Positions 1-64,000 of a stretch of 64,000 bases of DNA are shown here, piece by piece. The stretch is taken from assembly GCA_024760545.1 (NCBI GenBank), contig CP060501.1:4232036-4296035 (forward strand), given 5' to 3'. The stretch comes from Nitrospira sp. Its GTDB lineage: Bacteria; Nitrospirota; Nitrospiria; Nitrospirales; Nitrospiraceae. Position 1 is the stretch's first letter. Each line of letters begins with the position of its first letter. The position numbers and the translations under genes were made by a program. The notes under the pieces are model-generated. The model did no database searches. It saw only the letters and a list, made by a program, of their open reading frames with translations, and was not told where the DNA came from.

Positions 1-385
1 CGGTTGTCTGTGCCAACATGTGTTTGACGCAGTATTGGGTGAGGTAGAGGAAGCCTTCCACATTCGTCGAAATAAGCGCCCTGAAATCTTCAGCTGTGTA
101 GTCCGTGAAGGGCTTGATGAAGAAGATGCCAGCGTTATTGACTACGACGTCGATCGACGTGAAACGGGACAGCGCCGTCTCAACGACCTTGGCGGCAGTG
201 GCTGGCTCGCCGATGTGGCCGTCCACCAGCGCGACGTGGTCGGACGCCCCGACTTCGGTGGATTGGGTCACATTACGGGAATTGGCCACGACGTTGTACC
301 CCTGGTCGACAAACCGGTTGACAATTCCCGCGCCAATCCCTTGCGAGGCTCCGGTTACGATGGCGGTCTTCCGGCGGTTGTTCAT
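1..385 (-). CDS. SDR-family oxidoreductase, C-terminal part outside window
   Basis: Short-chain dehydrogenase/reductase, expected to be a cytoplasmic NAD(P)-dependent oxidoreductase; the substrate cannot be told. The minus-strand reading from ATG at 385 gives MNNRRKTAIVTGASQGIGAG, with the Rossmann glycine motif TGASQGIG near residues 11-18. The NNAG motif (VVVNNAGIF) follows near residue 84. About 128 residues are visible; the catalytic YxxxK and the stop lie left of base 1. It is the last gene of a minus-strand group with the SnoaL-like gene and the truncated alcohol dehydrogenase, which suggests an enzymatic accessory operon. Family assignment is firm. Confidence 0.88.
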   Translation of the reverse strand, partial: MNNRRKTAIVTGASQGIGAGIVNRFVDQGYNVVANSRNVTQSTEVGASDHVALVDGHIGEPATAAKVVETALSRFTSIDVVVNNAGIFFIKPFTDYTAEDFRALISTNVEGFLYLTQYCVKHMLAQTT

Positions 386-403
386 AGTCGTCTGCTGGCC
401 CAG

Positions 404-769
404 TCAGTGGTCGCCATCATAGAAGAACTGCTCGCGTGTGATCTTGTCGTTTGTGACCGTGTAGACACCGACCTCCTCCAAGGTAATCCGTCGGCCGGTG
501 GATTTAGGGGTGACGTCGAGGGTGAAGTAGACGGTGAACTGATCGGGTGTCGCGCCGTTGTAGAACGGCCCGGCCACGGTCTCGCCGTGGAAGGTTTTGT
601 CGGAGACCCAGTCCTCGGATTTCTTGATCACCGGGCCCTGGCCGGCGGTTTCCTTGCCATCGGCTTCAACCGACACGATGTTGGGCGCGTACATCGAATG
701 CATCACGTCGAAGTTCTTGCCCTGTCGACAGAGCTCCACAAACTTGCTTGCGACGGTTCGAAGACTCAT
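404..769 (-). CDS. SnoaL-like / NTF2-fold protein
   Basis: Small NTF2-fold protein of the SnoaL-like group (121 aa from MSLRTVASKFVELCRQGKNF). This family includes small isomerases and cyclases and many proteins of unknown role; no substrate can be assigned. Typical features are the N-terminal helix, the central aromatic-rich strands (VYFTLDVTP) and a C-terminal FFYDGDH end. An upstream in-frame ATG would add 21 residues, but ATG at 769 is preceded by GGAGG at good spacing, so it is chosen. It lies 19 bases ahead of the SDR gene on the same strand, so the two are probably co-transcribed. Confidence 0.8.
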   Translation of the reverse strand: MSLRTVASKFVELCRQGKNFDVMHSMYAPNIVSVEADGKETAGQGPVIKKSEDWVSDKTFHGETVAGPFYNGATPDQFTVYFTLDVTPKSTGRRITLEEVGVYTVTNDKITREQFFYDGDH

Positions 770-863
770 GGTTGCCTCCAATGGGTTGAATGTGGTGAAC
801 GGGGTAGTCGGTGCGCCATGCGCCGCGTCCATCGGTATATCTCGATCGCCGTGTCGTCCGATA

Positions 864-1277
864 TCACATTGTTAACACCACGCGGAACCGCGCCTTGCCG
901 CTTAACATGCGCTCGTAGCCGGCCGCAGCTTGTTGGAGCGGAATCGTCTCGACCATGGGCCGAATGCCCGTGAGGGCGCAAAAGTTCAATGTCTCTTCTG
1001 AATCCCGAGCGGTCCCTGCCGGCCATCCTTGAATAGACCGGCGGCTGAGAATCAGTTGAACGGGCGCCACACTGATCGGATCGGTCGACGCCCCAACCAC
1101 GAGCAGTTTCCCCCCCACTCCGAGTCCGCCCACGAGCGCCGATATGGCTTTGCTGTCCGGCGCGGTCGCCAGAATCACCGACGCTCCTCCAAGGGACGTC
1201 AGTTCTTTCGCAATGTCGACAGCCTCTGTATCGAGATAGTGAGCGGCTCCAAGCTTCAGGGCCAGGGCCTCAACGAT
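864..1277 (-). pseudogene. zinc-type alcohol dehydrogenase, C-terminal fragment
   Basis: Only the C-terminal ~135 residues of a medium-chain zinc-dependent alcohol dehydrogenase remain, from ALKLGAAHYLDTEAVD through GGLGVGGKLLVVGA to the stop at 864. The catalytic domain and the start of the Rossmann fold are missing. The reading frame can be followed upstream to about 1277, where an in-frame TAA and unrelated DNA appear. That DNA is the edge of a cassette that occurs again at 56.5 kb next to a different gene. The simplest reading is that arrival of the cassette cut off the gene. It is unlikely to be functional. Confidence 0.8.
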
Positions 1278-1469
1278 TTACAGAGGATCTTCGACGGCTG
1301 CCAGCGGATCGGGAAAGGTCGCCTGACATTCCAGACATCGCAGCTGGCCCGATTTGGACCCATCTCCTGAGCGAACCTCATCCACTGCACGACTGTGTAT
1401 ACACGCCGTGCGCTACTTCAGCGATGATGCCGGTTCAACGGCTACACGTGTTTGGGGTGGAGGCAGCAT
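1278..1469 (-). pseudogene. 63-aa Cys-containing protein, copy A with premature stop
   Basis: Homologous along its length to the intact gene at 56501-56692 (MLPPPQTRV..., ending LRCLECQATFPDP and a short tail). Here codon 19, GAG in the other copy, is TAG (CTG AAG TAG), so only 18 residues could be made. The downstream frame is otherwise preserved, including the CLEC pair and a CxH pair that look like a small zinc site. Its stop codon sits exactly at the junction with the truncated alcohol dehydrogenase. Confidence 0.65.
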
Positions 1470-2068
1470 AGACAGGACTCCTTTCTGACGTGTGTATGAT
1501 GTTCACATCCAATCTGCTCCCGGCCCCTTGCCAGAGGAGATTGCGGAGGAGACGAGCCAGTCGCAGGCACGGATGTACTCGTGAAGTTCTTTGTGCAAGC
1601 GGGAGAAAAGAAAGGGGGACGCCGCATAGACATCCGTGTTCTCACAAGGTGTCGGCGGAGGGTCTTCCATAACCCGACGGCAAGTTGTGGGTTGGATTAT
1701 AGGTGAAGAAGCCTATGACTATTCGAGTGGGCTGTCAACCTGGGTCGCTGCGCTGTTATTGCTAGGGCAGGCAGCAATGCTCTAAGTCTGCCAAAGCCAT
1801 CTTTCAAATACTGCTCGGGATGCTGCTGCAGGCTATCGAAGGTCACCCCGACCACTCCAAAAGGCAATCCAGACTTATTGGGTAAGACTTCGCAAACTTG
1901 GTTCAGTCATTCAACCTGGAGTTTGCTATAACTGTGGACAAAGTGCGGTTCTCACCTCTTATCGGATACCAGACTGAACAACCGAGTGGAGATTACACTG
2001 CCAATAGCCCAAGGTTCTTCCCAATATTATCCTATCTGCCAGCCTCTACGTTCGAGGAGGCAGAATAG
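1470..2068. other. gene-poor stretch; first third repeated at 56.7-57.0 kb
   Basis: Bases 1470-1805 are homologous to 56693-57020, with scattered substitutions and small indels; the shared block ends abruptly around AAGTCTGCCAA. The conservation is not clearly protein-coding: the open frames differ between copies. Bases 1806-2068 show no convincing gene, repeat or terminator. Confidence 0.5.
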
Positions 2069-2284
2069 CTAGATACAGCTGGCATCTATCATGTGCTGCC
2101 CAATGTGAATCCCCTTGGCATGGGCCTCGTCTTCTGTTTGTCCTGGTGCTCCAATGGTCTCAACCACCTGTGGGTCATCTTCCTCATGAGAGGGTGCTGG
2201 CCAGATCGTTGTTTCAATCAGCCACGTGTGGCCAACGTGCCGCACGGCCGTAACAATCTTTCTGCCCTTGTGGATGGTCTCCAT
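2069..2284 (-). CDS. small hypothetical protein (METIHKGRKI)
   Basis: 71-aa protein of unknown function, last of four closely spaced minus-strand genes. The layout resembles the two KGY/KGF proteins upstream: a start with KGRKI, a middle of strand-like segments (TWLIETTIWPAP), and a C-terminal segment of acidic residues then IGQHMID, comparable to ALGQRIIDG and DYGKLIIDG in the siblings. It is probably a divergent member of the same family. No signal peptide or metal site is visible. Confidence 0.5.
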   Translation of the reverse strand: METIHKGRKIVTAVRHVGHTWLIETTIWPAPSHEEDDPQVVETIGAPGQTEDEAHAKGIHIGQHMIDASCI

Positions 2285-2350
2285 GGTTACTGCTTCAGCA
2301 GATCCTTAATCGCCTCCTCAACCCTCAGCGGCTCCAGCGAACCGGCTGAG

Positions 2351-2587
2351 TTATCCGACCGATAGACCGGGAAACTCGCCGTCAATGATCCGTTGGCCAA
2401 GGGCAATGCAGTGAGCTGTGGCTTCCTCCTCCGTCGCAAACTCATCGGCTGTATAGAACTTTTTGCTTTTCTCCCTGTTTGGAGCGGACGACGAAATAAA
2501 AAGCTTCACACTCCACCTATCGGTATCCGCTAGATGCTCGGGTGCGGGTCGAATGGTGAAGCCTTTATAGGATACTGCGCGGCTCAT
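2351..2587 (-). CDS. small hypothetical protein, YKGFTIRPAP family
   Basis: 78-aa soluble protein starting MSRAVSYKGFTIRPAPEHL and ending GQRIIDGEFPGLSVG. It is clearly paralogous to the 78-aa protein at 2998-3234: same length, same MSRxVSYKGxxIRPAP start, same IIDG..PG.SVG end. The function is unknown. It begins 20 bases after the end of the HU/IHF-like gene, so the group looks like one transcription unit. Downstream of its stop a second frame (LEPLRVEEAIKDLLKQ) remains open up to the next gene, which may be a lost C-terminal tail. Confidence 0.65.
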   Translation of the reverse strand: MSRAVSYKGFTIRPAPEHLADTDRWSVKLFISSSAPNREKSKKFYTADEFATEEEATAHCIALGQRIIDGEFPGLSVG

Positions 2588-2607
2588 GTCGATTGACCTT
2601 GAGCATG

Positions 2608-2919
2608 TCAGTGAATGGAACGGCTAACTCGGAATTCTGCCAATGTAGAGTTTACCGCCGCTTTGAAGGGGAGACTCGCATGAAAGGTCACGGCTCGGCG
2701 GGCCGAGACCATCATCGCTTCGCCTGTTCGTGGATTCCGGCCCGGGCGAGCGTGCTTATTTCGGACCGTAAACTTACCAAAGCCGGAGATGATGATCGGT
2801 TCACCTGCCTGAAGGGTGGTCTTGAGAAGGCTCAGAATCCATTCCAACACTTCAGCGGCCTCGTCCTTCGAGATGTCCGCGTGCTGCTCAATTCGCCTGG
2901 CAATATCCTTCTTTACCAT
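2608..2919 (-). CDS. HU/IHF-family DNA-binding protein
   Basis: 103-aa histone-like DNA-bending protein. The start MVKKDIARRIEQHADISKDEA and the helices match HU/IHF, and the DNA-binding arm FGKFTVRNKHARPGRNPRTG is nearly canonical. ARRAVTFHAS and PFKAAVN complete the family pattern. Such proteins bend DNA and assist recombination, replication and transcription; the arm sequence is closest to IHF-alpha type. Inside an integrative element it may supply a recombination cofactor (inference). It is embedded between the two paralogous 78-aa genes. The C-terminus is about ten residues longer than usual. Confidence 0.9.
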   Translation of the reverse strand: MVKKDIARRIEQHADISKDEAAEVLEWILSLLKTTLQAGEPIIISGFGKFTVRNKHARPGRNPRTGEAMMVSARRAVTFHASLPFKAAVNSTLAEFRVSRSIH

Positions 2920-2997
2920 GCCCTATGGCTTCTCCTTGGGCAGAAGACCCTTCTTCTCGAGAACCCTAATCAAATCCTGCCTGCTTTCCCCTGTGCG

Positions 2998-3234
2998 CTA
3001 TCCAACCGATTCGCCAGGAACTTGGCCATCAATGATCAGTTTGCCGTAGTCAATACACATGATCTCGGCCTCGTCCTTCGTCACATACGCCTCGTCTTTG
3101 GAAAAATGATGAGAGTGCTCTTTGTTCTCAGTGGACCATGAAATGAACAGGTTCAATCCCCACAGGCCGCTCTCCACGAGATGCTGAGGGGCAGGCCGAA
3201 TGATGTAGCCTTTATAGGATACTGAACGGCTCAT
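2998..3234 (-). CDS. small hypothetical protein, YKGYIIRPAP family
   Basis: 78-aa paralogue of the gene at 2351-2587, starting MSRSVSYKGYIIRPAPQHL and ending IIDGQVPGESVG. It is the first gene of the four-gene minus-strand group with the HU/IHF-like gene. After the TAG stop the same frame stays open for another 23 codons (TGESRQDLIRVLEKKGLLPK), ending just before the HU/IHF start. This hints at a longer ancestral protein or occasional readthrough. Function unknown. Confidence 0.65.
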   Translation of the reverse strand: MSRSVSYKGYIIRPAPQHLVESGLWGLNLFISWSTENKEHSHHFSKDEAYVTKDEAEIMCIDYGKLIIDGQVPGESVG

Positions 3235-3465
3235 CTCCGTAGTCCTTGGAATCCGCTAGTATAGAGTGGCGTATTGTAGGAGAGTCATCAATTGAGGCGC
3301 AAGGAGCTGTCATTAGTCCCGAAGGTTATTGAGGGTATATGTAAGCCCATCAGACGTGGATTGGTTCGAGTTTCCCGAAGGCGTTGTAAGAGGGTAATGT
3401 ACGCATATCTACCATACGAACAACTCCTAAAGTTCATTAGGCATGCGAGAATGATAAAATGTGTG

Positions 3466-3642
3466 ATGCCCTCCTTAAAGCATTCCAAGGCCCGTTCTAT
3501 GACCAACCAGAAAGGAAAGAGTTGCAGGAAGGTAAACCGCTACAATTCTTCTTTTGAGCCAAAGGCTTCACTCAAGCAACCTCCAGACACCGGGCGCATC
3601 CCGTGGTTGCCACTCACCCCCAGAATCGGCACGGACGCCTAG
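3466..3642 (+). CDS. IPWLP-motif small basic protein, copy 1
   Basis: 58-aa basic protein starting MPSLKHSKARSMTNQ and ending RIPWLPLTPRIGTDA. Two other genes in the window, at 50900-51073 and 57295-57468, encode 57-aa proteins with the same plan: Lys/Ser/Asn-rich N-terminal half, then PDT(G/S)RIPWLPL.PRIG.D at the very C-terminus. The conserved length and stop position, despite diverged DNA, argue that these are real proteins. No known domain is recognised. A longer reading frame starts upstream, but the paralogues support the ATG at 3466. About 75 bases upstream are also shared with the 50.9 kb copy. Confidence 0.6.
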   Translation: MPSLKHSKARSMTNQKGKSCRKVNRYNSSFEPKASLKQPPDTGRIPWLPLTPRIGTDA

Positions 3643-4105
3643 CGAGTCGGCTTATCCTTGAGCCTTGTCCGTACCCGCCTGTGTCACTAGAAGGGCGAGC
3701 ATTTCCCAATCTCCATATAGGGCGTATCGGTCTCGTCGCCCATTATTTTCTTCTTCCCGCCAGTGGGTACACCCTCACCAACGTCGAGCATGCCTGGCGC
3801 ATCATCCCCGATCGGATCGGCTTGCACGATGTGCGGATTCACGAACTCCGACGCACTGCCGCATCCTGGTTGGCAATCGACGGCGCCAATCTTCCCGTGA
3901 TTCAACAGGTCCTGAATCCTTCTAGCCTCACATGCACCCAGGTTTATGCCAGGCTCTCGCCCCATCGCGCCGCCACCGCCTCGTGCTCTAGAACAAAACG
4001 AAAGGACACACGAGTGGCCGGGGTAAGCACAAGCGGGTCAGTTCTGTGCCATCGTGAATCCCCGAGCCGCAATACGGGAGGCGCTGACGTTAGGGACACC
4101 TGACC
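3643..4105 (+). pseudogene. tyrosine recombinase C-terminal remnant, copy A
   Basis: The frame through 3774-3962 reads like the end of a phage-type integrase: WRIIPDRIGLHDVRIHELRRTA, then ASWLAIDGANLPVIQQVLN and TQVYARLS. The HxLRR box and the tyrosine region are recognisable. The G-H before the tyrosine is lost (LNPSSLT instead of LGHSS.T), and the N-terminal catalytic arginine half is absent. The remnant is present almost unchanged at 57469-57928, and its last ~70 bases recur at 5945-6015. It is not functional. Confidence 0.7.
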
Positions 4106-4125
4106 GTCGTCATTGTATGAGCGGC

Positions 4126-4308
4126 TTACGACTGCTTAGCAGGATTATTTGATTTGGTCAGGTGAGGGGCAATCTTAGAGAGGACTTCCCCGCAGTAGTA
4201 CTCGATCAAAAGGGCTTCATCATGGGTGAGGGGTCGGTTCTGAGCAATAGTCGAGAGAATGTGTTCGCACGCTGAAGAGAATATATGGACTTCTTTTGCG
4301 AGCTCCAT
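4126..4308 (-). CDS. KEV/CEHIL small protein, copy A
   Basis: 60-aa protein starting MELAKEVHIFSSACEHIL, with NRPLTHDEALLIEYYCGEVL and KIAPHL in the second half. It is 97% or so identical to 57951-58133 and clearly related to 51182-51346. A longer relative of 114 aa lies at 53626-53967. Two predicted helices joined by the PLTxDEA turn suggest a small helical adaptor or regulatory protein; the function is unknown. ATG at 4308 follows AAAGGAG. Unlike the 51 kb copy, it points toward the IPWLP gene rather than following it. Confidence 0.65.
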   Translation of the reverse strand: MELAKEVHIFSSACEHILSTIAQNRPLTHDEALLIEYYCGEVLSKIAPHLTKSNNPAKQS

Positions 4309-4431
4309 CAACGCTCCTTTCCCAGGCTTAAATGTGGCGGCATTCTGCCAGAAGCAGTGGTGGAGCCAATACCATCCGAAAGGAGGGGGGCTCTGAGCGG
4401 CTCGCGGTACGAGAAGGGGAGTAGGCTTGGG

Positions 4432-4608
4432 TTACTTCTTGCGGCTACCCTTCTTCTTCGTAGCCTTACGCTTGCGTGTAGGTGTACATGGGTCACTCAT
4501 GGTCGCGCCAGCCACTCCCCGAGCGAGTTTCATGCGAGTAGCGGGATTCTTTCCGGGAAGCTTCTTAGGTACGGGGTTCATTGTAGTTCTTCGCTTGGGT
4601 TGTAACAT
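4432..4608 (-). CDS. Lys-rich 58-aa basic protein, copy A
   Basis: 58-aa strongly basic protein starting MLQPKRRTTMNPVPKKLPGK and ending TRKRKATKKKGSRKK. The start is preceded by GAGGGAG. A copy at 58257-58433 differs by only a few residues and keeps the same start and stop, and a frameshifted third copy of its first half lies at 59515-59574. The Lys/Arg-rich tail resembles small nucleic-acid-binding proteins of the histone-tail type; that role is an inference. No fold can be assigned. Confidence 0.55.
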   Translation of the reverse strand: MLQPKRRTTMNPVPKKLPGKNPATRMKLARGVAGATMSDPCTPTRKRKATKKKGSRKK

Positions 4609-4625
4609 GTCTCCCTCACGCCAAG

Positions 4626-4943
4626 TTAGTCGATTTTGGGTTCGACGGCAAAAAAACGTATCTTACGATCAAGACTGAGATGCTGGGGCGAAAGAATGTA
4701 GGTCCCATACATGCTCGGGATCCAGATTCTATTCGCCGTGATCTCACAGAATCCCGACAATACATAGACGACTCCACCGACAAGTCCACCCCCCAGGGCA
4801 AATGCCGCTTTAAATGGGAAGTAGAGGATCGTGGCGACGCCTGCGGTGAGCTGTAGGTCAGGAGGAGCTTGACTCCAAGCCGGAGGAACCAATACGGAGC
4901 AGCAGATGATGACCACGATGAGCACCACCAGAGGGAATCTCAT
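4626..4943 (-). CDS. small exported or membrane protein
   Basis: 105-aa protein from ATG 4943 (MRFPLVVLIVVIICCSVLVP) with a clear signal peptide ending near PPAWSQA. A Gly/Ala/Val-rich hydrophobic segment follows (AAFALGGGLVGGVVYVLSGF). It is probably exported to the periplasm or sits in the inner membrane. In the repeat at 58.5 kb most of this gene is deleted and its last codons are fused to the next gene. Similar short proteins with a Gly-rich hairpin are common in Nitrospira-like genomes, but I cannot name the family. Confidence 0.55.
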   Translation of the reverse strand: MRFPLVVLIVVIICCSVLVPPAWSQAPPDLQLTAGVATILYFPFKAAFALGGGLVGGVVYVLSGFCEITANRIWIPSMYGTYILSPQHLSLDRKIRFFAVEPKID

Positions 4944-4995
4944 AGGAAACGATTCCCGACATTTACCAATACACCAACATCCCCCAATCCATGAC

Positions 4996-5307
4996 TCAGT
5001 TATCACGCTGCAGCGTCCTCGTATGGCCTTCTTCTGTGACATATGCCTTGATCATATCCCCCGGCCTCACATGATCCAACTTTGTACTCTTGTCTATATG
5101 GATCTTTATCCCTATCCCGTCCTCATCTGCGATGTAGTAATACTCTCCCGCGATCGCCAGCAACGTGCCCTTGATCGTACCCTTTGTGAGGCGTTCTTTA
5201 CTCGTGGGACTGGCTTCTTTTTCCGTCAGGGAATTGGCGGCATACATCACCGTGATTCCCGAGTTCAACAGGCCAATTGTGATTATCGATAGGATCATGG
5301 TTCTCAT
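4996..5307 (-). CDS. exported EKEASPT-family protein, copy A
   Basis: 103-aa exported protein from MRTMILSIITIGLLNSGITV, with a signal peptide cleaved near YAANS. The mature part has EKEASPTSKERLTKGTIKGT followed by a small beta domain: EYYYIADEDG, HIDKSTKLD, GDMIKAYVTEEGH, TLQRDN. The paralogue at 43735-44043 has the same length and motifs, and a third copy at 58514-58849 has lost its natural C-terminus. The fold looks like a compact OB- or SH3-like beta barrel (inference). The family is unnamed as far as I can tell. Confidence 0.7.
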   Translation of the reverse strand: MRTMILSIITIGLLNSGITVMYAANSLTEKEASPTSKERLTKGTIKGTLLAIAGEYYYIADEDGIGIKIHIDKSTKLDHVRPGDMIKAYVTEEGHTRTLQRDN

Positions 5308-5457
5308 AAAGGCTCCATGAAGTGTTGGACCATTATCGCTGAGGACCGCCATGTCCAGAACTGGGCAGGTACCTGGCTGTATGAGCGGCTTACGGCTGGC
5401 CAGCAGGAGTACTCGATTTGGGCAGGTGAGGCGGGATCTTGGAGAGAAGCGCCTCTT

Positions 5458-5712
5458 CTAATTCTTGTTGAGCTGTTTGACTCGGTCTGGAATCTGCGAG
5501 ATCTTGGTGTTGATGTCACCGAGTAGCTTCCATGCACTATCTCGCGCCGCTTTGCCACAGGGCGTCATTTGCAGAGCCACGAGCACTGTTTTCAGGCGTG
5601 CCTCCAATTCTATTTGTTCCAGTTCGAGGTCTTCGCGCAGCTTGATCACCCTTTCTTCGACTGGTTCTGACGGTTGCACTTTGGTGAGCAAATTCTCTGT
5701 CTCACTGGTCAC
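5458..5712 (-). CDS. small helical protein, copy A
   Basis: 84 aa if started at GTG 5712 (VTSETENLLTKVQPSEPVEE), or 108 aa from ATG 5784, where the first 24 residues overlap the lipoprotein gene in another frame. The body is a charged helical hairpin (REDLELEQIELEARLKTVLVAL, then WKLLGDINTKISQIPDRVKQL). The copy at 59001-59255 differs at a handful of residues, which supports coding. GTG at 5712 overlaps the end of the lipoprotein gene by 11 bases, a normal translational-coupling geometry. Function unknown. Confidence 0.5.
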   Translation of the reverse strand: MTSETENLLTKVQPSEPVEERVIKLREDLELEQIELEARLKTVLVALQMTPCGKAARDSAWKLLGDINTKISQIPDRVKQLNKN

Positions 5713-5872
5713 GAGTTGGTTCTCTTGCACATACGCAGGGAACGCCAGTTTCCAGATTGGTGGGAACAAACATGGGTTCTCCATCTGGACACATACCTTC
5801 TCGGATGTTGTCCCCCTTGCAGGAAATCAATGGTGAGGATAGGACGATGATAATGGCGAGTTGGCGGTACAT
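5702..5872 (-). CDS. small lipoprotein, copy A
   Basis: 56-aa protein starting MYRQLAIIIVLSSPLISCKG: a hydrophobic signal with lipobox-like LISC, then a Cys-containing mature part (MCPDGEPMFVPTNLETGVPC and VCAREPTRDQ). The copy at 59245-59415 keeps the signal, lipobox Cys, the two further Cys motifs and the stop. It is probably attached to the outer or inner membrane as a lipoprotein. The Shine-Dalgarno signal (AAGGA) touches the ATG, so the start is not certain. It heads the short minus-strand pair with the helical protein gene. Confidence 0.5.
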   Translation of the reverse strand: MYRQLAIIIVLSSPLISCKGDNIREGMCPDGEPMFVPTNLETGVPCVCAREPTRDQ

Positions 5873-5939
5873 TCCTTTTTCAACATACGCTCCTTGCCCG
5901 GTGGGAGAACTAGGCCTTCTCCCTGACTACGAAGGCGGT

Positions 5940-6263
5940 GGACCCGGCGCTGCAAGCGCAAGCGGATCGGTTCTGTGCCATCGTGAGTTCACCGGCTGCG
6001 TTACCGGAGGAGCTGACAGAGGAAACAGCTGAGGATGTTGCTGCGGTATAGGAGCGCGGTCTGGCAGTATAGGTTGAAGCTTTAGGTGAGCGGACGGCAG
6101 CAGTTAGCTTGTGGCAGTTTGTTTATGGCTCCCTCCAGGATATGGAGGCACTATGCTTGAGCGTTCCAGTACAGGGATATTTTTGAGACGCTATTCTGAG
6201 AGTTGAACCTAGGCACAAATTCTATTATAATAGTTTTAATATAGCCAGGGTCAAGTCTGGAGC
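5940..6263. other. integrase 3' repeat fragment and gene-free leader
   Basis: Bases 5945-6015 repeat the end of the degenerate integrase block seen at 4021-4085 and 57842-57910 (GATCGGTTCTGTGCCATCGTGA). Nothing recognisable lies from 6016 to about 6195. The end holds promoter and operator elements listed separately. Confidence 0.5.
6203..6231 (+). promoter_or_regulatory. sigma70-type promoter upstream of toxin-antitoxin pair
   Basis: TTGAAC at 6203-6208 and TATAAT at 6226-6231 are separated by exactly 17 bases. The -10 lies within a 10-base palindrome TATTATAATA. The predicted transcript starts near 6238, ahead of the toxin-like gene. Confidence 0.6.
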
Positions 6264-6292
6264 TTGACGCATGATAATAATTATATTATAAT
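6250..6292 (+). promoter_or_regulatory. inverted repeat and second promoter over the toxin start
   Basis: GTCAAG (6250-6255) and CTTGAC (6263-6268) form a perfect 6-base inverted repeat with a 7-base spacer. The right arm overlaps TTGACG (6264-6269), which is 17 bases from TATAAT (6287-6292). An operator overlapping a promoter is typical for an autoregulated toxin-antitoxin operon with an XRE antitoxin; binding by the downstream XRE protein is inferred. Confidence 0.5.
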
Positions 6293-6749
6293 GGCATCGA
6301 TACTGTACGACTATGCGGATGGCAAAGAGCCGAACCCTATTACTTCATGGTTGCAGGGGTTGCCCCTAGAGCAATTGGCCCAACTGAATCTTAAGATTAA
6401 GCAGCTGAAAGAATGCGGCGACCAGATATTACCTAACTTCGTAACTGCCGCAGTTGGGTCGGTTGACGTACAAGAGATCAAAGTTAACGGCAGGATGGCG
6501 CTTCGGCTCCTTATTTGCCGGGGGCCAATCGATTCCAGGCTGCCTCCTCAAATGGGCAAGGTGAAAGCTCCATATCCTGCCTATGAATTCACCTTATTAT
6601 TTGGCTCTGAAGAAAGGGACAATCGCTATGTCCCCCATGATGCTGTGAAGCAAGCAGAAAATCGCCGCCTGGCAATTGTTGCAGACAACAGGAAAAGGGA
6701 GCCACACGTCCATGTTAGACCACCAAACGATACAGGACCTACACGATAG
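6291..6749 (+). CDS. putative toxin of a HigB/RelE-like pair
   Basis: 152-aa protein from MASILYDYADGKEPNPITSW. The N-terminal helix pair (LEQLAQLNLKIKQLKECGDQIL) followed by strands (VDVQEIKVNGRMALRLLICR, YEFTLLFGSEERD) is the order seen in RelE/HigB mRNA interferases. It overlaps by 38 bases an XRE-type gene, the usual HigBA arrangement. The sequence is divergent, so the call rests mainly on layout and context. The start is uncertain: ATG 6291 overlaps a -10 box and lacks a ribosome site, and a TTG at 6264 is the alternative. Confidence 0.45.
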   Translation: MASILYDYADGKEPNPITSWLQGLPLEQLAQLNLKIKQLKECGDQILPNFVTAAVGSVDVQEIKVNGRMALRLLICRGPIDSRLPPQMGKVKAPYPAYEFTLLFGSEERDNRYVPHDAVKQAENRRLAIVADNRKREPHVHVRPPNDTGPTR

Positions 6750-7284
6750 TAAGGAATATGCTCATTCATATTTGAATGAATTCTTGAACTCCTATCTCGC
6801 AATGCAGATTAAATTCCTTCGAGAAAGTCGTTCCTGGACTCAAGAAGAGCTTGGGGCCGCCGCAGACATGGCGCAGGAACGAATCGCGGTCTTAGAAAAC
6901 GTCAATCATTCCGCCTGGAAGATTAGTACATTGCAGAAAATAGCTAAGGCTTTTGATCTTACCCTTAGTGTATCCTTTGAAAATTTCAGCGCTCAGATTC
7001 GCAAATTGGATAACTTTACTGCGGAGTCAATGGGCTCATTGGCCAGAACTCCACGGGTACAGGACTTGAGTGTTTATCTCCATCGAACGCCAATTAAAGA
7101 AGCTACCGCTGTTGGTATTCCTGGGGTCGAGGCAATAGGTACAGCAGAGCAAACGAATCCATTGGCCAGAACTACGACAACTGGGAGAAGGATAAGGCGA
7201 GGAACTACACAAAGGACATATCGGCGTCCTTCAAGAACATCGGCTATTTCTGACGCATATACGGGAGAATACATACATGCCTAA
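6712..7284 (+). CDS. XRE-family antitoxin-like regulator
   Basis: 190-aa protein from MLDHQTIQDLHDSKEYAH. Residues ~30-85 form a helix-turn-helix of the XRE/Cro type (LRESRSWTQEELGAAADMAQ, ERIAVLEN, ISTLQKIAKAFDLTLSV). The C-terminal ~70 residues are rich in Thr/Arg and probably unstructured. It is likely a DNA-binding antitoxin that neutralises the overlapping upstream protein and represses the operon through the inverted repeat at 6250-6268 (inference). GGGAG lies ahead of ATG 6712, which is preferred over an in-frame ATG 36 bases upstream. Confidence 0.72.
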   Translation: MLDHQTIQDLHDSKEYAHSYLNEFLNSYLAMQIKFLRESRSWTQEELGAAADMAQERIAVLENVNHSAWKISTLQKIAKAFDLTLSVSFENFSAQIRKLDNFTAESMGSLARTPRVQDLSVYLHRTPIKEATAVGIPGVEAIGTAEQTNPLARTTTTGRRIRRGTTQRTYRRPSRTSAISDAYTGEYIHA

Positions 7285-7567
7285 GCAATCAAAGACGCCA
7301 AAAACGCGAGAGAAGAATATACTTAAAAGTGAAGACACTCCTTCATTCTATGCCAATAACATTGATTTGAGTGTATCTACTTGGGACTTTCGGCTAAAGG
7401 GAGGAGAAATAATACAGGCAAATAAGGATTCCATTACCATCAAAGAGCTATTCACTCTTTACCTTTCTCCTAACCATGCCAAGATGTTGTCTATTCTTCT
7501 TTCTGAAAGGGTGGCAGAGTATGAGAAAAGATTTGGTGAGTTACCGCTTCAACCTAAGGCCGACTAA
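7277..7567 (+). CDS. DUF3467 family protein
   Basis: 96-aa protein with the DUF3467 signature: FYANNIDLSVSTWDFRLKGG, then LYLSPNHAKMLSILLSERVA and YEKRFGELP near the end. Members are small soluble proteins of unknown function found in many bacteria. It overlaps the end of the XRE gene by 8 bases, so it is transcribed with the toxin-antitoxin pair. The Lys-rich N-terminus is variable in the family. Confidence 0.8.
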   Translation: MPKQSKTPKTREKNILKSEDTPSFYANNIDLSVSTWDFRLKGGEIIQANKDSITIKELFTLYLSPNHAKMLSILLSERVAEYEKRFGELPLQPKAD

Positions 7568-7630
7568 GCTTTTTCCATTGTGCAGTCGCTGCTTTCTATT
7601 AAACCGAACCAATGTGGAATTTGATTATTC

Positions 7631-7764
7631 GCCCTTAGAGGGCTTGCGTCATTTAGTAGGATGTGATAGCGCTTAAAAGTATCACATAGAATCCTTACAC
7701 ACCCAGAATACTCGGTGTCAAAAGGCATGTTGAGGAAGCACCATCCTCGGCATGCCTTTTTTTT
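7631..7764 (+). ncRNA. structured leader of alpA ending in an intrinsic terminator, element 1
   Basis: Four consecutive inverted repeats precede alpA: GCCCTtagAGGGC (7631-7643), ATGTGATA/TATCACAT (7661-7668 and 7680-7687), ACACC/GGTGT around 7699-7718, and AAAAGGCATG/CATGCCTTTT (7720-7729 and 7751-7760) followed by T8. The last is a textbook intrinsic terminator only 15 bases before the alpA start codon. It could end a small RNA or attenuate transcription into the replication genes. A clear promoter was not found. Confidence 0.6.
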
Positions 7765-7778
7765 GCCCGGAGGACACA

Positions 7779-8018
7779 ATGAATACAACAAATGAAGCCG
7801 ACCCAACCAACCTCGTAAATCCTGCGGCAATTCTTCGTCCCCAAGATGCTCAACGTCATGTGGCCTTGAGTCGCAGCTCCATCTATGCGCGGCTAGCGGA
7901 GAACGATTTCCCGAAGCCAATCAGACTTGGGCCCAGAGCAATTGGATGGCTCAAATCAGAACTCGACGAATGGCTCGCAAGCCGACCGCGTTCAGAGAGT
8001 AGGACGATGAAGCCATGA
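7779..8018 (+). CDS. AlpA-family transcriptional regulator
   Basis: 79-aa AlpA/MerR-like helix-turn-helix protein: ILRPQDAQRHVALSRSSIYA, then FPKPIRLGPRAIGWLKSELD and EWLASRP. In P4-like satellites and related islands, AlpA proteins activate excision or integrase expression. ATG at 7779 follows CCGGAGG; an upstream in-frame ATG lies inside the terminator hairpin and is rejected. Its stop overlaps the start of the 55-aa gene (ATGA). The homologue at 62970-63188 sits in the same position in element 3 but is clearly diverged. Confidence 0.85.
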   Translation: MNTTNEADPTNLVNPAAILRPQDAQRHVALSRSSIYARLAENDFPKPIRLGPRAIGWLKSELDEWLASRPRSESRTMKP

Positions 8019-8182
8019 CTCAGGACCTTGGCTTTGAGCATGTCGGGAACATACTCTCCGGGGTTCTCAAGGAAATTTCACGGCGTGCCGAATTGCGGCC
8101 TCGCGTCGAGGCCGAACGTCAGCAGTCAGTGAGCGATGAAGAGTTTCTGATGCTTGCCGAGAGGACTGGTGACCGCCTATGA
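8015..8182 (+). CDS. 55-aa conserved protein between alpA and primase
   Basis: 55-aa acidic-helical protein starting MTQDLGFEHVGNILSGVLKE and ending AERTGDRL. It overlaps alpA and the primase-like gene by four bases at each end (ATGA junctions), so translation is coupled. Element 3 has a diverged homologue of exactly the same length at 63185-63352 in the same place, which supports a real gene. Function unknown; a small partner of the replication proteins is possible. Confidence 0.7.
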   Translation: MTQDLGFEHVGNILSGVLKEISRRAELRPRVEAERQQSVSDEEFLMLAERTGDRL

Positions 8183-8685
8183 GTCATCCCACCCTCGACC
8201 AGATCATCACCTCCACACATGCCAAGCAGAACGGGTCGGACCAATGGCTGGGGCATTGCCCCGCCCACGGATCCCGGCAGAACCGTGACCTGAGTATTGC
8301 CCTGCGGGACGACAAGATCCTCCTCAACTGCTTCGCCGCCTGTCAGACCGAAGCGGTCTGTGGTGCGCTCGGCCTTGGCCTCACTGACCTGTTCCTCACA
8401 GCTCGAACCACTCCCAATGCGATGCGCCCTCGAACTCCATCGAAGCCGGTGGATCGTGCACACATTGCTTTTCAATTCGAGCTCGGTGCTCTCGATCGGC
8501 GCATGCGCGCCGAGCGGGTGCTCGAACAGGCTTCTGGACAGAATTGTGAAGTGACCGATAATGAACGGGACACGCTCATGGGGATTGTGGCGCGGGCTTA
8601 TGAAGACCTCGAGCGTGCAGAATGGCTCGAAGGCCTGGCTGACCACTTCCGTGAGTACTCCATCCGTCAAGGAAAGGCGGCATGA
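8179..8685 (+). CDS. CHC2-type zinc-finger primase-like protein
   Basis: 168-aa protein with an N-terminal zinc-binding module like the DnaG/P4 primase CHC2 finger: HCPAHGSRQNRDLSIAL then ILLNCFAAC, with likely ligands Cys27, His30, Cys51 and Cys55. No TOPRIM or catalytic primase domain follows. It probably recognises template DNA for the helicase encoded next, or is the separated finger of a split primase. It overlaps the helicase gene (ATGATGG). The copy at 63349-63855 is nearly identical in DNA. Confidence 0.8.
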   Translation: MSHPTLDQIITSTHAKQNGSDQWLGHCPAHGSRQNRDLSIALRDDKILLNCFAACQTEAVCGALGLGLTDLFLTARTTPNAMRPRTPSKPVDRAHIAFQFELGALDRRMRAERVLEQASGQNCEVTDNERDTLMGIVARAYEDLERAEWLEGLADHFREYSIRQGKAA

Positions 8686-9983
8686 TGGACGTAGCTGAGC
8701 TGGCAACCCTGTCTCGCCAGCACCTCTTGTCTGAATCCTCTGAGGACCTCCTGCTGACCCATACGGAAGTGAGCGGGCTGCATCGGCTGACCTCTCAGTC
8801 CTACCCACTGGAGTTTGTATTCGATCGGCTGGCGGAACGGCATGGCGAAGAGCGGGCCGAACTGACCGTTAACTACCTCGGGCGGCCTCTCATGGAGAGC
8901 ATCAGCGTCACGCTGACCTCTGCCGTGACCCATAAGAAACTTGCAGGCCAGCTTGAGGACCTCGTCAGCTCTGCACCCTGGGATCTGTTGCTCCCGCATG
9001 CCTGTGCGACGGTCTTGAAAAAGCATCGGGCTGGGGAGCCGCTCGTCACGATCTGCAGCCAGACCCCGATTGAGCCGCTCACCTTCAGCATCAACCCGAT
9101 CGTGTTCAAGGGCAAGATCTCCATTCTGTACTCGAATGGTGGGCAGGGAAAATCCACCTTCGCGTTGCTCTTGGCCATGCTCAGCTCGGTTGGTGGGTCC
9201 GTGGCCGGATTCTCGGCTCTGAATGGGAACAGTCTCTTTCTCGACTTCGAGGATGATGTGTCAGTCCATGCCCGTCGCCTCCAAGCCATTCAGATGGGCC
9301 ATCCTGACCTGCTGTCGGCTCGCGTGGCGTATCGGCGGTGCGTGGAACCGCTCCATAAGTTCGCGCCCATGCTCATCCGGCAGATCCAGCAGGACCACAT
9401 CCAGTTCGTCGTCGTGGACTCCATTCTGGCTGCGACAGGGGGCGATTCCAGCGCTGAGGCGACCACCCAGCTCTTTATTGCCTTACGAGCGCTCAATGTC
9501 TCGGTGCTGTTGATCGGGCATACGCCCAAGAACCTTGCAGAAGGACAAGACAGTCCCACGCTCTACGGCAGCGTGTTCAACTCGAATTTCGCCCGGGCGA
9601 CGTGGGAACTGAAGAAGGAGCAAGAGGTGGGCGAGGATCGGCTTATTATCGGGCTCCTCAATCGGAAGTCCAATCTCTCTCGGCTCCATGCGCCTATCGG
9701 CCTTCAGATTAGCCATGAGGACGGCGGGACCCGCATCACGTTTGAGCCCTATGACCTGGCCGACGTGCCGGATATGGCGGCGGAGCTGCCCCTTCCAAAC
9801 CGGATTCGGAATCTTTTGGAGAGCGACGGAACCCCTCGATACGCGAAAGCGATCGCGGATGAACTGGGAGCCTCGTTGCCCAATGTCCGCACGACCCTCT
9901 CCCGGAACGACGGACGAAAATGGGTGCACCTCCAAGGGGAGGGAAAAGAGCTCCTATGGACGGTCCTGAATGCCCGAAATTGA
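8682..9983 (+). CDS. RepA-like AAA/RecA-fold replicative helicase
   Basis: 433-aa ATPase of the RepA/RecA-fold type (AAA_25). Walker A is SNGGQGKST (residues ~151-159) and Walker B is SLFLDFEDD (~184-192). VVVDSILAATGGD and LLIGHTPK follow as helicase motif 3 and 4 equivalents. Such proteins are hexameric replicative helicases of plasmids and integrative elements, or initiators. The C-terminal ~60 residues look like a winged helix (IRNLLESDGTPRYAKAIADE). It directly precedes the iteron-like field at 9984-10149, which suggests origin recognition. A partial second copy begins at 63852. Confidence 0.85.
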   Translation: MMDVAELATLSRQHLLSESSEDLLLTHTEVSGLHRLTSQSYPLEFVFDRLAERHGEERAELTVNYLGRPLMESISVTLTSAVTHKKLAGQLEDLVSSAPWDLLLPHACATVLKKHRAGEPLVTICSQTPIEPLTFSINPIVFKGKISILYSNGGQGKSTFALLLAMLSSVGGSVAGFSALNGNSLFLDFEDDVSVHARRLQAIQMGHPDLLSARVAYRRCVEPLHKFAPMLIRQIQQDHIQFVVVDSILAATGGDSSAEATTQLFIALRALNVSVLLIGHTPKNLAEGQDSPTLYGSVFNSNFARATWELKKEQEVGEDRLIIGLLNRKSNLSRLHAPIGLQISHEDGGTRITFEPYDLADVPDMAAELPLPNRIRNLLESDGTPRYAKAIADELGASLPNVRTTLSRNDGRKWVHLQGEGKELLWTVLNARN

Positions 9984-10149
9984 TGTTCAACAACGATGTT
10001 CAACAAGGGTTGTTGTACAACAACATTTTGACATGTTGAACAAACCACTTAAGTGCTTGTTCTGAAAAGGAAACCATTGTTTAACATGAGTGTTGAAGAT
10101 GCATGTTGTACAACAGTCCCCCTCTCTTTAGAGAGGGGAGTGTTGAACA
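9984..10149. repeat. iteron-like TGTTnAACA repeat field, candidate origin
   Basis: Within 166 bases there are TGTTCAACA (9984-9992, 9997-10005), TGTTGTACAACA (10011-10022, 10104-10115), TGTTGAACA (10034-10042, 10141-10149), TGTTTAACA (10078-10086) and the near-match TGTTGAAGA (10091-10099). A perfect hairpin CCCCTCTCtttaGAGAGGGG lies at 10120-10139. The repeated palindromic half-site TGTTG, directly after a RepA-like gene, fits a replication origin or an autoregulatory operator. Confidence 0.6.
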
Positions 10150-10300
10150 TGTTGTTAAAGAGAAGAGGGAAACCCATGAGGAAGGACCTCACGAAGGTGA
10201 ATCAGGTGGCTCAGGGGAATGCGGCAGCCGATCCGGTTCTGAACTAGAGGAAAAGAGAATGCCGTTTGAAAAAGGAAGAGAAAAGACGGGAGGCAGGCAG

Positions 10301-10606
10301 ATGGGCACCCCCAATCAAGCCACGGTTGAATTTAAGGAGTTCTGGCAGCAGTTTTTTGAATCTGAGGAATATCGCGAGAACTTAAAGACAAGGCTGCTGG
10401 CCGGCAAAGCCGATCACATGGAGCGCTATGCGGCGGAGTTATTGTACGGGCGGCCACGCCAAGAGATCAGCGTAGAGGACAACGCCCTCAGCATCACCAT
10501 CAACAGGGGGCTCGTCGGTGACCGCCCGCAGAACGGCCCTGTGCTGATCGAGGATCAGGCCACACGTGGCATCATAGACGACAGCAGGGCCGATAACGGG
10601 ATGTGA
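10301..10606 (+). CDS. hypothetical protein of the replication module
   Basis: 101-aa protein from MGTPNQATVEFKEFWQQFFE, with a helical first half (YRENLKTRLLAGKADHMERY) and an acidic, probably flexible C-terminus. The ATG at 10301 has GGGAGG eight bases upstream; the open frame extends much further back through the repeat field but is low complexity there. The phrase DHMERYAAELLYGRPRQ is reminiscent of small phage packaging or terminase-adjacent proteins, which is not enough for an assignment. It overlaps the next gene by one base. Confidence 0.6.
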   Translation: MGTPNQATVEFKEFWQQFFESEEYRENLKTRLLAGKADHMERYAAELLYGRPRQEISVEDNALSITINRGLVGDRPQNGPVLIEDQATRGIIDDSRADNGM

Positions 10607-10866
10607 TGAAGCAACCACTGCTCACCAAGCGCCTGTATAGCCTGCCGGAAGCGGCCATGTATCTGGGCCGGTCGACCTGGTCGATACGTCGACTGATCTG
10701 GAATGGCGAGCTCCCCCAGGTTCGTGCCGGGGGCCGAGTCCATGTGGATGTCCGGGACCTGGACGAGTTCATTGACAAGAACAAGGTCTGTGAGGAAGCG
10801 GCTCATTCCGTATGGCGGCAGCTTGACACAGGGAAAGCAGATCTGTTATCTAACCAGATAACATGA
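10606..10866 (+). CDS. excisionase-like helix-turn-helix protein
   Basis: 86-aa DNA-binding protein: LYSLPEAAMYLGRSTWSIRR, then WNGELPQVRAGGRVHVDVRD and LDEFIDKNK. This is the MerR/excisionase (HTH_17) pattern, where a winged helix binds att-site DNA and bends it. It lies three genes before the integrase, the expected place for a recombination directionality factor. The start ATG overlaps the previous stop (ATGTGATGA). Confidence 0.8.
   Translation: MKQPLLTKRLYSLPEAAMYLGRSTWSIRRLIWNGELPQVRAGGRVHVDVRDLDEFIDKNKVCEEAAHSVWRQLDTGKADLLSNQIT
10823..10862 (+). promoter_or_regulatory. promoter with operator abutting the XRE start codon
   Basis: TTGACA (10823-10828), a 17-base spacer and TTATCT (10846-10851) form a good sigma70 promoter. 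A perfect inverted repeat GTTATCTaaccAGATAAC (10845-10862) covers the -10 box and ends at the base before ATG 10863. The transcript would have a leader of about five bases or none. Autorepression by the XRE protein is inferred. Confidence 0.65.
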
Positions 10867-11045
10867 GAATTAGGGCTATCCGTGAAGCAAAAGGACTATC
10901 AATTCGGGCACTCGCCGCGAAGGCCAAGATGGGCTATCCGTTCCTGTGTAACGTCGAGAATGGCAAGGCAGACCCATCACTGAGTACGCTGAGGCGGCTC
11001 GCCAAGGCTTTGAAGGTAAAAGTCGTGGAGCTTATTGACGAGTAG
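10863..11045 (+). CDS. XRE-family repressor
   Basis: 60-aa single-domain Cro/CI-type regulator: MRIRAIREAKGLSIRALAAK, FLCNVENGKADPSLSTLRRL and AKALKVKVVELID. It consists of just the five-helix HTH fold. It lies 11 bases before the integrase gene and directly behind an operator-promoter, so it most likely controls itself and integrase expression. The equivalent gene in element 2 is at 27413-27625. Confidence 0.85.
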   Translation: MRIRAIREAKGLSIRALAAKAKMGYPFLCNVENGKADPSLSTLRRLAKALKVKVVELIDE

Positions 11046-11056
11046 GGAGGACGCTT

Positions 11057-12388
11057 ATGGGCATGCTCTATCGGCGAAAGAAACGCGATCCCATCACGCA
11101 AGCCTTGGTCGAGTTCGGCCCATGGTGGATGAAGTATTACCGGCAAGGACGACCCTTCTACGAAAGCACGGAGACTGAGGATAAGACCGAAGCCCGGCGC
11201 AAGTTGAAGAAACGAGAGGGGGAGGTCGCATTAGGACTGCACTATGGCCCACAGGTCGAGCGTACGAAGTTTGAGGATCTCGTGATCGGGATCCAGCAAG
11301 ACTACACGATGAACGCCCGTAAGACCTTACGGCGCTTGCAAGAGTATGTGGCTCACTTATCCGGTTTCTTCAGCCATATGCGGGCCTCAGCCATCACCAC
11401 AGACAAGATCAAGGCTTACATCACCCAACGCCAGGAAGCGGGCGCGGCGAACGGCACGGTGAACCGAGAGATTGGGATCTTAAAGCGGATGTTTCGCCTG
11501 GCCCATCAACAGACGCCCCCCAAAGTCGCCCGGATTCCCTATATCCCAATGCTGGAGGAGCGCAACATTCGATCGGGCTTTTTTGAGCACGAAGACTTTT
11601 TGGCTCTTCGCGGGGCCTTGCCGGATTATGCCCAGGTGACGGTGACCCTTGCCTATTACAGCGGGATGCGAATGGGGGAAGTGTCCTCGCTACAGTGGAA
11701 TCAGGTCAATTGGTTGGAAGGCAAACTCTACTTGCGAGCTCAGGACACCAAGACCGATACACCACGGGTTCTCTATCTCACTGGTGACTTACTGCGGGTC
11801 CTGACGGCCTGGAAGCAGCGCTGTGATCAGAATTGGCCACAATGCTCGTGGATTTGTCACCGGGGCGGAGTGCGGCTGGAATCGCTTAAGCATTCGTGGA
11901 GGAAGGGTTGTGAAGCGGTAGGGCTCGGAAGAATGACTGAAGTTGAAGGCACAGAGGAAAAGGTATGGGTTGGAAAGATCCCGCATGATTTCCGTCGCAC
12001 TGCCGTTCGAAATATGGTTCGCGCTGGCGTCCCCGAGAAGGTGGCCATGGCGATCAGCGGACACAAAACTCGATCTGTGTTCGATCGGTATAACATCGTA
12101 AACGAAGCGGATCTCGAACGCGCCGCACGTTCTTTGACGGAATATTTTGAACGGGAAAAATCAAAAATGGTTACACTTTCGGTTACACCAGCAAAATGGA
12201 ATGAGCGGGTGAGGGGAGAGGACGAAGCCGAACTGGTTGGAATGTCAGCGGGAAGTGTGGAGCTGGCGAGAGGAATCGAACCTCCAACCTGCGGTTTACA
12301 AATCAGTTACAAGGGGTTGTTCAAGTCTTTGAAGATTTGGGCAATCCCTCCTTCCTTCAATCACAGAGCCAATTTCGTTGTCGTTTGA
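11057..12388 (+). CDS. tyrosine recombinase / integrase of element 1
   Basis: 443-aa phage-type integrase. There is an N-terminal arm-binding segment (~1-60), a SAM-like core-binding domain (~70-150), and a catalytic domain with Arg205 (SGMRMGEV), probable Lys232, His310 and Arg313 (HDFRR), His336 (SGH) and the nucleophile Tyr345 (VFDRY). All catalytic residues are present. The C-terminal tail from about residue 400 is unusual: ELARGIEPPTCGLQ is the translation of the tRNA 3' end at 12258-12302, so the gene reads through its own attachment site. The original protein probably ended earlier. It defines the right end of element 1. Confidence 0.93.
   Translation: MGMLYRRKKRDPITQALVEFGPWWMKYYRQGRPFYESTETEDKTEARRKLKKREGEVALGLHYGPQVERTKFEDLVIGIQQDYTMNARKTLRRLQEYVAHLSGFFSHMRASAITTDKIKAYITQRQEAGAANGTVNREIGILKRMFRLAHQQTPPKVARIPYIPMLEERNIRSGFFEHEDFLALRGALPDYAQVTVTLAYYSGMRMGEVSSLQWNQVNWLEGKLYLRAQDTKTDTPRVLYLTGDLLRVLTAWKQRCDQNWPQCSWICHRGGVRLESLKHSWRKGCEAVGLGRMTEVEGTEEKVWVGKIPHDFRRTAVRNMVRAGVPEKVAMAISGHKTRSVFDRYNIVNEADLERAARSLTEYFEREKSKMVTLSVTPAKWNERVRGEDEAELVGMSAGSVELARGIEPPTCGLQISYKGLFKSLKIWAIPPSFNHRANFVVV
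12258..12302 (-). repeat. attachment site, tRNA-Thr 3' fragment, element 1/2 junction
   Basis: On the minus strand this reads TTTGTAAACCGCAGG, then the T arm with TTCGATT, an acceptor strand and CCA. This is the 3' half of a tRNA with apparent anticodon TGT (Thr). The 5' half does not follow at 12303, so it is an att fragment and not a gene. It matches 28811-28855 with one mismatch in 45 bases and overlaps the end of the integrase gene. Confidence 0.8.
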
Positions 12389-12419
12389 CTTCGTACCCCT
12401 TCATCTCAATTCAGCCCGT

Positions 12420-12636
12420 CTTGTTGCTGGGACTAACACCCTAATAACACCTGTCACCCCGGGATGATCGGCAGACCCCCCACCCCCCTTAGGAATGGGT
12501 CCCATATTGGATTTGCAGCACCTGGACAAAAGGATGACTTGGGATTAATCTGGCCAGAATAAGTGCTGGCTATCGATTAGATTTCTTGCTTTTTGCAGCG
12601 TGGCTGCCTCTGCCTTCAACGAGATATTGTCCCGCC
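12420..12636 (+). repeat. dispersed GGGTCCCATATTGG repeat, copy 1
   Basis: The core at 12497-12533 reads GGGTCCCATATTGGATTTGC then AGCACCTGGACAAAAGG. It is preceded by a less conserved arm with GATGATCGGCAGACC and a C-run. Same-strand copies occur at 14403, 15891, 46682, 51427 and 54150, with a degenerate copy near 18389. The rest of this intergenic stretch is empty. Confidence 0.6.
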
Positions 12637-14046
12637 TTATTTCTGGACACGTCCTGACACTTGAGCAAGCACTGTTTCTATAGTCTCGTAGACACAATTC
12701 GCGACGGCGGTATTGCCTTGTGGCGAATAGTGGCTATCCAGGAACCGGACAGCAGGATCTAACTCTAACAGGCAGGGACTGGGATCAATGTAGGGAATGC
12801 TGGCCTGATCCAACATTCGCTTCCCGAGGGATAGGGGTGTGCTGAGGCTCTGAAGATCTGTCCTACTAGGGAACCACACCACGAGAGGAATCGACCCCGC
12901 TTCTTCGGCCGACCGTATAAACGTCCTCAAAATCTCTATATTGGTCGACAGAATGGCTTCTTCAGAGAAGTTGGCCCCCGGGGCCGACCAAGCGGGAAAC
13001 AGACTCGTGATCAGGCGAACGAGATAAGAAGCATGATACCACCGTTTTTGCCAGTCGCCCGGTCGGTAACCAATGTCATACTTGATAGAGGGAAGTGTCG
13101 AAATCCTTGGGGCGGAAAAGATTTCCTCAGGGGAAAGCGGATTCGGATTGATGTTCTGAATCTCTCCATCTCGCAGAACAAACCGAGATTTTGAGAAAGG
13201 TAGGCCCCAACCACTGGACACAAAGGGATAGACCCACATCGTGCGGGTGAGATCGTAGTCGATGAAGCCGAAGATCACCACTTTCGGCTTCCACTTGACC
13301 ACTTCTGTTTCGTATCGTAGATATGCTTGGCCGAGGCTATATCCCGGAACCCCAAAGTTGAGGACCCTATAGTCGTCACCCAGCATCTGATCTACCTTAT
13401 CTCCCCAGGTCTCTTGAAATATCACCTCATCGCCGAACGCAAAGGAATCCCCTATGATGGCAATATCCGTCTTTCGTTTGAGCTTGACGTACGAAACATC
13501 CTGATCTGCGGCGCGGATCTTTTCTTTGCTTGACCAATAGGGTCCTTCCCCCTTATCGAAACTATACCTATTTACTCCGAGGGTCCATCCCATGTGGTCA
13601 TCATGGACGAAGAACGCACGGTCAGAGCGGCTCTTCTCGACAAAGGGCCGGTAGTCGCGTTTCGTCAGCTCCCAATCCCTCGGCTTCAACACGGTGTTCC
13701 CGACCTTTTCACGACCCAAGTCATGACGCACGACGGCTCGGACGGCGAGCTCACCGAGGACAAGGATAACTACCACTGTGATGAGATGCATCGTGACGAT
13801 CAAACGGAAGGAGCGTGAAGGCGACCGCTTGTGGGTGAGATATCGTCTCAGAACGAGTGTCCCACCTATAAACAAGGTAGCAAGAGCACACCCAAATGCC
13901 AGGCCTGGCCGACTGGAGAGGAAGACGTCGAAAGGCCGTGCACCTTTCATATGCAGGGCGGTCATTACCACCGCCGTCGAAACTTCTAAAACGAAAAGGG
14001 AGGCAAGCAACAGCACATCGCGCCGTGAGACTTCATTGGCAGCCAT
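12637..14046 (-). CDS. membrane-anchored SGNH/GDSL-type hydrolase
   Basis: 469-aa protein. Three hydrophobic segments near residues 10-30, 47-66 and 82-104 anchor it in the inner membrane. The C-terminal domain has the SGNH block I motif IAIIGDSFAFGD (Ser201 as nucleophile), a block III-like FGVPGYSLGQ with Gly, and a late DSHYSPQGN that supplies the block V Asp and His. SGNH enzymes of this layout usually remove or transfer acyl groups on exported glycans or lipids; the substrate is unknown. It is the first gene right of the attachment site in element 2 and is transcribed toward it. Confidence 0.82.
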   Translation of the reverse strand: MAANEVSRRDVLLLASLFVLEVSTAVVMTALHMKGARPFDVFLSSRPGLAFGCALATLFIGGTLVLRRYLTHKRSPSRSFRLIVTMHLITVVVILVLGELAVRAVVRHDLGREKVGNTVLKPRDWELTKRDYRPFVEKSRSDRAFFVHDDHMGWTLGVNRYSFDKGEGPYWSSKEKIRAADQDVSYVKLKRKTDIAIIGDSFAFGDEVIFQETWGDKVDQMLGDDYRVLNFGVPGYSLGQAYLRYETEVVKWKPKVVIFGFIDYDLTRTMWVYPFVSSGWGLPFSKSRFVLRDGEIQNINPNPLSPEEIFSAPRISTLPSIKYDIGYRPGDWQKRWYHASYLVRLITSLFPAWSAPGANFSEEAILSTNIEILRTFIRSAEEAGSIPLVVWFPSRTDLQSLSTPLSLGKRMLDQASIPYIDPSPCLLELDPAVRFLDSHYSPQGNTAVANCVYETIETVLAQVSGRVQK

Positions 14047-14628
14047 TGCAGCCCCTGCCCTGAGTGAGGAAAAGAAATGGGAGAGAGTCGTTTTTGAGCT
14101 GACTTTTGAACATCACATGATCTTGTCGGTGGGTTTCTGTTTCGTCGCTAAGTGAAGTCGTAGAAGCGACATCATAGACTCTAGGGGCTTACCCCAGCCT
14201 TCGCCTACTAGGCAATCCCCTAGGATCAATTATTAACGCCTAAGTTAATTTAGTTTTATTGAAGATACAATTCCATTGGCGGTGAGACATCTGGATCATT
14301 TAGATTTCCTCTGTATCCATTTCCCCCTCTTAGGACAGAAATGGCTCAGACTTTGCTCCCCTATCAAGAGCATGATCGAGCCCCCCACCAGGAAATGTAT
14401 TTGGGACCCATATTGGGTTTGCAGCACCAGGGCAAAAGGAGGCGGTAGGCGAATTGCAGCCTTAACAGAGGCTATTAAAATCCGTCTGGCAAGATCGTCT
14501 TGTCACCTGCGGCTTGATTAATTTGTGGATATCGACCATCCTCTTGTCGATTCAAAAAGAAATTTTGAGTTCAACACAAGAACAGGAGACATTTCCTGGC
14601 CGTTTCGTTCGCGTATCCCCTTCCTGGC
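14047..14628 (+). other. intergenic region with dispersed repeat copy 2
   Basis: The 580 bases hold a GGGACCCATATTGGGTTTGC then AGCACCAGGGCAAAAGG repeat at 14403-14440, preceded by a C-rich arm. An AT-rich stretch near 14220-14280 could hold promoters for the SGNH gene. No gene is recognised. Confidence 0.5.
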
Positions 14629-15765
14629 TTAAGGGCACTCGGAATAACAGACGTTCTGATAGGTAAAGACATTTGGCGCGGTGGGGTTAATCGTGAGTTT
14701 GAGCCATTCATTCGGTACATTGGTGGAGCCTTGCACCGTGATGCGCGTGAGGTTTGGCACGGGTTGCGTTGAGTGTATCGGAGAAAGGACCACACCACCG
14801 GTACAGCCAGTGGTCGTCGTGGTATTCACACATCCGGTTCTATCGGTCGGATCCAATGGTCGGTCCACCCGATAGCGATGCGTATCACCGTTGAGCAACA
14901 GCACGGGGCCTCCATAGGCGACGGCCTTAGTGGCCAGCGCCTGCACAAACGCACGATAGCCTGTCAGCCCATCACCACCAGCCGCCGTTGCCGTGAGATC
15001 CCACATGTCGGCCTGAATGGCGATCACCACCGCCCCGGCCTTCTTGGCTTGGGCAATCTTAAACGCTCGGTTTAGCCAGCGCAGATTGGCCGCGTTGCGG
15101 TCCGTGACTTCCTGCTGACGAGCCGATTCGTTTAAGAACGGCGAACCCGTGCCGCCATTCCAGCGCAACCCATCGTTGTTGGAGCCGGGGATGTTCAACG
15201 TGATGAAGACCACATTGGACTGGGTCCACATGACGTTCTCCACGAACTGCGCATCCGCGGGGACCGTAAATTCCTGGGCTTGGGACTTCACTTCTTTTGG
15301 GGTGCCGCCAATGGTGTACCCCGGAATCGGGAAAAATAGCTGGCGGACAGCCGCCAGTTCATTCAAGGGGTAGCCGCTGGTAGATTCCTTTGCTTTGTGG
15401 CAGTCCGTCCACTCATTATCACCAGGGGTATAGACGAAGGGATCAGTGAATTTCTGAAAGATATCAAAAATCTCCTGATTATAATGAGGCAGAGCGGCTG
15501 TGGGGATCGGGCTCAATCCTGCGCCTGTGCAGGGCTGGCTCCCTGCGTGGATATCGCCGACGTGGATCACGAGGCTCACATCGGGATCGTTGTTGACCGA
15601 GTTGTAGAGGAGTGGCGCATTCGTTTTTAGGGTGGAACTATAGGGCCATCCACCAAACACGGCGACCGTCAGCGGGCTGCTAGGATGTTCTGCCAGCGCT
15701 GCGCTCGTGCATACGAGACTGGCCACCGCATACACGGTCGCCAATCGTAGAGACTTTCTCAGCAT
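14629..15765 (-). CDS. secreted calcineurin-like metallophosphoesterase
   Basis: 378-aa protein from MLRKSLRLATVYAVASLVCT, with a signal peptide cleaved after SAALA. Metallophosphatase motifs: VIHVGDIH (residues ~60-67, metal ligands), YTPGDNEW (Asn/His-type GDNE box), and NGDTHRYRVD near residue 290. The GNHE box has become GDNE, as in several secreted members. Probably a periplasmic or extracellular phosphoesterase. ATG 15765 is preceded by GAGGGGAAGGAC; a longer frame upstream lacks a signal sequence. Cysteines near the C-terminus may form disulfides. Confidence 0.85.
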   Translation of the reverse strand: MLRKSLRLATVYAVASLVCTSAALAEHPSSPLTVAVFGGWPYSSTLKTNAPLLYNSVNNDPDVSLVIHVGDIHAGSQPCTGAGLSPIPTAALPHYNQEIFDIFQKFTDPFVYTPGDNEWTDCHKAKESTSGYPLNELAAVRQLFFPIPGYTIGGTPKEVKSQAQEFTVPADAQFVENVMWTQSNVVFITLNIPGSNNDGLRWNGGTGSPFLNESARQQEVTDRNAANLRWLNRAFKIAQAKKAGAVVIAIQADMWDLTATAAGGDGLTGYRAFVQALATKAVAYGGPVLLLNGDTHRYRVDRPLDPTDRTGCVNTTTTTGCTGGVVLSPIHSTQPVPNLTRITVQGSTNVPNEWLKLTINPTAPNVFTYQNVCYSECP

Positions 15766-16207
15766 TGTCCTTCCCCTCTCAGTGGAAGTAACCATAAACC
15801 CCAGTACACGAACCATTCCCGCTAACTACTGGTAGCAACCTCCTCCGCAAGCCCCCCTCGCACCGGCATACCCCCACCGGCTTAGGTAACGGGTCCCATA
15901 TTGGGGTTGCAACGCCAGGGCAACAAAACTGAAGGATCTATGCAATTAACTAAGGGGTGTCGGCTTAGTGTGATAACCATACAAGACAGCGCTTCACTAT
16001 TCACTTCTTCGTCAATCTTCCTATACTTTGTTGGCCCACTATCTGTTATCCCAAGCAGCCTTCTCACGTGTAACTCTTTAGTTCTACATATTAGTACTCC
16101 AGAATATCTTTAGGGCATTCAGGTTGCTGTTATAGACTTTAGGAAGTATGCAGAATGAACCGTGCGCGAATACCTCATACTTCCCAGAGAATGATTAGGA
16201 GACAATG
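15766..16207 (+). other. intergenic region with dispersed repeat copy 3
   Basis: The repeat core lies at 15891-15926 (GGGTCCCATATTGGGGTTGC...) behind the arm CACCGGCATACCCCCACCGG. Bases 15940-16190 are AT-rich and gene-free; they probably carry the promoter of the gene at 16208. Confidence 0.5.
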
Positions 16208-16564
16208 ATGGCTAATATGGTTGCAGGTTTCTTCTGCACTCGCACACACGCGGAACAGACGAAGTCCGAACTCGCAAAGTTCAAGAATATTCCTGCTATC
16301 CATATGCAGGTCTACGACCACCCCGGGGTTCAGCCCATGGCCCGTACCGACAGAAGCTGGTGTGACAGTCTTAAGGACTACCTTGGATTTGGTCACTCAA
16401 GTCAGGCTCTGTACCCTGAAGGCGTTCGGCGTGGCGGGCCGGTTCTCGAGGTCACAGCTGAGGCGTGTCACATCAACGCGATTGCCGCTTTGTTGAATCG
16501 ATGCGGGGCGGAGGACATCTCGATCTTCACGGCAGCAGAGGCGACGGTTGGGCAACAAGAGTAG
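16208..16564 (+). CDS. general-stress YflT-like small protein
   Basis: 118-aa soluble protein starting MANMVAGFFCTRTHAEQTKS. The FxTRTHAEQ start followed by a helix, a short strand with IHMQVYDH and a C-terminal helix (CHINAIAALLNRCGAEDISI) resembles the ferredoxin-like domain of heat- or stress-induced YflT proteins. The identity is moderate, so the name is tentative. AGGAG at 16197-16201 favours ATG 16208 over the ATG three bases earlier. No catalytic motif is visible. Confidence 0.5.
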   Translation: MANMVAGFFCTRTHAEQTKSELAKFKNIPAIHMQVYDHPGVQPMARTDRSWCDSLKDYLGFGHSSQALYPEGVRRGGPVLEVTAEACHINAIAALLNRCGAEDISIFTAAEATVGQQE

Positions 16565-16616
16565 TCTCCTACGATATTTATCAAGGCAACCACACCACTG
16601 TATTGCCCCGCTTCTG

Positions 16617-16850
16617 CCACTCGCATGGTGGCAGGGGTGTGGATCAATCCATAACCCTTTCCTTCCTCGTCGTGCCTCTTGCTCCAACGCTTCAAGCGCT
16701 GTATTGCCTGGCGCATACTTCCGATACCACCAGCACCGACCTTCTTTGACTTACTCTGTATCGTGACATTCTGGGCGAGCTCAAGTTGGACCTGGCTTGT
16801 TTCCCTCGCTCTCCAAAGGTCTGCTTCTTCCCTCCCATAGCCGTTGGGCC
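16617..16850 (-). pseudogene. thermonuclease C-terminal remnant 1
   Basis: Pieces in different frames match the intact thermonuclease at 18791-19252: KKQTFGER..KQA..NLS near 16800-16850, then an internal deletion, then LEQEARRGRKGLWIDPHP near 16625-16680. The natural stop is lost by a one-base deletion. It is not functional. Confidence 0.65.
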
Positions 16851-16876
16851 TTACAAGAGACGCACCATTTTTCTGG

Positions 16877-17617
16877 TCACTGTTTTACACATTCGATCAG
16901 CACTGCAGGAGGGTGAGCGAGATAGTCATTCCAGAATGCTCCATCCTCCATCCCCTGTGGATGGGGAGAAACCTCCGGCAAATGAACTTTGAAATCCTGG
17001 AATCCTGCCGCAGTAAACGCGTTCTCGTATGCCTCTAGGGGTAAATAGTAGTTCTCGATCTGGATTGAGGAGTCATCGAGATAGACCGTCCAGACGATTG
17101 GAGCGCCTTCATAGGCGTGGTCTGTGAGCGTAATCGTGAAGCCATATTTCCGATAATCCGTATGCCTGAAGGTGTAGAGATCAGGATTCCCGGTGAAGGT
17201 GACGAACCGTCCTCCTGGCTTTAAACGGCTCGCGAGCCCACGACACATGGCCAAGAGCTCGTCCTGGTTACGTGCGTAGACCAAGAGCCAGGCGGACACC
17301 GCGAGATCGAACTCCTGCTGAACTCTTTCTGTACAGGCATCTTCGACGCGGTATGTAATGCCCAGCGGATGATGCGCTTCCTGATCGAGGGCTAAACGAA
17401 TCATGGCTTCAGAGAGATCAATGCCTACGACTTGACCCGCACCCCACTGCCGGAGTTTGCGTGTGTAGAACCCTTCTCCACAGGCGACATCCACGACTTT
17501 TTTCCCTTCAATGTTCCCGAGACGCTTCAGTATGGAAAACGTCTCGATCCGCGAACGCCACGGATGCTCTTTGCATTGCTTATATTGCGAGGCAATCGCG
17601 TTATAGTCAGTGGTCAT
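16877..17617 (-). CDS. class I SAM-dependent methyltransferase
   Basis: 246-aa protein with the class I fold: motif I VVDVACGEGFYTRKL (residues ~41-55), motif II VVGIDLSEAMIR, acidic motif near VEDACTE, motif IV FDLAVSAWLLVY and post-IV RLKPGGRF. The N-terminal DYNAIASQYKQ is the usual cap helix of ubiE/small-molecule methyltransferases. The substrate is unknown. It stands alone on the minus strand in a region of small stress genes. The assignment to family is firm. Confidence 0.88.
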   Translation of the reverse strand: MTTDYNAIASQYKQCKEHPWRSRIETFSILKRLGNIEGKKVVDVACGEGFYTRKLRQWGAGQVVGIDLSEAMIRLALDQEAHHPLGITYRVEDACTERVQQEFDLAVSAWLLVYARNQDELLAMCRGLASRLKPGGRFVTFTGNPDLYTFRHTDYRKYGFTITLTDHAYEGAPIVWTVYLDDSSIQIENYYLPLEAYENAFTAAGFQDFKVHLPEVSPHPQGMEDGAFWNDYLAHPPAVLIECVKQ

Positions 17618-17974
17618 CAGTTTTCATCCGATAGCCAAAGGAACGACGTAGAAGTTACCACAGCCTGCCGCAATCCGCACACCCTCCCACCCGTCGTGGT
17701 TCTGAGACTCTCTTGAGGCATTCGCCACCGGGGCAAAATGGGAGAGCTACACTCTTACCCTAGGGGTCTTCTTAGTGGGGTAATCATACAAAATAGACCT
17801 CTCACACTCTCATTTATGCGACACATTTATATTGGTACTGCCTGTAGATTCTAAGTAGTTTCACGTGTAAGTCATTACATCTACGTACGAATCGCTCATA
17901 GTGTTCTGGGCATATCCTTCCTGGCATTCAACTTGCGGTTATCTTGTGGGGGGCGGCTTACAAGGGAGGTGGAT
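17618..17974. other. intergenic, degenerate repeat only
   Basis: A weak echo of the dispersed repeat (CGCCACCGGGGCAAAATGGG) lies near 17722-17742. No gene, terminator or strong promoter is seen otherwise. Confidence 0.4.
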
Positions 17975-18313
17975 ATGCAACAGGGATTGCATGTGCCCAG
18001 AACAATCAGGGCGGCCTTGTTTGTCCAATATGAATGGCATCTCACGCCGAGAGGATGGATTCTCGGGGGGTGGTGTACACCTGAATCGGTCACCTCACCA
18101 ACGCCGCCTCCAGATGATCGTGTTGAGACATGGATGATCACAGCAACACCCTACAAGAACCTGTGCGTTCCTGCGCAACAGCAATGGTCGCTCGTCTGGG
18201 TCTCTTCTCAACATAGTGCGGCCCAGCGACGCGCATTACGGGCGTGGCATCGTCTGCCCGCGCAAGGGTGGGAGGATTCTACGCCCACCTCTTGGGACTT
18301 TCCTCTGAACTAG
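17975..18313 (+). CDS. WHLTPRGW-family protein, copy 1
   Basis: 112-aa protein with YEWHLTPRGWILGGW (~32-46), PPPDDRVETW (~62-71), QWSLVWVSSQH (~88-98) and a C-terminal TSWDFPLN. Two paralogues in this window, at 39326-39637 and 55535-55840, share all four blocks in the same order. The Trp-rich, strand-forming sequence suggests a compact beta domain. No known family is recognised. ATG 17975 follows AAGGGAGG. The N-terminus is about 12 residues longer than in the paralogues. Confidence 0.65.
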   Translation: MQQGLHVPRTIRAALFVQYEWHLTPRGWILGGWCTPESVTSPTPPPDDRVETWMITATPYKNLCVPAQQQWSLVWVSSQHSAAQRRALRAWHRLPAQGWEDSTPTSWDFPLN

Positions 18314-18533
18314 TCTTAAGTGTGCCCGCTACCGACCAACCCATAAATGGCGCACTCTGCCCACGTCATGGGCTGAGGACTCTCTTAAGGGATGCAACAC
18401 CAGAGCAAAAGGTGGGTGGCCACTCTAGCGCGATGTGCAGGTAGAGGAGGCTAGGCAACGTAAACTAGGGAGAATGGTATAGAATAGATCGGCTATTTGT
18501 GCTAATGCTATTCCCCTCATGAAAGAGGGGGGC
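18314..18533 (+). repeat. degenerate dispersed repeat, copy 4
   Basis: GGGATGCAACACCAGAGCAA with AAGG at 18389-18413 matches the second half of the dispersed repeat; the CCCATATTGG half is missing. The remaining sequence is gene-free. Confidence 0.4.
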
Positions 18534-18749
18534 ATGATCGCCCAAGGCTACAAAGACTTGAGCCACCGCGAGCGCCAGGTTCTGCAAGCGGTCTGGGATG
18601 GGCTGAGAGTCAAGGAAATTGGGGGTCGCCTAAGAATTGCCTCACGGACGGTGGAGTATCACAAAGCGGTGATCCTGAGAAAGTGGCATTGCCGGAATTT
18701 CCTAACTGTCTGTCGCTTAGCCTTGAAGCGGAGATATTTGAAGATCTAG
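18534..18749 (+). CDS. LuxR-type helix-turn-helix regulator
   Basis: 71-aa protein that is essentially one GerE/LuxR DNA-binding domain: LSHRERQVLQAVWDGLRVKE, IGGRLRIASRTVEYHKAVIL and RKWHCRN. It lacks a receiver or ligand domain. Probably a small transcription factor, or the detached output domain of a response regulator. ATG 18534 is preceded by GAGGGGGG. No partner gene is adjacent. Confidence 0.8.
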   Translation: MIAQGYKDLSHRERQVLQAVWDGLRVKEIGGRLRIASRTVEYHKAVILRKWHCRNFLTVCRLALKRRYLKI

Positions 18750-18790
18750 CTGGGAGTTTCATGCCTCTTCTTCATTGAGGCTCTCCACTC

Positions 18791-19252
18791 TCACGGTGGA
18801 AGGGGGTGAGGATCTACCCATAACCCTTTCCTCGTTTCTCGTGCTTCCTGTTCCAACCCTTCCAGGACTGTATCACCTGGGGCATATTTTCTATACCACC
18901 AGCACCACCCACCTTTGACTAGTTCATGGTTCAAGTTGCGATTATCCGCCAATACTACAGTACCGAGCGTGCGCCCATACCTATCCTTGCCGGTTGTCTG
19001 AATCGTGACGTTCTGACCAAAACTTAAGTTAGACGTGGCCTGCTTCGCCCACTTACCGAAAGCCTGTTTCTTCTCTGGGCAATCGATACCCACAAGGCGG
19101 ATGCGTTCGGCATTCTTGTTGTGAAGAACTTCGATGGTGTCACCATCTTTGACGGAGACCACCCGTCCCGTGAAATCGGTTGCGTGGGATGGATAAGCAA
19201 AAAGGGCAAGTAGGACGATAGAGAGAAGTAGGGTTTGATACATCGCACTCAT
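18791..19252 (-). CDS. secreted thermonuclease-like nuclease (SNase)
   Basis: 153-aa staphylococcal-nuclease-fold protein with an N-terminal signal peptide (MSAMYQTLLLSIVLLALFAY, cleavage after SHA). Core: VVSVKDGDTIEV (Ca-binding Asp), RIRLVGIDCPE (catalytic Arg and Glu) and KDRYGRTLG (second Arg). LNHELVKGGWCWWYRKYAP completes the family pattern. It probably cleaves extracellular or periplasmic nucleic acid. Remnants of the same gene type lie at 16617 and 57046, so the family has been copied and lost repeatedly here. Confidence 0.9.
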   Translation of the reverse strand: MSAMYQTLLLSIVLLALFAYPSHATDFTGRVVSVKDGDTIEVLHNKNAERIRLVGIDCPEKKQAFGKWAKQATSNLSFGQNVTIQTTGKDRYGRTLGTVVLADNRNLNHELVKGGWCWWYRKYAPGDTVLEGLEQEARETRKGLWVDPHPLPP

Positions 19253-19291
19253 TATAAACTATCCGAAAGTAAGCGATGTAATGTGCCTATT

Positions 19292-21457
19292 TCAAAGGGC
19301 GAGGACGTCCGTATAAAGCTTTCTTAAGTGGTCATCAGACATATCCAAGATTGGCTCATACATGAACGAATTTAAGTGGATATGCTCGGGGGTCATAAGA
19401 ACTACGCGTTCAAGGATCTGTATTGCGGCAGTCTCACCTCTAAATAACTCCTTAAATTTGGCGAGTAGTGCCTGCGTTTGGTTCGACTTGATTCCACCGA
19501 AATATGAAGGGTCGTCAATTCTCATTGTCATGAATCGTTCTGCGACTAACCGTATTGCGATGGAAAGTACTATCTTGTTTTCAAAGTTGATACTCGCACC
19601 TGCCACAAGGCATTTGTTAGCTTCCTCTTTTATGATGTCAACCACTGGCTTGTTACCGTTCTCTGAGCTACCGCTTGTTCCAAAAACCTCATTGAAGATT
19701 GCGTCGAGTTCGTTTTGAGCAATCCCAATAGAATCCTGTTTCCAATGCAGCAGCGACGTTAGCCTTATGAAACAAGCGTCCTCCTCCCCCTTGGTATATT
19801 CGATTATGTTGCGGATAAATGGAATTGAAGCAATTTTCTTTGATGGATCAGTGAAAAAGTTCAGTTTCCAATCTTTAACGAAAATATTCTTAATACCTGT
19901 GGCCTGTTTAAGAGAAAGCTCTCCTGCAATACTTCTGGTAGTCATAAGGCAGTGAGAGTACTTGACGAACCTACTTTCCACTGTACGGAAGAAGTCGAAA
20001 TTATGTGTTAAGAGGATTTGCATAAAGTTCGGTTCGTCAGCTATGTCCTTCAAGTATTGAATGATGGCGTACTTATTCTTGTAGTCGAATGAGTCCGCGA
20101 TATCATCCACTATAAATAGAGTTTCCTGGCTTGCCTTCTTTCGAGCTTCAACCTCGAAAATAATATTGAGTATATAAAGAGCTTTCTTCTCGCCAGTACT
20201 TAAGGTCTTCAGCAGGGTGACTTTATCGACGGAAGCTGTATCAGTCCCGTCTACATAGGTGAATCCCAGAGTAAGCATTGGCTCTTGTCCCAAAATAACC
20301 GAGATTCTGTTCTCAGCCATCAGCTTAAACGGAACAAAAAAACGGTCATTAAAGATCTCAATTACCGATTACCATTGGGTTCTCTGTTTACTCGCTTCTT
20401 CCTCAATCTTTCTCTTTCTCTCTTCAGCGGCCTGAAATCTTTCAATTAAATCCTTATAAAGATCGATTCGCTCTTTGAAATAGGACTTCCAAATCTCTTC
20501 CTTAAAACCCTCAATGTTTGCCAGCTTTGGCAAAAGCTCCTCATGATCGCTGAGATACGCTTGGAATCCTCTAAGGGCCGCATTCTTTGTAATTAGCTTT
20601 TCAATCTCTGAAAACTTTTGCCTGAGGTCTTTGTCCTTGGAAATGCTTTCTTTTTCTTCTGCAATCAGCGCCTCCAGTTGCTTGACTGTAGTGACCTCCA
20701 ATTTCTTGTCACCATTCAAGCTCACTGTATGTTTGGCGTCAAAGAAACCGTTGTCAGCTAAACTCTTCGCTATGGTGGAAGCGTTATAGTAAGTAAATGT
20801 ACCTTTTTTAAAGTACGTAGACGCAGCTAACAGCTCATTGTATCTCTTGATATACTCTTCGATGGTAGTCTTTACATCCTTCGTAGAAAGAAGCGATAGT
20901 ACCTTCTCATCGAAAATCATGTCGTACTCGATGTTTGCAAAAGGAGCGTCCTTCTGAGAGATCACCTCGTCCTTAACGCGGATCAAAGCGCGATAAAACT
21001 CTACATCGCTTTTTGTAAATGTCGAAGAAATCTCCCTAGCTAGGTCCTTCCTCGATCCAGATTGTTCCTTAAGAGCCTTAATGAATCTCTCCCTGGATGC
21101 ATCAATATCTTCATGAAGCTTTTCGTATTCTTCTCTCAGCTTGGCATCAACCAATAGCGTCGAAGTTTTCTCTGTATGACCCAAAACTTCATCATAAGGA
21201 CAAATGACCACAACATTGTCCTTTGGTATAGGCACAGCATTCTCATCGGTAATTACTCTCTTGCATGTTCTGGCAGGGAATATCCGATCCTTCGATACGA
21301 TGTTCTCAGCTACGTCTTTAAACGTTTGAGCCAGAGAGGTTTTCATTGCTCCATTGGGAGCATAAATGGCGTAAACCTTTTGTCCCGTAAAATCGAAGTC
21401 AGTCCTGAGCTTTTTAATTCCATAACAATTTGCGAGGTCAACTTTGAGCTTTTGCAT
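19292..21457 (-). pseudogene. large AAA/SMC-like ATPase split by one stop codon
   Basis: One 721-codon frame from MQKLKVDLANCYGIKKLRTD to the C-terminus at 19292 is interrupted only by TAA at 20366-20368 (TQW-stop-SVIEIFNDRF). The N-terminal half has a RecF/SMC-like start and a Walker A variant YAPNGAMKTS in which the usual second Gly is Met. A long coiled coil follows (~120-350). The second half has the ABC signature-like TLSTGEKKALYIL, Walker B ETLFIVDDIADSFD and an H-loop LLTHNFDFF. This is the AAA_13-like organisation of RloC/PrrC-type and other defence ATPases. Translation of two halves is possible but a single polypeptide is not. The DNA is AT-rich against its neighbours. Confidence 0.8.
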
Positions 21458-21553
21458 TTATGCTCCGGCTTTTGTTTATTGGACACAATGTAATAGAAAA
21501 GGGCACACATTGTATTTGTTTTACAATGTGCGGATCTACGCAAATGGAACGAC

Positions 21554-22072
21554 TCATTGACTTGGTCGGTGGTTTGGATTTACTTCAGATGCTGATTCAA
21601 AAGGATTAGACATGTTGAAGATAAATGTGCATAGATCGTCACTGCTTAATCCGAATTGAACCGGGTGGTCGGGAAATAAAAAAATATGCCAATCCTTTGG
21701 CAGGTGATCTACCCGGGTCATCGTGTGTTTGCCTTCCTTGGTATAAACATATGCCAAGTCAAATATTCCAGCATCACCACCGTTGAGGACGAGATGAAAT
21801 ACCTCTGCATTTGTTTCTCTCTTATGAGTTATTTCTTCAGCTGTGAGCTGGCTCACATATGCGAATTCAAGCATGTATTTGCATCCTAGGAGAGAGGCCT
21901 CTTTGCTTTCCCGCGGTAGCTTTTTGAGTTTTGCCTGCAGCGTTACTATGGTTTCGCTCGCCTCTATAGCACGTGCTTTCCACTGAGCAGAAATCGACAA
22001 CTGGGCCCAGGACGGCAATGGCTCCGCGAGCAGAAACAAGAGAAGGGATATGAGACATAGTTTCGTTCTCAT
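21554..22072 (-). CDS. exported hypothetical protein
   Basis: 172-aa protein from MRTKLCLISLLLFLLAEPLP, with a signal peptide cleaved near SWAQL. The mature part has a long helix (ARAIEASETIVTLQAKLKKL) and a beta-rich C-terminal part (DLAYVYTKEGKHTMTRVDHL). No family is recognised. ATG 22072 has TAGGAGAGGAG upstream, which rules out the longer frame. It lies upstream of the broken ATPase on the same strand, about 100 bases apart. Confidence 0.6.
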   Translation of the reverse strand: MRTKLCLISLLLFLLAEPLPSWAQLSISAQWKARAIEASETIVTLQAKLKKLPRESKEASLLGCKYMLEFAYVSQLTAEEITHKRETNAEVFHLVLNGGDAGIFDLAYVYTKEGKHTMTRVDHLPKDWHIFLFPDHPVQFGLSSDDLCTFIFNMSNPFESASEVNPNHRPSQ

Positions 22073-22168
22073 TTGATAGGCTCCTCTCCTAAATCCAAGC
22101 CTTTGACAATTCGTGGATTGCGTTGGGTATGATTTCGCCTCGTGCCGTTCACAAAGCGTTAATTGCAT

Positions 22169-22687
22169 TTGAATGCCGGAGCATTAGGGAGGTAAATGGA
22201 GGCGTATTGTAAGATTGTATGTATTTGAGACGCAAGCAGAGTCAGTAGGTATATTACTTCCTCACTTCTCCCATATTGACCATGGTGACAAACCCTCAAA
22301 CCCACATGTAACACCATCCTAATTCCTCATCACATGTGGATCACATCCGATCCAGTTAGGATCCATTCCGATTCGAAGGTAAGATGGCCGAACTTCGCAT
22401 CAAAAAGTAAAGTGACGTAAATACCATATGTTCTGCGTTATCACGAGTGGCCCAAGAAATGCTTTAGTACCTCGCTTGAAGAAGGTTGAAGAGTCCACGA
22501 TGGACTTCTGCACTCTGGAAGCTAGTTTCATTACTGAGTCTCGCAACAATGCTTAGGCCGCAGGGATGAAGGTAGGATCTGAGCGAGTCTGAGTCGCTAT
22601 CAAATCAGCATTGACCATGTTCAGGAAGGACACGGAGGTGTGCGGTGAGAGTCGCCACAAATGCTGGATGAAAGGAGAGGTGAGGCT
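22169..22687. repeat. gene-free stretch with a second dispersed repeat
   Basis: Bases 22216-22293 match 48232-48306 in segments: TTGTATGT(A/G)..., CGCAAG, then CTTCCTCACTTCTCCCATAT with TGACC(A/G)TGGT(G/T)ACAA. No gene is recognised in the rest. Confidence 0.45.
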
Positions 22688-22768
22688 ATGTCATTGATGC
22701 TAGAAGCTCTATTTGTTAGTGCTGTAGTGGGGTTACTGTATATAGTGCTTGCCCCGGGCCGCAATTGA
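22688..22768 (+). CDS. 26-aa membrane micropeptide candidate
   Basis: MSLMLEALFVSAVVGLLYIV then LAPGRN: one hydrophobic helix of ~20 residues with a basic end. AAAGGAGAGGTGAGG lies directly upstream, which is a strong ribosome site for so short a frame. It could be a small membrane regulatory peptide such as a KdpF-like subunit, but no partner gene is near. Chance occurrence cannot be excluded. Confidence 0.3.
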   Translation: MSLMLEALFVSAVVGLLYIVLAPGRN

Positions 22769-23135
22769 TTGGAGTGACGCACCTGGCTTCGATTCAGCGA
22801 GGTTTCGTCGTGAACCTAGAGAGCGACGCGGGCCGGGATGCGGTCCGTTTACCCTTTACCGGCTCGCCTCAAATACTTCCCGACAGGACTTGTGTCATGT
22901 AGATGTCGGAGATCCTGGGGCTGTATCACAAATTTGCCGCAACGAACGCGAAGCTTGGATACAATCGGTCTGAGGGAATGCCCCAATGCCGATTCAGGGA
23001 CTCGTGGAGATGACCATAGACGCCTCTTCGGCGATGACTCAACAATCGGTCGATTTAGCGACACCAGCCCCAACGTGCTGACCAACACCGTGCAGAGAGA
23101 AATGCACAAAGACCGTTCAAGCCTTGGTCGGCATG
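22769..23135. other. no recognisable feature
   Basis: Open frames on both strands here overlap each other and the end of the DUF4142 gene and show no family match. I see no repeat of the kinds found elsewhere. Confidence 0.4.
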
Positions 23136-23693
23136 TTAGGATCTTTCCCAGTACTGACCGAGACCTGCGTACGCGAGGCCCAGGGAAGAAGCGATGGTTT
23201 CGGCCTGAGCAAGATGATCTTTCACCATTGGTACGGCATCGGTTGCCCATTGACGAATTGCGGGATTCTTCTCCTCACGTGCGACGTGTTCGAGTTGCTT
23301 CATTTCCATCGCGTGTTCACGCAAGATGAAGGTGCTATAGGCGCGATCAAACTCCTTGCCTGCTGTTCTAGTTAGTTCAGCATTCATCGCGGTATGCGAC
23401 TCGCTCAATCTGTTCACGAGCTGAAATCTCCCCTTCGAGGCCAACTGCCGAACCTCTTGGCCGAATTTTAGATGGTCGACCACCATTCGGGCACCGAACC
23501 GTTTGACTTCTTCACTCTCGGCTTTCTGCGTTGCCAACTGACCAAGATCGATTTGCTCCAGCTGAGCGGCAGCGGCTTGTTGCAGGAAGGCTTCGGTGAT
23601 TTGTGAGGAAACGTCGGGAGCGGTCATAGCGCAGGAGATTGAAATGACGACAGCAGCAATGCCACTTATGATCGATGTGAAAGGATGAGCCAT
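23136..23693 (-). CDS. DUF4142 exported protein, copy 1
   Basis: 185-aa ferritin-like helical protein from MAHPFTSIISGIAAVVISIS, with a signal peptide. The DUF4142 pattern is clear: FLQQAAAAQLEQIDLGQLAT, QKAESEEVKRFGARMVVDH, and EFDRAYSTFILREHAMEMKQ with a C-terminal helix VPMVKDHLAQAETIAS. These periplasmic four-helix proteins are frequent in stress islands; their ligand is unknown. Start 23693 is preceded by GGGGAGGG. The closest relative in the window is 36058-36600, with a more distant one at 41621-42163. Confidence 0.85.
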   Translation of the reverse strand: MAHPFTSIISGIAAVVISISCAMTAPDVSSQITEAFLQQAAAAQLEQIDLGQLATQKAESEEVKRFGARMVVDHLKFGQEVRQLASKGRFQLVNRLSESHTAMNAELTRTAGKEFDRAYSTFILREHAMEMKQLEHVAREEKNPAIRQWATDAVPMVKDHLAQAETIASSLGLAYAGLGQYWERS

Positions 23694-24061
23694 AGCGCCC
23701 TCCCCATGGTCCGAGGATGACATGTTGGCGGCTGCTATATGAAGACAGCTTCTTCACTAATCATGGCTGACTTCTAGGGGCGGCATACTAGGAAAGAGAC
23801 TAGGTGGGACGTAAAGAAGCCTAGTTAAACAGGTGATCGCTTCATTCCCTTGCATCGGGGGCTTGCGAAGATGCCGTGAGTGAGACCGATTCGCTCAACC
23901 CCGATTAATAAGTGTCTTGGTTCACATGGCTATCTGTGTGTGTTACGCAGAGATGAAAATAGAATTGACACGCTAGCAGGATAAGCATATCCAATTTTGA
24001 GCAGTTTTCAGTCTAGTGGTTCCTCGTGTTGGACAGGAAATCTTGCTGAGGGATAATTGCC
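23694..24061 (+). promoter_or_regulatory. intergenic with promoter for element 2 replication genes
   Basis: TTGACA (23965-23970), 17 bases, TATCCA (23988-23993) form a sigma70-like promoter. It lies 70 bases ahead of the gene at 24062. The remaining sequence back to 23694 shows no gene. Confidence 0.5.
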
Positions 24062-25372
24062 ATGCCCAATCAATCGGATGACATTACGACCTTGATAAAC
24101 AAGGTTCATGCTTTTTGCGGGACCAGGCCCCAGGATTTCACCGGTCGCCAATCCCTTAGCTTGAGTGATGATGAAGAAACCAAACTCCATCAACTTGCAT
24201 GGCTCGGCATCGTGCCATTAACCGACTACTATGAGTTCCAACATTTCAAACTTGCTGATAATTTATGGCACAACCCAAAGGCGGGACTTCCGAGGTTTCG
24301 AACCATTGATCAAATTCGAGCCTGGGTGCAATGGAGGGAAACAAGGCAGTTTGTAACGGAACGCGGGCACGTCACGGAAACCGTCTTCATTCGTTTTCTG
24401 CCCAGCTTCCGATACATTCGGCGAACAATTCGTCAGACACCAAATAAGGCTCTTTTTCAGACAATCAGTCACATCGAAGAGGTGGAATTCGCAGACCTTC
24501 GCGCCAGTATGGATTTTGATACAGCTTGGAAGAAACTAATCCAGGACATGCAGACGAATGCTGTCGAACACTTCAAATGGAGTGTTCAGGATGCATTGTC
24601 TGCTGAACAGACAGAGCATTTACAACAATTAGTTTTGCTCAGCAAAGCGGATGTGCAACTGATCTATATCTTGTCACAGGGTACACGAAAGGAAACCAAG
24701 TGCTATTCGTTACTCGAAGCCTATCAACCTCTCATAGAACAGGCTATAGAGGAGGTGACGAGGGTGCAGGTAGGAAAAGCACAAGAAAAAAGGAAGACAA
24801 AAGTAGGACCTGACGATTTAATACACGATACTTCAGCCAAACAGTTAGAGGATATTCTGGCAGTATTACGGAAAGCGTTTCTCACGTGGGACCCTCTACG
24901 TGCCCCGCTTCCAGCATGGGTGCAGTTCAAGCTTGGCAAAGAAACTCAAGGACTATCTCACCACGACTATCAACCTTCAGAACAAAAGCCCGAGAAGAGA
25001 GCCGATGCGGAAGGCTTTGAGGTTCTGCTGGATAATGAGCGAGGGAAACGGCGTTCGGGAGATTCGTTTCTGCCAAGTATTGACCCCACGCTCATCCCAA
25101 TACCCGTGCCCTTGGAGGGGGAAGATCCAGAAGACCTGCAAGCTGCCGTTAAGAACGCTATGCAGGAAGTTATGATACGAGAACTTGGAGCACTGCATTA
25201 CCAACGGCGCTTCGTGGATGGGTTGTCAGCTGCAGAATTTGCGAAGGAACTAGGGTCAAACATGAATCGCAACAGTATTGCGAAACGAGAGGAGCGAGCC
25301 CGTAGGGACGCCTTCACAGAACTCACAACCAAATTCGGTCCGAATATAGGCCAACATCTCTTCGGGGATTAG
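24062..25372 (+). CDS. hypothetical protein of element 2 with C-terminal HTH-like region
   Basis: 436-aa soluble protein starting MPNQSDDITTLINKVHAFCG; GAGGGA lies before the ATG. No domain is recognised in the first 330 residues, which are helical with a Lys-rich stretch near residue 240. The last ~75 residues (MQEVMIRELGALHYQRRFVD, GLSAAEFAKELGSN, NSIAKREERARRDAF) look like a sigma-region-4-like or other helix-turn-helix. It precedes the ATPase gene in the element's replication module and may be an initiator or regulator (inference). Confidence 0.6.
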   Translation: MPNQSDDITTLINKVHAFCGTRPQDFTGRQSLSLSDDEETKLHQLAWLGIVPLTDYYEFQHFKLADNLWHNPKAGLPRFRTIDQIRAWVQWRETRQFVTERGHVTETVFIRFLPSFRYIRRTIRQTPNKALFQTISHIEEVEFADLRASMDFDTAWKKLIQDMQTNAVEHFKWSVQDALSAEQTEHLQQLVLLSKADVQLIYILSQGTRKETKCYSLLEAYQPLIEQAIEEVTRVQVGKAQEKRKTKVGPDDLIHDTSAKQLEDILAVLRKAFLTWDPLRAPLPAWVQFKLGKETQGLSHHDYQPSEQKPEKRADAEGFEVLLDNERGKRRSGDSFLPSIDPTLIPIPVPLEGEDPEDLQAAVKNAMQEVMIRELGALHYQRRFVDGLSAAEFAKELGSNMNRNSIAKREERARRDAFTELTTKFGPNIGQHLFGD

Positions 25373-25447
25373 CCCGCCGCCCCACCTCACTCATAAGTCA
25401 TCGTTTTCATTAGCTTGTCACACTTTTAACGAAAACCGGATCTTCTT

Positions 25448-25500
25448 CTTGGTGAGAGCGAGACGTTTCGTTTCGCAAATATCAATCTTTCACCAAGGAG
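25448..25500 (+). promoter_or_regulatory. leader hairpin overlapping a ribosome site
   Basis: CTTGGTGA (25448-25455) pairs perfectly with TCACCAAG (25490-25497), and an inner GCGA/TCGC pair closes the loop. The right arm covers the first three bases of the AAGGAG ribosome site (25495-25500) of the next gene. It could tune translation of the ATPase gene. Confidence 0.45.
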
Positions 25501-25505
25501 AGTCC

Positions 25506-26822
25506 ATGAAGGACGATCAGACGAGCAGAGTTGAAGGGAATGGGCAGAGTACCAGCTCGGCACCCCCCTCCCTCTCCCTTATTAGCCATGCAACACTGCA
25601 ACCGCCTGAGGGTGAGACCACTTCAGGTGATTCAGGACGGGCCCCGGAGCCCATTCCATCACCCCCTGAGTTAGCTAGAGCCCCCCATATCCTGGAGCGA
25701 TTTATCGAGACCATCAGGACGTGTGGGGTGGTTGGCGAAGATCGCGCGGCTCAGCTCATTTTTCTCGTCATGATCAGCCGATTTCTCGAACGGATGGTGT
25801 CTGCCGTTCTCAAGGGGCCCTCAAGCGGGGGCAAGAGCTTTATCCTAGCCACAGTCCTGAGATTCTTTTCCAAGCGTGCCTATCATGAACTGACGGGCAT
25901 GTCTGAACGAGTGCTCGCCTATTCTACAGAACCCCTGTCTCATCGCTTCCTCGTACTCTATGAAGCCGCTGGGATTGGCCCATTTGGCACCTATCTCATA
26001 CGATCCCTCTTGAGTGAGGGGTGTATTCGTTATGAAACCCTCGAACAAACAAAGGAGGGTTGGAGGCCAAAGGTGCTGCATCGCCCTGGCCCTTCCGGGT
26101 TCCTTAGCTCCACAACGGCCATAAAGCTTCATCCTGAGAATGAAACCCGCTTCCTTTCAGTACCGATCTCAGATACCCGCGAGCAAACCCAAAAGGTGTT
26201 GGAACGTCAAGCCGACGGGTTAACTGATCAACCTGATCTCAGCGAATGGCTAGATCTCCAAAACTGGCTGGAAAAGGTTGAACATCGCGTGAACATCCCT
26301 TTTGCGAAGCAATTGGCTCACGCTTTACCCCCTGTGGCCCTCCGATTGCGTCGAGACTTTCCAATGCTGCTCAGCCTGATTAAGGCCCATGCCATTCTTC
26401 ACCAGCTGAATCGAAAAAAGAATGCGAACGGGCACATTCTCGCAACCCTGGAGGACTATACAGTTGTCCAAACCCTCATTAGCGATCTACTCGCTGAAGG
26501 TGTCGGTCTGAGCGTGCCTTTGACTGTACGTGAGACCGTCGAAGCGGTACGGACCATTCAGGCAAAGAAGAAGTCCTCCAAGTGGGCCACGGTTCTTGAG
26601 GTTGCAACCATATTGCATCTCGATATCTCTTCTGCCTCCAGGCGAGTCAAGAAAGCGCTCTTGCTGGGCTATCTCGCCAATGCGGAGCATGGAAGAGGCA
26701 AGCCCTACCGCTTGGTGATTGGAGAGCCCTTACCCGAAGAGAAATTGCTTCTCCCAACACCAGAGGAGCTGAACGGTTGCACGATTGCAGAGAAAACAGA
26801 GGAAGGAAGGGGGCATGAATAA
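25506..26822 (+). CDS. P-loop ATPase of element 2 replication module
   Basis: 438-aa protein. A Pro/Ser-rich N-terminus (~1-60) precedes a helicase- or primase-associated ATPase domain. Walker A is LKGPSSGGKSF (residues ~102-112) and a Walker B-like strand is RFLVLYEAAG (~147-156); STTAIKLHPENETRFLSVPI resembles the sensor region of phage/plasmid replication ATPases. The C-terminal ~90 residues form a winged helix (WATVLEVATILHLDISSASR). It likely fills the role that the RepA-like gene has in element 1, but is a different family. ATG 25506 follows AAGGAG; an upstream in-frame start is rejected. Confidence 0.72.
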   Translation: MKDDQTSRVEGNGQSTSSAPPSLSLISHATLQPPEGETTSGDSGRAPEPIPSPPELARAPHILERFIETIRTCGVVGEDRAAQLIFLVMISRFLERMVSAVLKGPSSGGKSFILATVLRFFSKRAYHELTGMSERVLAYSTEPLSHRFLVLYEAAGIGPFGTYLIRSLLSEGCIRYETLEQTKEGWRPKVLHRPGPSGFLSSTTAIKLHPENETRFLSVPISDTREQTQKVLERQADGLTDQPDLSEWLDLQNWLEKVEHRVNIPFAKQLAHALPPVALRLRRDFPMLLSLIKAHAILHQLNRKKNANGHILATLEDYTVVQTLISDLLAEGVGLSVPLTVRETVEAVRTIQAKKKSSKWATVLEVATILHLDISSASRRVKKALLLGYLANAEHGRGKPYRLVIGEPLPEEKLLLPTPEELNGCTIAEKTEEGRGHE

Positions 26823-27000
26823 CGTAAACAGCCAGAATACGGATCGCTACCTGAGTGAGCCTGATCTACGAAGCTACCTCGGCTATAGCGCGTCCACCAT
26901 TCGACGATGGAGGAAGCTGGGGCTCCCTTCTATCGGTAGTAACAGATTGAGGCGGTATCACCTTACTTCTGTACTGAAATGGCTCAATGAGCGCAGATAG
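26815..27000 (+). CDS. excisionase-like HTH protein 1 of element 2
   Basis: 61-aa DNA-binding protein: YLSEPDLRSYLGYSASTIRR, WRKLGLPSIGS and RRYHLTSVLKWLNERR. This is the HTH_17/excisionase pattern. It overlaps the ATPase gene by 8 bases with GGAAGGGGG before the ATG, so it is translated from the same transcript. A role in excision or transcription is inferred. Confidence 0.75.
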   Translation: MNNVNSQNTDRYLSEPDLRSYLGYSASTIRRWRKLGLPSIGSNRLRRYHLTSVLKWLNERR

Positions 27001-27171
27001 GTCTCAGCTAGTCCAGACACGTCCGGGTTAGTCTGGCCTCACACTTTGTAGATTGCCGGACAGTGATGAGTTCTGTGCGCCCCTTGGCGATTTACAAAAA
27101 GAGCAGAAATAGCACATTCCGCAATTTCAATAGGTTGTGAACCGGTGCCTAAACGGATCAAAGGAGGTCGG

Positions 27172-27381
27172 ATGAATAGTGTTCCTGCCATAGAACGTCG
27201 ATTACTCACAATCCAAGAAGCCGCACAATATACCGGCTTATCAGTCCATACCCTCTACACAATGACCAGCCAGAAGCGGATTCCCTATGTGAAGGTCGGT
27301 CGGCTCACTAGGTTTGATCGAGAGACGCTGGATAAGTGGATCAAACAACAGACGGTCATGCCTGTGCCAAAATGGGGTTGA
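27172..27381 (+). CDS. excisionase-like HTH protein 2 of element 2
   Basis: 69-aa protein with LLTIQEAAQYTGLSVHTLYT, MTSQKRIPYVKVGRLTRFDR and ETLDKWIKQ, a standard excisionase/HTH_17 domain. ATG 27172 is preceded by AAAGGAGG. It lies shortly before the XRE and integrase genes, so it is the best candidate for the recombination directionality factor of element 2. Confidence 0.85.
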   Translation: MNSVPAIERRLLTIQEAAQYTGLSVHTLYTMTSQKRIPYVKVGRLTRFDRETLDKWIKQQTVMPVPKWG

Positions 27382-27407
27382 CACAGTCGGTGCTTTTAAG
27401 CTAGCTT
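27378..27407 (+). promoter_or_regulatory. promoter abutting the XRE gene
   Basis: TTGACA (27378-27383) and TAGCTT (27402-27407) are 18 bases apart and the ATG is at 27413. A start site seven bases after the -10 would give a leaderless mRNA, consistent with the absence of a Shine-Dalgarno sequence. The layout parallels 10823-10863 in element 1. Confidence 0.5.
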
Positions 27408-27412
27408 ATGGC

Positions 27413-27625
27413 ATGCAGACACGGCTCCAGGAGTGGCGAGAGCGACGAGGGTTAAGTCAGAGGAAGCTGAGTGAGCTATCGGGGGTGCATCACGTCTCCA
27501 TAGCCAGACTCGAATCCGGTCAGCTTGACCCCCAACTCTCAACACTCCTTAAGCTCTGTCAGGCACTGGATATCACTCTCAACCAACTCGTAAGGGTGGC
27601 CGAGAAGCCACAGAAAGGTAGGTAG
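27413..27625 (+). CDS. XRE-family regulator of element 2
   Basis: 70-aa single-domain XRE regulator: MQTRLQEWRERRGLSQRKLS, LSGVHHVSIARLESGQLDPQ and LSTLLKLCQALDITLNQLV. It is four bases from the integrase start and has its own promoter. It probably represses the integrase and itself. Confidence 0.85.
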   Translation: MQTRLQEWRERRGLSQRKLSELSGVHHVSIARLESGQLDPQLSTLLKLCQALDITLNQLVRVAEKPQKGR

Positions 27626-27629
27626 TCCA

Positions 27630-28805
27630 ATGGGACTGACCAGAAAGGGGAAATGCAGTAGACGCTGTGAGCAAGGTCGCAAGGGCCTTAGCTGTCCCTG
27701 TCCCAAGGTGTGGTCATACTATGTCGAGTTTCATGTGTTGGATGATGGCAGAGCACTCACTCTGGCGTCAGCCGCTCAGGGTGGAAAGCTCAAGCGGTGG
27801 AAAGTGGGCGGTATGAATAAGACCGTGGCGAAGCAACAGGAAGTTCTAATCAAAACTGATCTCATGAAAGGAGTTATCAAGAGCGACAAGGATAGGATGG
27901 TCACATTTGAGGAGTGGGCGACTGACTACCTGCAATTAGAGGAAGTCCAGCGCCTACGGTCACTCAAGGACCGGGTGAACGTGGTCCGACTTCAGTTGAT
28001 TCCGTATTTTGGGAAGAAACACCTGACAGCCATCACCCCGGAGGATGTGGAAGCCTACCGTGCTCAACGGAAGAAGTTTAACGGCAAGACACCAAGTCTC
28101 CAGACAATTAATAATGACCACATCATTCTGAAACACTGTTTAAACGTGGCGAAGCGGAAACGACTACTCACCACGAATCCGGCTACACTCGTCCCAATCC
28201 CATGCGCCAACAATGAGCGGGATCGTGTCTTGACGGCTGAGGAGTGGGAAGGGCTCTACGAGGTAGCATCCCCGCACCTGAAGCCGATTTTGCTCACCGC
28301 GTACCACCTAGGGCAGCGATTAGGCGAGATTCTCAATCTGACATGGGATCGGGTTGATCTGCATCGGGGGATCATCACCTTGCGTGGCGTGGATACGAAG
28401 ACCAACAAACCTCGCCAGGTTCCAATGACACCCCAGGTGAAGGCAACCCTGGCATCGTTATCAAAGGTGCGGGATCTGTCCCACAAGTATGTGTTTGTGT
28501 TTAAGCGCAATCCGATTCGAGAGGTCAAAACGGCATTCAAGACCGCCTGCCGAAACGCCAATATTGAGAATCTACGCTTTCACGATTTGAGACACTGTGC
28601 AGCGACCAACTTGAGGCGGGCGGGGGTCGATACGACGACGGCCATGCAGATCATTGGTCACAAGTCACCGCTCATGTGGAAACGTTATAACAGCGTAGCG
28701 GAGAGTGATTTACTGACGGCTGCGAATAAGCTGAATGCCTACCTTTCTAACACCCTTATAACACCTGCCGATTCTTCTGATTCGGTACAAACCGTAAGTG
28801 CTTGA
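27630..28805 (+). CDS. tyrosine recombinase / integrase of element 2
   Basis: 391-aa integrase with all catalytic residues: Arg230 (LGQRLGE), Lys257 (DTKTNK), His318 and Arg321 (FHDLRH), His344 (IGHKS) and Tyr353 (WKRYNS). The N-terminus is unusual: a Cys cluster CSRRCEQGRKGLSCPCP (residues 9-25) that could bind zinc in the arm-binding domain. It stops just six bases before the tRNA-derived attachment site. It is related to the element 1 integrase only at family level, yet both use the same site. Confidence 0.93.
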   Translation: MGLTRKGKCSRRCEQGRKGLSCPCPKVWSYYVEFHVLDDGRALTLASAAQGGKLKRWKVGGMNKTVAKQQEVLIKTDLMKGVIKSDKDRMVTFEEWATDYLQLEEVQRLRSLKDRVNVVRLQLIPYFGKKHLTAITPEDVEAYRAQRKKFNGKTPSLQTINNDHIILKHCLNVAKRKRLLTTNPATLVPIPCANNERDRVLTAEEWEGLYEVASPHLKPILLTAYHLGQRLGEILNLTWDRVDLHRGIITLRGVDTKTNKPRQVPMTPQVKATLASLSKVRDLSHKYVFVFKRNPIREVKTAFKTACRNANIENLRFHDLRHCAATNLRRAGVDTTTAMQIIGHKSPLMWKRYNSVAESDLLTAANKLNAYLSNTLITPADSSDSVQTVSA

Positions 28806-28810
28806 AAGGT

Positions 28811-28855
28811 TGGAGCCGGCGAGAGGAATCGAACCTCCAACCTGCGGTTTACAAA
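28811..28855 (-). repeat. attachment site, tRNA-Thr 3' fragment, element 2/3 junction
   Basis: 45-base copy of 12258-12302 with one difference (acceptor CGCCGGC instead of CGCCAGC on the tRNA strand). The sequence right of it does not complete a tRNA, so this is a junction inside an array and not the intact target gene. Confidence 0.8.
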
Positions 28856-29377
28856 AGGCTTCCCTCGAGAATCCCCAACAACCTGAAACCATAGCGCAGC
28901 AGCCTGATTCGCCTGATTCACCAAGGGCCTAGCTCCCGACTGCCTGTTGCATCCAATTGCGTGGGGTGTGAGGGGAGTGAGGGGCGACGGTGACACTTAT
29001 GGTTACACTTTTATTTCGAAGGACTACCGAAGAAAAGACCGCCCGGCCCTTTCGCCGTAGGCATGGGCGCCATGTGGAGTCCTCCACGACTAGCCATGTA
29101 TTCACGGCGTTCCTGCTACCCGACCCCCCTCGGGTCTTCCCCAAAACGATTCTTCCCAAAAAGGAAACCCCGCGATCAAGGACTTCCGACAGCCGGTCAG
29201 CTGGGCTGAAGCGATAAAGGTTTCTAGAGCTTCCGCGACCGTGCGGGAGCAGAGAGGAAAAAGAGATCTCGTATGAGGACTGGAATGGTTGGGCCGGACC
29301 ACTGGAGCCACCACCCTGAAAGTCCGTTTCCCAGGCACAACTCCCTCCCTAACACCCAACCAAGGTAAGGAGGAACC
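28856..29377. other. left edge of element 3, no gene recognised
   Basis: Open frames here overlap on both strands without family resemblance. TATGGTTACACTTTT near 28996 echoes ATGGTTACACTTTCGG near 12168, a possible integrase arm site. Confidence 0.35.
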
Positions 29378-29471
29378 ATGCCGCTTTCTATCAAAGGACA
29401 CAGTAGACGTCATCAAGGAAGCTGCGCGCATTGTGCTCGACGTAGAGCATGCGAGTGCCAAGACGAAATAG
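29378..29471 (+). pseudogene. deleted copy of the small helical protein fused at 54.7 kb
   Basis: AAGGAGG and the start MPLSI match the start MPSSI at 54731. After an internal deletion and frame change, the last ~20 codons read DTVDVIKEAARIVLDVEHAS, matching EDVTKAAARIALDVEQAI there. The ribosome site and C-terminus survive, but no full protein can be made. Confidence 0.55.
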
Positions 29472-29544
29472 GCATGAAGAAAGTCGCGCCGCCTCGGAAT
29501 GGGAACAGACCTCCCTGCTGAGCGAGCGGCCTTGCACTCATCCT

Positions 29545-29853
29545 TCAAAGAAGCAGAACGTTCTGGACCCGTATGATAATGTCGTCCTGAGAGAACATAT
29601 TGACCAGCTCCTGTTTATATTCCTGCCACCATTGTTCATCTAACTCAGCCGCCATGACTTCAAAAATAACAATGTCATCATGGCGGGCGGCATTCTGTTC
29701 GTCCTTCCATAAGCCTTCGGCGGGTGCACGAGTATACGCAGTCAATCCGCCGAACTGTGTTGCCAATGCCTGTCGAATGCGGGTGTAGTTCTCTCCTGGG
29801 AACGACTGATCGTTATTGTCCCGAACCGGAAGAAATATTTGGATCACGTGCAT
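29545..29853 (-). CDS. conserved hypothetical protein
   Basis: 102-aa soluble protein: MHVIQIFLPVRDNNDQSFPG, then FGGLTAYTRAPAEGLWKDEQ, DDIVIFEVMAAELDEQWWQE and a final helix. The ferredoxin-like alternation and the motif LTAYTRAPAEGLW match a small conserved bacterial family known to me only as hypothetical. It probably is cytoplasmic. It is a single gene with divergent neighbours. Confidence 0.7.
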   Translation of the reverse strand: MHVIQIFLPVRDNNDQSFPGENYTRIRQALATQFGGLTAYTRAPAEGLWKDEQNAARHDDIVIFEVMAAELDEQWWQEYKQELVNMFSQDDIIIRVQNVLLL

Positions 29854-30003
29854 TCTGATCCCTTTTGCCGTCGAAACGAGGCTATGTTAAATGTTTGTGT
29901 TGCATCCAGAGAGGTGCTCATTGTCGCCGAGTGCCCCCCTCTTATTCTTTGAGACGCGACTCGATTGTGGACATAGCATGCCCCCACGCTCATGGATCTA
30001 GAA

Positions 30004-30408
30004 TTACCCATTCGTCGCTATCGGTTTGACAGTGATCACGGGGGATCCATCGTCGCCGGGAGGGCTGTACTCTGGGAGGGTGAATTGCTTGGTTTGTCCC
30101 GGCTCAACTGATTCCATCACCAAGTGTCCTCGTCCTCCGACGAGACCCCCTGTTTTGTTCTTGTACAGGACGAGCACTTCGAATTGTTGAATGGCTTGGT
30201 TCCCGGTATTTGTCAGCGAGATGGTCAGAGTAAGACAAGCGTCGCCCATCTGAGCCCACGACGTATTCTCGACAATCAGAGACTGAATAGGCGCCGTCTG
30301 AGATTCAATAGAAACGTATTGCGCGCCGTTGACCCCAGAGCGTAGAGCGAACATACATACTATTAGTGCGAACAGTGACGCCAGCCATCTTGAGCTATTT
30401 TGATTCAT
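30004..30408 (-). CDS. exported hypothetical protein with CARDB/FxLYD-like fold
   Basis: 134-aa protein from MNQNSSRWLASLFALIVCMF, with a signal peptide to about VNGAQ. The mature region (CLTLTISLTNTGNQAIQQFE, VLVLYKNKTGG, PGQTKQFTLPEY) has the pattern of an immunoglobulin-like CARDB/FxLYD domain, in which TNTGN and a stimulus-neutral beta sandwich are typical. Probably periplasmic or surface exposed. ATG 30408 follows GGGAGG. Confidence 0.6.
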   Translation of the reverse strand: MNQNSSRWLASLFALIVCMFALRSGVNGAQYVSIESQTAPIQSLIVENTSWAQMGDACLTLTISLTNTGNQAIQQFEVLVLYKNKTGGLVGGRGHLVMESVEPGQTKQFTLPEYSPPGDDGSPVITVKPIATNG

Positions 30409-30533
30409 ATCATCCTCCCGGCTCATCATCACAACTGCCGAGGACGCGGTATTTTGTGCGCAACTTACACCAGTACTCCAGGTTTCGCATGCAGCCGCTT
30501 CCGCTTCATGGCGAGTCGGGTAGGAGATGAGGG

Positions 30534-31640
30534 TCACCTTCCTGTCCGGCGTGCAGATCGCATGAGGGCCGTACCAATCACCACGAGTCCAACCCACCAG
30601 GGAAGCTCTTTGTTAGACGCCGCTGCTCGACTGGATGAACGAACCGTGTCCCTCACGGCCCAGCGTCTCGTGTGTGTGCGCGTCGTGCTGTCTCCGCTGC
30701 TAGACAAGAGATCGGAGACTCCGGGAGCATTAGCTTTTCGGGGATCCGCGACCATGGCATGCTCAGAGGGGACAATGCGTCCCCCGACTGTGTTTGCATA
30801 GACTTGCGTAAATTCAGCACCAAAGAGCAGAATCTGAGACGAATAGTAGACCCAGACGAGGATGATCACCAAAGAGCCGGCCGTCCCATAGGCAGAGCCT
30901 ACATCACTCTTCCCGAGATATAACCCAATCGCGAATTTCCCGATCGTAAACAGCAACCCGGTAAGCACCGCGCCGACCCATACATCACGCCAGGCCACCT
31001 GGGCATCGGGTAGCACTTTGAAGATCATGGCGAATAGACCGGTGATCACCGCGAGCGAAATGAGGAGCTCCAAGACTTGCAGCACCAACTCCGGTGCCGG
31101 CAGCCATCCGCCAAACCATTTCCCGAATGCTGCCAATGCGGCGCTCAGGGTGAGCGAGACGAGGAGTAGGAAGCCAGTTCCCAGGACCCCCACGACGGAC
31201 AAGAATCGATCCTGGATCAGTCCCCACAGACCGCGCCCCTCTTTGGGCTTTACGCCCCAGATTGAGTTTAAGGAATCTTGGAGTTGAGCAAACACCCCCG
31301 AGGCCGCGAAGAGGAGTGTCCCGATGGCGAGGACGGTGGCAACGATCCCAGTGGAGGGTTCACTTGCCCGTTCCAGCATATCTTTGATAGCTGCCGCGCT
31401 TTGCGGCCCCACCAGACGTCCAATCTGCTCAAGGAGGTAGCCTTGCGTGACCTCCTGGCCGAAGATGACTCCGATCATCGCAATGAGCACCACGAGCAGG
31501 GGCACCAAGGAGAGGACCGTATAATAGGCCAGGGCCGCTCCATGACGCGGAACCTTATCATCGCTCCATGCGGAGAAGGTGTCCTTGAGCAATGTCCACA
31601 ACTGCGCGGGTTGCAGCAGCGTCTTCCAGGACGAGGGCAT
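30534..31640 (-). CDS. YihY/BrkB-family inner-membrane protein
   Basis: 368-aa membrane protein from MPSSWKTLLQPAQLWTLLKD. The family start HGAALAYYTVLSLVPLLVVL, the GxxGxxAA-like region and WVYYSSQILLFGAEFTQVYA are characteristic of YihY/BrkB (once called ribonuclease BN). About six transmembrane helices are visible between residues 35 and 290. The C-terminal ~80 residues are Ser/Arg-rich and end with a further hydrophobic stretch (WWVGLVVIGTALM). The function is unknown; members occur in envelope stress islands. AAGGAC precedes ATG 31640. Confidence 0.9.
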   Translation of the reverse strand: MPSSWKTLLQPAQLWTLLKDTFSAWSDDKVPRHGAALAYYTVLSLVPLLVVLIAMIGVIFGQEVTQGYLLEQIGRLVGPQSAAAIKDMLERASEPSTGIVATVLAIGTLLFAASGVFAQLQDSLNSIWGVKPKEGRGLWGLIQDRFLSVVGVLGTGFLLLVSLTLSAALAAFGKWFGGWLPAPELVLQVLELLISLAVITGLFAMIFKVLPDAQVAWRDVWVGAVLTGLLFTIGKFAIGLYLGKSDVGSAYGTAGSLVIILVWVYYSSQILLFGAEFTQVYANTVGGRIVPSEHAMVADPRKANAPGVSDLLSSSGDSTTRTHTRRWAVRDTVRSSSRAAASNKELPWWVGLVVIGTALMRSARRTGR

Positions 31641-31935
31641 GCGTGTTTGCTTGTCCTTGTTATACGTTTTGTTGGTGAATACTCGATTTGTATTATGCCC
31701 CCGTGTCTCCGGTTCGGCATCTGGGAAGGCCCCCCATAGTGGCGACACCGGATGGAGTGAGTGGCGTACGCCAGGGGGCATACCAGTGTCTCGCCACCAC
31801 GTTATGACTCAGACTTCCATACACCGCTATGAAGGTCACCTCGCTGTCAAAATGGGTCAACGCGAAAAGGCGTATTGCCATGATGGATTTAAGTTGTTTG
31901 CCCCTTCACCTCGATACTGCAAACGCATTTGTCGG

Positions 31936-32094
31936 CCGATTATCCAAACGCCGAAAGGGTCCCGCAACAAGTTTCGATATGACCGGGAGACCCGGCTCTT
32001 CATGCTGGGAAGCATTTTGCCGGAAGACATGATGTTCCCTTTGATTTCGGATTTCTTTCGTCCACTCTCGGACAGGATGGTGGCTAGGGTAGGC
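31936..32094 (+). pseudogene. inorganic pyrophosphatase fragment
   Basis: The frame reads IIQTPKGSRNKFRYDRETRL and LGSILPEDMMFP, the N-terminal signature of family I soluble pyrophosphatases (IETPKGSRNKF..., LP.GM.FP). The active-site region after FGF is replaced by unrelated residues, and no catalytic Asp cluster follows. A short decayed remnant. Confidence 0.6.
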
Positions 32095-32203
32095 AAAGAA
32101 AGAACATCACGTGGTTTTCATTCTCGTCAAGGAATTCCATAGGACAAACTCTCCAACGAATCATATCGAGTCAAATTGTAGACCTGGTGCATAAGGAAGA
32201 CGT

Positions 32204-33145
32204 ATGGATCTGACAAAAAAACACACCGCCGTATTTGCCGCGATCGCTGGAAATCTTGGGATAGCCGCGACGAAATTCATCGCCAGTGCCATGACAGGAA
32301 GCTCCGCGATGCTAGCGGAGGGCATCCATTCACTTGTGGATACCGGGAACGGTGGGCTCCTCTTACACGGGTTACGAATGAGCAGGAAACCGGCCGATGA
32401 AGAGCATCCTTTTGGGCATGGCAAGGAATTGTACTTTTGGGCTCTGATCGTCGCGATCTTGATCTTTGCCGTTGGTGGCGGCATGTCGTTCTATGAGGGC
32501 ATTCTTCACATCCTCCATCCCAATCCCCTAGGGGATGGCACATGGAACTATGTAGTTTTGGCCTTCGCCTTCGTCTTTGAGGCCATTTCGTGGTCCGTGG
32601 CATGGAAGGTCTTTCGGGGTGAGCGAAATGGGCGTGGGGTATTTCAGACGATACAAGCCAGTAAAGACCCGACCACCTACACCGTCTTACTGGAAGACTC
32701 TGTCGCCCTTCTTGGCATTGTCATCGCCTTTCTCGGCATCTTCCTCGCAGGATGGTTTGAGAATCCATACTTCGATGGTAGTGCCTCGATGGCCATTGGG
32801 GTCTTACTGGCGGGGGCAGCTATCGTGTTGGCGTCTCAGTGTAAACGACTGCTGATCGGTGAGGGGGTAAGCCGTGACGCGCTAGAGAGAATTCAGAGAA
32901 TGGCCAAATCCGATCCGGCTGTGGAACTGACGAAGCGCCCGTTAACAATGTACTTCGGACCACACGAAGTGTTGCTGGCCCTCGATGTGCAGTTTCGTGC
33001 AGGTATTTCGGCGGAAGAAGTGACGGCGGCGGTCGATCGGATTGAAAAACAAATCAGGCAGCACTACCCTGACATCACTCGTATCTACATCGAAGCTGAG
33101 GCGTTAACAGTGAGGTATTTAAAGCTACAACCCGCCCCCGCGTGA
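32204..33145 (+). CDS. cation diffusion facilitator transporter
   Basis: 313-aa CDF-family transporter that would export divalent metals (Zn, Fe, Co or Mn) by proton antiport. MTGSSAMLAEGIHSLVDTGN holds the TM2 metal site region and family signature; HPFGHGKELYFWAL is the typical loop to TM3. LLEDSVALLGIVIAF has the TM5 site with Asp. Six helices are visible to residue ~220, then a cytoplasmic ferredoxin-like domain (VLLALDVQFRAGISAEEVTA). TM2 has xxxxD-like HSLVD rather than HxxxD, so metal preference is open. Next to the low-affinity iron permease-like gene. Confidence 0.9.
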   Translation: MDLTKKHTAVFAAIAGNLGIAATKFIASAMTGSSAMLAEGIHSLVDTGNGGLLLHGLRMSRKPADEEHPFGHGKELYFWALIVAILIFAVGGGMSFYEGILHILHPNPLGDGTWNYVVLAFAFVFEAISWSVAWKVFRGERNGRGVFQTIQASKDPTTYTVLLEDSVALLGIVIAFLGIFLAGWFENPYFDGSASMAIGVLLAGAAIVLASQCKRLLIGEGVSRDALERIQRMAKSDPAVELTKRPLTMYFGPHEVLLALDVQFRAGISAEEVTAAVDRIEKQIRQHYPDITRIYIEAEALTVRYLKLQPAPA

Positions 33146-33305
33146 GCGGAAAAGAGCTATGGCAGCCGAAAGCTGAGAGCAATGAGACACGCTACCTCAT
33201 CCAGTGGGCGGCAGCTGCCCCGGGCGCCGCTTTCCCGGGCTCACGACGGTTCAGCAAGGTCATTACACATGAGCCGTTCTTTACCAAGGGCGTTGCCTAG
33301 TACCT

Positions 33306-33815
33306 ATGCCGTCCCACTCAAGACACAATATCCAGAATATGGAAATTTCTGCACCCCTTGGCAAACAACCGAATTTATTTAATCAACTGGCGAATGGTTG
33401 CGCTCGCTTACTCGGTACCGCTGGCGCGTTCGGCATGGCTCTGGGGGTTGTCGCTCTCTGGGCGATTACCGGCCCGTTTTTTCATTTCAGCGACACCTGG
33501 CAATTGGTGATTAATACGGGCACGACCATTGTGACGTTCCTCATGGTCTTCTTGATCCAGAACACCCAGAATCGGGACAGCGCGGCGATTCAACTCAAGC
33601 TGGATGAGGTGATCCGTTCAACCAAAGGTGCTCACAATGCCATGTTGGACCTTGAAAAACTCTCCCAGAAAGACCTGGACAAGATGCGATTATTATATGA
33701 GCAACTGGCCGATAAAGCGCGGTGCCAAGACGCACAGAGGGAGGCCGTGCTAGGCACCCCCATCATTCACACCGAAATACTGGAGTGCCTCGAGGTCCGA
33801 AAAACCGAACACTAA
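33306..33815 (+). CDS. low-affinity iron permease-like protein
   Basis: 169-aa membrane protein with the iron-permease signature WQLVINTGTTIVTFLMVFLI and QNTQNRDSAAIQLKLDEVI. Two transmembrane helices (~40-60 and ~72-92) are followed by a long cytosolic helix region. In fungi the family member Fet4 imports iron; bacterial short forms are uncharacterised and common in island DNA. The start is either ATG 33306 or ATG 33342; neither has a strong ribosome site. Confidence 0.85.
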   Translation: MPSHSRHNIQNMEISAPLGKQPNLFNQLANGCARLLGTAGAFGMALGVVALWAITGPFFHFSDTWQLVINTGTTIVTFLMVFLIQNTQNRDSAAIQLKLDEVIRSTKGAHNAMLDLEKLSQKDLDKMRLLYEQLADKARCQDAQREAVLGTPIIHTEILECLEVRKTEH

Positions 33816-34058
33816 CCGAAGCCGCTTGTTCTGCCCCCCTTCCTCCATAGCTCCCGAAGACCAGCTGTCCCGATCGATCATCGTGGCCGCCCGATGACGC
33901 TTGCGCCTCCAGGGTGACCGAATCTCACCTCGCACATAGCGAACTCGGTATCTTCCCTAGAGATGATCGGCGTTACTTACCTTGTTGAGCTGGCGAGTAC
34001 CCTAGTACCGCGGTGGTGGTGTGCCTGATGAGATGAGACAAATCGGTGGGCAAGTGGG
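33816..34058. other. intergenic, nothing recognised
   Basis: No supported gene, repeat or terminator. Confidence 0.4.
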
Positions 34059-34230
34059 TCACTTTGCCTTTAGTAGGAGTTCTTTCAATTTGTTATACCC
34101 CGGTGCCTCGGGATGGCAATAGTATTCCGTGAGGGAGCCAGTGCCGTTCCGGATCGAGATACGAAAGCTCTTCCCATGCGCTTCGATCTTCACCGCTTCC
34201 ACAATGTTGAGATAGAGGTCCTGATTCCAT
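34059..34230 (-). pseudogene. frameshifted copy of the 62-aa gene at 55153
   Basis: From NQDLYLNIVEAVKIEAHGKS to GYNKLKELLLKAK this matches the protein at 55153-55341 almost residue for residue. The start ATG is out of frame because about 17 bases of the N-terminal codons are missing. The rest of the frame is intact, so the lesion is recent or an alternative start exists that I do not see. Confidence 0.6.
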
Positions 34231-34294
34231 GACCTCTCCTACTGGTGACAAATCTCCTCTTGGATTATGGGATGCCCACTCCACGCCTACGGGC

Positions 34295-34801
34295 TCACCC
34301 GTACCAGGCGGTCTCGTTGGCGTCGCCGGCCTGATGTTTGACCGCCAAGGTCGGCGCAGGCTGTGCCAGAACGGTGTGCACGAGCCCAATCAGGCGGTCA
34401 CCCTCGAACGGCTTGGCCAAAAACGGCAGCGTGCCCCGCTTGATCCCATGAATGGCCAGTTCTTGATCGGGATTCCCCGACATCAGGATGATGCGGAGGT
34501 CACTCCGGATCATGGTGGCACGCACAGCCAGTTCATGCCCGTGGACGTGTGGGAATAGGGTGGATCTTGACGCGAGTTGAAAGCCCGGGGGCGGTAAGAC
34601 CAAATCGGCAAGCAACAGGTCGATCGGGCCTCGATGCTGCGTGCAGATTTTGAGCGCCTCGGAACTGCCGTCGGCCTCCAGCACGGTAAAGCCTGCCCCT
34701 TCTAGAAGAACCTTGCAGAGATTGAGAATCGACCGTTCGTCATCCACCACTAAGATCGTTGGCGAACCCACAGGGGCTGTCCTCTCCCTCTGAATGTCCA
34801 T
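34295..34801 (-). CDS. response-regulator receiver protein
   Basis: 168-aa CheY-like single receiver domain from MDIQRERTAPVGSPTILVVD. Acidic pocket VVDDE (~20-24), phospho-acceptor Asp in LLLADLVLPP (~67), Ser/Thr in ILMSGNPD and Lys in LAKPFEGD are all present. The loop after the Asp is longer than usual (FQLASRSTLFPHVHGHELAV). There is no output domain, so it acts through protein contacts. No histidine kinase is encoded nearby; the start site is uncertain. Confidence 0.82.
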   Translation of the reverse strand: MDIQRERTAPVGSPTILVVDDERSILNLCKVLLEGAGFTVLEADGSSEALKICTQHRGPIDLLLADLVLPPPGFQLASRSTLFPHVHGHELAVRATMIRSDLRIILMSGNPDQELAIHGIKRGTLPFLAKPFEGDRLIGLVHTVLAQPAPTLAVKHQAGDANETAWYG

Positions 34802-34825
34802 GCGCAATCGTCCCGCTCCGATCAT

Positions 34826-35102
34826 AGGACGGAGCAGGTCTGAGGGCGAGAAAAAACCCTACATTCCCGATTGTCGTGTGGATGACAATGTAGACGCCAA
34901 AAAAAAGGAAGCCCGCTATAAAAAGAAACCAAGATTGGGCCAATCCCGGCTCTCGCACCACCCCAGATGAGCATGTCTACTAGCTGGTGCTTGCGCAGCT
35001 TCGGGAACGGACTTAGACTAGTTATAAAATCCGCACGAACGGAAGCCGAAGAAGTGCATCGAGCAAGCGCAGAAACGTTTCTGCCGAGAGAGGAGCCGTT
35101 CA
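34826..35102 (-). other. intergenic; possible small membrane frame
   Basis: A minus-strand frame near 34840-34961 encodes SWFLFIAGFLFFGVYIVIHT, a single hydrophobic segment, but it runs into the response regulator with no plausible tail or ribosome site. I do not call it a gene. Confidence 0.3.
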
Positions 35103-35447
35103 ATGAACGACGATGACCTATCCGGCCGGAGTCCCGAGGAGCTGAAGGCGAAATGCTTTGCAGCCATGACCGTTGTCTTTGGCATATCCAGCGAAGAGGC
35201 AGAAGCTATCTATCAGCAGGTCATGAATGAGCCGTCCTCGCAGCGCTATAGGAACCTCGCCTGGATCTCCGGGCATCCATGGAGAGCGGGATTGTATTGG
35301 TACCGGAAACATGTGGGGGACACACCGTTCATTGTGGAGGTGTCGAAGCTTGAAACTGGAGCATTGAGGGCCAGAGATTTGGACCAAGGAACGAGATGGG
35401 TGACATGGAATGGCCAATGGGCTGGGCCCTTGGAGCCGCCATCATGA
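35103..35447 (+). CDS. DDDLS small protein, copy 1
   Basis: 114-aa soluble protein starting MNDDDLSGRSPEELKAKCFA. The paralogue at 42431-42778 shares the start (M.DDDLS...S.E.LKA), the helix GIS.E.AE.IY.QVM.EP, and the beta half AGLYWYR(K/R)H...(P)(F/V)IV...KL..G.LRAR.LD and the C-terminal WAG.LEP. An N-terminal helical and C-terminal WYR-containing beta domain is likely. Function unknown. GAGGAG precedes the ATG. Confidence 0.65.
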   Translation: MNDDDLSGRSPEELKAKCFAAMTVVFGISSEEAEAIYQQVMNEPSSQRYRNLAWISGHPWRAGLYWYRKHVGDTPFIVEVSKLETGALRARDLDQGTRWVTWNGQWAGPLEPPS

Positions 35448-35537
35448 GAGGACGCTCCAAGGAAACTGCGCTTGCCCTCTGAGTTTGCACGCTGTCGATT
35501 GACAAGATCGATCTATAGAAGCTTCCGTACGCCCTTT

Positions 35538-36005
35538 CTATTTCTTCTCCTGATTCCCCGGCCGTGCGAAAGGAATTTCGTAAAACTCATAAATCAGTAC
35601 TTCCTGCTGTTGGTCGCTAAAATCAGGCCAATGCTTCTTGTCAAATCCCGGTGCCTTTTTGAGATCCCTTTTGCTGACATCCAATACAATCTTTTTACCG
35701 TTGGCATTGAACGTGATCGCCTCCCAGGGAACCACGAAATATTTATCCTTAATGCCGAGGAACCCTCCAAAATCCAAGACGGCATATTGAATATCCCCTT
35801 CGGCGGGCTCCAGGACCAGATCCTTTATGGTTCCTAAACTCTTCCCATCCGTGCCCTCAACTTTCATTCCAATCACATCGCTGGCTTTGAGCACCCCCGT
35901 TTTGTTCCGGGCCTCAACCGTTGAATCGGTCATGACCACGATCACGGCAACCAGTGCACTCATGATCAGATTATGCCACCTCCACAATGCAGATCGTTTC
36001 CTCAT
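35538..36005 (-). CDS. exported PRC-barrel protein 1
   Basis: 155-aa protein from MRKRSALWRWHNLIMSALVA, with a signal peptide ending near VEARN. A PRC-barrel domain covers residues ~40-120: VIGMKVEGTDGKSLGTIKDL, DIQYAVLDFGGFLGIKDKYF and VPWEAITFNANGKKIVLDVS. PRC barrels bind RNA, protein or ligands; exported forms are of unknown role and frequent in stress islands. AGGAGG precedes the ATG. It lies next to a DUF4142 gene on the same strand, 53 bases away. Confidence 0.85.
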   Translation of the reverse strand: MRKRSALWRWHNLIMSALVAVIVVMTDSTVEARNKTGVLKASDVIGMKVEGTDGKSLGTIKDLVLEPAEGDIQYAVLDFGGFLGIKDKYFVVPWEAITFNANGKKIVLDVSKRDLKKAPGFDKKHWPDFSDQQQEVLIYEFYEIPFARPGNQEKK

Positions 36006-36057
36006 GTTGTTCCTCCTAGCTTCAGAAGCGTGACCAAGAGACCCATTATGGCACCGG

Positions 36058-36600
36058 CTATTGTTCGAGGTGTTCTTCGGGGACACCCAGAGAAGACGCG
36101 ATGGTTTTCGCCTGGGCGAGGTGGTCTTTCACCACGGGTACGGCGTCGGCCACCCATTGCCGAACCTCTTGATTCTTCTCCTGGCCTGCACGTTTTTCGA
36201 GCTCCTTCATTTCCTTCGCATGTTCCCGCAACATCAGGGTGATATAGGCCCGATCAAACCCCTTGCCTGATGCGGCATCGAGCTCAGCTTTCATCCCTGT
36301 CAGCGAGTCGCTCGGCTGGTTTACGAGCTGCAGTCCTCCCTTCGCCGCCAGGCGCTCAACCTCTTTCCGAGCCTTCTGGTGGTCGGCCACCATCTGAGCG
36401 CCGAACTGTTTGACTTGCTCACTCTCGGCTTTCTGTGTAGCGATCTGACCCAAGTCGATGTGCTGCTGCTGCCCAGCGGCGGAGGTTTGCAGGAAGCCTT
36501 CGGTGGTTAGTGGGGGAACGTCGGGAGCAGCTAGGGCCCAGGAAGTTGAAAGGATGACCACAGCAAGCCCCCATACGATCGATGCGATAGGATGAGACAT
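36058..36600 (-). CDS. DUF4142 exported protein, copy 2
   Basis: 180-aa helical periplasmic protein from MSHPIASIVWGLAVVILSTS. It has the same blocks as copy 1: FLQTSAAGQQQHIDLGQIAT, QKAESEQVKQFGAQMVADHQ and FDRAYITLMLREHAKEMKEL. It is the closest relative of the gene at 23136-23693 in element 2. Probably co-transcribed with the PRC-barrel gene downstream. ATG 36600 follows GAGGAGGG. Confidence 0.87.
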   Translation of the reverse strand: MSHPIASIVWGLAVVILSTSWALAAPDVPPLTTEGFLQTSAAGQQQHIDLGQIATQKAESEQVKQFGAQMVADHQKARKEVERLAAKGGLQLVNQPSDSLTGMKAELDAASGKGFDRAYITLMLREHAKEMKELEKRAGQEKNQEVRQWVADAVPVVKDHLAQAKTIASSLGVPEEHLEQ

Positions 36601-37419
36601 AGCGCCCTCCTCATGGTGAGATGTAAGAGACAATGCAATGGGGGTGCGGTAGAACAACCTCCATGACAGGGCTCATCATGGCGGACTTTGATGGGGCTTC
36701 GTACTAGAAAAGCCCTTAGGGGTACGAGCCCAGCGACTAGAGGTCGTGACGGTGGCAAGGCTGAGAGCCATAGGACGTGAAACTAGATGTGGGTAATCTT
36801 ATGTTGTGTAAGTATCGATGGGACTATGTCCTGCGGAACAAATCGATTGGAGGGGTATATGGGAGATTAGGGGATCTCCCAGAACCCACTGAGACCTGGA
36901 AGCGTTAGTCTAGTATCAGAACAGCACAGTCGAAACATCGTGAACCGGGAACGGAAACGCTATCGAAGACATGATGGAAATATTGCGCTGTTCGCTAAGC
37001 TCCGTTCTTGAAAGAGGACGGAGCTTTCTTTTTGGGTAAAGCTCGGAAAGTTTTGCAGAGAAGCACCCCAATTGTGTAGGCAAATTTATACGTGTGCCTG
37101 AGAGGATCCGAAACCTCGAACGCTGTTTGCAGCCCCAAAGATGCGAAGTCGGTCGCTACTCGAGAGGGAGACGTTCGATCAGCTGTTTGATTATTGAAAA
37201 GAGAGATAGTGCGCCCTCTAAGTTCATACATGGCCGCAGGGCCGGTCGGCAAGCTATGTCGATATGATTCGTCGTCTGGTTAGCGTCGTGTGCTGGTAAG
37301 TTCCCTCATTCACGAGGGGGCTATGTGTTTTCCGAGTATGGACCCGCCGTGTTCTTGGCTACGATCAAGCAAGAAATATCGAGCTGCAGGTCGGCCAACA
37401 GACGAGAAGGAGGCCCAAC
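36601..37419 (+). terminator. long intergenic region with an orphan intrinsic terminator
   Basis: AAGCTCCGT (36997-37005) pairs with ACGGAGCTT (37018-37026), followed by TCTTTTT; it terminates plus-strand transcription. No plus-strand gene lies upstream within 900 bases, so a small RNA from 36.7-37.0 kb is possible. A minus-strand 75-aa frame at 37000-37228 has no support. The rest is gene-free. Confidence 0.5.
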
Positions 37420-38196
37420 ATGAAAAGCCGCTGTACAGAACGCCTGCACATGAAGATATGTGGAGTATCCCTTCCTATCATGGTGGGACTTGTGTGGCTG
37501 GTGCTACCGAATTGGGTGTTCGCTGAAGGGGAACAGAAACCTACGTCCTCGAAACCGTCGGTGGAGAAACAAGCGACGGACATGACAGGCGGACAACCAG
37601 GGCTGGTTGAGGAATATGATGTGGTTCCAGTCCCACGAGGGGCCTTAGTTGATGACAAGGGTATCGCGCTTGATCAGGTGGTCAAAAACTCCAAAGGCGA
37701 GACGCTGGGAACCATCGAAAAGCTGATGAAGGATACCAAGACCGGCAAGATCGAATACGCGGTACTCCAAGTCGATGGCACCCAACACCAATTACCTCTG
37801 AAATGGAGCCAATTCAAGGTCACCGGTGGACAGCTGACCCTCAATGCCACGAAAGAGGAACTGCAACCTTCGACCAACGCGGCACAGGCTAAAGACAAGT
37901 CTCCGGACGTTTCCACCTATATGGAGGAGATCGACAAGGTTCGGCGTGAACCGAAGCCGCAAGGCATGCCTTCCGATGTAGGAGGCAGGACGGGCGAAGC
38001 AACTCTGCGAGGATCAGGCAACCGGCAAGATGCAGGCGCGACCAACCCTGGGGTAGGACCGGCAGTGGGGAGCGACTTTGGCACGGAGGCGGGAATCGGG
38101 AGCACCGGTTCAACGGGCAGTACAGGCTCTTCGGGCGGTGCAGGATATGGCGGTGGGAAAGGATCATCGGATGGGTCGGGAGGCGGCGGAAAGTAG
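37420..38196 (+). CDS. exported PRC-barrel protein 2 with Gly/Ser-rich tail
   Basis: 258-aa protein. After a signal peptide (to about WVFAE) there is a low-complexity linker, a PRC-barrel domain (~80-150: LDQVVKNSKGETLGTIEKLM, KIEYAVLQVDGTQHQLPLKW) and a long Gly/Ser/Thr tail ending GGGYGGGK-like repeats and DGSGGGGK. The same kind of tail closes the protein at 44652-45050. Probably surface or periplasm located. The first 10 residues may be superfluous, since MKICGVSLP begins a better signal peptide. Confidence 0.8.
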   Translation: MKSRCTERLHMKICGVSLPIMVGLVWLVLPNWVFAEGEQKPTSSKPSVEKQATDMTGGQPGLVEEYDVVPVPRGALVDDKGIALDQVVKNSKGETLGTIEKLMKDTKTGKIEYAVLQVDGTQHQLPLKWSQFKVTGGQLTLNATKEELQPSTNAAQAKDKSPDVSTYMEEIDKVRREPKPQGMPSDVGGRTGEATLRGSGNRQDAGATNPGVGPAVGSDFGTEAGIGSTGSTGSTGSSGGAGYGGGKGSSDGSGGGGK

Positions 38197-38275
38197 GCGT
38201 GTCGCCTTGAGAGATCGGTGAGGCGGGTAGATTCTCCGAGGGTGTGTTTCAGCGTCAACAAAAAGGAGGTATCTC

Positions 38276-38428
38276 ATGGTTACCATCCTATTAGTCATTT
38301 TCGTGCTGATCTTTATAGGGGCCCTGCCGACCTGGCCCTATAGTGCGAATTGGGGCTACTACCCCAGTGGAGGATTTGGCCTCGCTGCGCTGGTGATCTT
38401 GATCCTCCTCTTGATGGGACCGGTTTAA
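38276..38428 (+). CDS. DUF3309 small membrane protein
   Basis: 50-aa protein MVTILLVIFVLIFIGALPTW, then PYSANWGYYPSGGFG and a second helix. LPTWPYS.xWGYxPSGG is the DUF3309 signature. Two short transmembrane helices flank the conserved turn. Role unknown; the family is widespread in stress-related clusters. AAAAGGAGG precedes the ATG at 38276. Confidence 0.88.
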   Translation: MVTILLVIFVLIFIGALPTWPYSANWGYYPSGGFGLAALVILILLLMGPV

Positions 38429-38630
38429 TTGATCTGAGGCCCTTCTTGGTAGGGCTCGGCTGACTTTGGTCTCAATTATCTGCTTGGCATATTGTCCAGC
38501 ACGGAACTCGGTGGAGTTTCGCTATGATTGTGTTGAGCCGATGCACAGAGTGGAAAGGTAACACCGCACTAGGAGGAAGCATCGGCATCACACTTTTGGT
38601 TCATGCTTAACACAGAAGGAGGATCGGAAG

Positions 38631-39014
38631 ATGCGCGATAGAAACAGAAATCATGACGATGAGGGGGAGGTGACAGGATGGTCCGCTTTTGTGGCTGGCG
38701 CATTGATTGGGGCCGGGGTGGCCCTGCTATTTGCGCCTCAAACGGGCCCAGAGTTGCGGGGCAGGTTGCGCGACTATGCCGATCGCGCAAAGGACGATTT
38801 ACTGGAGAAGGCGGAAGAGACATGGGATGCCGCGGTGGAACGCGGTAAGGAATATTATGACAAGGGAGAAGAGGTCCTCCGTGATGTTGGCGAGTCGGCC
38901 CAGGACTATGCACGAGAAGGACAGGAGAGGATGAAGGATGTCAGTCGGTCGGCTCAGGAATTGGCCAAACAAACACAACACATGGTCCGTGAGCCGGGGC
39001 GGTCAGCATTGTAA
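38631..39014 (+). CDS. YtxH-domain protein
   Basis: 127-aa protein with a single N-terminal transmembrane segment FVAGALIGAGVALLFAPQTG (~20-39), the YtxH signature with APxTG. Long amphipathic, Glu/Lys-rich helices follow (ETWDAAVERGKEYYDKGEEV) resembling LEA-type repeats. YtxH proteins are general-stress proteins in Bacillus. It lies in the PRC-barrel and DUF3309 group. Strong GGAGG before the ATG. Confidence 0.88.
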   Translation: MRDRNRNHDDEGEVTGWSAFVAGALIGAGVALLFAPQTGPELRGRLRDYADRAKDDLLEKAEETWDAAVERGKEYYDKGEEVLRDVGESAQDYAREGQERMKDVSRSAQELAKQTQHMVREPGRSAL

Positions 39015-39058
39015 TACGTGCAGCATAGTGAGGACGATGGAGAGGATAGCCTAGAAAG

Positions 39059-39304
39059 ATGAGCGAGAAGGAGAGTGGCCTCAACTTTATCTTAGAAGAG
39101 TACGCCGCCGCACTAGAGGAGTGGATGCGAGTCCATGGTCCGTATGCCATGCACAAAGAACTCCATCTCGATGTGGACATAACCGAAGGCGGGTTTTGGC
39201 GGGCTGGTTATCTTCAAGCGCTTCAGGACTTGCAATCCCTCATTCGGGATTGCGACCTAAGCGACACCTGTACCCATCAGGACAAGTCTCATGTGTTCCA
39301 CTAG
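39059..39304 (+). CDS. hypothetical protein
   Basis: 81-aa acidic protein starting MSEKESGLNFILEEYAAALE. It is mostly helical (EEYAAALEEWMRVH, RAGYLQALQDLQSLIRDCDL). No family is recognised. It lies 21 bases before the second WHLTPRGW gene, so the two may be co-transcribed. Confidence 0.55.
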   Translation: MSEKESGLNFILEEYAAALEEWMRVHGPYAMHKELHLDVDITEGGFWRAGYLQALQDLQSLIRDCDLSDTCTHQDKSHVFH

Positions 39305-39325
39305 GCCATCACGTCAAGCTGATAA

Positions 39326-39637
39326 ATGAGCAAAGATATCGTCCATTTCCAATGGCACTTGACACCCAGAGGATGGGTTCGGGGAGACTGGTCTGCCAAC
39401 GAACCGCTTGAATCCAGGACGCCCCCACCGGCTGATCGAGTTGAAACGTGGGTAACCACGGAAACCACATATGATATGCAGTTCGCAAAAGCGCACAAGG
39501 AATGGACGCTGACGTGGGCGTCACCGGAGCACAATGAGGAAGAACGAACTGCCTTACGGTCCACTATCCGTACACTCTCACCAGAATCTGAGAATCCAAG
39601 TCTTAAAACCTGGGACTTTCCGTTGAATCAGTTGTGA
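39326..39637 (+). CDS. WHLTPRGW-family protein, copy 2
   Basis: 103-aa protein: FQWHLTPRGWVRGDWSANEP, PPPADRVETWVTTETTYD, EWTLTWASPEHNEEE and the C-terminal KTWDFPLNQL. Same block order as 17975-18313 and 55535-55840, with about half of positions shared. Function unknown. No strong ribosome site; translation may be coupled to the preceding gene. Confidence 0.68.
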   Translation: MSKDIVHFQWHLTPRGWVRGDWSANEPLESRTPPPADRVETWVTTETTYDMQFAKAHKEWTLTWASPEHNEEERTALRSTIRTLSPESENPSLKTWDFPLNQL

Positions 39638-39839
39638 CATCCTATTAACGACTCTGCTTCAATGTGCACGCTTCAGGTAACATCCTAAGAGCATCTCTCC
39701 TGTGCAGGAACCCTCGCTTCCTTTTCCAGCGTGCCACTATGCGTTTTACCAGTATGCCGCTTGGAAGAACTGCCATAGGTTGAGTAAGACACTGTTGGCA
39801 TCTGTCTTAACAAAACCACATCATAAGGAGGCTTTTATC

Positions 39840-40289
39840 ATGTCCGTTATAGAGAAATCCATTGACCTCAATGTTCCGGTTCGGACGGCCTACAATCAAT
39901 GGACCCAGTTTGAAGACTTTCCTCGGTTCATGGAGGGGGTCGAGCAAGTCCGACAGATCGACGACAAACATCTGCACTGGAAAGCCAGTATTGGCGGAAA
40001 GCAGGAAGAATGGGATGCCGTGATCACCGAGCAGGTGCCTGATCAACGGATCGCCTGGCGAAGTCAACAGGGGGCGAAGAACGAAGGGATCGTCATCTTT
40101 TCCCCTGTGACCGAAGGGAAGTCGAAGATCAACCTGCGCATCGAGTATGAGCCCCAGGGCGTGGTCGAGAAAACGGGTGATGCGGTGGGAGTAGTGTCTT
40201 CACGCGTGGAAGGGGACTTGAAACGATTCAAAGAGTTTATCGAAACGCGAGGACAAGAAACCGGTGGCTGGCGGGGGAATGTCAGGTGA
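39840..40289 (+). CDS. SRPBCC / polyketide-cyclase-like protein
   Basis: 149-aa START-like fold protein from MSVIEKSIDLNVPVRTAYNQ. The core WTQFEDFPRFMEGVEQVRQI, DKHLHWKASIGGKQEEWDAV and ITEQVPDQRIAWRS is characteristic of the cyclase/dehydrase group of SRPBCC proteins, which bind hydrophobic ligands in a deep cavity. Ligand unknown. ATAAGGAGG precedes ATG 39840; a 46-residue upstream extension lacks support. Typical member of stress-island neighbourhoods. Confidence 0.88.
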   Translation: MSVIEKSIDLNVPVRTAYNQWTQFEDFPRFMEGVEQVRQIDDKHLHWKASIGGKQEEWDAVITEQVPDQRIAWRSQQGAKNEGIVIFSPVTEGKSKINLRIEYEPQGVVEKTGDAVGVVSSRVEGDLKRFKEFIETRGQETGGWRGNVR

Positions 40290-40367
40290 GAACAAAGGAT
40301 GCAGATCCCCAAATGCTCCAGTGGTGACACCTAGGCGGGTCGATAGGCCCCTCAACCAGGAGGAACC

Positions 40368-40868
40368 ATGAAGATCACAATGGCGAGTCTTGTTTTAGCT
40401 TCAGCTCTGATCAGTGTGCAACCTGGGACCGGTCTTGCGGCTTGGGGAGATGGCCCCGGTTGCGGGTTTGGGAAAATGGTGTTTACGACAGAACCGAAGT
40501 CGATTCTTCTCCAGCACTTCGGATCCACGTTGAATGTGCCGACTCAACCCTTTGCGATTACGAGTGGCACATCAGGCTGCACGAACAATGGCATGATCGT
40601 CAAAGAGGATAGGGCAACGGTATTTGCAAGCGTCAACTATGACAATCTCTCACAGGAGATGGCGCAGGGATCTGGGGAGCATCTCGCCTCGCTGGCCACG
40701 TTGTTAGGCGTACCTCCTGATCGTCAACTCGGATTCTTCTCATTAGTTCAGGCCCACTATCGATCTCTGGTTCAAGCGGGGGACAATTCGCCGCAAACCA
40801 TGTTGATTGCCCTGCAGGCAGCGGTCGCGGAACAGCCCGATTTGTCCACGGTTCCTAGGAAACATTGA
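40368..40868 (+). CDS. DUF3015 exported protein
   Basis: 166-aa protein with a signal peptide (MKITMASLVLASALISVQPG, cleavage near GLAAW). GDGPGCGFGKMVF and ITSGTSGCTNNGMI are DUF3015 signatures, with two Cys that may form a disulfide. The C-terminal half is helical (EHLASLATLLGV). Probably periplasmic, role unknown. AGGAGG precedes the ATG. Confidence 0.85.
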   Translation: MKITMASLVLASALISVQPGTGLAAWGDGPGCGFGKMVFTTEPKSILLQHFGSTLNVPTQPFAITSGTSGCTNNGMIVKEDRATVFASVNYDNLSQEMAQGSGEHLASLATLLGVPPDRQLGFFSLVQAHYRSLVQAGDNSPQTMLIALQAAVAEQPDLSTVPRKH

Positions 40869-40992
40869 GAGGAGTGAGACATACGTTTCGCCACAACAGC
40901 ACCAGTCCATGCGCGATAACAATTGTTGACAAGATGTTCGATGGTCGAAGTGCAAGGAATAGGCGCTGGCTCGGTATTACGTGTCTGATTGT

Positions 40993-41036
40993 GAAGGGGG
41001 ATTGTTCAAGTACAGAAGACTTGAGCAACCCCCTTC
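40993..41036. terminator. strong convergent-gene hairpin
   Basis: GAAGGGGG...CAAGT (40993-41010) pairs with ACTTGAGCAACCCCCTTC (41019-41036), with two small interruptions and an 8-base loop. It lies between the convergent DUF3015 and hemerythrin genes. There is no T-run, so it is either a weak terminator or a structural barrier. Confidence 0.5.
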
Positions 41037-41103
41037 GCCTCTAAGCAGCCCGCTGCTACTTCAATAGAGCGACGTCAGGAAAATCAACAAGGGGCCTAAA
41101 TCG

Positions 41104-41589
41104 TTAGGATTTAGAAAAGGGCTGCTTGGCCTTTGTATACTTGTTCACCACGGTTTCCTTGCGCTTCATGACCGCTGCTTCTAAGGCTTCCCAATCAATA
41201 TTGCCTTCCTGAGCTCTGGGCAACATTTCGCCCTCTTCTTCTTCGATATGGTGCTTGACGAGCTCGCCCAGGACTTTGAACTTGGCCTGAAAGATTTCAT
41301 TCATAGGCTTGAGCTTCTTGAGTTCCTTAATCAGAACGTGAACGAGATGGTGTTCCTCGATCGCCTCGTTCATCTTCTCGTCGTCGTCAATGGCTCTGCG
41401 GATCGCCGGGTAAATGAGCTTCTCCTCCAAGTCGGCATGCACCTCCAGCTCCATGATGGCGGTGGCGGCAATGTCCGCTTGCTGCTTCCCTTCGGCTGAC
41501 TCGAACTCTTCGAAGAGCCCTTTCACCTTTTCATGGTCCTCTTTCAACATCTCAATCACCCCGGATGTGACGGGCGCTTGGCTGGTCAT
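41104..41589 (-). CDS. hemerythrin HHE-domain protein
   Basis: 161-aa four-helix protein from MTSQAPVTSGVIEMLKEDHE. Iron-binding His residues are placed as expected: EDHEKVKGLFEEFE, ELEVHADLEEKLIYPAI (HxxxE), EEHHLVHVLI and VKHHIEEEEGEMLP. Such proteins bind O2, NO or iron through a di-iron centre. AAAAGGAGG precedes ATG 41589. Adjacent to a DUF4142 lipoprotein gene on the same strand. Confidence 0.92.
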   Translation of the reverse strand: MTSQAPVTSGVIEMLKEDHEKVKGLFEEFESAEGKQQADIAATAIMELEVHADLEEKLIYPAIRRAIDDDEKMNEAIEEHHLVHVLIKELKKLKPMNEIFQAKFKVLGELVKHHIEEEEGEMLPRAQEGNIDWEALEAAVMKRKETVVNKYTKAKQPFSKS

Positions 41590-41620
41590 CGTGTCCTCCT
41601 TTTGGTTCACCCAACAGTTA

Positions 41621-42163
41621 TTATTGATTTCGTACGTGCCGCTGGATCGTTTGAGCGGAGGCTAAATGGCTCTGCAATTCCGGCCGTATTTCTTGGAGAA
41701 ACCGGTGGAATTGCCGGTCATTCACGGCATCAGCCATGTCTTTGACGAGGTCCACCGATTGCTCATGCATTTTGATTTGGTATTTCATGTACGCCTTATC
41801 GAAATGCGGCCCCTTCTTCTCGCGGAGATTTGCCATCGCCTTGTGATGGGTGTTGTCCACACTCGCGGCCAGCGCCGTTTGGTGGGGCTCCATTCGGATC
41901 CGCTGAGCCAATTGGCTGGTTTCCTGCAGCTTGGCGTCGTGTTCCTTCACCATGCGTGAGGCGTACGCACGCACCTCCTCGGAAGAGGCTCGTTCGCGTG
42001 CCAGTTGTCCGGCATCCACTTCACTGCGGTTGATCGAATTGAACACGCCGAGCACGTCCGCATCAGACATGGTTGCCCCGGGCATGTACCGTTGCGCCAA
42101 GGAACAAGCGGATAGAAGGGCGCAGGCCCCTATAGCAACGGCTACAATCAGGATGGATTTCAT
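41621..42163 (-). CDS. DUF4142 lipoprotein, copy 3
   Basis: 180-aa protein from MKSILIVAVAIGACALLSAC; LLSAC is a lipobox, so it is probably a lipid-anchored form. The DUF4142 body has VFNSINRSEVDAGQLARERA, SSEEVRAYASRMVKEHDAKL and HFDKAYMKYQIKMHEQSVDL. It is more divergent than copies 1 and 2. AAAGGAGG precedes ATG 42163. It is 31 bases upstream of the hemerythrin gene and likely in one operon with it. Confidence 0.88.
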   Translation of the reverse strand: MKSILIVAVAIGACALLSACSLAQRYMPGATMSDADVLGVFNSINRSEVDAGQLARERASSEEVRAYASRMVKEHDAKLQETSQLAQRIRMEPHQTALAASVDNTHHKAMANLREKKGPHFDKAYMKYQIKMHEQSVDLVKDMADAVNDRQFHRFLQEIRPELQSHLASAQTIQRHVRNQ

Positions 42164-42430
42164 CTGGCCTCCTTTGTGATGTGGTGATTTATATCGGCAC
42201 GTGTAAACAGGCTCATAGAAGGTTGCCCTATAGTGAACTTGTACTAGGCAGTGTAAGAGGCTTTGAGCGGGTGTGATACTAGGAAAGGGCATTGCGGGAA
42301 ACGACTAGTTAACGAGAGGCGTGACGAGTGTCAAGCTCATCGAAGGGTGACGGTGCGAGCCACACGAAGTGAGCCGAAGAACGACGAGTGCGCAGAAGAG
42401 TGTTTGCGTCATGAAGGAGCCGCAGCCACA

Positions 42431-42778
42431 ATGAAAGACGATGACCTATCCGACACGAGCCGAGAGAAGCTGAAGGCACAAACCTTGAAAATGGTGACGA
42501 GGATCTATGGCATCTCTCGTGAGGACGCCGAATCGATCTATTGCCAGGTGATGCATGAACCACCCCCTCCGAAGCGCACACGTGAACTGAGCTGGAAGGG
42601 GGAAAGGCCGACGACGCCAGGGCTGTATTGGTATCGGCGACATGCGGCTGACAAGCCCGTCATTGTGCAAATATGGAAGCTGAAGAACGGGAGCTTGCGG
42701 GCGAGGTATCTGGATTTAGGAATCAAATGTGCTGCACAGGAGGGTGAATGGGCCGGGCTTCTAGAGCCGACCCACTGA
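42431..42778 (+). CDS. DDDLS small protein, copy 2
   Basis: 115-aa paralogue of 35103-35447, starting MKDDDLSDTSREKLKAQTLK. Shared blocks: YGISREDAESIYCQVMHEPP, TTPGLYWYRRHAADKPVIVQ, KNGSLRARYLDLGI and WAGLLEP. The long frame extending upstream has no start with ribosome site; ATG 42431 aligns with the paralogue's start. Function unknown. Confidence 0.68.
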   Translation: MKDDDLSDTSREKLKAQTLKMVTRIYGISREDAESIYCQVMHEPPPPKRTRELSWKGERPTTPGLYWYRRHAADKPVIVQIWKLKNGSLRARYLDLGIKCAAQEGEWAGLLEPTH

Positions 42779-42843
42779 ATGACTCATTTCTAAGAACCAC
42801 TCCTGTCTCGAACTGGCATTCGTGATGCCGAAAGGAAGTTATC

Positions 42844-43020
42844 ATGGAGTACAACCTTGAGGAGGAACTTCGGACGACCATCCATGACCAGGTCGAAGCC
42901 TTGGTCGAGATCAAACGCCGAGCACAGAGTCTCATTGATGGAAACAGCAATACGCTGACGGAGGCCGCCCAAATTGTGCTCCTTGCCGAGCGAGCGATTG
43001 ATAACAAAACCACGGCATGA
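42844..43020 (+). CDS. 58-aa helical protein
   Basis: 58-aa acidic protein MEYNLEEELRTTIHDQVEAL, then KRRAQSLIDGNSNTLTEAAQ and IVLLAERAID. It is related to the C-terminal extension of the response regulator at 54338-54916 (both end with a helix of the form T.AA.I.L..E.AI) and to the remnant at 29378. Two helices joined by an N-rich turn are likely. AAGGAAG precedes the ATG. Role unknown. Confidence 0.6.
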   Translation: MEYNLEEELRTTIHDQVEALVEIKRRAQSLIDGNSNTLTEAAQIVLLAERAIDNKTTA

Positions 43021-43029
43021 CCTCACCGC

Positions 43030-43464
43030 TCATTTGCCCACAGGTGAACCCGCCAATGCGCGACACGTGCTTGCACAACGGCGACATTCCTCAGCGCAAG
43101 GGCCACATAACGCATGCTGAGGGGCATGTCGCTCGCAGGCCTCCGCACATTGATCGCAAACGTCCGCGCATAAGCGGGTGATTTGTTCAGACCAAACACT
43201 CGCGCGACTGACCCATTGTGCTGTTACGAGACAGATCTCAGCACACTCTCGACACAGGCGGATGCATTTCGCCATGGTCTCATGATCTTTCTGGCCTCCG
43301 TGATCATGCATGCCAATCATCTCATCGGAACAATTGTTGCAAATATGCGCGCAGGCAAACCCGCATCGGCACATTTGTGTTGTTGTGGAGTCAATGTGGA
43401 AGATGTCGTAAGCATGAATGCCCCCTCTTGTGCGTTGCCATCTGGGTCCTGGTTCGACACCCAT
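43030..43464 (-). CDS. Csp/DUF326-like cysteine-rich four-helix copper protein
   Basis: 144-aa Cys-rich protein: CRCGFACAHICNNCSDEMIG, KCIRLCRECAEICLVTAQWV, LCADVCDQCAEACERHAPQH and CGPCAEECRRCASTCRALAG. The CxxxC pairs on each helix match cytosolic copper-storage proteins (Csp3/DUF326), which line a four-helix bundle with thiolates to hold many Cu(I) ions. No signal peptide, so cytosolic storage is likely. The first ~20 residues (GVEPGPRWQRTRGG) may be extraneous; the true start could be inside. Confidence 0.88.
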   Translation of the reverse strand: MGVEPGPRWQRTRGGIHAYDIFHIDSTTTQMCRCGFACAHICNNCSDEMIGMHDHGGQKDHETMAKCIRLCRECAEICLVTAQWVSRASVWSEQITRLCADVCDQCAEACERHAPQHALCGPCAEECRRCASTCRALAGSPVGK

Positions 43465-43502
43465 CTAAAAGACGATCCATTCTTCTCGTCTGGACGTACC
43501 AG

Positions 43503-43684
43503 TCAGGAAGCTTTCTTGCGAGGAACTTTGGCCCCTTGGCGTCGTGCTTCGGACAAGCCGATCGCGATGGCTTGTTTTCGACTGGTCACCCGTTTGCCGC
43601 TCTTCCCGCTTTGAGCCTGCCTTGTTTTCGCTTCTGCATCGCTCCTTTCACTGACTTCTGAGCACGCTTTCCATACTGTGGCAT
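43503..43684 (-). pseudogene. DUF6496-like basic protein with a frameshift
   Basis: ATG 43684 (GGAGG upstream) opens MPQYGKRAQKSVKGAMQKRK and then QGRLKAG. The rest of the family sequence, SGKRVTSRKQAIAIGLSEAR and RQGAKVPRKKAS, is in the next frame. The switch is at the T-run 43610-43612 (AAA on the coding strand where four A would restore the frame). DUF6496 proteins are small Lys-rich proteins of unknown function. Either a real one-base deletion or a homopolymer read error. Confidence 0.75.
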
Positions 43685-43734
43685 GTTCGTCCTCCATACT
43701 CACTCCGTACTCAACTGTAGTCCGGTGCGATGAG

Positions 43735-44043
43735 TCAATTGTCACGTTGCAGCGTCGTCGCATGGCCTTGCTCCGTGACATAGGCCTTGACCACGTCCCC
43801 TGTCTTTACCGCATCCAGCTTCGTAGTCTTGTCGACGTGGATTTTGTGCAGTCCACTATCGGTCTGGATGAAATAATACTCACCTTCTTTTTTCATTAAG
43901 GTTCCGAGGATCGTATCTTTCGTCAGACGCTCTTTGATGGTTGGGCTGGCTTCTTTCTCAGCCATGGCATCGGCTGCGCAAGGCAGACCGATTCCAGAGC
44001 TCAATAGTCCGACTGTCAGTATTGAGAGTAGTGCTGTTTTCAT
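43735..44043 (-). CDS. exported EKEASPT-family protein, copy 2
   Basis: 102-aa exported protein from MKTALLSILTVGLLSSGIGL, signal cleavage near CAADA. Mature motifs: AEKEASPTIKERLTKDTILG, EGEYYFIQTDSGLHKIHVDK, GDVVKAYVTEQGHATTLQRD. It is the intact relative of 4996-5307 and 58514-58849, sharing the C-terminal TLQRDN with the first. A small beta domain is likely; role unknown. Confidence 0.75.
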   Translation of the reverse strand: MKTALLSILTVGLLSSGIGLPCAADAMAEKEASPTIKERLTKDTILGTLMKKEGEYYFIQTDSGLHKIHVDKTTKLDAVKTGDVVKAYVTEQGHATTLQRDN

Positions 44044-44237
44044 AAAACCTCCCATGTCAGCGGTGAATTATGACTGAGTCTTGCATTGGATAGAGACCTG
44101 GAGTACTGGGCAATCGCCTTATTGGCTTGAGGGATGTCCCGGGTGGTATGGAGGTGAGAGGAGTGTATCGTTATAAGAATAGACAGAAAGAGTTTGCTGG
44201 ATCTTCGCAGAAGTCAACCAACAAAGGAGGGTCAAAC

Positions 44238-44594
44238 ATGCGAAATGTGTCCAAGATGATAGGAACGACATTGCTGACAGTTCTGTTGTGCGCAGGTTTC
44301 TCCACGCTCGCACTCTCCGTAGACCGGGAGGTCTATGACAAACCGAATGTGCAGACGGGCAACATCATTAAAGGGAAGGTCATGAGTGTGAATCCGGACG
44401 CGAAGGCTGCACAGACGTGGCATGTGGGAGTGAAGGATAACGACACCGGTCAGGTGGTCGTTCTTCATGTCGATAAGACGACCACAAGGAAGGACATTAT
44501 GATGAGCCCCGATTTGGGAGACAATGTTATTGCTAAATATAATGAGCAAAAACACGCCATCTCTTTCCTGACGGATCAAGCAATGAGCCACTGA
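44238..44594 (+). CDS. exported hypothetical protein
   Basis: 118-aa protein from MRNVSKMIGTTLLTVLLCAG, signal cleavage near ALSVD. Mature part: GNIIKGKVMSVNPDAKAAQT, DTGQVVVLHVDKTTTRKDIM, GDNVIAKYNEQKHAISFLTD. The pattern HVDKTT...GD.V.A.. recalls the EKEASPT proteins, so a related OB-like fold is plausible. AAAGGAGGG precedes the ATG. It is transcribed divergently from copy 2 of that family. Confidence 0.65.
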   Translation: MRNVSKMIGTTLLTVLLCAGFSTLALSVDREVYDKPNVQTGNIIKGKVMSVNPDAKAAQTWHVGVKDNDTGQVVVLHVDKTTTRKDIMMSPDLGDNVIAKYNEQKHAISFLTDQAMSH

Positions 44595-44651
44595 TCACTC
44601 CCACGAGCGAGGCATTCATCCGAAACACCTCACAAACAAGGAGAAGCCGAC

Positions 44652-45050
44652 ATGAAGATCCGTAACATGCGTGCACATATCGTGATGGTAAGTATACTTT
44701 TACTGTTCACTGGAGGGACTGTACAGGCACAGCTAGGCGGTGGAACTTCTCCCGGCGGTTCCCCGGGTATGGGAAGTGGGCCCGGAAAGTCAGGGGAATC
44801 GGGGAACTCGATGAACCAAAATCGGCACCACGATAGTACACCGTCGGGTCCGATGGGGGAAGGACGCCCTGCAAGACCAGGACAAGGGAAGGAGTCACCT
44901 CTGGGAGTGCCTGATTCAAGTGGAGCTAGTCCGAGAGTACCTGGCGGCTCCGGACCAGGGTCTGGCACTGGCAGTATCGGATCGGGGGGAAGCATGGGGT
45001 CGGGTGGTGGTATGGGATCATCTGGCGGCTCGGGAGGAGGCGGAAAGTAA
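44652..45050 (+). CDS. secreted Gly/Ser/Pro-rich protein
   Basis: 132-aa protein: signal peptide (MKIRNMRAHIVMVSILLLFT to about VQAQL) followed by an entirely low-complexity Gly/Ser/Pro/Asn sequence ending GSSGGSGGGGK. No folded domain is visible. The end is nearly the same as that of the PRC-barrel protein at 37420-38196. Possibly an extracellular matrix or cell-surface component; function unknown. AAGGAGAAG precedes the ATG. Confidence 0.6.
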   Translation: MKIRNMRAHIVMVSILLLFTGGTVQAQLGGGTSPGGSPGMGSGPGKSGESGNSMNQNRHHDSTPSGPMGEGRPARPGQGKESPLGVPDSSGASPRVPGGSGPGSGTGSIGSGGSMGSGGGMGSSGGSGGGGK

Positions 45051-45134
45051 GAGGGTGGTCATTTTAAGTAATGAAAGGCGGGAGCAGCTTCTTCGACGAA
45101 CCTGCTCTGTTGAGGTATTGGGAATGGCCTTCTC

Positions 45135-45632
45135 GTGAAGCAGTCTTCTCCATGGTTTCTGAAACTGCTCGCTATCTATTATTTGGTTCAAGGATTGCTG
45201 TTGATTGCCGTTGGAGTTGGCGGGTTAATTCTCGTAGATCAGAATCAACTGCTTGTGGTCAAGGAGTGGCTTCATGTCGTTCGCGTGGACCCTGAGAATC
45301 GCTTCATTCATTGGCTCCTGACCACCATCCTGCCAGTGACGAATGAAATGCTGGAGGCATCCAGTATTGGCTTCTTTGTCTATGGCGGACTCGCGTTTGC
45401 ACAAGGGGGAGGGCTCTGGTTCTCAAAGCCCTGGGCCACCTATCTCTCGGTCGTCGTGGTGGGTTCGTTCATCCCGTGGCAACTGTATAGCCTGCTCCAC
45501 GAGGTGACCGCGCTGAAGCTTCTCTCGCTCTGTATCAATATCGTGATCGTTGGGTATCTGCTCGTGAGTGCATGGCGTACGAGTAGCGTTGAGACGAACG
45601 AGCCAGCGTCGTGTCATTGTCAGTCGCGATAG
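45135..45632 (+). CDS. DUF2127 membrane protein
   Basis: 165-aa inner-membrane protein from GTG 45135 (KQSSPWFLKLLAIYYLVQGL). Four hydrophobic helices (~8-33, ~57-75, ~80-98, ~105-145) and the central EASSIGFFVYGGLAFAQGGG and LWFSKPWATYLSVVV are the DUF2127 pattern. Role unknown. It overlaps or nearly touches the DedA-family gene and is co-transcribed with it. Confidence 0.82.
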   Translation: MKQSSPWFLKLLAIYYLVQGLLLIAVGVGGLILVDQNQLLVVKEWLHVVRVDPENRFIHWLLTTILPVTNEMLEASSIGFFVYGGLAFAQGGGLWFSKPWATYLSVVVVGSFIPWQLYSLLHEVTALKLLSLCINIVIVGYLLVSAWRTSSVETNEPASCHCQSR

Positions 45633-45640
45633 GCGACGCC

Positions 45641-46231
45641 ATGGATGCGCTATTAAACTGGATCTCAGTATACGGCTATCCAGCCCTCTTCTTCCTGCTC
45701 ATGCTGGGCATCGTGGGATTGCCAATTCCCGATGAAACCTTGCTCACCTTTTCCGGGTATCTCATTTCCAAGGATCAGCTCGGGCCGATGCCAACAATGG
45801 CCGCTGCGTTTCTCGGAAGCATCTGCGGAATCACCATCAGCTATGGCATCGGTCGTTGTGTGGGGCTGTATGTCGTCCGTAGGGTGGGCCAGAGACTGAG
45901 AATCGCGCCTGACGACTTGGATACAGTCAACGCTTGGTATAGGCGGTGGGGGAAATATGCCCTCATCTTTGGCTACTTTGTGCCGGGGGTTCGACATCTT
46001 GTGGCCCTGGTGGCGGGATCATCGAAGTTGCCGTTGGCGATCTTTATGCCCTTCGCCTATACGGGAGCACTCCTATGGTCAGCGACGTTTCTCGGATTGG
46101 GCTATGGGTTAGGGGACACATGGGCGCAGGCGTCCGCCACCGTTCACCGAGCTCTCGCGATCGCTGGTGGAATGGTCGTCGTGGTTCTCATTGGACTCCT
46201 CGTCATTCGGATGAGAAAAGAACATCCATGA
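45641..46231 (+). CDS. DedA-family membrane protein
   Basis: 196-aa protein from MDALLNWISVYGYPALFFLL. Family features: GLPIPDETLLTFSGYL (amphipathic re-entrant helix with Glu), GSICGITISYGIGRCVG, and RRWGKYALIFGYFVPGVRHL with the conserved FxPGxR motif. DedA proteins act as flippases for undecaprenyl phosphate or phospholipids and help membrane homeostasis. ATG 45641 is preferred; an upstream GTG would overlap the DUF2127 gene. Confidence 0.92.
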   Translation: MDALLNWISVYGYPALFFLLMLGIVGLPIPDETLLTFSGYLISKDQLGPMPTMAAAFLGSICGITISYGIGRCVGLYVVRRVGQRLRIAPDDLDTVNAWYRRWGKYALIFGYFVPGVRHLVALVAGSSKLPLAIFMPFAYTGALLWSATFLGLGYGLGDTWAQASATVHRALAIAGGMVVVVLIGLLVIRMRKEHP

Positions 46232-46913
46232 TGGCCAAGGTTGAGTCTGGTCTCCTGTACTTATCTGGATGAGTGCCTTTGCCAGGAAATTGGCGCGTGG
46301 GGCATTGCCGGGAGAGTGTTGAGAAGAATTCTTTTTGATCAGCGAGACATTCAAGCCAACGACAACCTCGTCTCGATCCCTAGGTTCTGGGGGGGCGTGA
46401 GAGAGAATCTCCACGGAGAGTGCTTGTCGTGCACTTTGCTCAATTTTTAGGCAGTAGGCTGCCGTGCAGACCTCATCTAATTGTAAAGAGGTGGGCACAA
46501 CTTGTTTTTCCATAAATACACTTGCCGACTGAATCAAATGATTATAAAGGTGTCACCAAGCCACTTGATTGTCCTTAGTCCTCCTTTCCCACGGTCGCAG
46601 AGGGTAGGGATTTTATCTATAAACCCTTTACCTGATGCATCCGCACCATTTATCGGCTCACCCCCCACCGGCATGAGGAAAGGGTCCCATATTGGATTCG
46701 CAGCATCAGGAGAAAAGGCAGGCTATGTACCGTCAGGGGCCCTTCGGGGGGGAAGGGCCTCATGACCCAGTCCGGCCAGGGGAATTCTGAGTACTCAAGC
46801 TTGTCTGTTCAGAGCACAATGTCAATGGGCAAGTGATTGCCCTGGAAATCTGAAGAAAACTCGGGCCTTCAAGTCCAGGTGCTGTGGTTCGACAAATTCT
46901 AAGGAGTGATGCG
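46232..46913 (+). repeat. intergenic region with dispersed repeat copy 5
   Basis: The core GGGTCCCATATTGGATTCGC then AGCATCAGGAGAAAAGG lies at 46682-46717, after CACCCCCCACCGGCATGAGG. Open frames elsewhere in this 680-base stretch are short and unsupported. CCTTCGGGGGGGAAGGGCC near 46741-46760 could form a short hairpin. Confidence 0.55.
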
Positions 46914-47336
46914 ATGAAAAACAAGAATCTAACTATATGTCTGCTTTTGACAAGTGTCTGGTTAGCCGCGCCGGTCTTAGTGTCACCCAAGGGACTGCCT
47001 TACTCTGCAGAAAGCTCGGGCGCTCAAAATTCCTTCATTCACAAAGTGCAGAAAATTGAGGATTTCTCAGCTAAAAGCCATGTTTCCAGTTACGACGGTG
47101 AGGCATTCAAAGGATCTTCTGGAGACAAGTCCAGTGGCACGGGCATGAGATCCTATAGCGATTCTCTGGGGCCATCATTCGATATTCATCCTGGCGCTAA
47201 GGGTGATACTTCTTCGTCCGGTCCTTGGTGGGACCGTAGATCGTCGGGCGATCCGAGCGTCAAGGATTTGAGTGGCATGGATGGGGGTGGGTTTGCACCA
47301 CCTGGTAGTTACACCGGTTCTGAGAGACGTTTTTAG
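46914..47336 (+). CDS. exported hypothetical protein
   Basis: 140-aa protein from MKNKNLTICLLLTSVWLAAP, with a signal peptide. The mature sequence is rich in Ser, Gly and Asp (SSGDKSSGTGMRSYSDSLG, SSGPWWDRRSSGDPSVKDL) with little predicted structure. GGAGTGATGCG precedes the ATG. Function unknown; it resembles the Gly-rich exported protein at 44652 in style but not in sequence. Confidence 0.55.
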   Translation: MKNKNLTICLLLTSVWLAAPVLVSPKGLPYSAESSGAQNSFIHKVQKIEDFSAKSHVSSYDGEAFKGSSGDKSSGTGMRSYSDSLGPSFDIHPGAKGDTSSSGPWWDRRSSGDPSVKDLSGMDGGGFAPPGSYTGSERRF

Positions 47337-47585
47337 AGGACGAGGATGGTAGCGGCCCCCTCAAGCATAATCGGATCGCCCTTACAGGAGATTCTGCAGA
47401 GTCCCAGGCTACAGATCGCTTGAGTTGGCTCCAGACGTTCTCGGTTCCATTGGGTCCTCCCCGTTGATTGGGCCAGCAAGCAGCACTCTATCGCCGGCCT
47501 GGTTAAAAGGGAAGCACCTTGTTAGCTAGTCAATTCCAGATTTAGACAAACTTCTGAAGAGGATAGAAACAATGCTTGTTAGACC
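47337..47585. other. intergenic, nothing recognised
   Basis: No supported gene or repeat. Confidence 0.4.
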
Positions 47586-48209
47586 ATGAAACGCCTAGCC
47601 CGCTGGGCCTTAGAGCAAACCGGCTCTGGATCTAGATTTCTCATGAAGCGAGATTGTGGAGTGAGTGGTCCACATGGGTATCCGGATGCCCCGTGGATGT
47701 GTACAGTACTGAAATCTGCCAAAGAGGTGCAAGAAAGCATACTGCCGTGGCTTTCCCTGTATGGGTACATGAATCTTACGGCGGGAAATCTAGCCTTCGA
47801 TAAGAAGACTCGAAGAGGGCCGATCGTCTACGAGTATTCAGACATAACTAATACTAAGTTCTCTAGAGGGTCTCTTGATGCTGTTACTTGTCTCAGTGTC
47901 ATTGAACATGGGGTGAACCTCGATGCCTATTTCAGTGAGATGTCTCGGATCATCAGAGCGGGAGGAATCCTTATCACGTCGACTGACTACTACGAGACGC
48001 CAATTGATACCAAGGGCCAGGAGGCATTCGGTGTCCCTATCCACATATTCACGAAGGATGAGATTGCCCATGGCCTTGAAGTGGCTGCCCGATATGGTTT
48101 TTCCCTCATGTCTCCTATTAACCTGAGCTCCCCAGAAAAGGTTGTCCACTGGAAGGAATATGACCTGCGCTATACGTTCGTAATTTTCTCTTTGCAGAAG
48201 GTATGCTAA
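47586..48209 (+). CDS. methyltransferase-like protein lacking the SAM motif I
   Basis: 207-aa protein. Residues ~85-150 match the second half of class I methyltransferases: FSRGSLDAVTCLSVIEHGVN, EMSRIIRAGGILITSTDYYE and a final KEYDLRYTFVIFSLQK. The glycine-rich SAM motif I normally found ~35 residues earlier is absent; the region is replaced by AGNLAFDKKTRRGP. No ribosome site precedes the ATG. It is probably a degenerate or 5'-altered gene. Confidence 0.6.
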   Translation: MKRLARWALEQTGSGSRFLMKRDCGVSGPHGYPDAPWMCTVLKSAKEVQESILPWLSLYGYMNLTAGNLAFDKKTRRGPIVYEYSDITNTKFSRGSLDAVTCLSVIEHGVNLDAYFSEMSRIIRAGGILITSTDYYETPIDTKGQEAFGVPIHIFTKDEIAHGLEVAARYGFSLMSPINLSSPEKVVHWKEYDLRYTFVIFSLQKVC

Positions 48210-48324
48210 GAAGTGTTTCACTTTTTAGACTTGTATGTGGAAGCGCAAGGAGATCACGTAGGCCTATTGCTTCCTCACTTCTCCCATATTGACCGTGGTT
48301 ACAAGCACTGTAACCATTGGTAGC
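48210..48324 (+). repeat. second dispersed repeat, copy at 48232-48306
   Basis: Shares CTTCCTCACTTCTCCCATAT and TGACCGTGGTTACAA with 22258-22293, with further matching segments upstream. Same orientation as the copy in element 2. Confidence 0.45.
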
Positions 48325-48627
48325 ATGAAGAAGATCCAGTACTACAAGCGACCTGCTCTCGGCTATATGGTTATTCTATTTGCCAGAGGCAGCAACTACC
48401 TCGGCATGCATCCAACATTACACACCGTGATTGAGTATCAATACGGTTCCCGTTACTCCTACCCCGCACGTGACGAAGCTGAGGCACGTGAGCAGGCGGT
48501 CTCGTATAGTATCAGCCCAATAACAGACCATTACTCTCGGCTTGGCACATGGGCGGAAGCGAGAATTTATCCCTTTGGCGGTCTCATTCGAGATATGCGC
48601 TTGATCGATAGACGGTCACGCCGATGA
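48325..48627 (+). CDS. hypothetical protein
   Basis: 100-aa basic protein from MKKIQYYKRPALGYMVILFA. Strand-rich middle (HTVIEYQYGSRYSYPARDEA) and a C-terminal RLGTWAEARIYPFGGLIRDM. No family recognised. The longer frame back to 48289 runs through repeat DNA and is not preferred. Confidence 0.45.
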   Translation: MKKIQYYKRPALGYMVILFARGSNYLGMHPTLHTVIEYQYGSRYSYPARDEAEAREQAVSYSISPITDHYSRLGTWAEARIYPFGGLIRDMRLIDRRSRR

Positions 48628-48880
48628 TTGGCGCTAGGTGATGCGATCGAATGAGCACGAATGCTCCAGTGGCGCCACCTGCAGAGGAATGGGAAACAAA
48701 TATCAAGCCCTTCGTCACTTAAGCATCCATCACATCGAAGCATGTTCCGAAGGTTTAGAGGGAACCCAGCGCCCCGCCGAACCGTTCCCATCCAAGAGGC
48801 ATTGACCACACGAGCCGGTTTGCGTAAAGTTTCAGTATCACGAGCGAACGACCAGACCGTCATCTGTGCTTGAGGTGTGT
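48628..48880. other. intergenic, nothing recognised
   Basis: No supported gene; minus-strand frames are shadows without family resemblance. Confidence 0.4.
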
Positions 48881-49282
48881 ATGACGCGGATCTCTGGATC
48901 TCTTCTCTCAGTAGCGATGGTGGCAGTCTTTTCACTCGCTCCGGCCTTTGCCGAGACAGCGGAAAAGCCTGAAACAGTATGGGCGTGTCCTCAAGCAGAC
49001 GGCAGTATTCTCTACACGAACAAGGAACGCGACGGCTGCCAGGCATTAAGGCTGAAGCCGCTCCCCGTGGTCCCAAATGTAAAAACCATGCCGACGATAC
49101 CTCACCCCATACCCGATACCACGCATAATCGTGAACAGAACGCCTACCAAAAACAGGCACTTTCAGAGATCCGAGGGCACGGTGCCGGAGTGCGCCAAAG
49201 GGTGGTATGGGAGTATTGCACCTTCGGGGCCGCTTCGAGAAGAAGTCTGCTCGCTCTACTCGGAATGGGCTGCTGAGGTAGG
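48881..49282 (+). pseudogene. exported DUF4124-like protein, frameshifted near the end
   Basis: ATG 48881 opens a signal peptide (TRISGSLLSVAMVAVFSLAP) and VWACPQADGSILYTNKERDG, a DUF4124-like beginning. About 90 residues in, the frame changes to an unlikely sequence, whereas the next frame continues plausibly (VPECAKGWYGSIAPSGPLRE, EVCSLYSEWAAEVG) and then runs into the DUF72 gene. A frameshift around 49130-49180 explains this. Likely decayed, though a shortened protein could be made. Confidence 0.55.
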
Positions 49283-49293
49283 ATCACCCACGC

Positions 49294-50181
49294 ATGCCCC
49301 TCTCCCCGCTCATTCGCTTCGGGACCTCTACTTGGACCTATGAAGGCTGGCAAGGTCAGGTGTACCTGAGGCAGTACGCCAAGACAGCGTTTGCCCGAGA
49401 ATGTCTGAGTGAGTATTGCCAATATCTTTATCACGGTGAACCTCTTTTCCGCACCGTCGGTAACGACTCCTCCTTCTACCGGGCACCAGCTGCCAACCAA
49501 CTCCGTTACTATCTCAACCAGATCCCGGAAGACTTTGAAATGTGTTTTAAGGTTTGGGAAGACATCACGGTACCGTCATTTACTCAGCTTCCACGCTATG
49601 GCCTACGAGCAGGGAAGGTCAATCCTCATTTCCTTGATGCCAGGCTATTTAAGGACCTGGTCCTGACGCCATTTCGAGAGGCACAGTTCCATGAGCATAC
49701 AGGGCCGTTCCTATTCGAGTTTCAGAGGAATGGATTTCCTGCGGAGGAGTTCTATACCCGGCTGGATGCGTTCTTTACCCAACTCCCGAAGGAGTTTAAA
49801 TACGCTGTTGAGATCCGCAAGGCGGGCTTGCTCGGTCCTGCCTACCGCCAAGTCTTAGAGCGCCATGGGGTGGCCCATGTCTATAATCACTGGTGTTACA
49901 TGCCGTCGTTGGCAGAGCAACACATGCGCATGGAAGGAAGCTTCACGGCTCCCTTCACCGTCCTGAGGCTCCTCACACCCCTCAAGATGAGCTACGAGGC
50001 AGCCAAGAAACGGGCAGAGCCGTATAACAAGATTGTGGGTGAGCTACCCCAGATGCGAAAGGATGCGGTTGCACTCATTCAACAATCGGTCAAGCTCTCT
50101 AAACCGGCTTATGTGCTTGTGAACAATCGCTCAGAGGGCAATGCGCCCACCACCATTCAGGCACTGGTGGAGATGCTCTAA
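49294..50181 (+). CDS. DUF72 (YecE-like) TIM-barrel protein
   Basis: 295-aa protein with the DUF72 beginning IRFGTSTWTYEGWQGQVYLR, then EPLFRTVGNDSSFYRAPAAN, FEMCFKVWEDITVPSFTQLP and GPFLFEFQRNGFPAEEFYTR. EFKYAVEIRKAGLLGPAYRQ and HVYNHWCYMPSLAEQ follow as late barrel strands. The YecE-like family is a TIM barrel of unknown substrate. Full family length; clear coding unit in an otherwise decayed stretch. Confidence 0.9.
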   Translation: MPLSPLIRFGTSTWTYEGWQGQVYLRQYAKTAFARECLSEYCQYLYHGEPLFRTVGNDSSFYRAPAANQLRYYLNQIPEDFEMCFKVWEDITVPSFTQLPRYGLRAGKVNPHFLDARLFKDLVLTPFREAQFHEHTGPFLFEFQRNGFPAEEFYTRLDAFFTQLPKEFKYAVEIRKAGLLGPAYRQVLERHGVAHVYNHWCYMPSLAEQHMRMEGSFTAPFTVLRLLTPLKMSYEAAKKRAEPYNKIVGELPQMRKDAVALIQQSVKLSKPAYVLVNNRSEGNAPTTIQALVEML

Positions 50182-50402
50182 TGCCCTCGTATTTGTTGTC
50201 GAACAAGGTGTTCTCCTAGTACTTCAACTTCCATCCAAGTCCATTAAATTTAATTCCATTCGCTGGACTCCTCCGTGATTTACTGAGCCACTATCCGCAG
50301 ACCATGTGCGGTCACGCAAGGGGGACTATGCGAAAAACTGTGGGCGAAAGCAGATGCTTACCTATTATCAACTACCAAGCTGTCCCTGATACTTGAAGCG
50401 GT
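50182..50402. other. intergenic, nothing recognised
   Basis: No supported feature. Confidence 0.4.
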
Positions 50403-50771
50403 CTATTCAGATGGTCGCGGACATCGTGAGAGGGAAACCTTGCCCGTAGCTCCAGTCTTGAGTTGTGCCCTGATGCGTCTTACCAGATTCATGCCTTTCC
50501 GGGTCAATGTGAGTAACACATAGCGGTCATCCTGAGGAGAGCGCTGCTTTCGGATCAAGCGGTTCTGCTGAAGGCTCCTGATCACGTAGCTCATGTATGG
50601 TTCTAGAACACCAAAGACCCTCGCGCATTGACGACAGTGGGTGCCGGGGTTTAGCTGAAGATAGAGTAAAAGACCAACTTGAATGGGCCTCACTTTAAGC
50701 GCCGACACTTCCGGATCGGAATGATTCAACACGTTAGCTTGGATCGTTTGAGCGTTTGTTCGTGTCCTCAA
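50403..50771 (-). CDS. MarR-like winged-helix regulator
   Basis: 122-aa protein with a MarR-type winged helix: QVGLLLYLQLNPGTHCRQCA, LEPYMSYVIRSLQQNRLIRK and QRSPQDDRYVLLTLTRKGMN (the wing with DxR). The dimerisation helices of typical 140-150 aa MarR proteins are shortened at both ends. Probably a transcription factor; target unknown. Confidence 0.75.
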   Translation of the reverse strand: MRTRTNAQTIQANVLNHSDPEVSALKVRPIQVGLLLYLQLNPGTHCRQCARVFGVLEPYMSYVIRSLQQNRLIRKQRSPQDDRYVLLTLTRKGMNLVRRIRAQLKTGATGKVSLSRCPRPSE

Positions 50772-50899
50772 TCGACTTTTTGTGATCTGGTCCGTGGCGC
50801 TATGTTACCTAGAAATATTTGAGAGGGCAATGTACGCATATCCACCATACGAGAAACTTCTGATGGTCAACCGGGATGCAGTATTTGATAAAATGACCA

Positions 50900-51073
50900 A
50901 TGCCGTCCCCAAAGCACTCCAAGTCACGTTCCAACACCATCCAGAAACGGAAGAGCCGTCCGAAGGCAAAGAGCTTCAATTCTCCTTTTGAGCGAAAGTT
51001 CGCACTCAAGATCCCAGACACCAGCCGCATCCCATGGTTGCCCCTCAATCACAGGATTGGCGGGGACGACTAG
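50900..51073 (+). CDS. IPWLP-motif small basic protein, copy 2
   Basis: 57-aa protein MPSPKHSKSRSNTIQKRKSR ... SRIPWLPLNHRIGGDD. It aligns end to end with 3466-3642 and 57295-57468. A different frame starting upstream (MYAYPPYEKLL) is shared in DNA with 3398 but leads to a different stop, so the conserved protein is the one listed. Here it is followed on the same strand by a KEV/CEHIL gene, without the integrase remnant found between them in the other two loci. Confidence 0.6.
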   Translation: MPSPKHSKSRSNTIQKRKSRPKAKSFNSPFERKFALKIPDTSRIPWLPLNHRIGGDD

Positions 51074-51181
51074 TCAGTCCTTGCTTGTCGGCCAAAGGCT
51101 CGCCTTGGTTGCGCAACTCCTATCGGTCTCCCGATGAGTCTGGCATAATTCACCCCCAAGACCACTGGAAAGGGGGCTTCG

Positions 51182-51346
51182 ATGCAACTTGCACAAGAAG
51201 TGAAAACATTCTCTGTGGCCTGTGAACACATTCTCGCCGCTATCGCCCAGAATCGCCCACTCACGAAGGATGAGGCCCTCATGATTGAATACTACTGTGT
51301 GGAAATCCTGTCCAAGATCGCGCCTCACTTGACTAAACCGGGGTGA
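51182..51346 (+). CDS. KEV/CEHIL small protein, copy 2
   Basis: 54-aa protein MQLAQEVKTFSVACEHILAA, IAQNRPLTKDEALMIEYYCV and EILSKIAPHLTKPG. About 70% of residues match the copies at 4126 and 57951, but the C-terminus is six residues shorter. AAAGGGGGC lies before the ATG. It follows the IPWLP gene on the same strand by about 110 bases; the two families travel together at three loci. Confidence 0.65.
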   Translation: MQLAQEVKTFSVACEHILAAIAQNRPLTKDEALMIEYYCVEILSKIAPHLTKPG

Positions 51347-51531
51347 TCATTCCGTTCCATTCCTTTAGATTTTCCGTTAGCGTTCTCTACCGGCATGATC
51401 GGCATACCCTGCCGTGGTTCAAGCTTGGGTCCCATATTCCATTTGCAACACCAGGACAAAATGCAGGGTGACGGGCTGGGGGTCAAATAGGCAGAAGGCA
51501 CGGCGGGAGAGGTCAACGTAGAGCCCCTGTA
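51347..51531 (+). repeat. dispersed repeat copy 6
   Basis: Core GGGTCCCATATTCCATTTGC then AACACCAGGACAAAATG at 51427-51462, preceded by the arm ACCGGCATGATCGGCATACC (51391-51410). This copy best shows the left arm. Confidence 0.6.
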
Positions 51532-51789
51532 TCAGTCTGGTAGGCGATAATAAGTGAGAATGTCCTGGCGACCACATCTGTCACAGGTCCCCGCGTGAAC
51601 GACCGCACCCTGCTTGCGGAGGCTGGCCCAGTAGAACTGTCGCTCATCATCAGTCCTGGGAAGCATTGATGTCACCTCATTTCGACAGCTGGGACAGTAT
51701 TTCGCCGTCATGGTCATTGGGATGCCCTCTATGGGTCCATAGCGCCGCACACTCTGATGAAGGAGCGTCTCTAGTGTAATAGTTTTCAA
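51532..51789 (-). CDS. small zinc-ribbon-like protein
   Basis: 85-aa protein with two CxxC pairs: KYCPSCRNEVTSML and GTCDRCGRQDILTYY, spaced by about 37 residues. This forms a plausible zinc ribbon; the central QFYWASLRKQGAVVHA is a helix. Function unknown. The start may be ATG 51789 or the internal MTMTAKY about 24 codons later. Confidence 0.6.
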   Translation of the reverse strand: MKTITLETLLHQSVRRYGPIEGIPMTMTAKYCPSCRNEVTSMLPRTDDERQFYWASLRKQGAVVHAGTCDRCGRQDILTYYRLPD

Positions 51790-51851
51790 GGGGGCACAGT
51801 ATCAGCCAAATGATGGAGGACATCACGTGAATGGAGGTGATTAGTCGGCAA

Positions 51852-52112
51852 TCAATCTGCCGGTACTGAATCCATTGAATCCTGGGTATCAATGAGTCTT
51901 CTCGCTTTCAGCAGAGCGGCTGCTTCGGCCGCTTGGTCTGTCGCGAAAGAACCCGAAGGATAAGCCGAGATGCAGACCGATTTAATTGGCGACAATTCAA
52001 CGTACAGAGATTGACAATGCCATGCTCCGTCATTGGCTAGGCGAATGAGCAAAGAGATCGTGCGACCTTTATACACGTGCGTTGAGGACGGTTCGAACGA
52101 ACATCCACCCAT
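51852..52112 (-). CDS. hypothetical protein with YKGRTISL start
   Basis: 86-aa protein containing HVYKGRTISLLIRLANDGAW, then strands and a helix DQAAEAAALLKARRLIDTQD. The YKGR.I start and terminal helix with IDT recall the 2.1-3.2 kb YKG family, so it may be a distant member. The start codon is uncertain. Confidence 0.4.
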   Translation of the reverse strand: MGGCSFEPSSTHVYKGRTISLLIRLANDGAWHCQSLYVELSPIKSVCISAYPSGSFATDQAAEAAALLKARRLIDTQDSMDSVPAD

Positions 52113-52607
52113 ACGTATAGGATCGGACGTTTAGTGGCCTTTGTGTGCTGGTGGGTTCCCCGGTTCACGGGAGACAAGCAATGGAGGACGCAGGAGCTGA
52201 TATGTCCAACTTTGAGCAATCGCAGAGAATCGACCTGCTCGCACCATAGATGAAATGCCATATGTGACCATTCGGGCACTCTAAATGTCTTATATGATGC
52301 TCCTTATTGGAGAATCGTACTGCGTAGCTCCTGAGAAGAACGTCTTCTTCATTGTGGCGAACTGTATTTTCTGAGGCTAGGAGGACAATAAACCTGCCTT
52401 CAAACAGAGAATGGTCAAGAATGCACATGATTCAGCTATTCAGTCGAATCCGTGAGTCTTGCACTCGGATGTGATGAATTGGCAGGCCTGCGGGGAACCG
52501 AATGCAAACTACCCCCTCCGGCGTTGAGGGGGACATTCAACGGCTCTCACGAACGAGTGGCTGCGGAGAGGACTACCGGCTGAGCTTGCGCGAACTCTGG
52601 AATAAGA
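52113..52607. other. long intergenic stretch, nothing recognised
   Basis: Bases 52137-52175 resemble 37280-37320 (GTGTGCTGGT..GTTCCC..TTCACG), a short unexplained match. A minus-strand frame with ECPNGHIWHFIYGA is present but is otherwise unlike a protein. Confidence 0.35.
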
Positions 52608-52862
52608 CTAGATACATCGCTCGAAGAGGGTAGGGGTGTGAATTCGCACAAGATGAAACAGACCATTCGGAGCAATTGCCTTGGCTTTATTGATCGCCTC
52701 TTCCTGGAAGGCCGCCACGTATGCGCTTTTCGTCAGAATATCGATGACGACATACTGTCCACTATAGTGTTGTTCGTATTCGGCTTGGAACCGTTCCGCA
52801 TAGATCTGCTCGCCTCTCTCCGCAATGATCTGATCGCTTGAGTAATGAGTTCTGGCTATCAT
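52608..52862 (-). CDS. hypothetical protein
   Basis: 84-aa protein from MIARTHYSSDQIIAERGEQI. Its core YAERFQAEYEQHYSGQYVVI, DILTKSAYVAAFQEEAINKA and HLVRIHTP follows the pattern of a common small family (helix, GKYVVID strand, helix, final strand) known as hypothetical. Soluble and probably a monomeric alpha-beta fold. A longer start at 52898 is possible. Confidence 0.6.
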   Translation of the reverse strand: MIARTHYSSDQIIAERGEQIYAERFQAEYEQHYSGQYVVIDILTKSAYVAAFQEEAINKAKAIAPNGLFHLVRIHTPTLFERCI

Positions 52863-53005
52863 GACTCCATGTTGATCGTCTCGCGATTCTTTCACCACTC
52901 ATATTGTCCCTAGGTGGGGAATTACGTAACACAAGATGGCTTTCAACTGCGAGAGGCGAGAGCTAGGCCCAGTGAACGTGAGTCGGGCGTTCCCTCACCG
53001 TGACG

Positions 53006-53572
53006 TTAGATGCTGGCCCAGCCTGCTTGTGTGCGAACCAACGCCTGTGGATGGGCTCTCATGATATCGAACATGTCTGTTGCTATGCTCTGGATTGAGG
53101 CATAACAGCACAAGGCGATCATGGGAGATGCCGCAATGAGTGTCGTGGCTTGGCGCTCGAAGCGCATAAAGGCCTGGCGAGATTCGATTGAGGTAAATCG
53201 TCCCGGCCCACCCACGGCCCGCACACTTCCATAGCCGAGCTGACTAGCCAGAGCCGGTAAGTCGGCCAGCCGATCCAGGGAATCATCCACATCGAAGGTG
53301 CCAACACCATACCAGTCCTCCGCAGACGAAATGAACAGCTGCTTTGTGGCTTGCAACACCGGACCGTTCAGGTCGTGGGTGGACAGTTCATCAAGCACTA
53401 AGGGGATGGTCAACGGTGGGGGAAGAATCCAGAGACACAACTCAGCTTCGGCAAGTCCTGCGCTCAGAAAAGCTGCTGTGACCTGTAACAATTCGGTCGG
53501 CTGCCGATAAAACATACACAGATGCGATCCCAACGGGATGTCATGGGTCCCACGAATTCCACTGGCAGGCAT
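53006..53572 (-). CDS. MEDS-domain sensory protein, copy 1
   Basis: 188-aa protein that is a single MEDS (DcmR-like sensory) domain: GTHDIPLGSHLCMFYRQPTE, LLQVTAAFLSAGLAEAELCL, WILPPPL and RFERQATTLIAASPMIALCC. MEDS domains usually sit before kinases or HTH domains and sense small molecules; here it is stand-alone. The paralogue at 55856-56422 shares the middle ~60 residues almost exactly. Flanked by a KEV-type gene and near a response regulator, so a signalling role is likely. Confidence 0.82.
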   Translation of the reverse strand: MPASGIRGTHDIPLGSHLCMFYRQPTELLQVTAAFLSAGLAEAELCLWILPPPLTIPLVLDELSTHDLNGPVLQATKQLFISSAEDWYGVGTFDVDDSLDRLADLPALASQLGYGSVRAVGGPGRFTSIESRQAFMRFERQATTLIAASPMIALCCYASIQSIATDMFDIMRAHPQALVRTQAGWASI

Positions 53573-53625
53573 GGGGTTACCTTTCGAGGTCAGGCCCCCG
53601 TAACCATCGCGTTCAACTGCGTGAA

Positions 53626-53967
53626 TTACCGCTCTAAGGCGGGATATTCCTGTTCATCCAAAATCTGTGTGGTGACACCGGAGATCGATTGGCGGATGCT
53701 GTCTTTTTCGCCTTCCGAAAGGCCATCCGTGAGGAACAAGGCCTCGGAGGCAATGGCAAAGGCTTGTAACGTGTCCCGGTCGTGGAGGATCTGAGTTTTG
53801 GAACCCCGCACGAGCTGGTCAGCGAGGTTGGTCATCTCCGTCGCGTAGTACGCGATCCAATCAATCTCGTCTTGAGTAAACGGAGTGGAATCGATCAATA
53901 CCGATGCAGCAATGAGGTGCTCGCAAGTGCGGGAATAGTCCTTAACTTCTTTTCGGAGAGGTATCAT
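53626..53967 (-). CDS. KEV/CEHIL-type two-domain protein
   Basis: 113-aa helical protein from MIPLRKEVKDYSRTCEHLIA. The first half (RKEVKDYSRTCEHLIAASVL, PFTQDEIDWIAYYATEM) is a divergent KEV/CEHIL unit. The second half (TLQAFAIASEALFLTDGLSE, GEKDSIRQSISGV) repeats the helix-turn-helix pattern with a comparable ...LSEGEKD turn, suggesting an internal duplication. ATG 53967 is chosen by alignment. Function unknown. Confidence 0.55.
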   Translation of the reverse strand: MIPLRKEVKDYSRTCEHLIAASVLIDSTPFTQDEIDWIAYYATEMTNLADQLVRGSKTQILHDRDTLQAFAIASEALFLTDGLSEGEKDSIRQSISGVTTQILDEQEYPALER

Positions 53968-54337
53968 TGCGCGACCGCCTTTCTCACAAAAGTCGGCGGT
54001 CGGGCCTTCCAAGAGGCCGTCGTCAGATGTGGGTTAGAGCAGAGGAGCAGTTTGAGCTGATGAGGAGACGATGTCAAGGGGGAAGGTTGCAGGGTGAGCA
54101 CGTGTGGAACTTAACCATGCTGCAGGGCTTCAGTCACCATTATGGTCTTGGGTCCCATATTGGGGTTGCAACACCAGGGCAAAAAGGAGGGGTATCGGTA
54201 ACTAGCATAGGAGTAGCAGTTTTTACTCCGAGGAAAGTCTTGCCCACTGCTGGAAGCAGCCTGGTAGAAAGCAGAAAATGATGGATCGTCGCTTCCTTCA
54301 CTGAGATCATAGGTTGTTTGATCGGATGACGGCACAC
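53968..54337 (+). repeat. intergenic region with dispersed repeat copy 7
   Basis: Core GGGTCCCATATTGGGGTTGC then AACACCAGGGCAAAAAGG at 54150-54188, nearly the consensus. The left arm is weak here. The rest is gene-free. Confidence 0.55.
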
Positions 54338-54916
54338 ATGACGAAGATTTTAGTCATCGACGATGATGCCCGCGACCGGGAGCTCCTCATGGCCGTCCTA
54401 GAGGAAGGAGGTTATGAAGTTACATGGGCAGACAATGGTGGGGCAGGGTTAATGTTATGTCACCAGCGAACTCCTGATGCGGTCGTGTTGGACCTCAACA
54501 TGCCCGGAATAGACGGTCTCAGCCTCCTGCGGCAATTGCGGATATTGCACCCCACTCTCCCTGTCGTCGTGTTTAGTGGACGCAGCACAGCAGAGGTTGA
54601 GGAAGAGATGCTGAACCAGGGCGCCACGGCCTTTATTCAGAAGGCCTTTTCCCTGGATCTCCTGGGGGCGGCATTGCGGGAGGTCCTGCCCGCTCCCACA
54701 CGACCACCCTGTCATCAAGAGGAGAACGTTATGCCGTCGTCCATCGAGGCCGAGTTACGAAAGGCCAGGACAACCATTACCGGTCTGATTGAAGTCTTGA
54801 ACACCATCAAGGGACGAGCACGGAACATTGTAGAGGACAGGGAAGACGTTACAAAAGCAGCGGCTCGCATTGCGTTGGATGTAGAGCAAGCAATCGCCCA
54901 GATCAAGAAAACATGA
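54338..54916 (+). CDS. response regulator with helical C-terminal extension
   Basis: 192-aa protein. Receiver domain ~1-120: ILVIDDDARDRE, VVLDLNMPGIDGLSLLR (phospho-Asp), VVVFSGRS, FIQKAFS (Lys). The last 61 residues, MPSSIEAELRKARTTITGLI and onward, form a helical unit related to the free-standing 58-aa protein at 42844. That unit begins with ATG 54731 and has GAGGAG just upstream, so it may also be made on its own. It sits between two MEDS genes; no kinase is near. Confidence 0.82.
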   Translation: MTKILVIDDDARDRELLMAVLEEGGYEVTWADNGGAGLMLCHQRTPDAVVLDLNMPGIDGLSLLRQLRILHPTLPVVVFSGRSTAEVEEEMLNQGATAFIQKAFSLDLLGAALREVLPAPTRPPCHQEENVMPSSIEAELRKARTTITGLIEVLNTIKGRARNIVEDREDVTKAAARIALDVEQAIAQIKKT

Positions 54917-55152
54917 AGAAGTCATCCCGCCTCGCATGGAAATTCCCCCACCATCTTAGGCTAGACCTCTATACCGCTCCTAACCAAGCTCGTAAGCAGG
55001 CTGGCGAATGCTATGAACGCCACAGGGATGAGCGTCGCGCCTAATTGTTTCCTTCTTGTCTCCATATGTTTCGCAGTATTGAATTACCCTGTGGAGTTGG
55101 CAAATATGGATATCCCTTGGGATTCCTCGCTCGCACAAGAGAGTCTCGCCCT

Positions 55153-55341
55153 TTATTTGGCTTTCGCTAAGAGACTTTTGAGTTTCTCATAGCCAGGGGC
55201 TTCGGGATGGCAATAATACTCGGTGAGAGTCCCCTGGCCATTGCGGATTGAGATACGGAAGCTCTTGCCATGCGCCTCGATCTTCACCGTCTCCGTAATA
55301 TTGATATAGAGATCTGGATTCACCTGAACGATGTTGTCCAT
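55153..55341 (-). CDS. 62-aa hypothetical protein
   Basis: 62-aa protein MDNIVQVNPDLYINITETVK, IEAHGKSFRISIRNGQGTLT, then YYCHPEAPGYEKLKSLLAKA. A frameshifted copy lies at 34059-34230. The conserved middle suggests a small beta domain with a final helix. GGGAGGGGG precedes the ATG. Function unknown. Confidence 0.65.
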   Translation of the reverse strand: MDNIVQVNPDLYINITETVKIEAHGKSFRISIRNGQGTLTEYYCHPEAPGYEKLKSLLAKAK

Positions 55342-55534
55342 TACCCCCTCCCATCAATGACCATTCAGTTGAAAAGGAGCCTGAGGGAGTATACGTGAAA
55401 TGGATTGGGGCTCAACGAAAAGGCGGATTGGCTCATGGGAAATGTATTGCTTTTGATTCCTATCTATTTGGTATAATAATTGTGCCGTGAGTCCTGTGGG
55501 GTCAGCCAGCCCCGCATATTAGGGACCATCCAGC

Positions 55535-55840
55535 ATGAGGATTGAAACATTTCATGTTGAGTGGCATCTCACCCCACGCGGCTGGGTGCGTGGGAACTGG
55601 TCCACGGACAAACCCCTGGCTCTGAAAATCTCTCCCCCTGACGATCGCATTGAGACGTGGGTCAAGATCGAAATCACGCACGACCGCCAGTACTCCCGCA
55701 CCCACATGGAATGGTCGCTGACGTGGACTTCCCCCCAATACAGTGAACTCATGAAGCAAGCCTTCAGGACACGCATCCGTGTGCCTGCGCCGGAATCTGC
55801 CAGTCCACGCATCTCGGTCTGGAAATTTCCCCCGGCCTAA
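55535..55840 (+). CDS. WHLTPRGW-family protein, copy 3
   Basis: 101-aa protein: VEWHLTPRGWVRGNWSTDKP, PPDDRIETWVKIEITHD, EWSLTWTSPQYSE and a C-terminal ISVWKFPPA. Closest to copy 2 at 39326. Together the three copies define an unnamed family of about 100 residues. AT-rich DNA upstream (55440-55480) may hold its promoter. Confidence 0.68.
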   Translation: MRIETFHVEWHLTPRGWVRGNWSTDKPLALKISPPDDRIETWVKIEITHDRQYSRTHMEWSLTWTSPQYSELMKQAFRTRIRVPAPESASPRISVWKFPPA

Positions 55841-55855
55841 GGTGCTCTCTTCAAC

Positions 55856-56422
55856 TCAAATGCTCGCCCAGCCTGCTTCTGTGCGAACCAACGCCCGTGG
55901 ATGGGCCCTCATGATGTCGATCATGTTTGTGTCCAAACTTTGAATTGAGGCATAGCAGCACAAGGCGATCATGGGAGATGCCGCAATGAGTGTCGTGGCT
56001 TGGCGCTCGAAGCGCATAAAGGCCTGGCGAGATTCGATTGAGGTAAATCGTCCCGGCCCACCCACGGCCCGCACACTTCCATAGCCGAGCTGACGAGCTC
56101 TAGGAGGTAACGCAGCAAGCCGCTTTAGGGAATGATCGATATCGAAGGCGCTCTCACCATACCAGTCTCCCGAAGAGGAGATCTGGAGCTGCTTGGTAGC
56201 TTGCAGCGCCGGACCATTGAGGCCGTGATCGGACAGTTCGTCAAGGGCTACCAAGATGCTCATCGGCGGTGGAATGATCCAGACACACAACTCGTGGTCG
56301 GCGAGACCCGCCATCAGAAAGGATGCAGTCACATGGAGAAAGTCTTGGGGCCGTCGATAGAACAAGCAGAGATGGGATCCTAATGGGATGTCATGGGTCC
56401 CGCGAATTCCACTGGCAGGCAT
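55856..56422 (-). CDS. MEDS-domain sensory protein, copy 2
   Basis: 188-aa MEDS domain from MPASGIRGTHDIPLGSHLCL, with FYRRPQDFLHVTASFLMAGL, and QAFMRFERQATTLIAASPMI. The DNA from about 55970 to 56090 is nearly identical to 53110-53230, while the flanks differ, which suggests recent gene conversion between the copies. GGAGGAGGAGG precedes ATG 56422. Confidence 0.82.
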   Translation of the reverse strand: MPASGIRGTHDIPLGSHLCLFYRRPQDFLHVTASFLMAGLADHELCVWIIPPPMSILVALDELSDHGLNGPALQATKQLQISSSGDWYGESAFDIDHSLKRLAALPPRARQLGYGSVRAVGGPGRFTSIESRQAFMRFERQATTLIAASPMIALCCYASIQSLDTNMIDIMRAHPRALVRTEAGWASI

Positions 56423-56500
56423 GAGGCACCTCCTCCTCCTCGCAGGTTTCACGAACCCTGCTGCTGATGCTGCCGCCTTATCAGACGTATCAGGAAGTAT

Positions 56501-56692
56501 TTAACGAGGGTCTTCGGCGGCGGCCTGCGGATCGGGAAAGGTCGCCTGACATTCCAGACATCGCAGCAGGCCCGACTTAGACCCGCCTCGTGAGCGAACC
56601 TCATCCACGGCACGACCGTGTGTACACGCGGTGCGCTCCTTCAGTGACGATGCCGGTTCAAGGGAGACACGTGTTTGGGGTGGGGGCAGCAT
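56501..56692 (-). CDS. 63-aa Cys-containing protein, copy B (intact)
   Basis: 63-aa protein starting MLPPPQTRVSLEPASSLKER and ending LLRCLECQATFPDPQAAAED plus two residues. ACTHGRAVDE and CLEC supply a CxH and a CxxC pair, a possible small zinc site. Copy A at 1278-1469 has a stop at codon 19. AAAGGAG lies before the ATG. It begins the cassette shared with element 1. Confidence 0.55.
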   Translation of the reverse strand: MLPPPQTRVSLEPASSLKERTACTHGRAVDEVRSRGGSKSGLLRCLECQATFPDPQAAAEDPR

Positions 56693-57045
56693 AGGCAGTA
56701 CTCCTTTCTGACGTGCGTGTAATGGTTCGATACAAGCTGTTCCCGGTCCATTGCCAGAGGAGAGTGCAGAACATACGAGCCGGTCGCAGGCACGGATGTA
56801 CTCGGGGAGTTCTCTTGCAAGCGGGAGAAAAGCAAGGGAGACGCCGCATGGACACCTGCGTGCTCACAAGGTGTCGGCGGTGGGCCTTCCAGGACCCGAC
56901 GGCAGGTTGTGGGGTGGATTGTAGGTGAAGAAGCCTATGACTATTCGAGTGGGATGTCAACCTGGGTTGCAGCACTATAACTGCTAGGACAGGCATCAAT
57001 GCTCTAAGTCTGCCAACGCCATCTTCTACTCAATTTTCGCCACTC
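56693..57045. repeat. non-coding part of the duplicated cassette
   Basis: Bases 56693-57020 are homologous to 1470-1805. Conservation at DNA level with differing frames suggests a non-coding role or recent duplication. Confidence 0.5.
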
Positions 57046-57105
57046 TCACGGTGGCATGGGGTGAGGATCAATCCATAAGCCTTTCCTTGCTTTGGGGTTC
57101 ACAAG
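57046..57105 (-). pseudogene. thermonuclease C-terminal remnant 2
   Basis: The frame reads ARKGLWIDPHPMPP and stops, the last residues of the thermonuclease at 18791 (TRKGLWVDPHPLPP). Nothing further upstream matches. The flanking CACTCTCACGGTGG is also found at 18787-18800. Confidence 0.6.
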
Positions 57106-57294
57106 TACGACCATAGGCGGAATGAATCCAATTATATTCTATGTGAATCGATGTGATTCACCTTCTGGAACTGCTTCCGACAGAAACACCACATAATACG
57201 TGCTCTTCTCTCCATTTTCGGGTGGCTCATCACTGGCTTATTTGTTGCTCGTACATCGCTGCCAACATCCCCCATCACTGGAGAAAGGTGCCTG
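57106..57294. other. intergenic before IPWLP copy 3
   Basis: No gene recognised; a repeated ATGTGAATCGATGTGATTC pair near 57140-57160 is unexplained. Confidence 0.35.
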
Positions 57295-57468
57295 ATGCCT
57301 ACTACTCAAAATCACTCTAGGTCCAACCCCAAGCCAATTCCCAAAGTAAAGAGTAAGAAGAAGTTGGATCAATACATTTTTTATGCGAACCCCAAACTCA
57401 AACACCCGCCAAGCACGACTAGCATACCGTGGTTGCCGAGTACACCCAAGATTGGCACGGACGGCTAG
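57295..57468 (+). CDS. IPWLP-motif small basic protein, copy 3
   Basis: 57-aa protein MPTTQNHSRSNPKPIPKVKS ... TTSIPWLPSTPKIGTDG. The N-terminal half differs from copies 1 and 2 but remains basic and Pro/Ser/Asn-rich; the C-terminal motif, total length and stop are the same. GGAGAAAGG precedes the ATG, the best ribosome site of the three. Followed by the integrase remnant as in copy 1. Confidence 0.62.
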   Translation: MPTTQNHSRSNPKPIPKVKSKKKLDQYIFYANPKLKHPPSTTSIPWLPSTPKIGTDG

Positions 57469-57928
57469 TTAGTCGGCTTATCCTTGAGCCTTGTCCGTAC
57501 CCGCCTGTGTCACTTGAAGGGCGAGCATTTCCCAATTTCCATATAGGGCGGATGGTCGCGTCGCCCATTATTTTCTTCTTCCCGCCAGTGGGTACACTCT
57601 CGCCAACCTCGAGCATGCCTGGCGCAGCATCCCCGGTCGGATCGGCTTGCACGATGTGCGGACTCACGATCTCCAATGCACTGCCGCATCCTGGTTGGCA
57701 ATCGATGGCGACAATTTTCCCGTGATTCAACAGGTCCTGAATCCTTCTAGCCTCACATGCACCCAGGTTTATGCCAGGCTCTCGCCCCATCGCGCCGCCA
57801 CCGCCTCGTGCTCTAGAACAAAACGAAAGGACACACGAGTGGCCGGGGTAAGCACAAGCGGGTCAGTTCTGTGCCATCGTGAATCCCCGAGCCGCAATAC
57901 GGGAGGCGCTGACGTTAGGGACACCTGA
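57469..57928 (+). pseudogene. tyrosine recombinase C-terminal remnant, copy B
   Basis: Near-identical to 3643-4105. The HDLRRT box is further damaged (HDVRTHDLQCTAASWL), but NFPVIQQVLN and TQVYARLS remain. Its tail after 57842 contains the sequence that recurs at 5945. Confidence 0.7.
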
Positions 57929-57950
57929 CCGTCGTCATTGTATGAGCGGC

Positions 57951-58133
57951 TTACGACTGCTTAACAGGATTATTTGGTTTGGTCAGGTGAGGGGCAATCT
58001 TAGAGAGGACTTCCCCGCAGTAGTACTCGATCAAAAGGGCTTCATCATGGGTGAGCGGTCGGTTCTGAGCAATAGTCGAGAGAATGTGTTCGCACGCTGA
58101 AGAGAATATATGGACTTCTTTTGCGAGCTCCAT
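57951..58133 (-). CDS. KEV/CEHIL small protein, copy B
   Basis: 60-aa protein nearly identical to 4126-4308 (two substitutions near the C-terminus: TKPNNPVKQS instead of TKSNNPAKQS). ATG 58133 follows AAAGGAG. Part of the duplicated cassette. Confidence 0.65.
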   Translation of the reverse strand: MELAKEVHIFSSACEHILSTIAQNRPLTHDEALLIEYYCGEVLSKIAPHLTKPNNPVKQS

Positions 58134-58256
58134 CAACGCTCCTTTCCCAGGCTTAAATGTGGCGGCATTCTGCCAGAAGCAGTGGTGGAGCCAATACCAT
58201 CCGAAAGGAGGGGGGCTCTGAGCGGCTCGCGGCACGAGCAGGGGAGTAGTCTTGGG

Positions 58257-58433
58257 TTACTTCTTGCGGCTACCCTTCTTCTTCGTAGCCTTACGCTTGC
58301 GTGTAGGTGTACATGGGTCACTCATGGTCGCGCCAGCCACTCCCCGAGCGAGTTTCGTGCGAGTAGCGGGATTCTTTCCGGGAAGCTTCTTAGGTACGGG
58401 GTTCATGTTCGCTTTGCGCTTGGGTTGTAACAT
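58257..58433 (-). CDS. Lys-rich 58-aa basic protein, copy B
   Basis: 58-aa protein MLQPKRKANMNPVPKKLPGK ... ATKKKGSRKK, differing from 4432-4608 at three positions (KAN for RTT region, T for M). Start and stop are conserved; GAGGAAGAC precedes the ATG. Basic tail suggests nucleic-acid contact (inference). Confidence 0.55.
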   Translation of the reverse strand: MLQPKRKANMNPVPKKLPGKNPATRTKLARGVAGATMSDPCTPTRKRKATKKKGSRKK

Positions 58434-58513
58434 GTCTTCCTCACGCCAAGTTAGTCGATTTTGGGTTCGACGGCAAAAAAATGTATCTTACGATCAAGAC
58501 TGAGATGCTGGGG

Positions 58514-58849
58514 CTAAAGAATGTAGGTCCCATACCTGCTCAGGATCCAGATTCTATTCGCGGTATGGCCTTCTTCTGTGACATACGCCTTGATCGTGTC
58601 ACCCGGCTTCACAGGATCCAACTTGGTGCTTTTGTCTACATGGAGTTTTATCCCTATCCCGTCCTCCTCTGCGATGCAGTAATACTTTCCGGCGATCGCC
58701 AACAACGTGCCCTTGATCGTACCCTTCGTGAGGCGTTCTTTACTCGTGGGGCTGGCTTCTTTCTCCGCCAGGGAATTGGCGGCATACATCACCGTGATTC
58801 CCGAGTTCAACAGTCCAATTGTGATTATCGATAGGATAATGGTTCTCAT
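58514..58849 (-). CDS. exported EKEASPT-family protein, copy 3, deletion fusion
   Basis: 111-aa exported protein from MRTIILSIITIGLLNSGITV. Up to YVTEEGHT it matches 4996-5307; then the natural TLQRDN is replaced by ANRIWILSRYGTYIL, the end of the neighbouring membrane protein. A deletion of about 290 bases relative to copy A removed most of that gene and joined the two. The signal peptide and beta domain are complete, so the product may still fold. Confidence 0.65.
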   Translation of the reverse strand: MRTIILSIITIGLLNSGITVMYAANSLAEKEASPTSKERLTKGTIKGTLLAIAGKYYCIAEEDGIGIKLHVDKSTKLDPVKPGDTIKAYVTEEGHTANRIWILSRYGTYIL

Positions 58850-59000
58850 AAAGCCTCCATGAAGTGCTGAACCATTGTTGCGCAGCACAGCCAGGCCAAG
58901 AACTGGGCATGTACCTGGCTGTATGAGCGGCTTACGGCTGAGCCAGCAGGAGTACTCGATTTGGGCAGGTGAGGCGGGATCTTGGAGGGAAGCGCCGCTT

Positions 59001-59255
59001 CTAATTCGTGTTGAGCTGTTTGACTCGGTCTGGAATCTGCGAGATCTTGGTGTTGATGTCGCCCAGTAGCTTCCATGCACTATCTCGCGCCGCTTTGCCA
59101 CATGGCGTCATTTGCAGAGCCACGAGCACTGTTTTCAGGCGTGCCTCCAATTCTATTTGTTCCAGTTCGAGGTCCTCGCGCAGCTTGATCACCCTTTCTT
59201 CGACCGATGCAGAAGGTTGCACTTTGGTGAGCAAATTCTCCGTCTCACTGGTCAC
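59001..59255 (-). CDS. small helical protein, copy B
   Basis: 84 aa from GTG 59255, nearly identical to 5458-5712 (SASVEERV for SEPVEERV; final NTN for NKN). The same overlap with the lipoprotein gene is kept. Function unknown. Confidence 0.5.
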   Translation of the reverse strand: MTSETENLLTKVQPSASVEERVIKLREDLELEQIELEARLKTVLVALQMTPCGKAARDSAWKLLGDINTKISQIPDRVKQLNTN

Positions 59256-59415
59256 GAGTTGGTTCTCTTGCACATACGCAGGGAACGCCAGTTTCCAGAT
59301 TGGTGGGAACAAACATGGGTTCTCCATCGGGACACGTACCTTCTCGGATCGTGCCCCCTGTGCAGAAAATCAATGGTAAGGAGAGTAGAGGGAGAATGGC
59401 GAGTAGGCGGTACAT
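59245..59415 (-). CDS. small lipoprotein, copy B
   Basis: 56-aa protein MYRLLAILPLLSLPLIFCTG, with lipobox-like LIFC, then TCPDGEPMFVPTNLETGVPC. Substitutions relative to copy A lie mainly in the signal peptide, which suggests selection on the mature part. Start uncertain for lack of a spaced ribosome site. Confidence 0.5.
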   Translation of the reverse strand: MYRLLAILPLLSLPLIFCTGGTIREGTCPDGEPMFVPTNLETGVPCVCAREPTRDQ

Positions 59416-59514
59416 TCCTCTGTCAACATACGTCCCAGGCCCAATGAGGACAACTGGGCCTTCTCCCTGACTACGAAGGCCGTGGATTGAGCGCTGCAAG
59501 CGCAGGCGGGATTC

Positions 59515-59574
59515 TTCCCGCGGAGTTTCCTGGGTACAGGGGGTCATGGTCGCTTTTCGTTTGGGTTGAAGCAT
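59515..59574 (-). pseudogene. Lys-rich protein remnant, third copy
   Basis: MLQPKRKATM matches the Lys-rich gene, then one extra C shifts the frame; in the shifted frame PVPRKLRGKNPA continues the match before it ends. No basic tail remains. Confidence 0.55.
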
Positions 59575-59784
59575 GCCTCCATGATGCCAGACCGATGGAT
59601 GCATTGCTTGATGTAGTCTCGGTTCGGGTCACGGGTTCGGTGACGACTCTGCAGCAACCCCTCTAATTACTCTTTCCGCCTTGCACGTAGAATAGTTGCC
59701 CTCCTACAATACGCCGCGCGGTAGTGGGTCAGTTTCGATTTCTTAAATATTGCCTCTGCTTAAGCGGTCATGTAAGCTAGGGGC

Positions 59785-60051
59785 ATGAAGAAAAACAAAC
59801 CATCTACCGACATCAATGTGACTGCTCATGACATTCTGCAAGCTATCACCGGCGAACCTGCTGGGACAACTTCAGTTAAGAAGAAGCCTGCCGGTATTCC
59901 CACCAAAAATCCTGCCGCTGTCGCTCTAGGCCGCTTAGGAGGGCTGAAGGGTGGCAAGGCAAGGGCGGCGAAGCTCTCGGCCAAGAAGAGATCCGAGATA
60001 GCTAAGAAAGCCGCCCAAACTCGCTGGAGGCATAACCCAGCGAATTTATAG
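59785..60051 (+). CDS. basic Ala/Lys-rich protein with GGLKGGKAR motif
   Basis: 88-aa protein. The C-terminal half AVALGRLGGLKGGKARAAKL and SAKKRSEIAKKAAQTRW is a common conserved motif of small basic bacterial proteins (KGG-like), probably nucleic-acid binding. The N-terminal half is variable. No ribosome site stands out; AT-rich promoter-like DNA lies upstream. It precedes the HicBA pair by 120 bases. Confidence 0.65.
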   Translation: MKKNKPSTDINVTAHDILQAITGEPAGTTSVKKKPAGIPTKNPAAVALGRLGGLKGGKARAAKLSAKKRSEIAKKAAQTRWRHNPANL

Positions 60052-60173
60052 ACTCCCGCAATAGATAGAATTACGGGCTATCTTTCATTTTTTTGGATAA
60101 GCTATACTTCTTGTAGTTTTATATACGTTTTATACATAGGGACGGTCTATAGCTCCTCGGCCAGGAGAGCTGT

Positions 60174-60494
60174 ATGAAAATAAACGATTTAATACTTCGT
60201 TGTTATGCGGAAGAGGAAAAGGATGGCACTTGGTTTGCCATTTGTCTAGACCTGAACATTTATGCTCGTGGCGATAGCTATGAAGAGGCACGTACTAAGC
60301 TAAATAAATTGGCTATTTGCTATCTGAGAGAAGCCATAGAGGAAGATTCACAGTATTTCGACGATCTGGTCCCAAGACGTGCTCCATTGGGATTTTGGAT
60401 GCGATATGTATATGGAAAGGTTTTGAGCCTATTTTCTGAAAATTCTACACACGGATTCACTATGCATCTCCCAATGATTCCTGCTGCCTGCTAG
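60174..60494 (+). CDS. hicB: HicB-family antitoxin
   Basis: 106-aa protein with a HicB-like partial RNase H fold: LILRCYAEEEKDGTWFAICL, DLNIYARGDSYEEARTKLNK and a long C-terminal extension. HicB neutralises HicA and binds operator DNA; no HTH or RHH domain is obvious here. GGAGAGCTGT precedes the ATG. The stop overlaps the hicA start (TAGTG), so the genes are coupled. Order hicB-hicA is less common than hicA-hicB. Confidence 0.78.
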   Translation: MKINDLILRCYAEEEKDGTWFAICLDLNIYARGDSYEEARTKLNKLAICYLREAIEEDSQYFDDLVPRRAPLGFWMRYVYGKVLSLFSENSTHGFTMHLPMIPAAC

Positions 60495-60733
60495 TGCCTT
60501 TCAAGCCGCTCCCCTGTCGTATTGTTCGGGCCATTCTCACGGAACTTGGTTTTATTGAAAAACCCTGCCGGTCGGGTACTTCTCATGAGCAATGGGAAAA
60601 GATTGAGAATGGGCATTTCTATAAAGTGACCATTGATTGTCATCGTGGCGAAGTAAAGGCATCTGACATTAAGAGTATTATTGGGCAAGCCGGATTAACC
60701 AAGAAAGAGTTCTGGAAACTAGCAGGGCTGTGA
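60494..60733 (+). CDS. hicA: HicA-family mRNA interferase toxin
   Basis: 79-aa dsRBD-like HicA (YcfA) toxin from GTG 60494: IVRAILTELGFIEKPCRSGT, SHEQWEKIENGHFYKVTIDC and VKASDIKSIIGQAGLTKKEF. The catalytic His is in GTSHEQW. HicA cleaves mRNA and stops growth when HicB is lost. It stabilises the element (inference). Length is slightly above the usual 60-80 aa. Confidence 0.85.
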   Translation: MPFKPLPCRIVRAILTELGFIEKPCRSGTSHEQWEKIENGHFYKVTIDCHRGEVKASDIKSIIGQAGLTKKEFWKLAGL

Positions 60734-60777
60734 ATATACCTACCATCTACGTACATTAGCATCTCTTTGCTTTTGCT

Positions 60778-61302
60778 TTGATAGGCATCGCATCTGTTGT
60801 TCATCGTCCTGGCTATGTCGAACGATATAAAGACCGTTACAAGAATTCTCTGTGGTTCATGTGTAGGACCGCATTTACTATCTTAGTAGAGCGTTCAGTA
60901 AAGTATGCGGATGAGAATGGTCGAACGCTCGAAATTGTGTTTGAGGGAGCAGGTAAGAGAGAGGATAGGGACATGATACTTTATCTAAAGGAACTCAAAC
61001 GGACCGGCAATCCATTTAGTCAAAGTGCCTCTGAAGGCTATGCCCCATTGACAGGACCTGATTTTCAGCGTGTAATTTTAGGTGAGCCGCATCGGAAGAC
61101 TAAGCTCGTGCCCATGCTACAGATTGCCGACTTAATTTTGTATCCAATCGCAAAGGGCGGGTACGAGACGACATATCAATCCTATTTCAGGCTCATGGAA
61201 GGTGGAAAACTAATTGACTGCGCGTTGTCGAATGATCAAAAGGCACTGCGAGGAATAAAGTATAGTTGTTTTGATTTCAAAAAAACTAAAGGCCCGGAGT
61301 GA
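60778..61302 (+). pseudogene. DUF3800 protein, 5'-truncated
   Basis: The frame from 60778 matches the C-terminal two-thirds of DUF3800 proteins: FTILVERSVKYADENGRTLE, IVFEGAGKREDRDMILYLKE, LVPMLQIADLILYPIAKGGY. The N-terminal strand with the conserved DES/DExG acidic motif is missing, and no ATG with a ribosome site is present. DUF3800 proteins are RNase H-like and often element-borne. Probably inactive. Confidence 0.65.
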
Positions 61303-61317
61303 AATCCGGGCCTTTAG
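61286..61317. terminator. intrinsic terminator after DUF3800
   Basis: CTAAAGGCCCGGA (61286-61298) and TCCGGGCCTTTAG (61305-61317) form a perfect 13-base stem with a 6-base loop, flanked by A-run and TTT. It works in both directions and overlaps the last codons of the DUF3800 frame. Confidence 0.7.
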
Positions 61318-61536
61318 TCGGCTTGCTAGCTATACGCAAACCCCAGGGCAATGCCCCTATATCTGACTAAAACTGATATAAAACAGGTTCAAGAAATTTC
61401 TTGGCTGACGATATTTCATTGAGTAATCATATATTTATAAATTGGCACTGACAGTCAAGAATACACTTAAGAATGACCTGATATGGCTTGTGATCGCCTA
61501 AAGAATGTCGTGAGCAGCAAGGCTGGGATGTTTCAT
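61318..61536. other. intergenic, nothing recognised
   Basis: No supported feature. Confidence 0.4.
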
Positions 61537-61725
61537 CTACCCTTCGAGACCCTGCTTCTGCTGCCAAATCTCGAAGAAGGTCCGAAGGCTATCTATGGCT
61601 AAGGCTACGGTCTCTACTTGTATGTGTGTAAGCGGACCGTCCCGCTGCAGATACGTCTCGAGCGAAGAACTGGCAGCCAGGAATTTGGCGACCAACCGTT
61701 GGGCAATTATCTCATCAGGAGTCAT
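61537..61725 (-). CDS. hypothetical protein
   Basis: 62-aa helical protein MTPDEIIAQRLVAKFLAASS, LETYLQRDGPLTHIQVETVA then LAIDSLRTFFEIWQQ. The GPLTHIQ turn between two helices recalls the PLTxDEA turn of the KEV/CEHIL family, so it may be a distant member. Function unknown. Confidence 0.5.
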   Translation of the reverse strand: MTPDEIIAQRLVAKFLAASSSLETYLQRDGPLTHIQVETVALAIDSLRTFFEIWQQKQGLEG

Positions 61726-61881
61726 ACGATCATCTTACATCACGCTTCAAGCAGGTGCATTATGAGATCCAGCGCTTCATTCCAGGACCAACAGAAGGGG
61801 ACATGCCTAGTAAACCAGGATTACACTTCGCGAAGTCCGGGCAAAGCCTGCATTCTGCGGCGACCATGAAAGTCTGTAAAG

Positions 61882-62676
61882 ATGCGAACTGAGCAGGACG
61901 TAGTTCGAGCTTGGACAGCCAATGAAATCCTTTTGCGCGAGAAAGTGCACCCGCTTGTCATCGAGCCTTTGGGGCAGCCCCCTGGACTTCGAACTGAAAC
62001 AGAGTGAGAGTACATTCTCGCCGCCTTTCTTGGCCGTTGCTTTGATTCCTTTAGGTCAATCCAAGTCTTATGTAATCCAAAGAATGAGGCTCACCTGTGG
62101 ATCGATGCATACATTCTTAGCCGCTCAATATTTGAAGTGGATGTAACATTACGCTGGTGCAAGAAGAAACCATGTAACCTTGATAGGTTTGTGGATGATT
62201 ATCATTTGAAGGTCGCCCAAATGTTTGATTCGCTTTCCGAGCCACAAAAGGCTGATGTGGCGTCAGAGAGGCAAGCGCAGATACGGGAGCGAGAAGCGAG
62301 GGTTCTTGAGAGGTATCAACGCGGACATGGAACGATGAGTGTCATGAAGAGCCTTGAACAGATTTGCAAAGAACTGAGTCAGAACGAGCCCGAGCCAAAT
62401 ACCCTATGGGAATATAACAAACTCTACAGAGAAGCATCGAGTTTTGCGCATCCCACTATGTGGCACCTCTTCTCATATCGCGCCAAGCTTTCACCCGTTA
62501 CTGAAGTGACTCCCTCGCCGGATACCGGATATTGGGCACTCCTGATTTCCGGAGGGTGCTTCTTACGCATTCTGGGACAATGGAATAATCAGTTCAAGCG
62601 TCTGCCGGAACCGCAACCGTTCGAATGGATGGTCGAATGGGAAAGGACGTCAGGACAGGATAAGAATGATCATTAG
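61882..62676 (+). pseudogene. DUF5677-like protein with an internal stop
   Basis: A 265-codon frame starting MRTEQDVVRAWTANEILLRE is interrupted only by TGA at 62005-62007 (TETE-stop-EYILAAFLGR). The remainder reads HLWIDAYILSRSIFEVDVTL, a helical DUF5677-like middle (YNKLYREASSFAHPTMWHLF) and a C-terminal helix. A single substitution would restore it. Family call is tentative; role unknown. Confidence 0.6.
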
Positions 62677-62747
62677 GCTCATGAAGGGATTACTTGCATT
62701 GGGGATGGGGGAAAGAGACCAATTAGGGAGATACGATTAGAGATGTC

Positions 62748-62776
62748 TTGACAGATATTTTGGAGTGTGTTAGGGT
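62748..62776 (+). promoter_or_regulatory. promoter of the element 3 replication leader
   Basis: TTGACA (62748-62753), exactly 17 bases, TAGGGT (62771-62776). The transcript would start near 62783 and run through the structured leader into alpA. Confidence 0.6.
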
Positions 62777-62782
62777 GCTTTT

Positions 62783-62932
62783 GTCAAAATAGTGACGACG
62801 ATCTTAGTCGGTGGAGAGGCTGACAGCCTCGAAGATCCCAAAGGACTTCCACCGATGAGCGCGGTAAGCTGACAGCTAGGCCGAGCGAGACGTGATCCAG
62901 GATACTAACTGGTCACCTCACTCGGCCTTTTT
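62783..62932 (+). ncRNA. structured leader RNA with terminator, element 3
   Basis: Downstream of the promoter, CGGTGGA (62809-62815) pairs with TCCACCG (62848-62854) and encloses the hairpin GAGGCTgacAGCCTC (62816-62830). A second small hairpin AGCTgacAGCT lies near 62868-62878. The end is a long terminator: GGCCGAGCGAG (62879-62889) with CTCACTCGGCC (62917-62927) and T5, with an inner GTGATCCAG/CTGGTCAC stem. The alpA start is 38 bases after the T-run. A short RNA of about 150 bases is predicted, as in termination-based immunity of P4-like satellites. Confidence 0.6.
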
Positions 62933-62969
62933 ATTTGTCCGACAGGTGGCCGAACCCAGGAGGCACGCC

Positions 62970-63188
62970 ATGCCGGACAATATCTCCAACCATTCTGCGG
63001 TTCTTCGCATCAAAGACATTCAGCGCCTGATCTCACTGAGTCGCAGTGCGATCTATTCTCGCTTGTCAGACCTCGACTTCCCAAGACCAATCAAACTCGG
63101 ACCTCGTGCAATCGGTTGGCTGAAATCTGACATCGAAGCGTGGCTTGCAGGTCGGCCTCGCTCTGCAGATAGCAGGAGGGCGAAATGA
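62970..63188 (+). CDS. AlpA-family regulator, element 3
   Basis: 72-aa AlpA-type HTH protein: VLRIKDIQRLISLSRSAIYS, FPRPIKLGPRAIGWLKSDIE and AWLAGRPRS. It aligns with 7779-8018 but DNA and N-terminus are diverged. CCAGGAGG precedes ATG 62970. Overlaps the 55-aa gene by four bases. Confidence 0.85.
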   Translation: MPDNISNHSAVLRIKDIQRLISLSRSAIYSRLSDLDFPRPIKLGPRAIGWLKSDIEAWLAGRPRSADSRRAK

Positions 63189-63352
63189 GTCATTCAAAAG
63201 GTTTTGAGCCCATCGGCGACATAATCCCAGACGTTCTGAAAAAGATTTCCCAGTGCGCTGAGCTGCGCCTTCGGCTCGAAGCGGAGCTTGGCAGACCAGT
63301 CAAAGATGATGAATTTCGTGTTCAGGCGGAAAGGGCAGGGTGCTGGCTATGA
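63185..63352 (+). CDS. 55-aa conserved protein, element 3
   Basis: 55-aa protein MSHSKGFEPIGDIIPDVLKK ... DDEFRVQAERAGCWL. Same length, position and overlaps as 8015-8182, with about 40% shared residues (GFE..G.I...L..IS..AELR.R.EAE). The divergence followed by near identity of the next gene marks a recombination boundary. Confidence 0.7.
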   Translation: MSHSKGFEPIGDIIPDVLKKISQCAELRLRLEAELGRPVKDDEFRVQAERAGCWL

Positions 63353-63855
63353 GTCATCCCATCCTCGACCAGATCATCACCTCCACACATGCCAAGCAGA
63401 ACGGGTCGGACCAATGGCTGGGGCATTGCCCCGCCCACGGATCCCGGCAGAACCGTGACCTGAGTATTGCCCTGCGGGACGACAAGATCCTCCTCAACTG
63501 CTTCGCCGCCTGTCAGACCGAAGCGGTCTGTGGTGCGCTCGGCCTTGGCCTCACTGACCTGTTCCTCACAGCTCGAACCACTCCCAATGCGATGCGCCCT
63601 CGAACTCCATCGAAGCCGGTGGATCGTGCACACATTGCTTTTCAATTCGAGCTCGGTGCTCTCGATCGGCGCATGCGCGCCGAGCGGGTGCTCGAACAGG
63701 CTTCTGGACAGAATTGTGAAGTGACCGATAATGAACGGGACACGCTCATGGGGATTGTGGCGCGGGCTTATGAAGACCTCGAGCGTGCAGAATGGCTCGA
63801 AGGCCTGGCTGACCACTTCCGTGAGTACTCCATCCGTCAAGGAAAGGCGGCATGA
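63349..63855 (+). CDS. CHC2-type zinc-finger primase-like protein, second copy
   Basis: 168-aa protein differing from 8179-8685 by essentially one residue (MSHPILDQ for MSHPTLDQ). Zinc ligands Cys27, His30, Cys51 and Cys55 are kept. Near identity at DNA level while upstream genes are diverged indicates recent exchange or duplication of the replication module. Confidence 0.82.
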   Translation: MSHPILDQIITSTHAKQNGSDQWLGHCPAHGSRQNRDLSIALRDDKILLNCFAACQTEAVCGALGLGLTDLFLTARTTPNAMRPRTPSKPVDRAHIAFQFELGALDRRMRAERVLEQASGQNCEVTDNERDTLMGIVARAYEDLERAEWLEGLADHFREYSIRQGKAA

Positions 63856-64000
63856 TGGACGTAGCTGAGCTGGCAACCCTGTCTCGCCAGCACCTCTTGT
63901 CTGAATCCTCTGAGGACCTCCTGCTGACCCATACGGAAGTGAGCGGGCTGCATCGGCTGACCTCTCAGTCCTACCCACTGGAGTTTGTATTCGATCGGCT
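63852..64000 (+). CDS. RepA-like helicase, second copy, cut by window edge
   Basis: The first 49 codons of a second copy of the RepA-like gene at 8682-9983 (MMDVAELATLSRQHLLSESS), with no difference that I can see. It continues past the right edge. Confidence 0.8.
   Translation, partial: MMDVAELATLSRQHLLSESSEDLLLTHTEVSGLHRLTSQSYPLEFVFDR

Follow-up and report, generated by a model that had tools for sequence, protein, structure and literature searches.

The window, the whole 64,000-nucleotide stretch of DNA analysed here, comes from a Nitrospira sp. genome of 4.8 Mb in two contigs, and close to its end begins an operon of an integrated element. All genes of this operon lie on the + strand in the order alpA, a gene for a 171-aa protein, an AAA_25 ATPase, a 139-aa protein, an HTH_17 protein and a tyrosine integrase, those after the 171-aa gene being located beyond the window end. 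The first gene after the leader described below is alpA (62970..63188, +), which encodes 72 aa and matches Pfam PF05930 (E 3.8e-16). The 171-aa gene (63340..63855, +) belongs to no Pfam family and has relatives in three of the elements compared below (G320, G147 and G256), of which the G147 protein shows a sub-threshold CHC2 zinc finger; the gene probably has a role in replication. The integrase frame ends over a tRNA-Ser gene, the insertion site of the element, and a second copy of the tRNA 3′ end was looked for and not found. Around the same tRNA-Ser gene, a second integrase gene on the opposite strand (L002 9399-10742) overlaps the end of the first, and part of the tRNA-Ser recurs as an exact 41-base copy 16 kb further on (9466-9506 and 25838-25878 of L002+L003). 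Apparently, this tRNA-Ser is also used by a neighbouring element.

The leader ahead of alpA is composed of a series of features on the + strand. Its promoter (62748..62776) has a -35 box TTGACA (62748-62753), a 17-base spacer and a -10 box TAGGGT (62771-62776) that is preceded by TG, as read from the sequence, and the RNA probably starts near 62783. The predicted RNA opens with a 5′ hairpin, GUCA-aaauag-UGAC (62783..62796), followed by ACGAUCUU (62798..62805), the 5′ strand of a putative antiterminator whose partner in the nascent RNA is 62887-62893. Next comes a three-way junction (62808..62855), supported by folds and two-sided changes and made up of P1, the outer stem of eight pairs TCGGTGGA/TCCACCGA (62808-62815/62848-62855), P2, the inner hairpin GAGGCTGACAGCCTC (62816-62830) with loop UGACA, and P3 (62833-62838/62843-62847). 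P4 (62859..62886) contains a small hairpin, AGCTGACAGCT (62867-62877), with the same UGACA loop as P2, and in its outer part GC and CGGU pair with GCCG and GC of the terminator 5′ arm. The intrinsic terminator (62878..62936) consists of a stem (62878-62928) running into TTTTTATTT, with the U tract at 62928-62936; its 5′ arm includes GAGACGU (62887..62893), which is also the antiterminator 3′ strand and uses the AC bulge of the terminator stem. The alpA ATG at 62970 lies 38 bases past 62932 and 33 bases from the U tract. As RNA, 62783-62936 folds at -64 kcal/mol, compared with a mean of -41.8 (sd 3.95, z -5.62) for shuffles, none of 200 being as good, and the terminator hairpin by itself reaches -25.3 kcal/mol.

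A sequence-only reading of this DNA had listed a sigma70 promoter, a nested hairpin, a small hairpin and a strong terminator 38 bases before alpA, and all of these are present. A perfect inner hairpin does sit within an outer stem, although that stem has eight pairs, not seven, and the promoter combines a perfect -35 box with a weak -10 box, which matches the consensus at three of six positions. A simple consensus scan of the window listed neither the leader promoter nor its terminator, because the -10 box is weak and the stem is interrupted. Three other readings of local features were tried and dropped: a leader peptide, since the five-codon frame from 62855 exists in the window copy alone and its ATG is missing in the other four leaders; a DNA operator or iteron made of GCYGACAGC, whose three window copies are equalled in 11 of 100 shuffles and whose arm letters covary and include a G-U pair, which suits RNA rather than a DNA operator; and copies of the terminator arm elsewhere in the window, where four matches at ≤2 mismatches were found and 9 of 100 shuffles gave as many.

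To find relatives, the leader DNA was searched in 395 genomes of the phylum, with at most two candidates per genome scored. Four strong matches were obtained besides the window's own (E 4.1e-31 to 3.5e-49), and the next match was at E 7.8e-4 over 26 bases. All five leader-bearing genomes (the window genome, G204, G147, G256 and G320) belong to one genus, G320 being marked as the same species as the window genome, and the leader stands directly before alpA in all five elements. A covariance model, R1, built from the five leaders recovers the same five in 175 genomes of the family and, with stricter filters, in the 395 genomes of the phylum. With the window AlpA as query, 6 of the 175 family genomes match at E 1e-6, five of which have the leader; the sixth (G070, 39% identity) is without it, and it is also absent from genus member G091, whose AlpA is added by the Pfam model. 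Exact patterns in genome and viral contigs and distant BLAST in plasmids and phages gave nothing convincing beyond the five. One candidate, L042, was rejected as a chance match within a long coding frame, its single covariance match (E 5) lying elsewhere, and L043 and L044 had no covariance match. Likewise, none of 11 viral alpA loci, 26 alpA loci of the phylum (including the second one of the window) and 25 viral pattern loci gave a significant R1 match, the best scoring 10.9 bits (E 0.71).

A second alpA of the window genome (ATG 7779) is 63% identical to the first and has an unlike leader. At 7640-7790, this gene has a strong terminator of its own (-24.3 kcal/mol), which stops 19 bases short of the ATG and is preceded by the hairpins TGTGATA/TATCACA and ACACC/GGTGT, in a sequence unrelated to the leader at 62.8 kb; the leader of this second alpA, folded without the terminator arm, gave no comparable antiterminator. 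A terminator before alpA is not a general rule. Among 31 surveyed loci, 16 were without a usable frame (10 with no AlpA frame and 6 with a wrong one); these 16 include all five leader loci, which were examined separately. None of 14 AlpA-like starts outside the leader family had, at a distance of up to 60 bases, a hairpin that reached -10 kcal/mol and ended in a T-rich tail, while the window's other alpA has one.

The five elements carrying the leader are inserted at four different tRNA genes: tRNA-Ser in the window, tRNA-Leu in G204 and G147, tRNA-Pro in G256 and tRNA-Phe in G320. Four of these are delimited by copies of the tRNA end, with positions in joined regions (G204 9236-17381, G147 7443-17109, G256 10407-18085 and G320 8221-16486), giving sizes of 7.7 to 9.7 kb. 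Their replication genes differ in part: the window element has AAA_25, G204 has DUF3854 and G147 has DUF3631, of which relatives occur in G256 (66%) and G320 (30-31%). The G204 and G147 elements differ in cargo and replication genes, but they may derive from one insertion, because they share the site, similar flanks and integrases that are 94% identical. The cargo ahead of the leader also differs between elements: in G204 it includes a dCTP deaminase-type anti-phage protein (L053 9794-11308; PADLOC dCTPase, E 5.9e-155), and in G147 a protein with a DpnII-MboI-type nuclease domain that resembles the PADLOC Aga_Helical-REase models (L057 10610-11491; E 2.2e-12). DUF3800 proteins are encoded ahead of the leader in two of the five, in the window (60778-61302; E 8.7e-4, just under the curated score) and in G256 (L055 12123-12923; E 1.2e-5).

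Against this variable background, the leader is conserved. Pairwise identity is 71-85% between leaders, 31-50% over the 300 bases ahead of the promoter and 61-83% between alpA genes. Although the window integrase shares only 29-32% identity with the other four, the window leader agrees with that of G204 at 112 of 131 positions (85%). The leader thus moves together with alpA and is retained as the genes around it vary. An exact TTGACA occurs at the same place before the leader in all five, 43-53 bases ahead of the ACG strand, whereas the -10 boxes of the homologs have just three or four of six matches and G256 is without a clear one; conservation is thus better evidence for the promoter than the consensus scan. 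In each of the five, this promoter, with its weak -10 box, is followed by an intrinsic terminator ahead of the first gene (-23.0 to -34.4 kcal/mol for the hairpin in the other four), so that the structured leader with early termination before alpA and the replication genes, as the sequence-only reading had it, is shared by the homologs.

One may argue that this is an ordinary insulating terminator next to an unrelated small RNA, with alpA either silent or served by its own weak promoter. The terminator is indeed strong, and the interval of 33 bases from U tract to ATG would be compatible with a weak start nearby. However, the last ORF of at least 90 aa before the leader is directed away from it in four of the five elements, that of the window being directed towards it, and the terminator would therefore hardly serve an upstream gene; the G204 leader is also preceded by a mechanically called 79-aa TTG frame on the + strand. 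Furthermore, an insulator has no need of a nearly invariant 5′ arm with a bulge, nor of a leader that is more conserved than alpA, as is the case in 8 of 10 pairs, and we regard this explanation as very unlikely.

The predicted structure is conserved as well. In the alignment of the five leaders (A5), 90.5% of 189 cells are paired, a figure that falls to 28-43% when columns are slid by 1-3; as A5 was fitted to the model structure, with the 5′ hairpin and the Shine-Dalgarno region left out, such pairing figures lean towards that structure. Eight pairs are changed on both sides, compared with 3.7 in shuffles (2 of 500 have as many), and the covariation score is reached in 0 of 500 shuffles, while the number of further pair types is unremarkable (reached in 53/500). 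The two-sided changes fall in P1 (three pairs), P2 (two) and P3 (one), and the covariance search in homologous leaders that the earlier reading proposed has thus brought out compensatory changes. The five outer pairs of P4 that were counted are kept in all five leaders, with one one-sided change. The loops of P2 and P4 are both YGACA, the exception being UUACA in P4 of G320. A 5′ hairpin is possible in four of the five with differing letters (that of the window, GUGU/ACAC, UGCGGC/GCCGUA and GCUGC/GCGGC) and is absent in G320; the GCUGC/GCGGC form, in G147, appears in the read-through fold and not in the leader-only fold.

In folding calculations, the leader can adopt two folds that exclude each other. 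When the alignment and each of the five sequences were cut before the terminator 3′ arm and folded, the 5′ segment (ACGnUCU) paired with the terminator 5′ arm (AGACGU) in all five, closing a domain, and outer P4 paired the remaining part of that arm (GGU with GCC or ACC); each of these two pairings excludes the terminator. The closing helices are ACG-UCUU/GAGACGU in the window, GUCUU/GAGAC in G204, ACGU-CUA/UAGACGU in G147 and ACGUU/GACGU in G320, and in G256 ACG-CUC/GAG-CGU if the cut is made at column 101, a later cut giving a different pairing of the same arm. In the window, the closing helix has a probability of 0.80-0.95 until the terminator 3′ arm starts emerging. When the RNA is lengthened step by step, 5′ hairpin included, and the 4 to 7 pairs possible in the given sequence are counted (a choice made once the cut folds were known), the helix reaches 0.84-0.97 in the five leaders once its strand is complete and stays at ≥0.58 in four of them until the 3′ arm emerges, whereupon it falls to 0 and the terminator rises to 0.94-1.0; in G256, it soon gives way to another upstream pairing of the same arm.

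The statistical support for this pairing varies among the leaders. Upstream pairing of the arm is above that of dinucleotide shuffles in 399 of 400 cases for the window, 374 for G204, 313 for G256, 387 for G147 and 387 for G320, so that shuffles equal G256 in 87 and G204 in 26 of 400 cases, which makes the support weak for the former and modest for the latter; summed over the five, the pairing is above 400/400, although the sequences are related and this does not amount to five independent tests. When just the 10-base 5′ segment is shuffled, the observed summed energy is reached in 21 of 2000 trials with each sequence shuffled apart and in 51 of 2000 by column. Covariation in the closing helix is limited to one two-sided change, a G to U in the G147 arm matched by U to A in the 5′ strand (pair 8-92), and shuffled 3′ letters do as well in 308 of 500 cases; this pair is not formed in G320 nor, in these columns, in G256. 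The RNAalifold consensus of the cut alignment omits the closing helix, in part because the position of its bulge varies, and when the 5′ segment is shuffled by column, 370 of 2000 trials reach a consensus energy as low. The antiterminator accounts for two features that would otherwise have no evident role, namely the AC bulge conserved in the terminator and the ACGnUCU of the 5′ strand. Since the terminator fold exceeds the blocked-arm fold in stability by 16.5 to 21.8 kcal/mol, the leader is most naturally read as OFF by default, and an effector would need tight binding or a kinetic mode of action.

The same segment bears on processive antitermination, in which nut- or put-like hairpins would recruit a factor, for example that of a helper phage, and make polymerase ignore the terminator. 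Two conserved YGACA hairpins right ahead of the terminator would suit such a mechanism, and the 5′ segment CGATCTTA resembles the boxA motif. However, by eye, the boxA-like letters occur in the window copy only, those of the other four being different, and the closing helix accounts for them; the boxA reading was dropped for this lack of conservation, and we consider nut- or put-like control most improbable.

A second potential lock lies at the start of alpA. TTGTCCG, which follows the U tract directly, forms a hairpin (62935..62980, +) with CGGACAA, which overlies the beginning of alpA. This hairpin covers the Shine-Dalgarno sequence (62958-62963) and the AUG at 62970, and GGUGGCC pairs across the Shine-Dalgarno sequence. 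The fold of the alpA start region is below all 59 control starts in three of the five elements, below 57 in G320 and below 51 in G204; these controls come from the five regions and the window, which overlap by 6 kb, so that a few may be counted twice. In addition, the third base is kept in all five in codons 2 and 3 of alpA, as it is in just 9 of 64 codons with the ATG counted, a pattern that would follow if the sequence there were constrained by its role in the RNA.

Taken together, the leader is real, conserved and switch-like in layout, and from sequence and calculation it combines two exclusive folds with a second hairpin and a gap of only 33 bases between U tract and ATG. We favour, with somewhat better than even confidence, the view that it is a cis-acting transcription attenuator of riboswitch-like layout that keeps the alpA-replication operon off until a signal acts. 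According to this model, RNA polymerase would start near 62783, and before the terminator is complete, the ACGnUCU/AGACGU antiterminator would close a domain comprising the P1-P3 junction and the extended P4. Once the terminator 3′ arm emerges, the more stable terminator would displace the antiterminator, and transcription would stop 38 bases before alpA. A factor recognising the domain, for which the two near-identical YGACA loops would be the obvious handles, would hold the antiterminator in place and let polymerase pass, and the read-through RNA would still be locked by the hairpin over the alpA Shine-Dalgarno sequence and AUG. The switch would thereby gate excision and replication of the element, the former because AlpA relatives trigger excision. 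Transcription from this promoter, an OFF default and the existence and nature of an effector are all predicted here, as is the link to excision. In PICMI satellites, AlpA is sufficient to trigger excision, and alpA expression is necessary and sufficient for activation, according to the available text of PMC10803314. On the other hand, AlpA of Gram-negative PICIs activates its own promoter, as stated in the available part of PMC10111431, and such control at the protein level has no need of this RNA and counts against a switch.

The sequence-only reading had instead pointed to phage P4, where, by analogy, the terminated leader would be processed to a stable RNA that pairs in trans with the nascent leaders of incoming or excised copies and so confers immunity. 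The setting is the same, with a promoter and early termination ahead of replication genes, and with the G147 AlpA as query, a relative was found in P4 at 33.9% identity, presumably Vis; moreover, the terminated RNA could leave its ACGnUCU segment free. In P4, the CI RNA pairs with seqA and seqC and provokes termination (PMC10111431 and PMC4825925, as far as their accessible text goes), a likewise RNA-level early termination before the replication genes of an AlpA-type element. In contrast, the internal pairing of the present leader opposes termination, excluding the terminator. The Rfam search gave no match to C4 (RF01695) or isrK, with no family at gathering score in the window and none at E up to 5 in 62600-63100, and no recurrent complementary target was found outside the leader: the best complements in the 600 bases upstream and about 900 bases downstream are near the shuffled level (5/60 to 60/60 as good), and their places differ among the five. 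Immunity of the P4 type is thus unlikely here.

Plasmid replication control offers another precedent. Exclusive folds are typical of the plasmid rep attenuator class, and with the pIP501 RNAII/RNAIII and pT181 rep attenuators, termination in a leader likewise limits the replication genes of a mobile replicon. In counter-transcript attenuation of this type, an antisense RNA would block the antiterminator and copy number would set termination, with the same two folds as in our model. The leader has exclusive folds ahead of replication genes, as well as two hairpins with similar loops, which recalls the need for two loop pairs in pIP501, whose antisense RNA causes attenuation in the rep leader (PMC4981023, in the text available, the loop-pair requirement being taken from a title cited there). 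Weak antisense promoter-like sites with starts 9-23 bases inside alpA are present in all five elements; 10 of 300 shuffles give a summed score as high, this range of starts having been picked after a first antisense scan. However, the best single antisense scores are 6 to 8, where 12 stands for two perfect hexamers, and shuffles of the region around the beginning of alpA equal each of them in 26 to 146 of 300 cases; the hexamers differ among the five leaders, and the loops match YUNR, the U-turn pattern, in part of the sequences only. The leader, compared with plasmid attenuators through plasmid and Rfam searches, also differs from them in that alpA is its first gene and translation is seemingly locked too. 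We hold counter-transcript control to be unlikely, although an antisense RNA may still be the effector.

In transcriptional riboswitches and protein-sensing leaders, several helices make up a 5′ domain, and the helix that closes it competes with the stem of a terminator. This layout fits the leader, but the leader matches no Rfam class and has been found only in mobile elements of one genus. The elements themselves resemble Gram-negative PICIs and PICMIs in having an integrase, alpA, a replication gene, insertion at a gene end and a small size, while differing in that alpA comes first and the integrase last. The available parts of the PICI and PICMI descriptions (PMC10803314, PMC10111431) mention no such leader RNA directly before alpA, and no description of such an alpA leader was found among the literature matches listed, the alpA of PMC2864571 being, by the text available, a Helicobacter adhesin gene. 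Attenuation of the first operon of a mobile element is thus a known kind of control, whereas no precedent for this RNA, for its translational lock or for its location ahead of alpA came up in the searches made.

The silence and waking of small AlpA-type elements are largely open questions outside well-studied hosts, and for PICMIs, helper activation of early genes is named as one in the accessible text of PMC10803314. As a conserved RNA that heads the alpA operon in elements inserted at four different tRNA genes, the leader is a concrete and mutable candidate for the decision switch, and its two exclusive helices lead to sharp predictions. A bolder proposal, which we put forward only tentatively and consider somewhat doubtful, is that the leader represents a new class of mobile-element RNA, a switch that contains two YGACA-loop hairpins in tandem, senses a ligand or a protein and, through antitermination together with start-codon unmasking, would time the excision and replication of a tRNA-integrated element. 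If true, the sensed factor could be a helper-phage or host stress product, and the leader would be an RNA-based induction sensor replacing a repressor protein. If an effector binds, the RNA would report what these elements sense.
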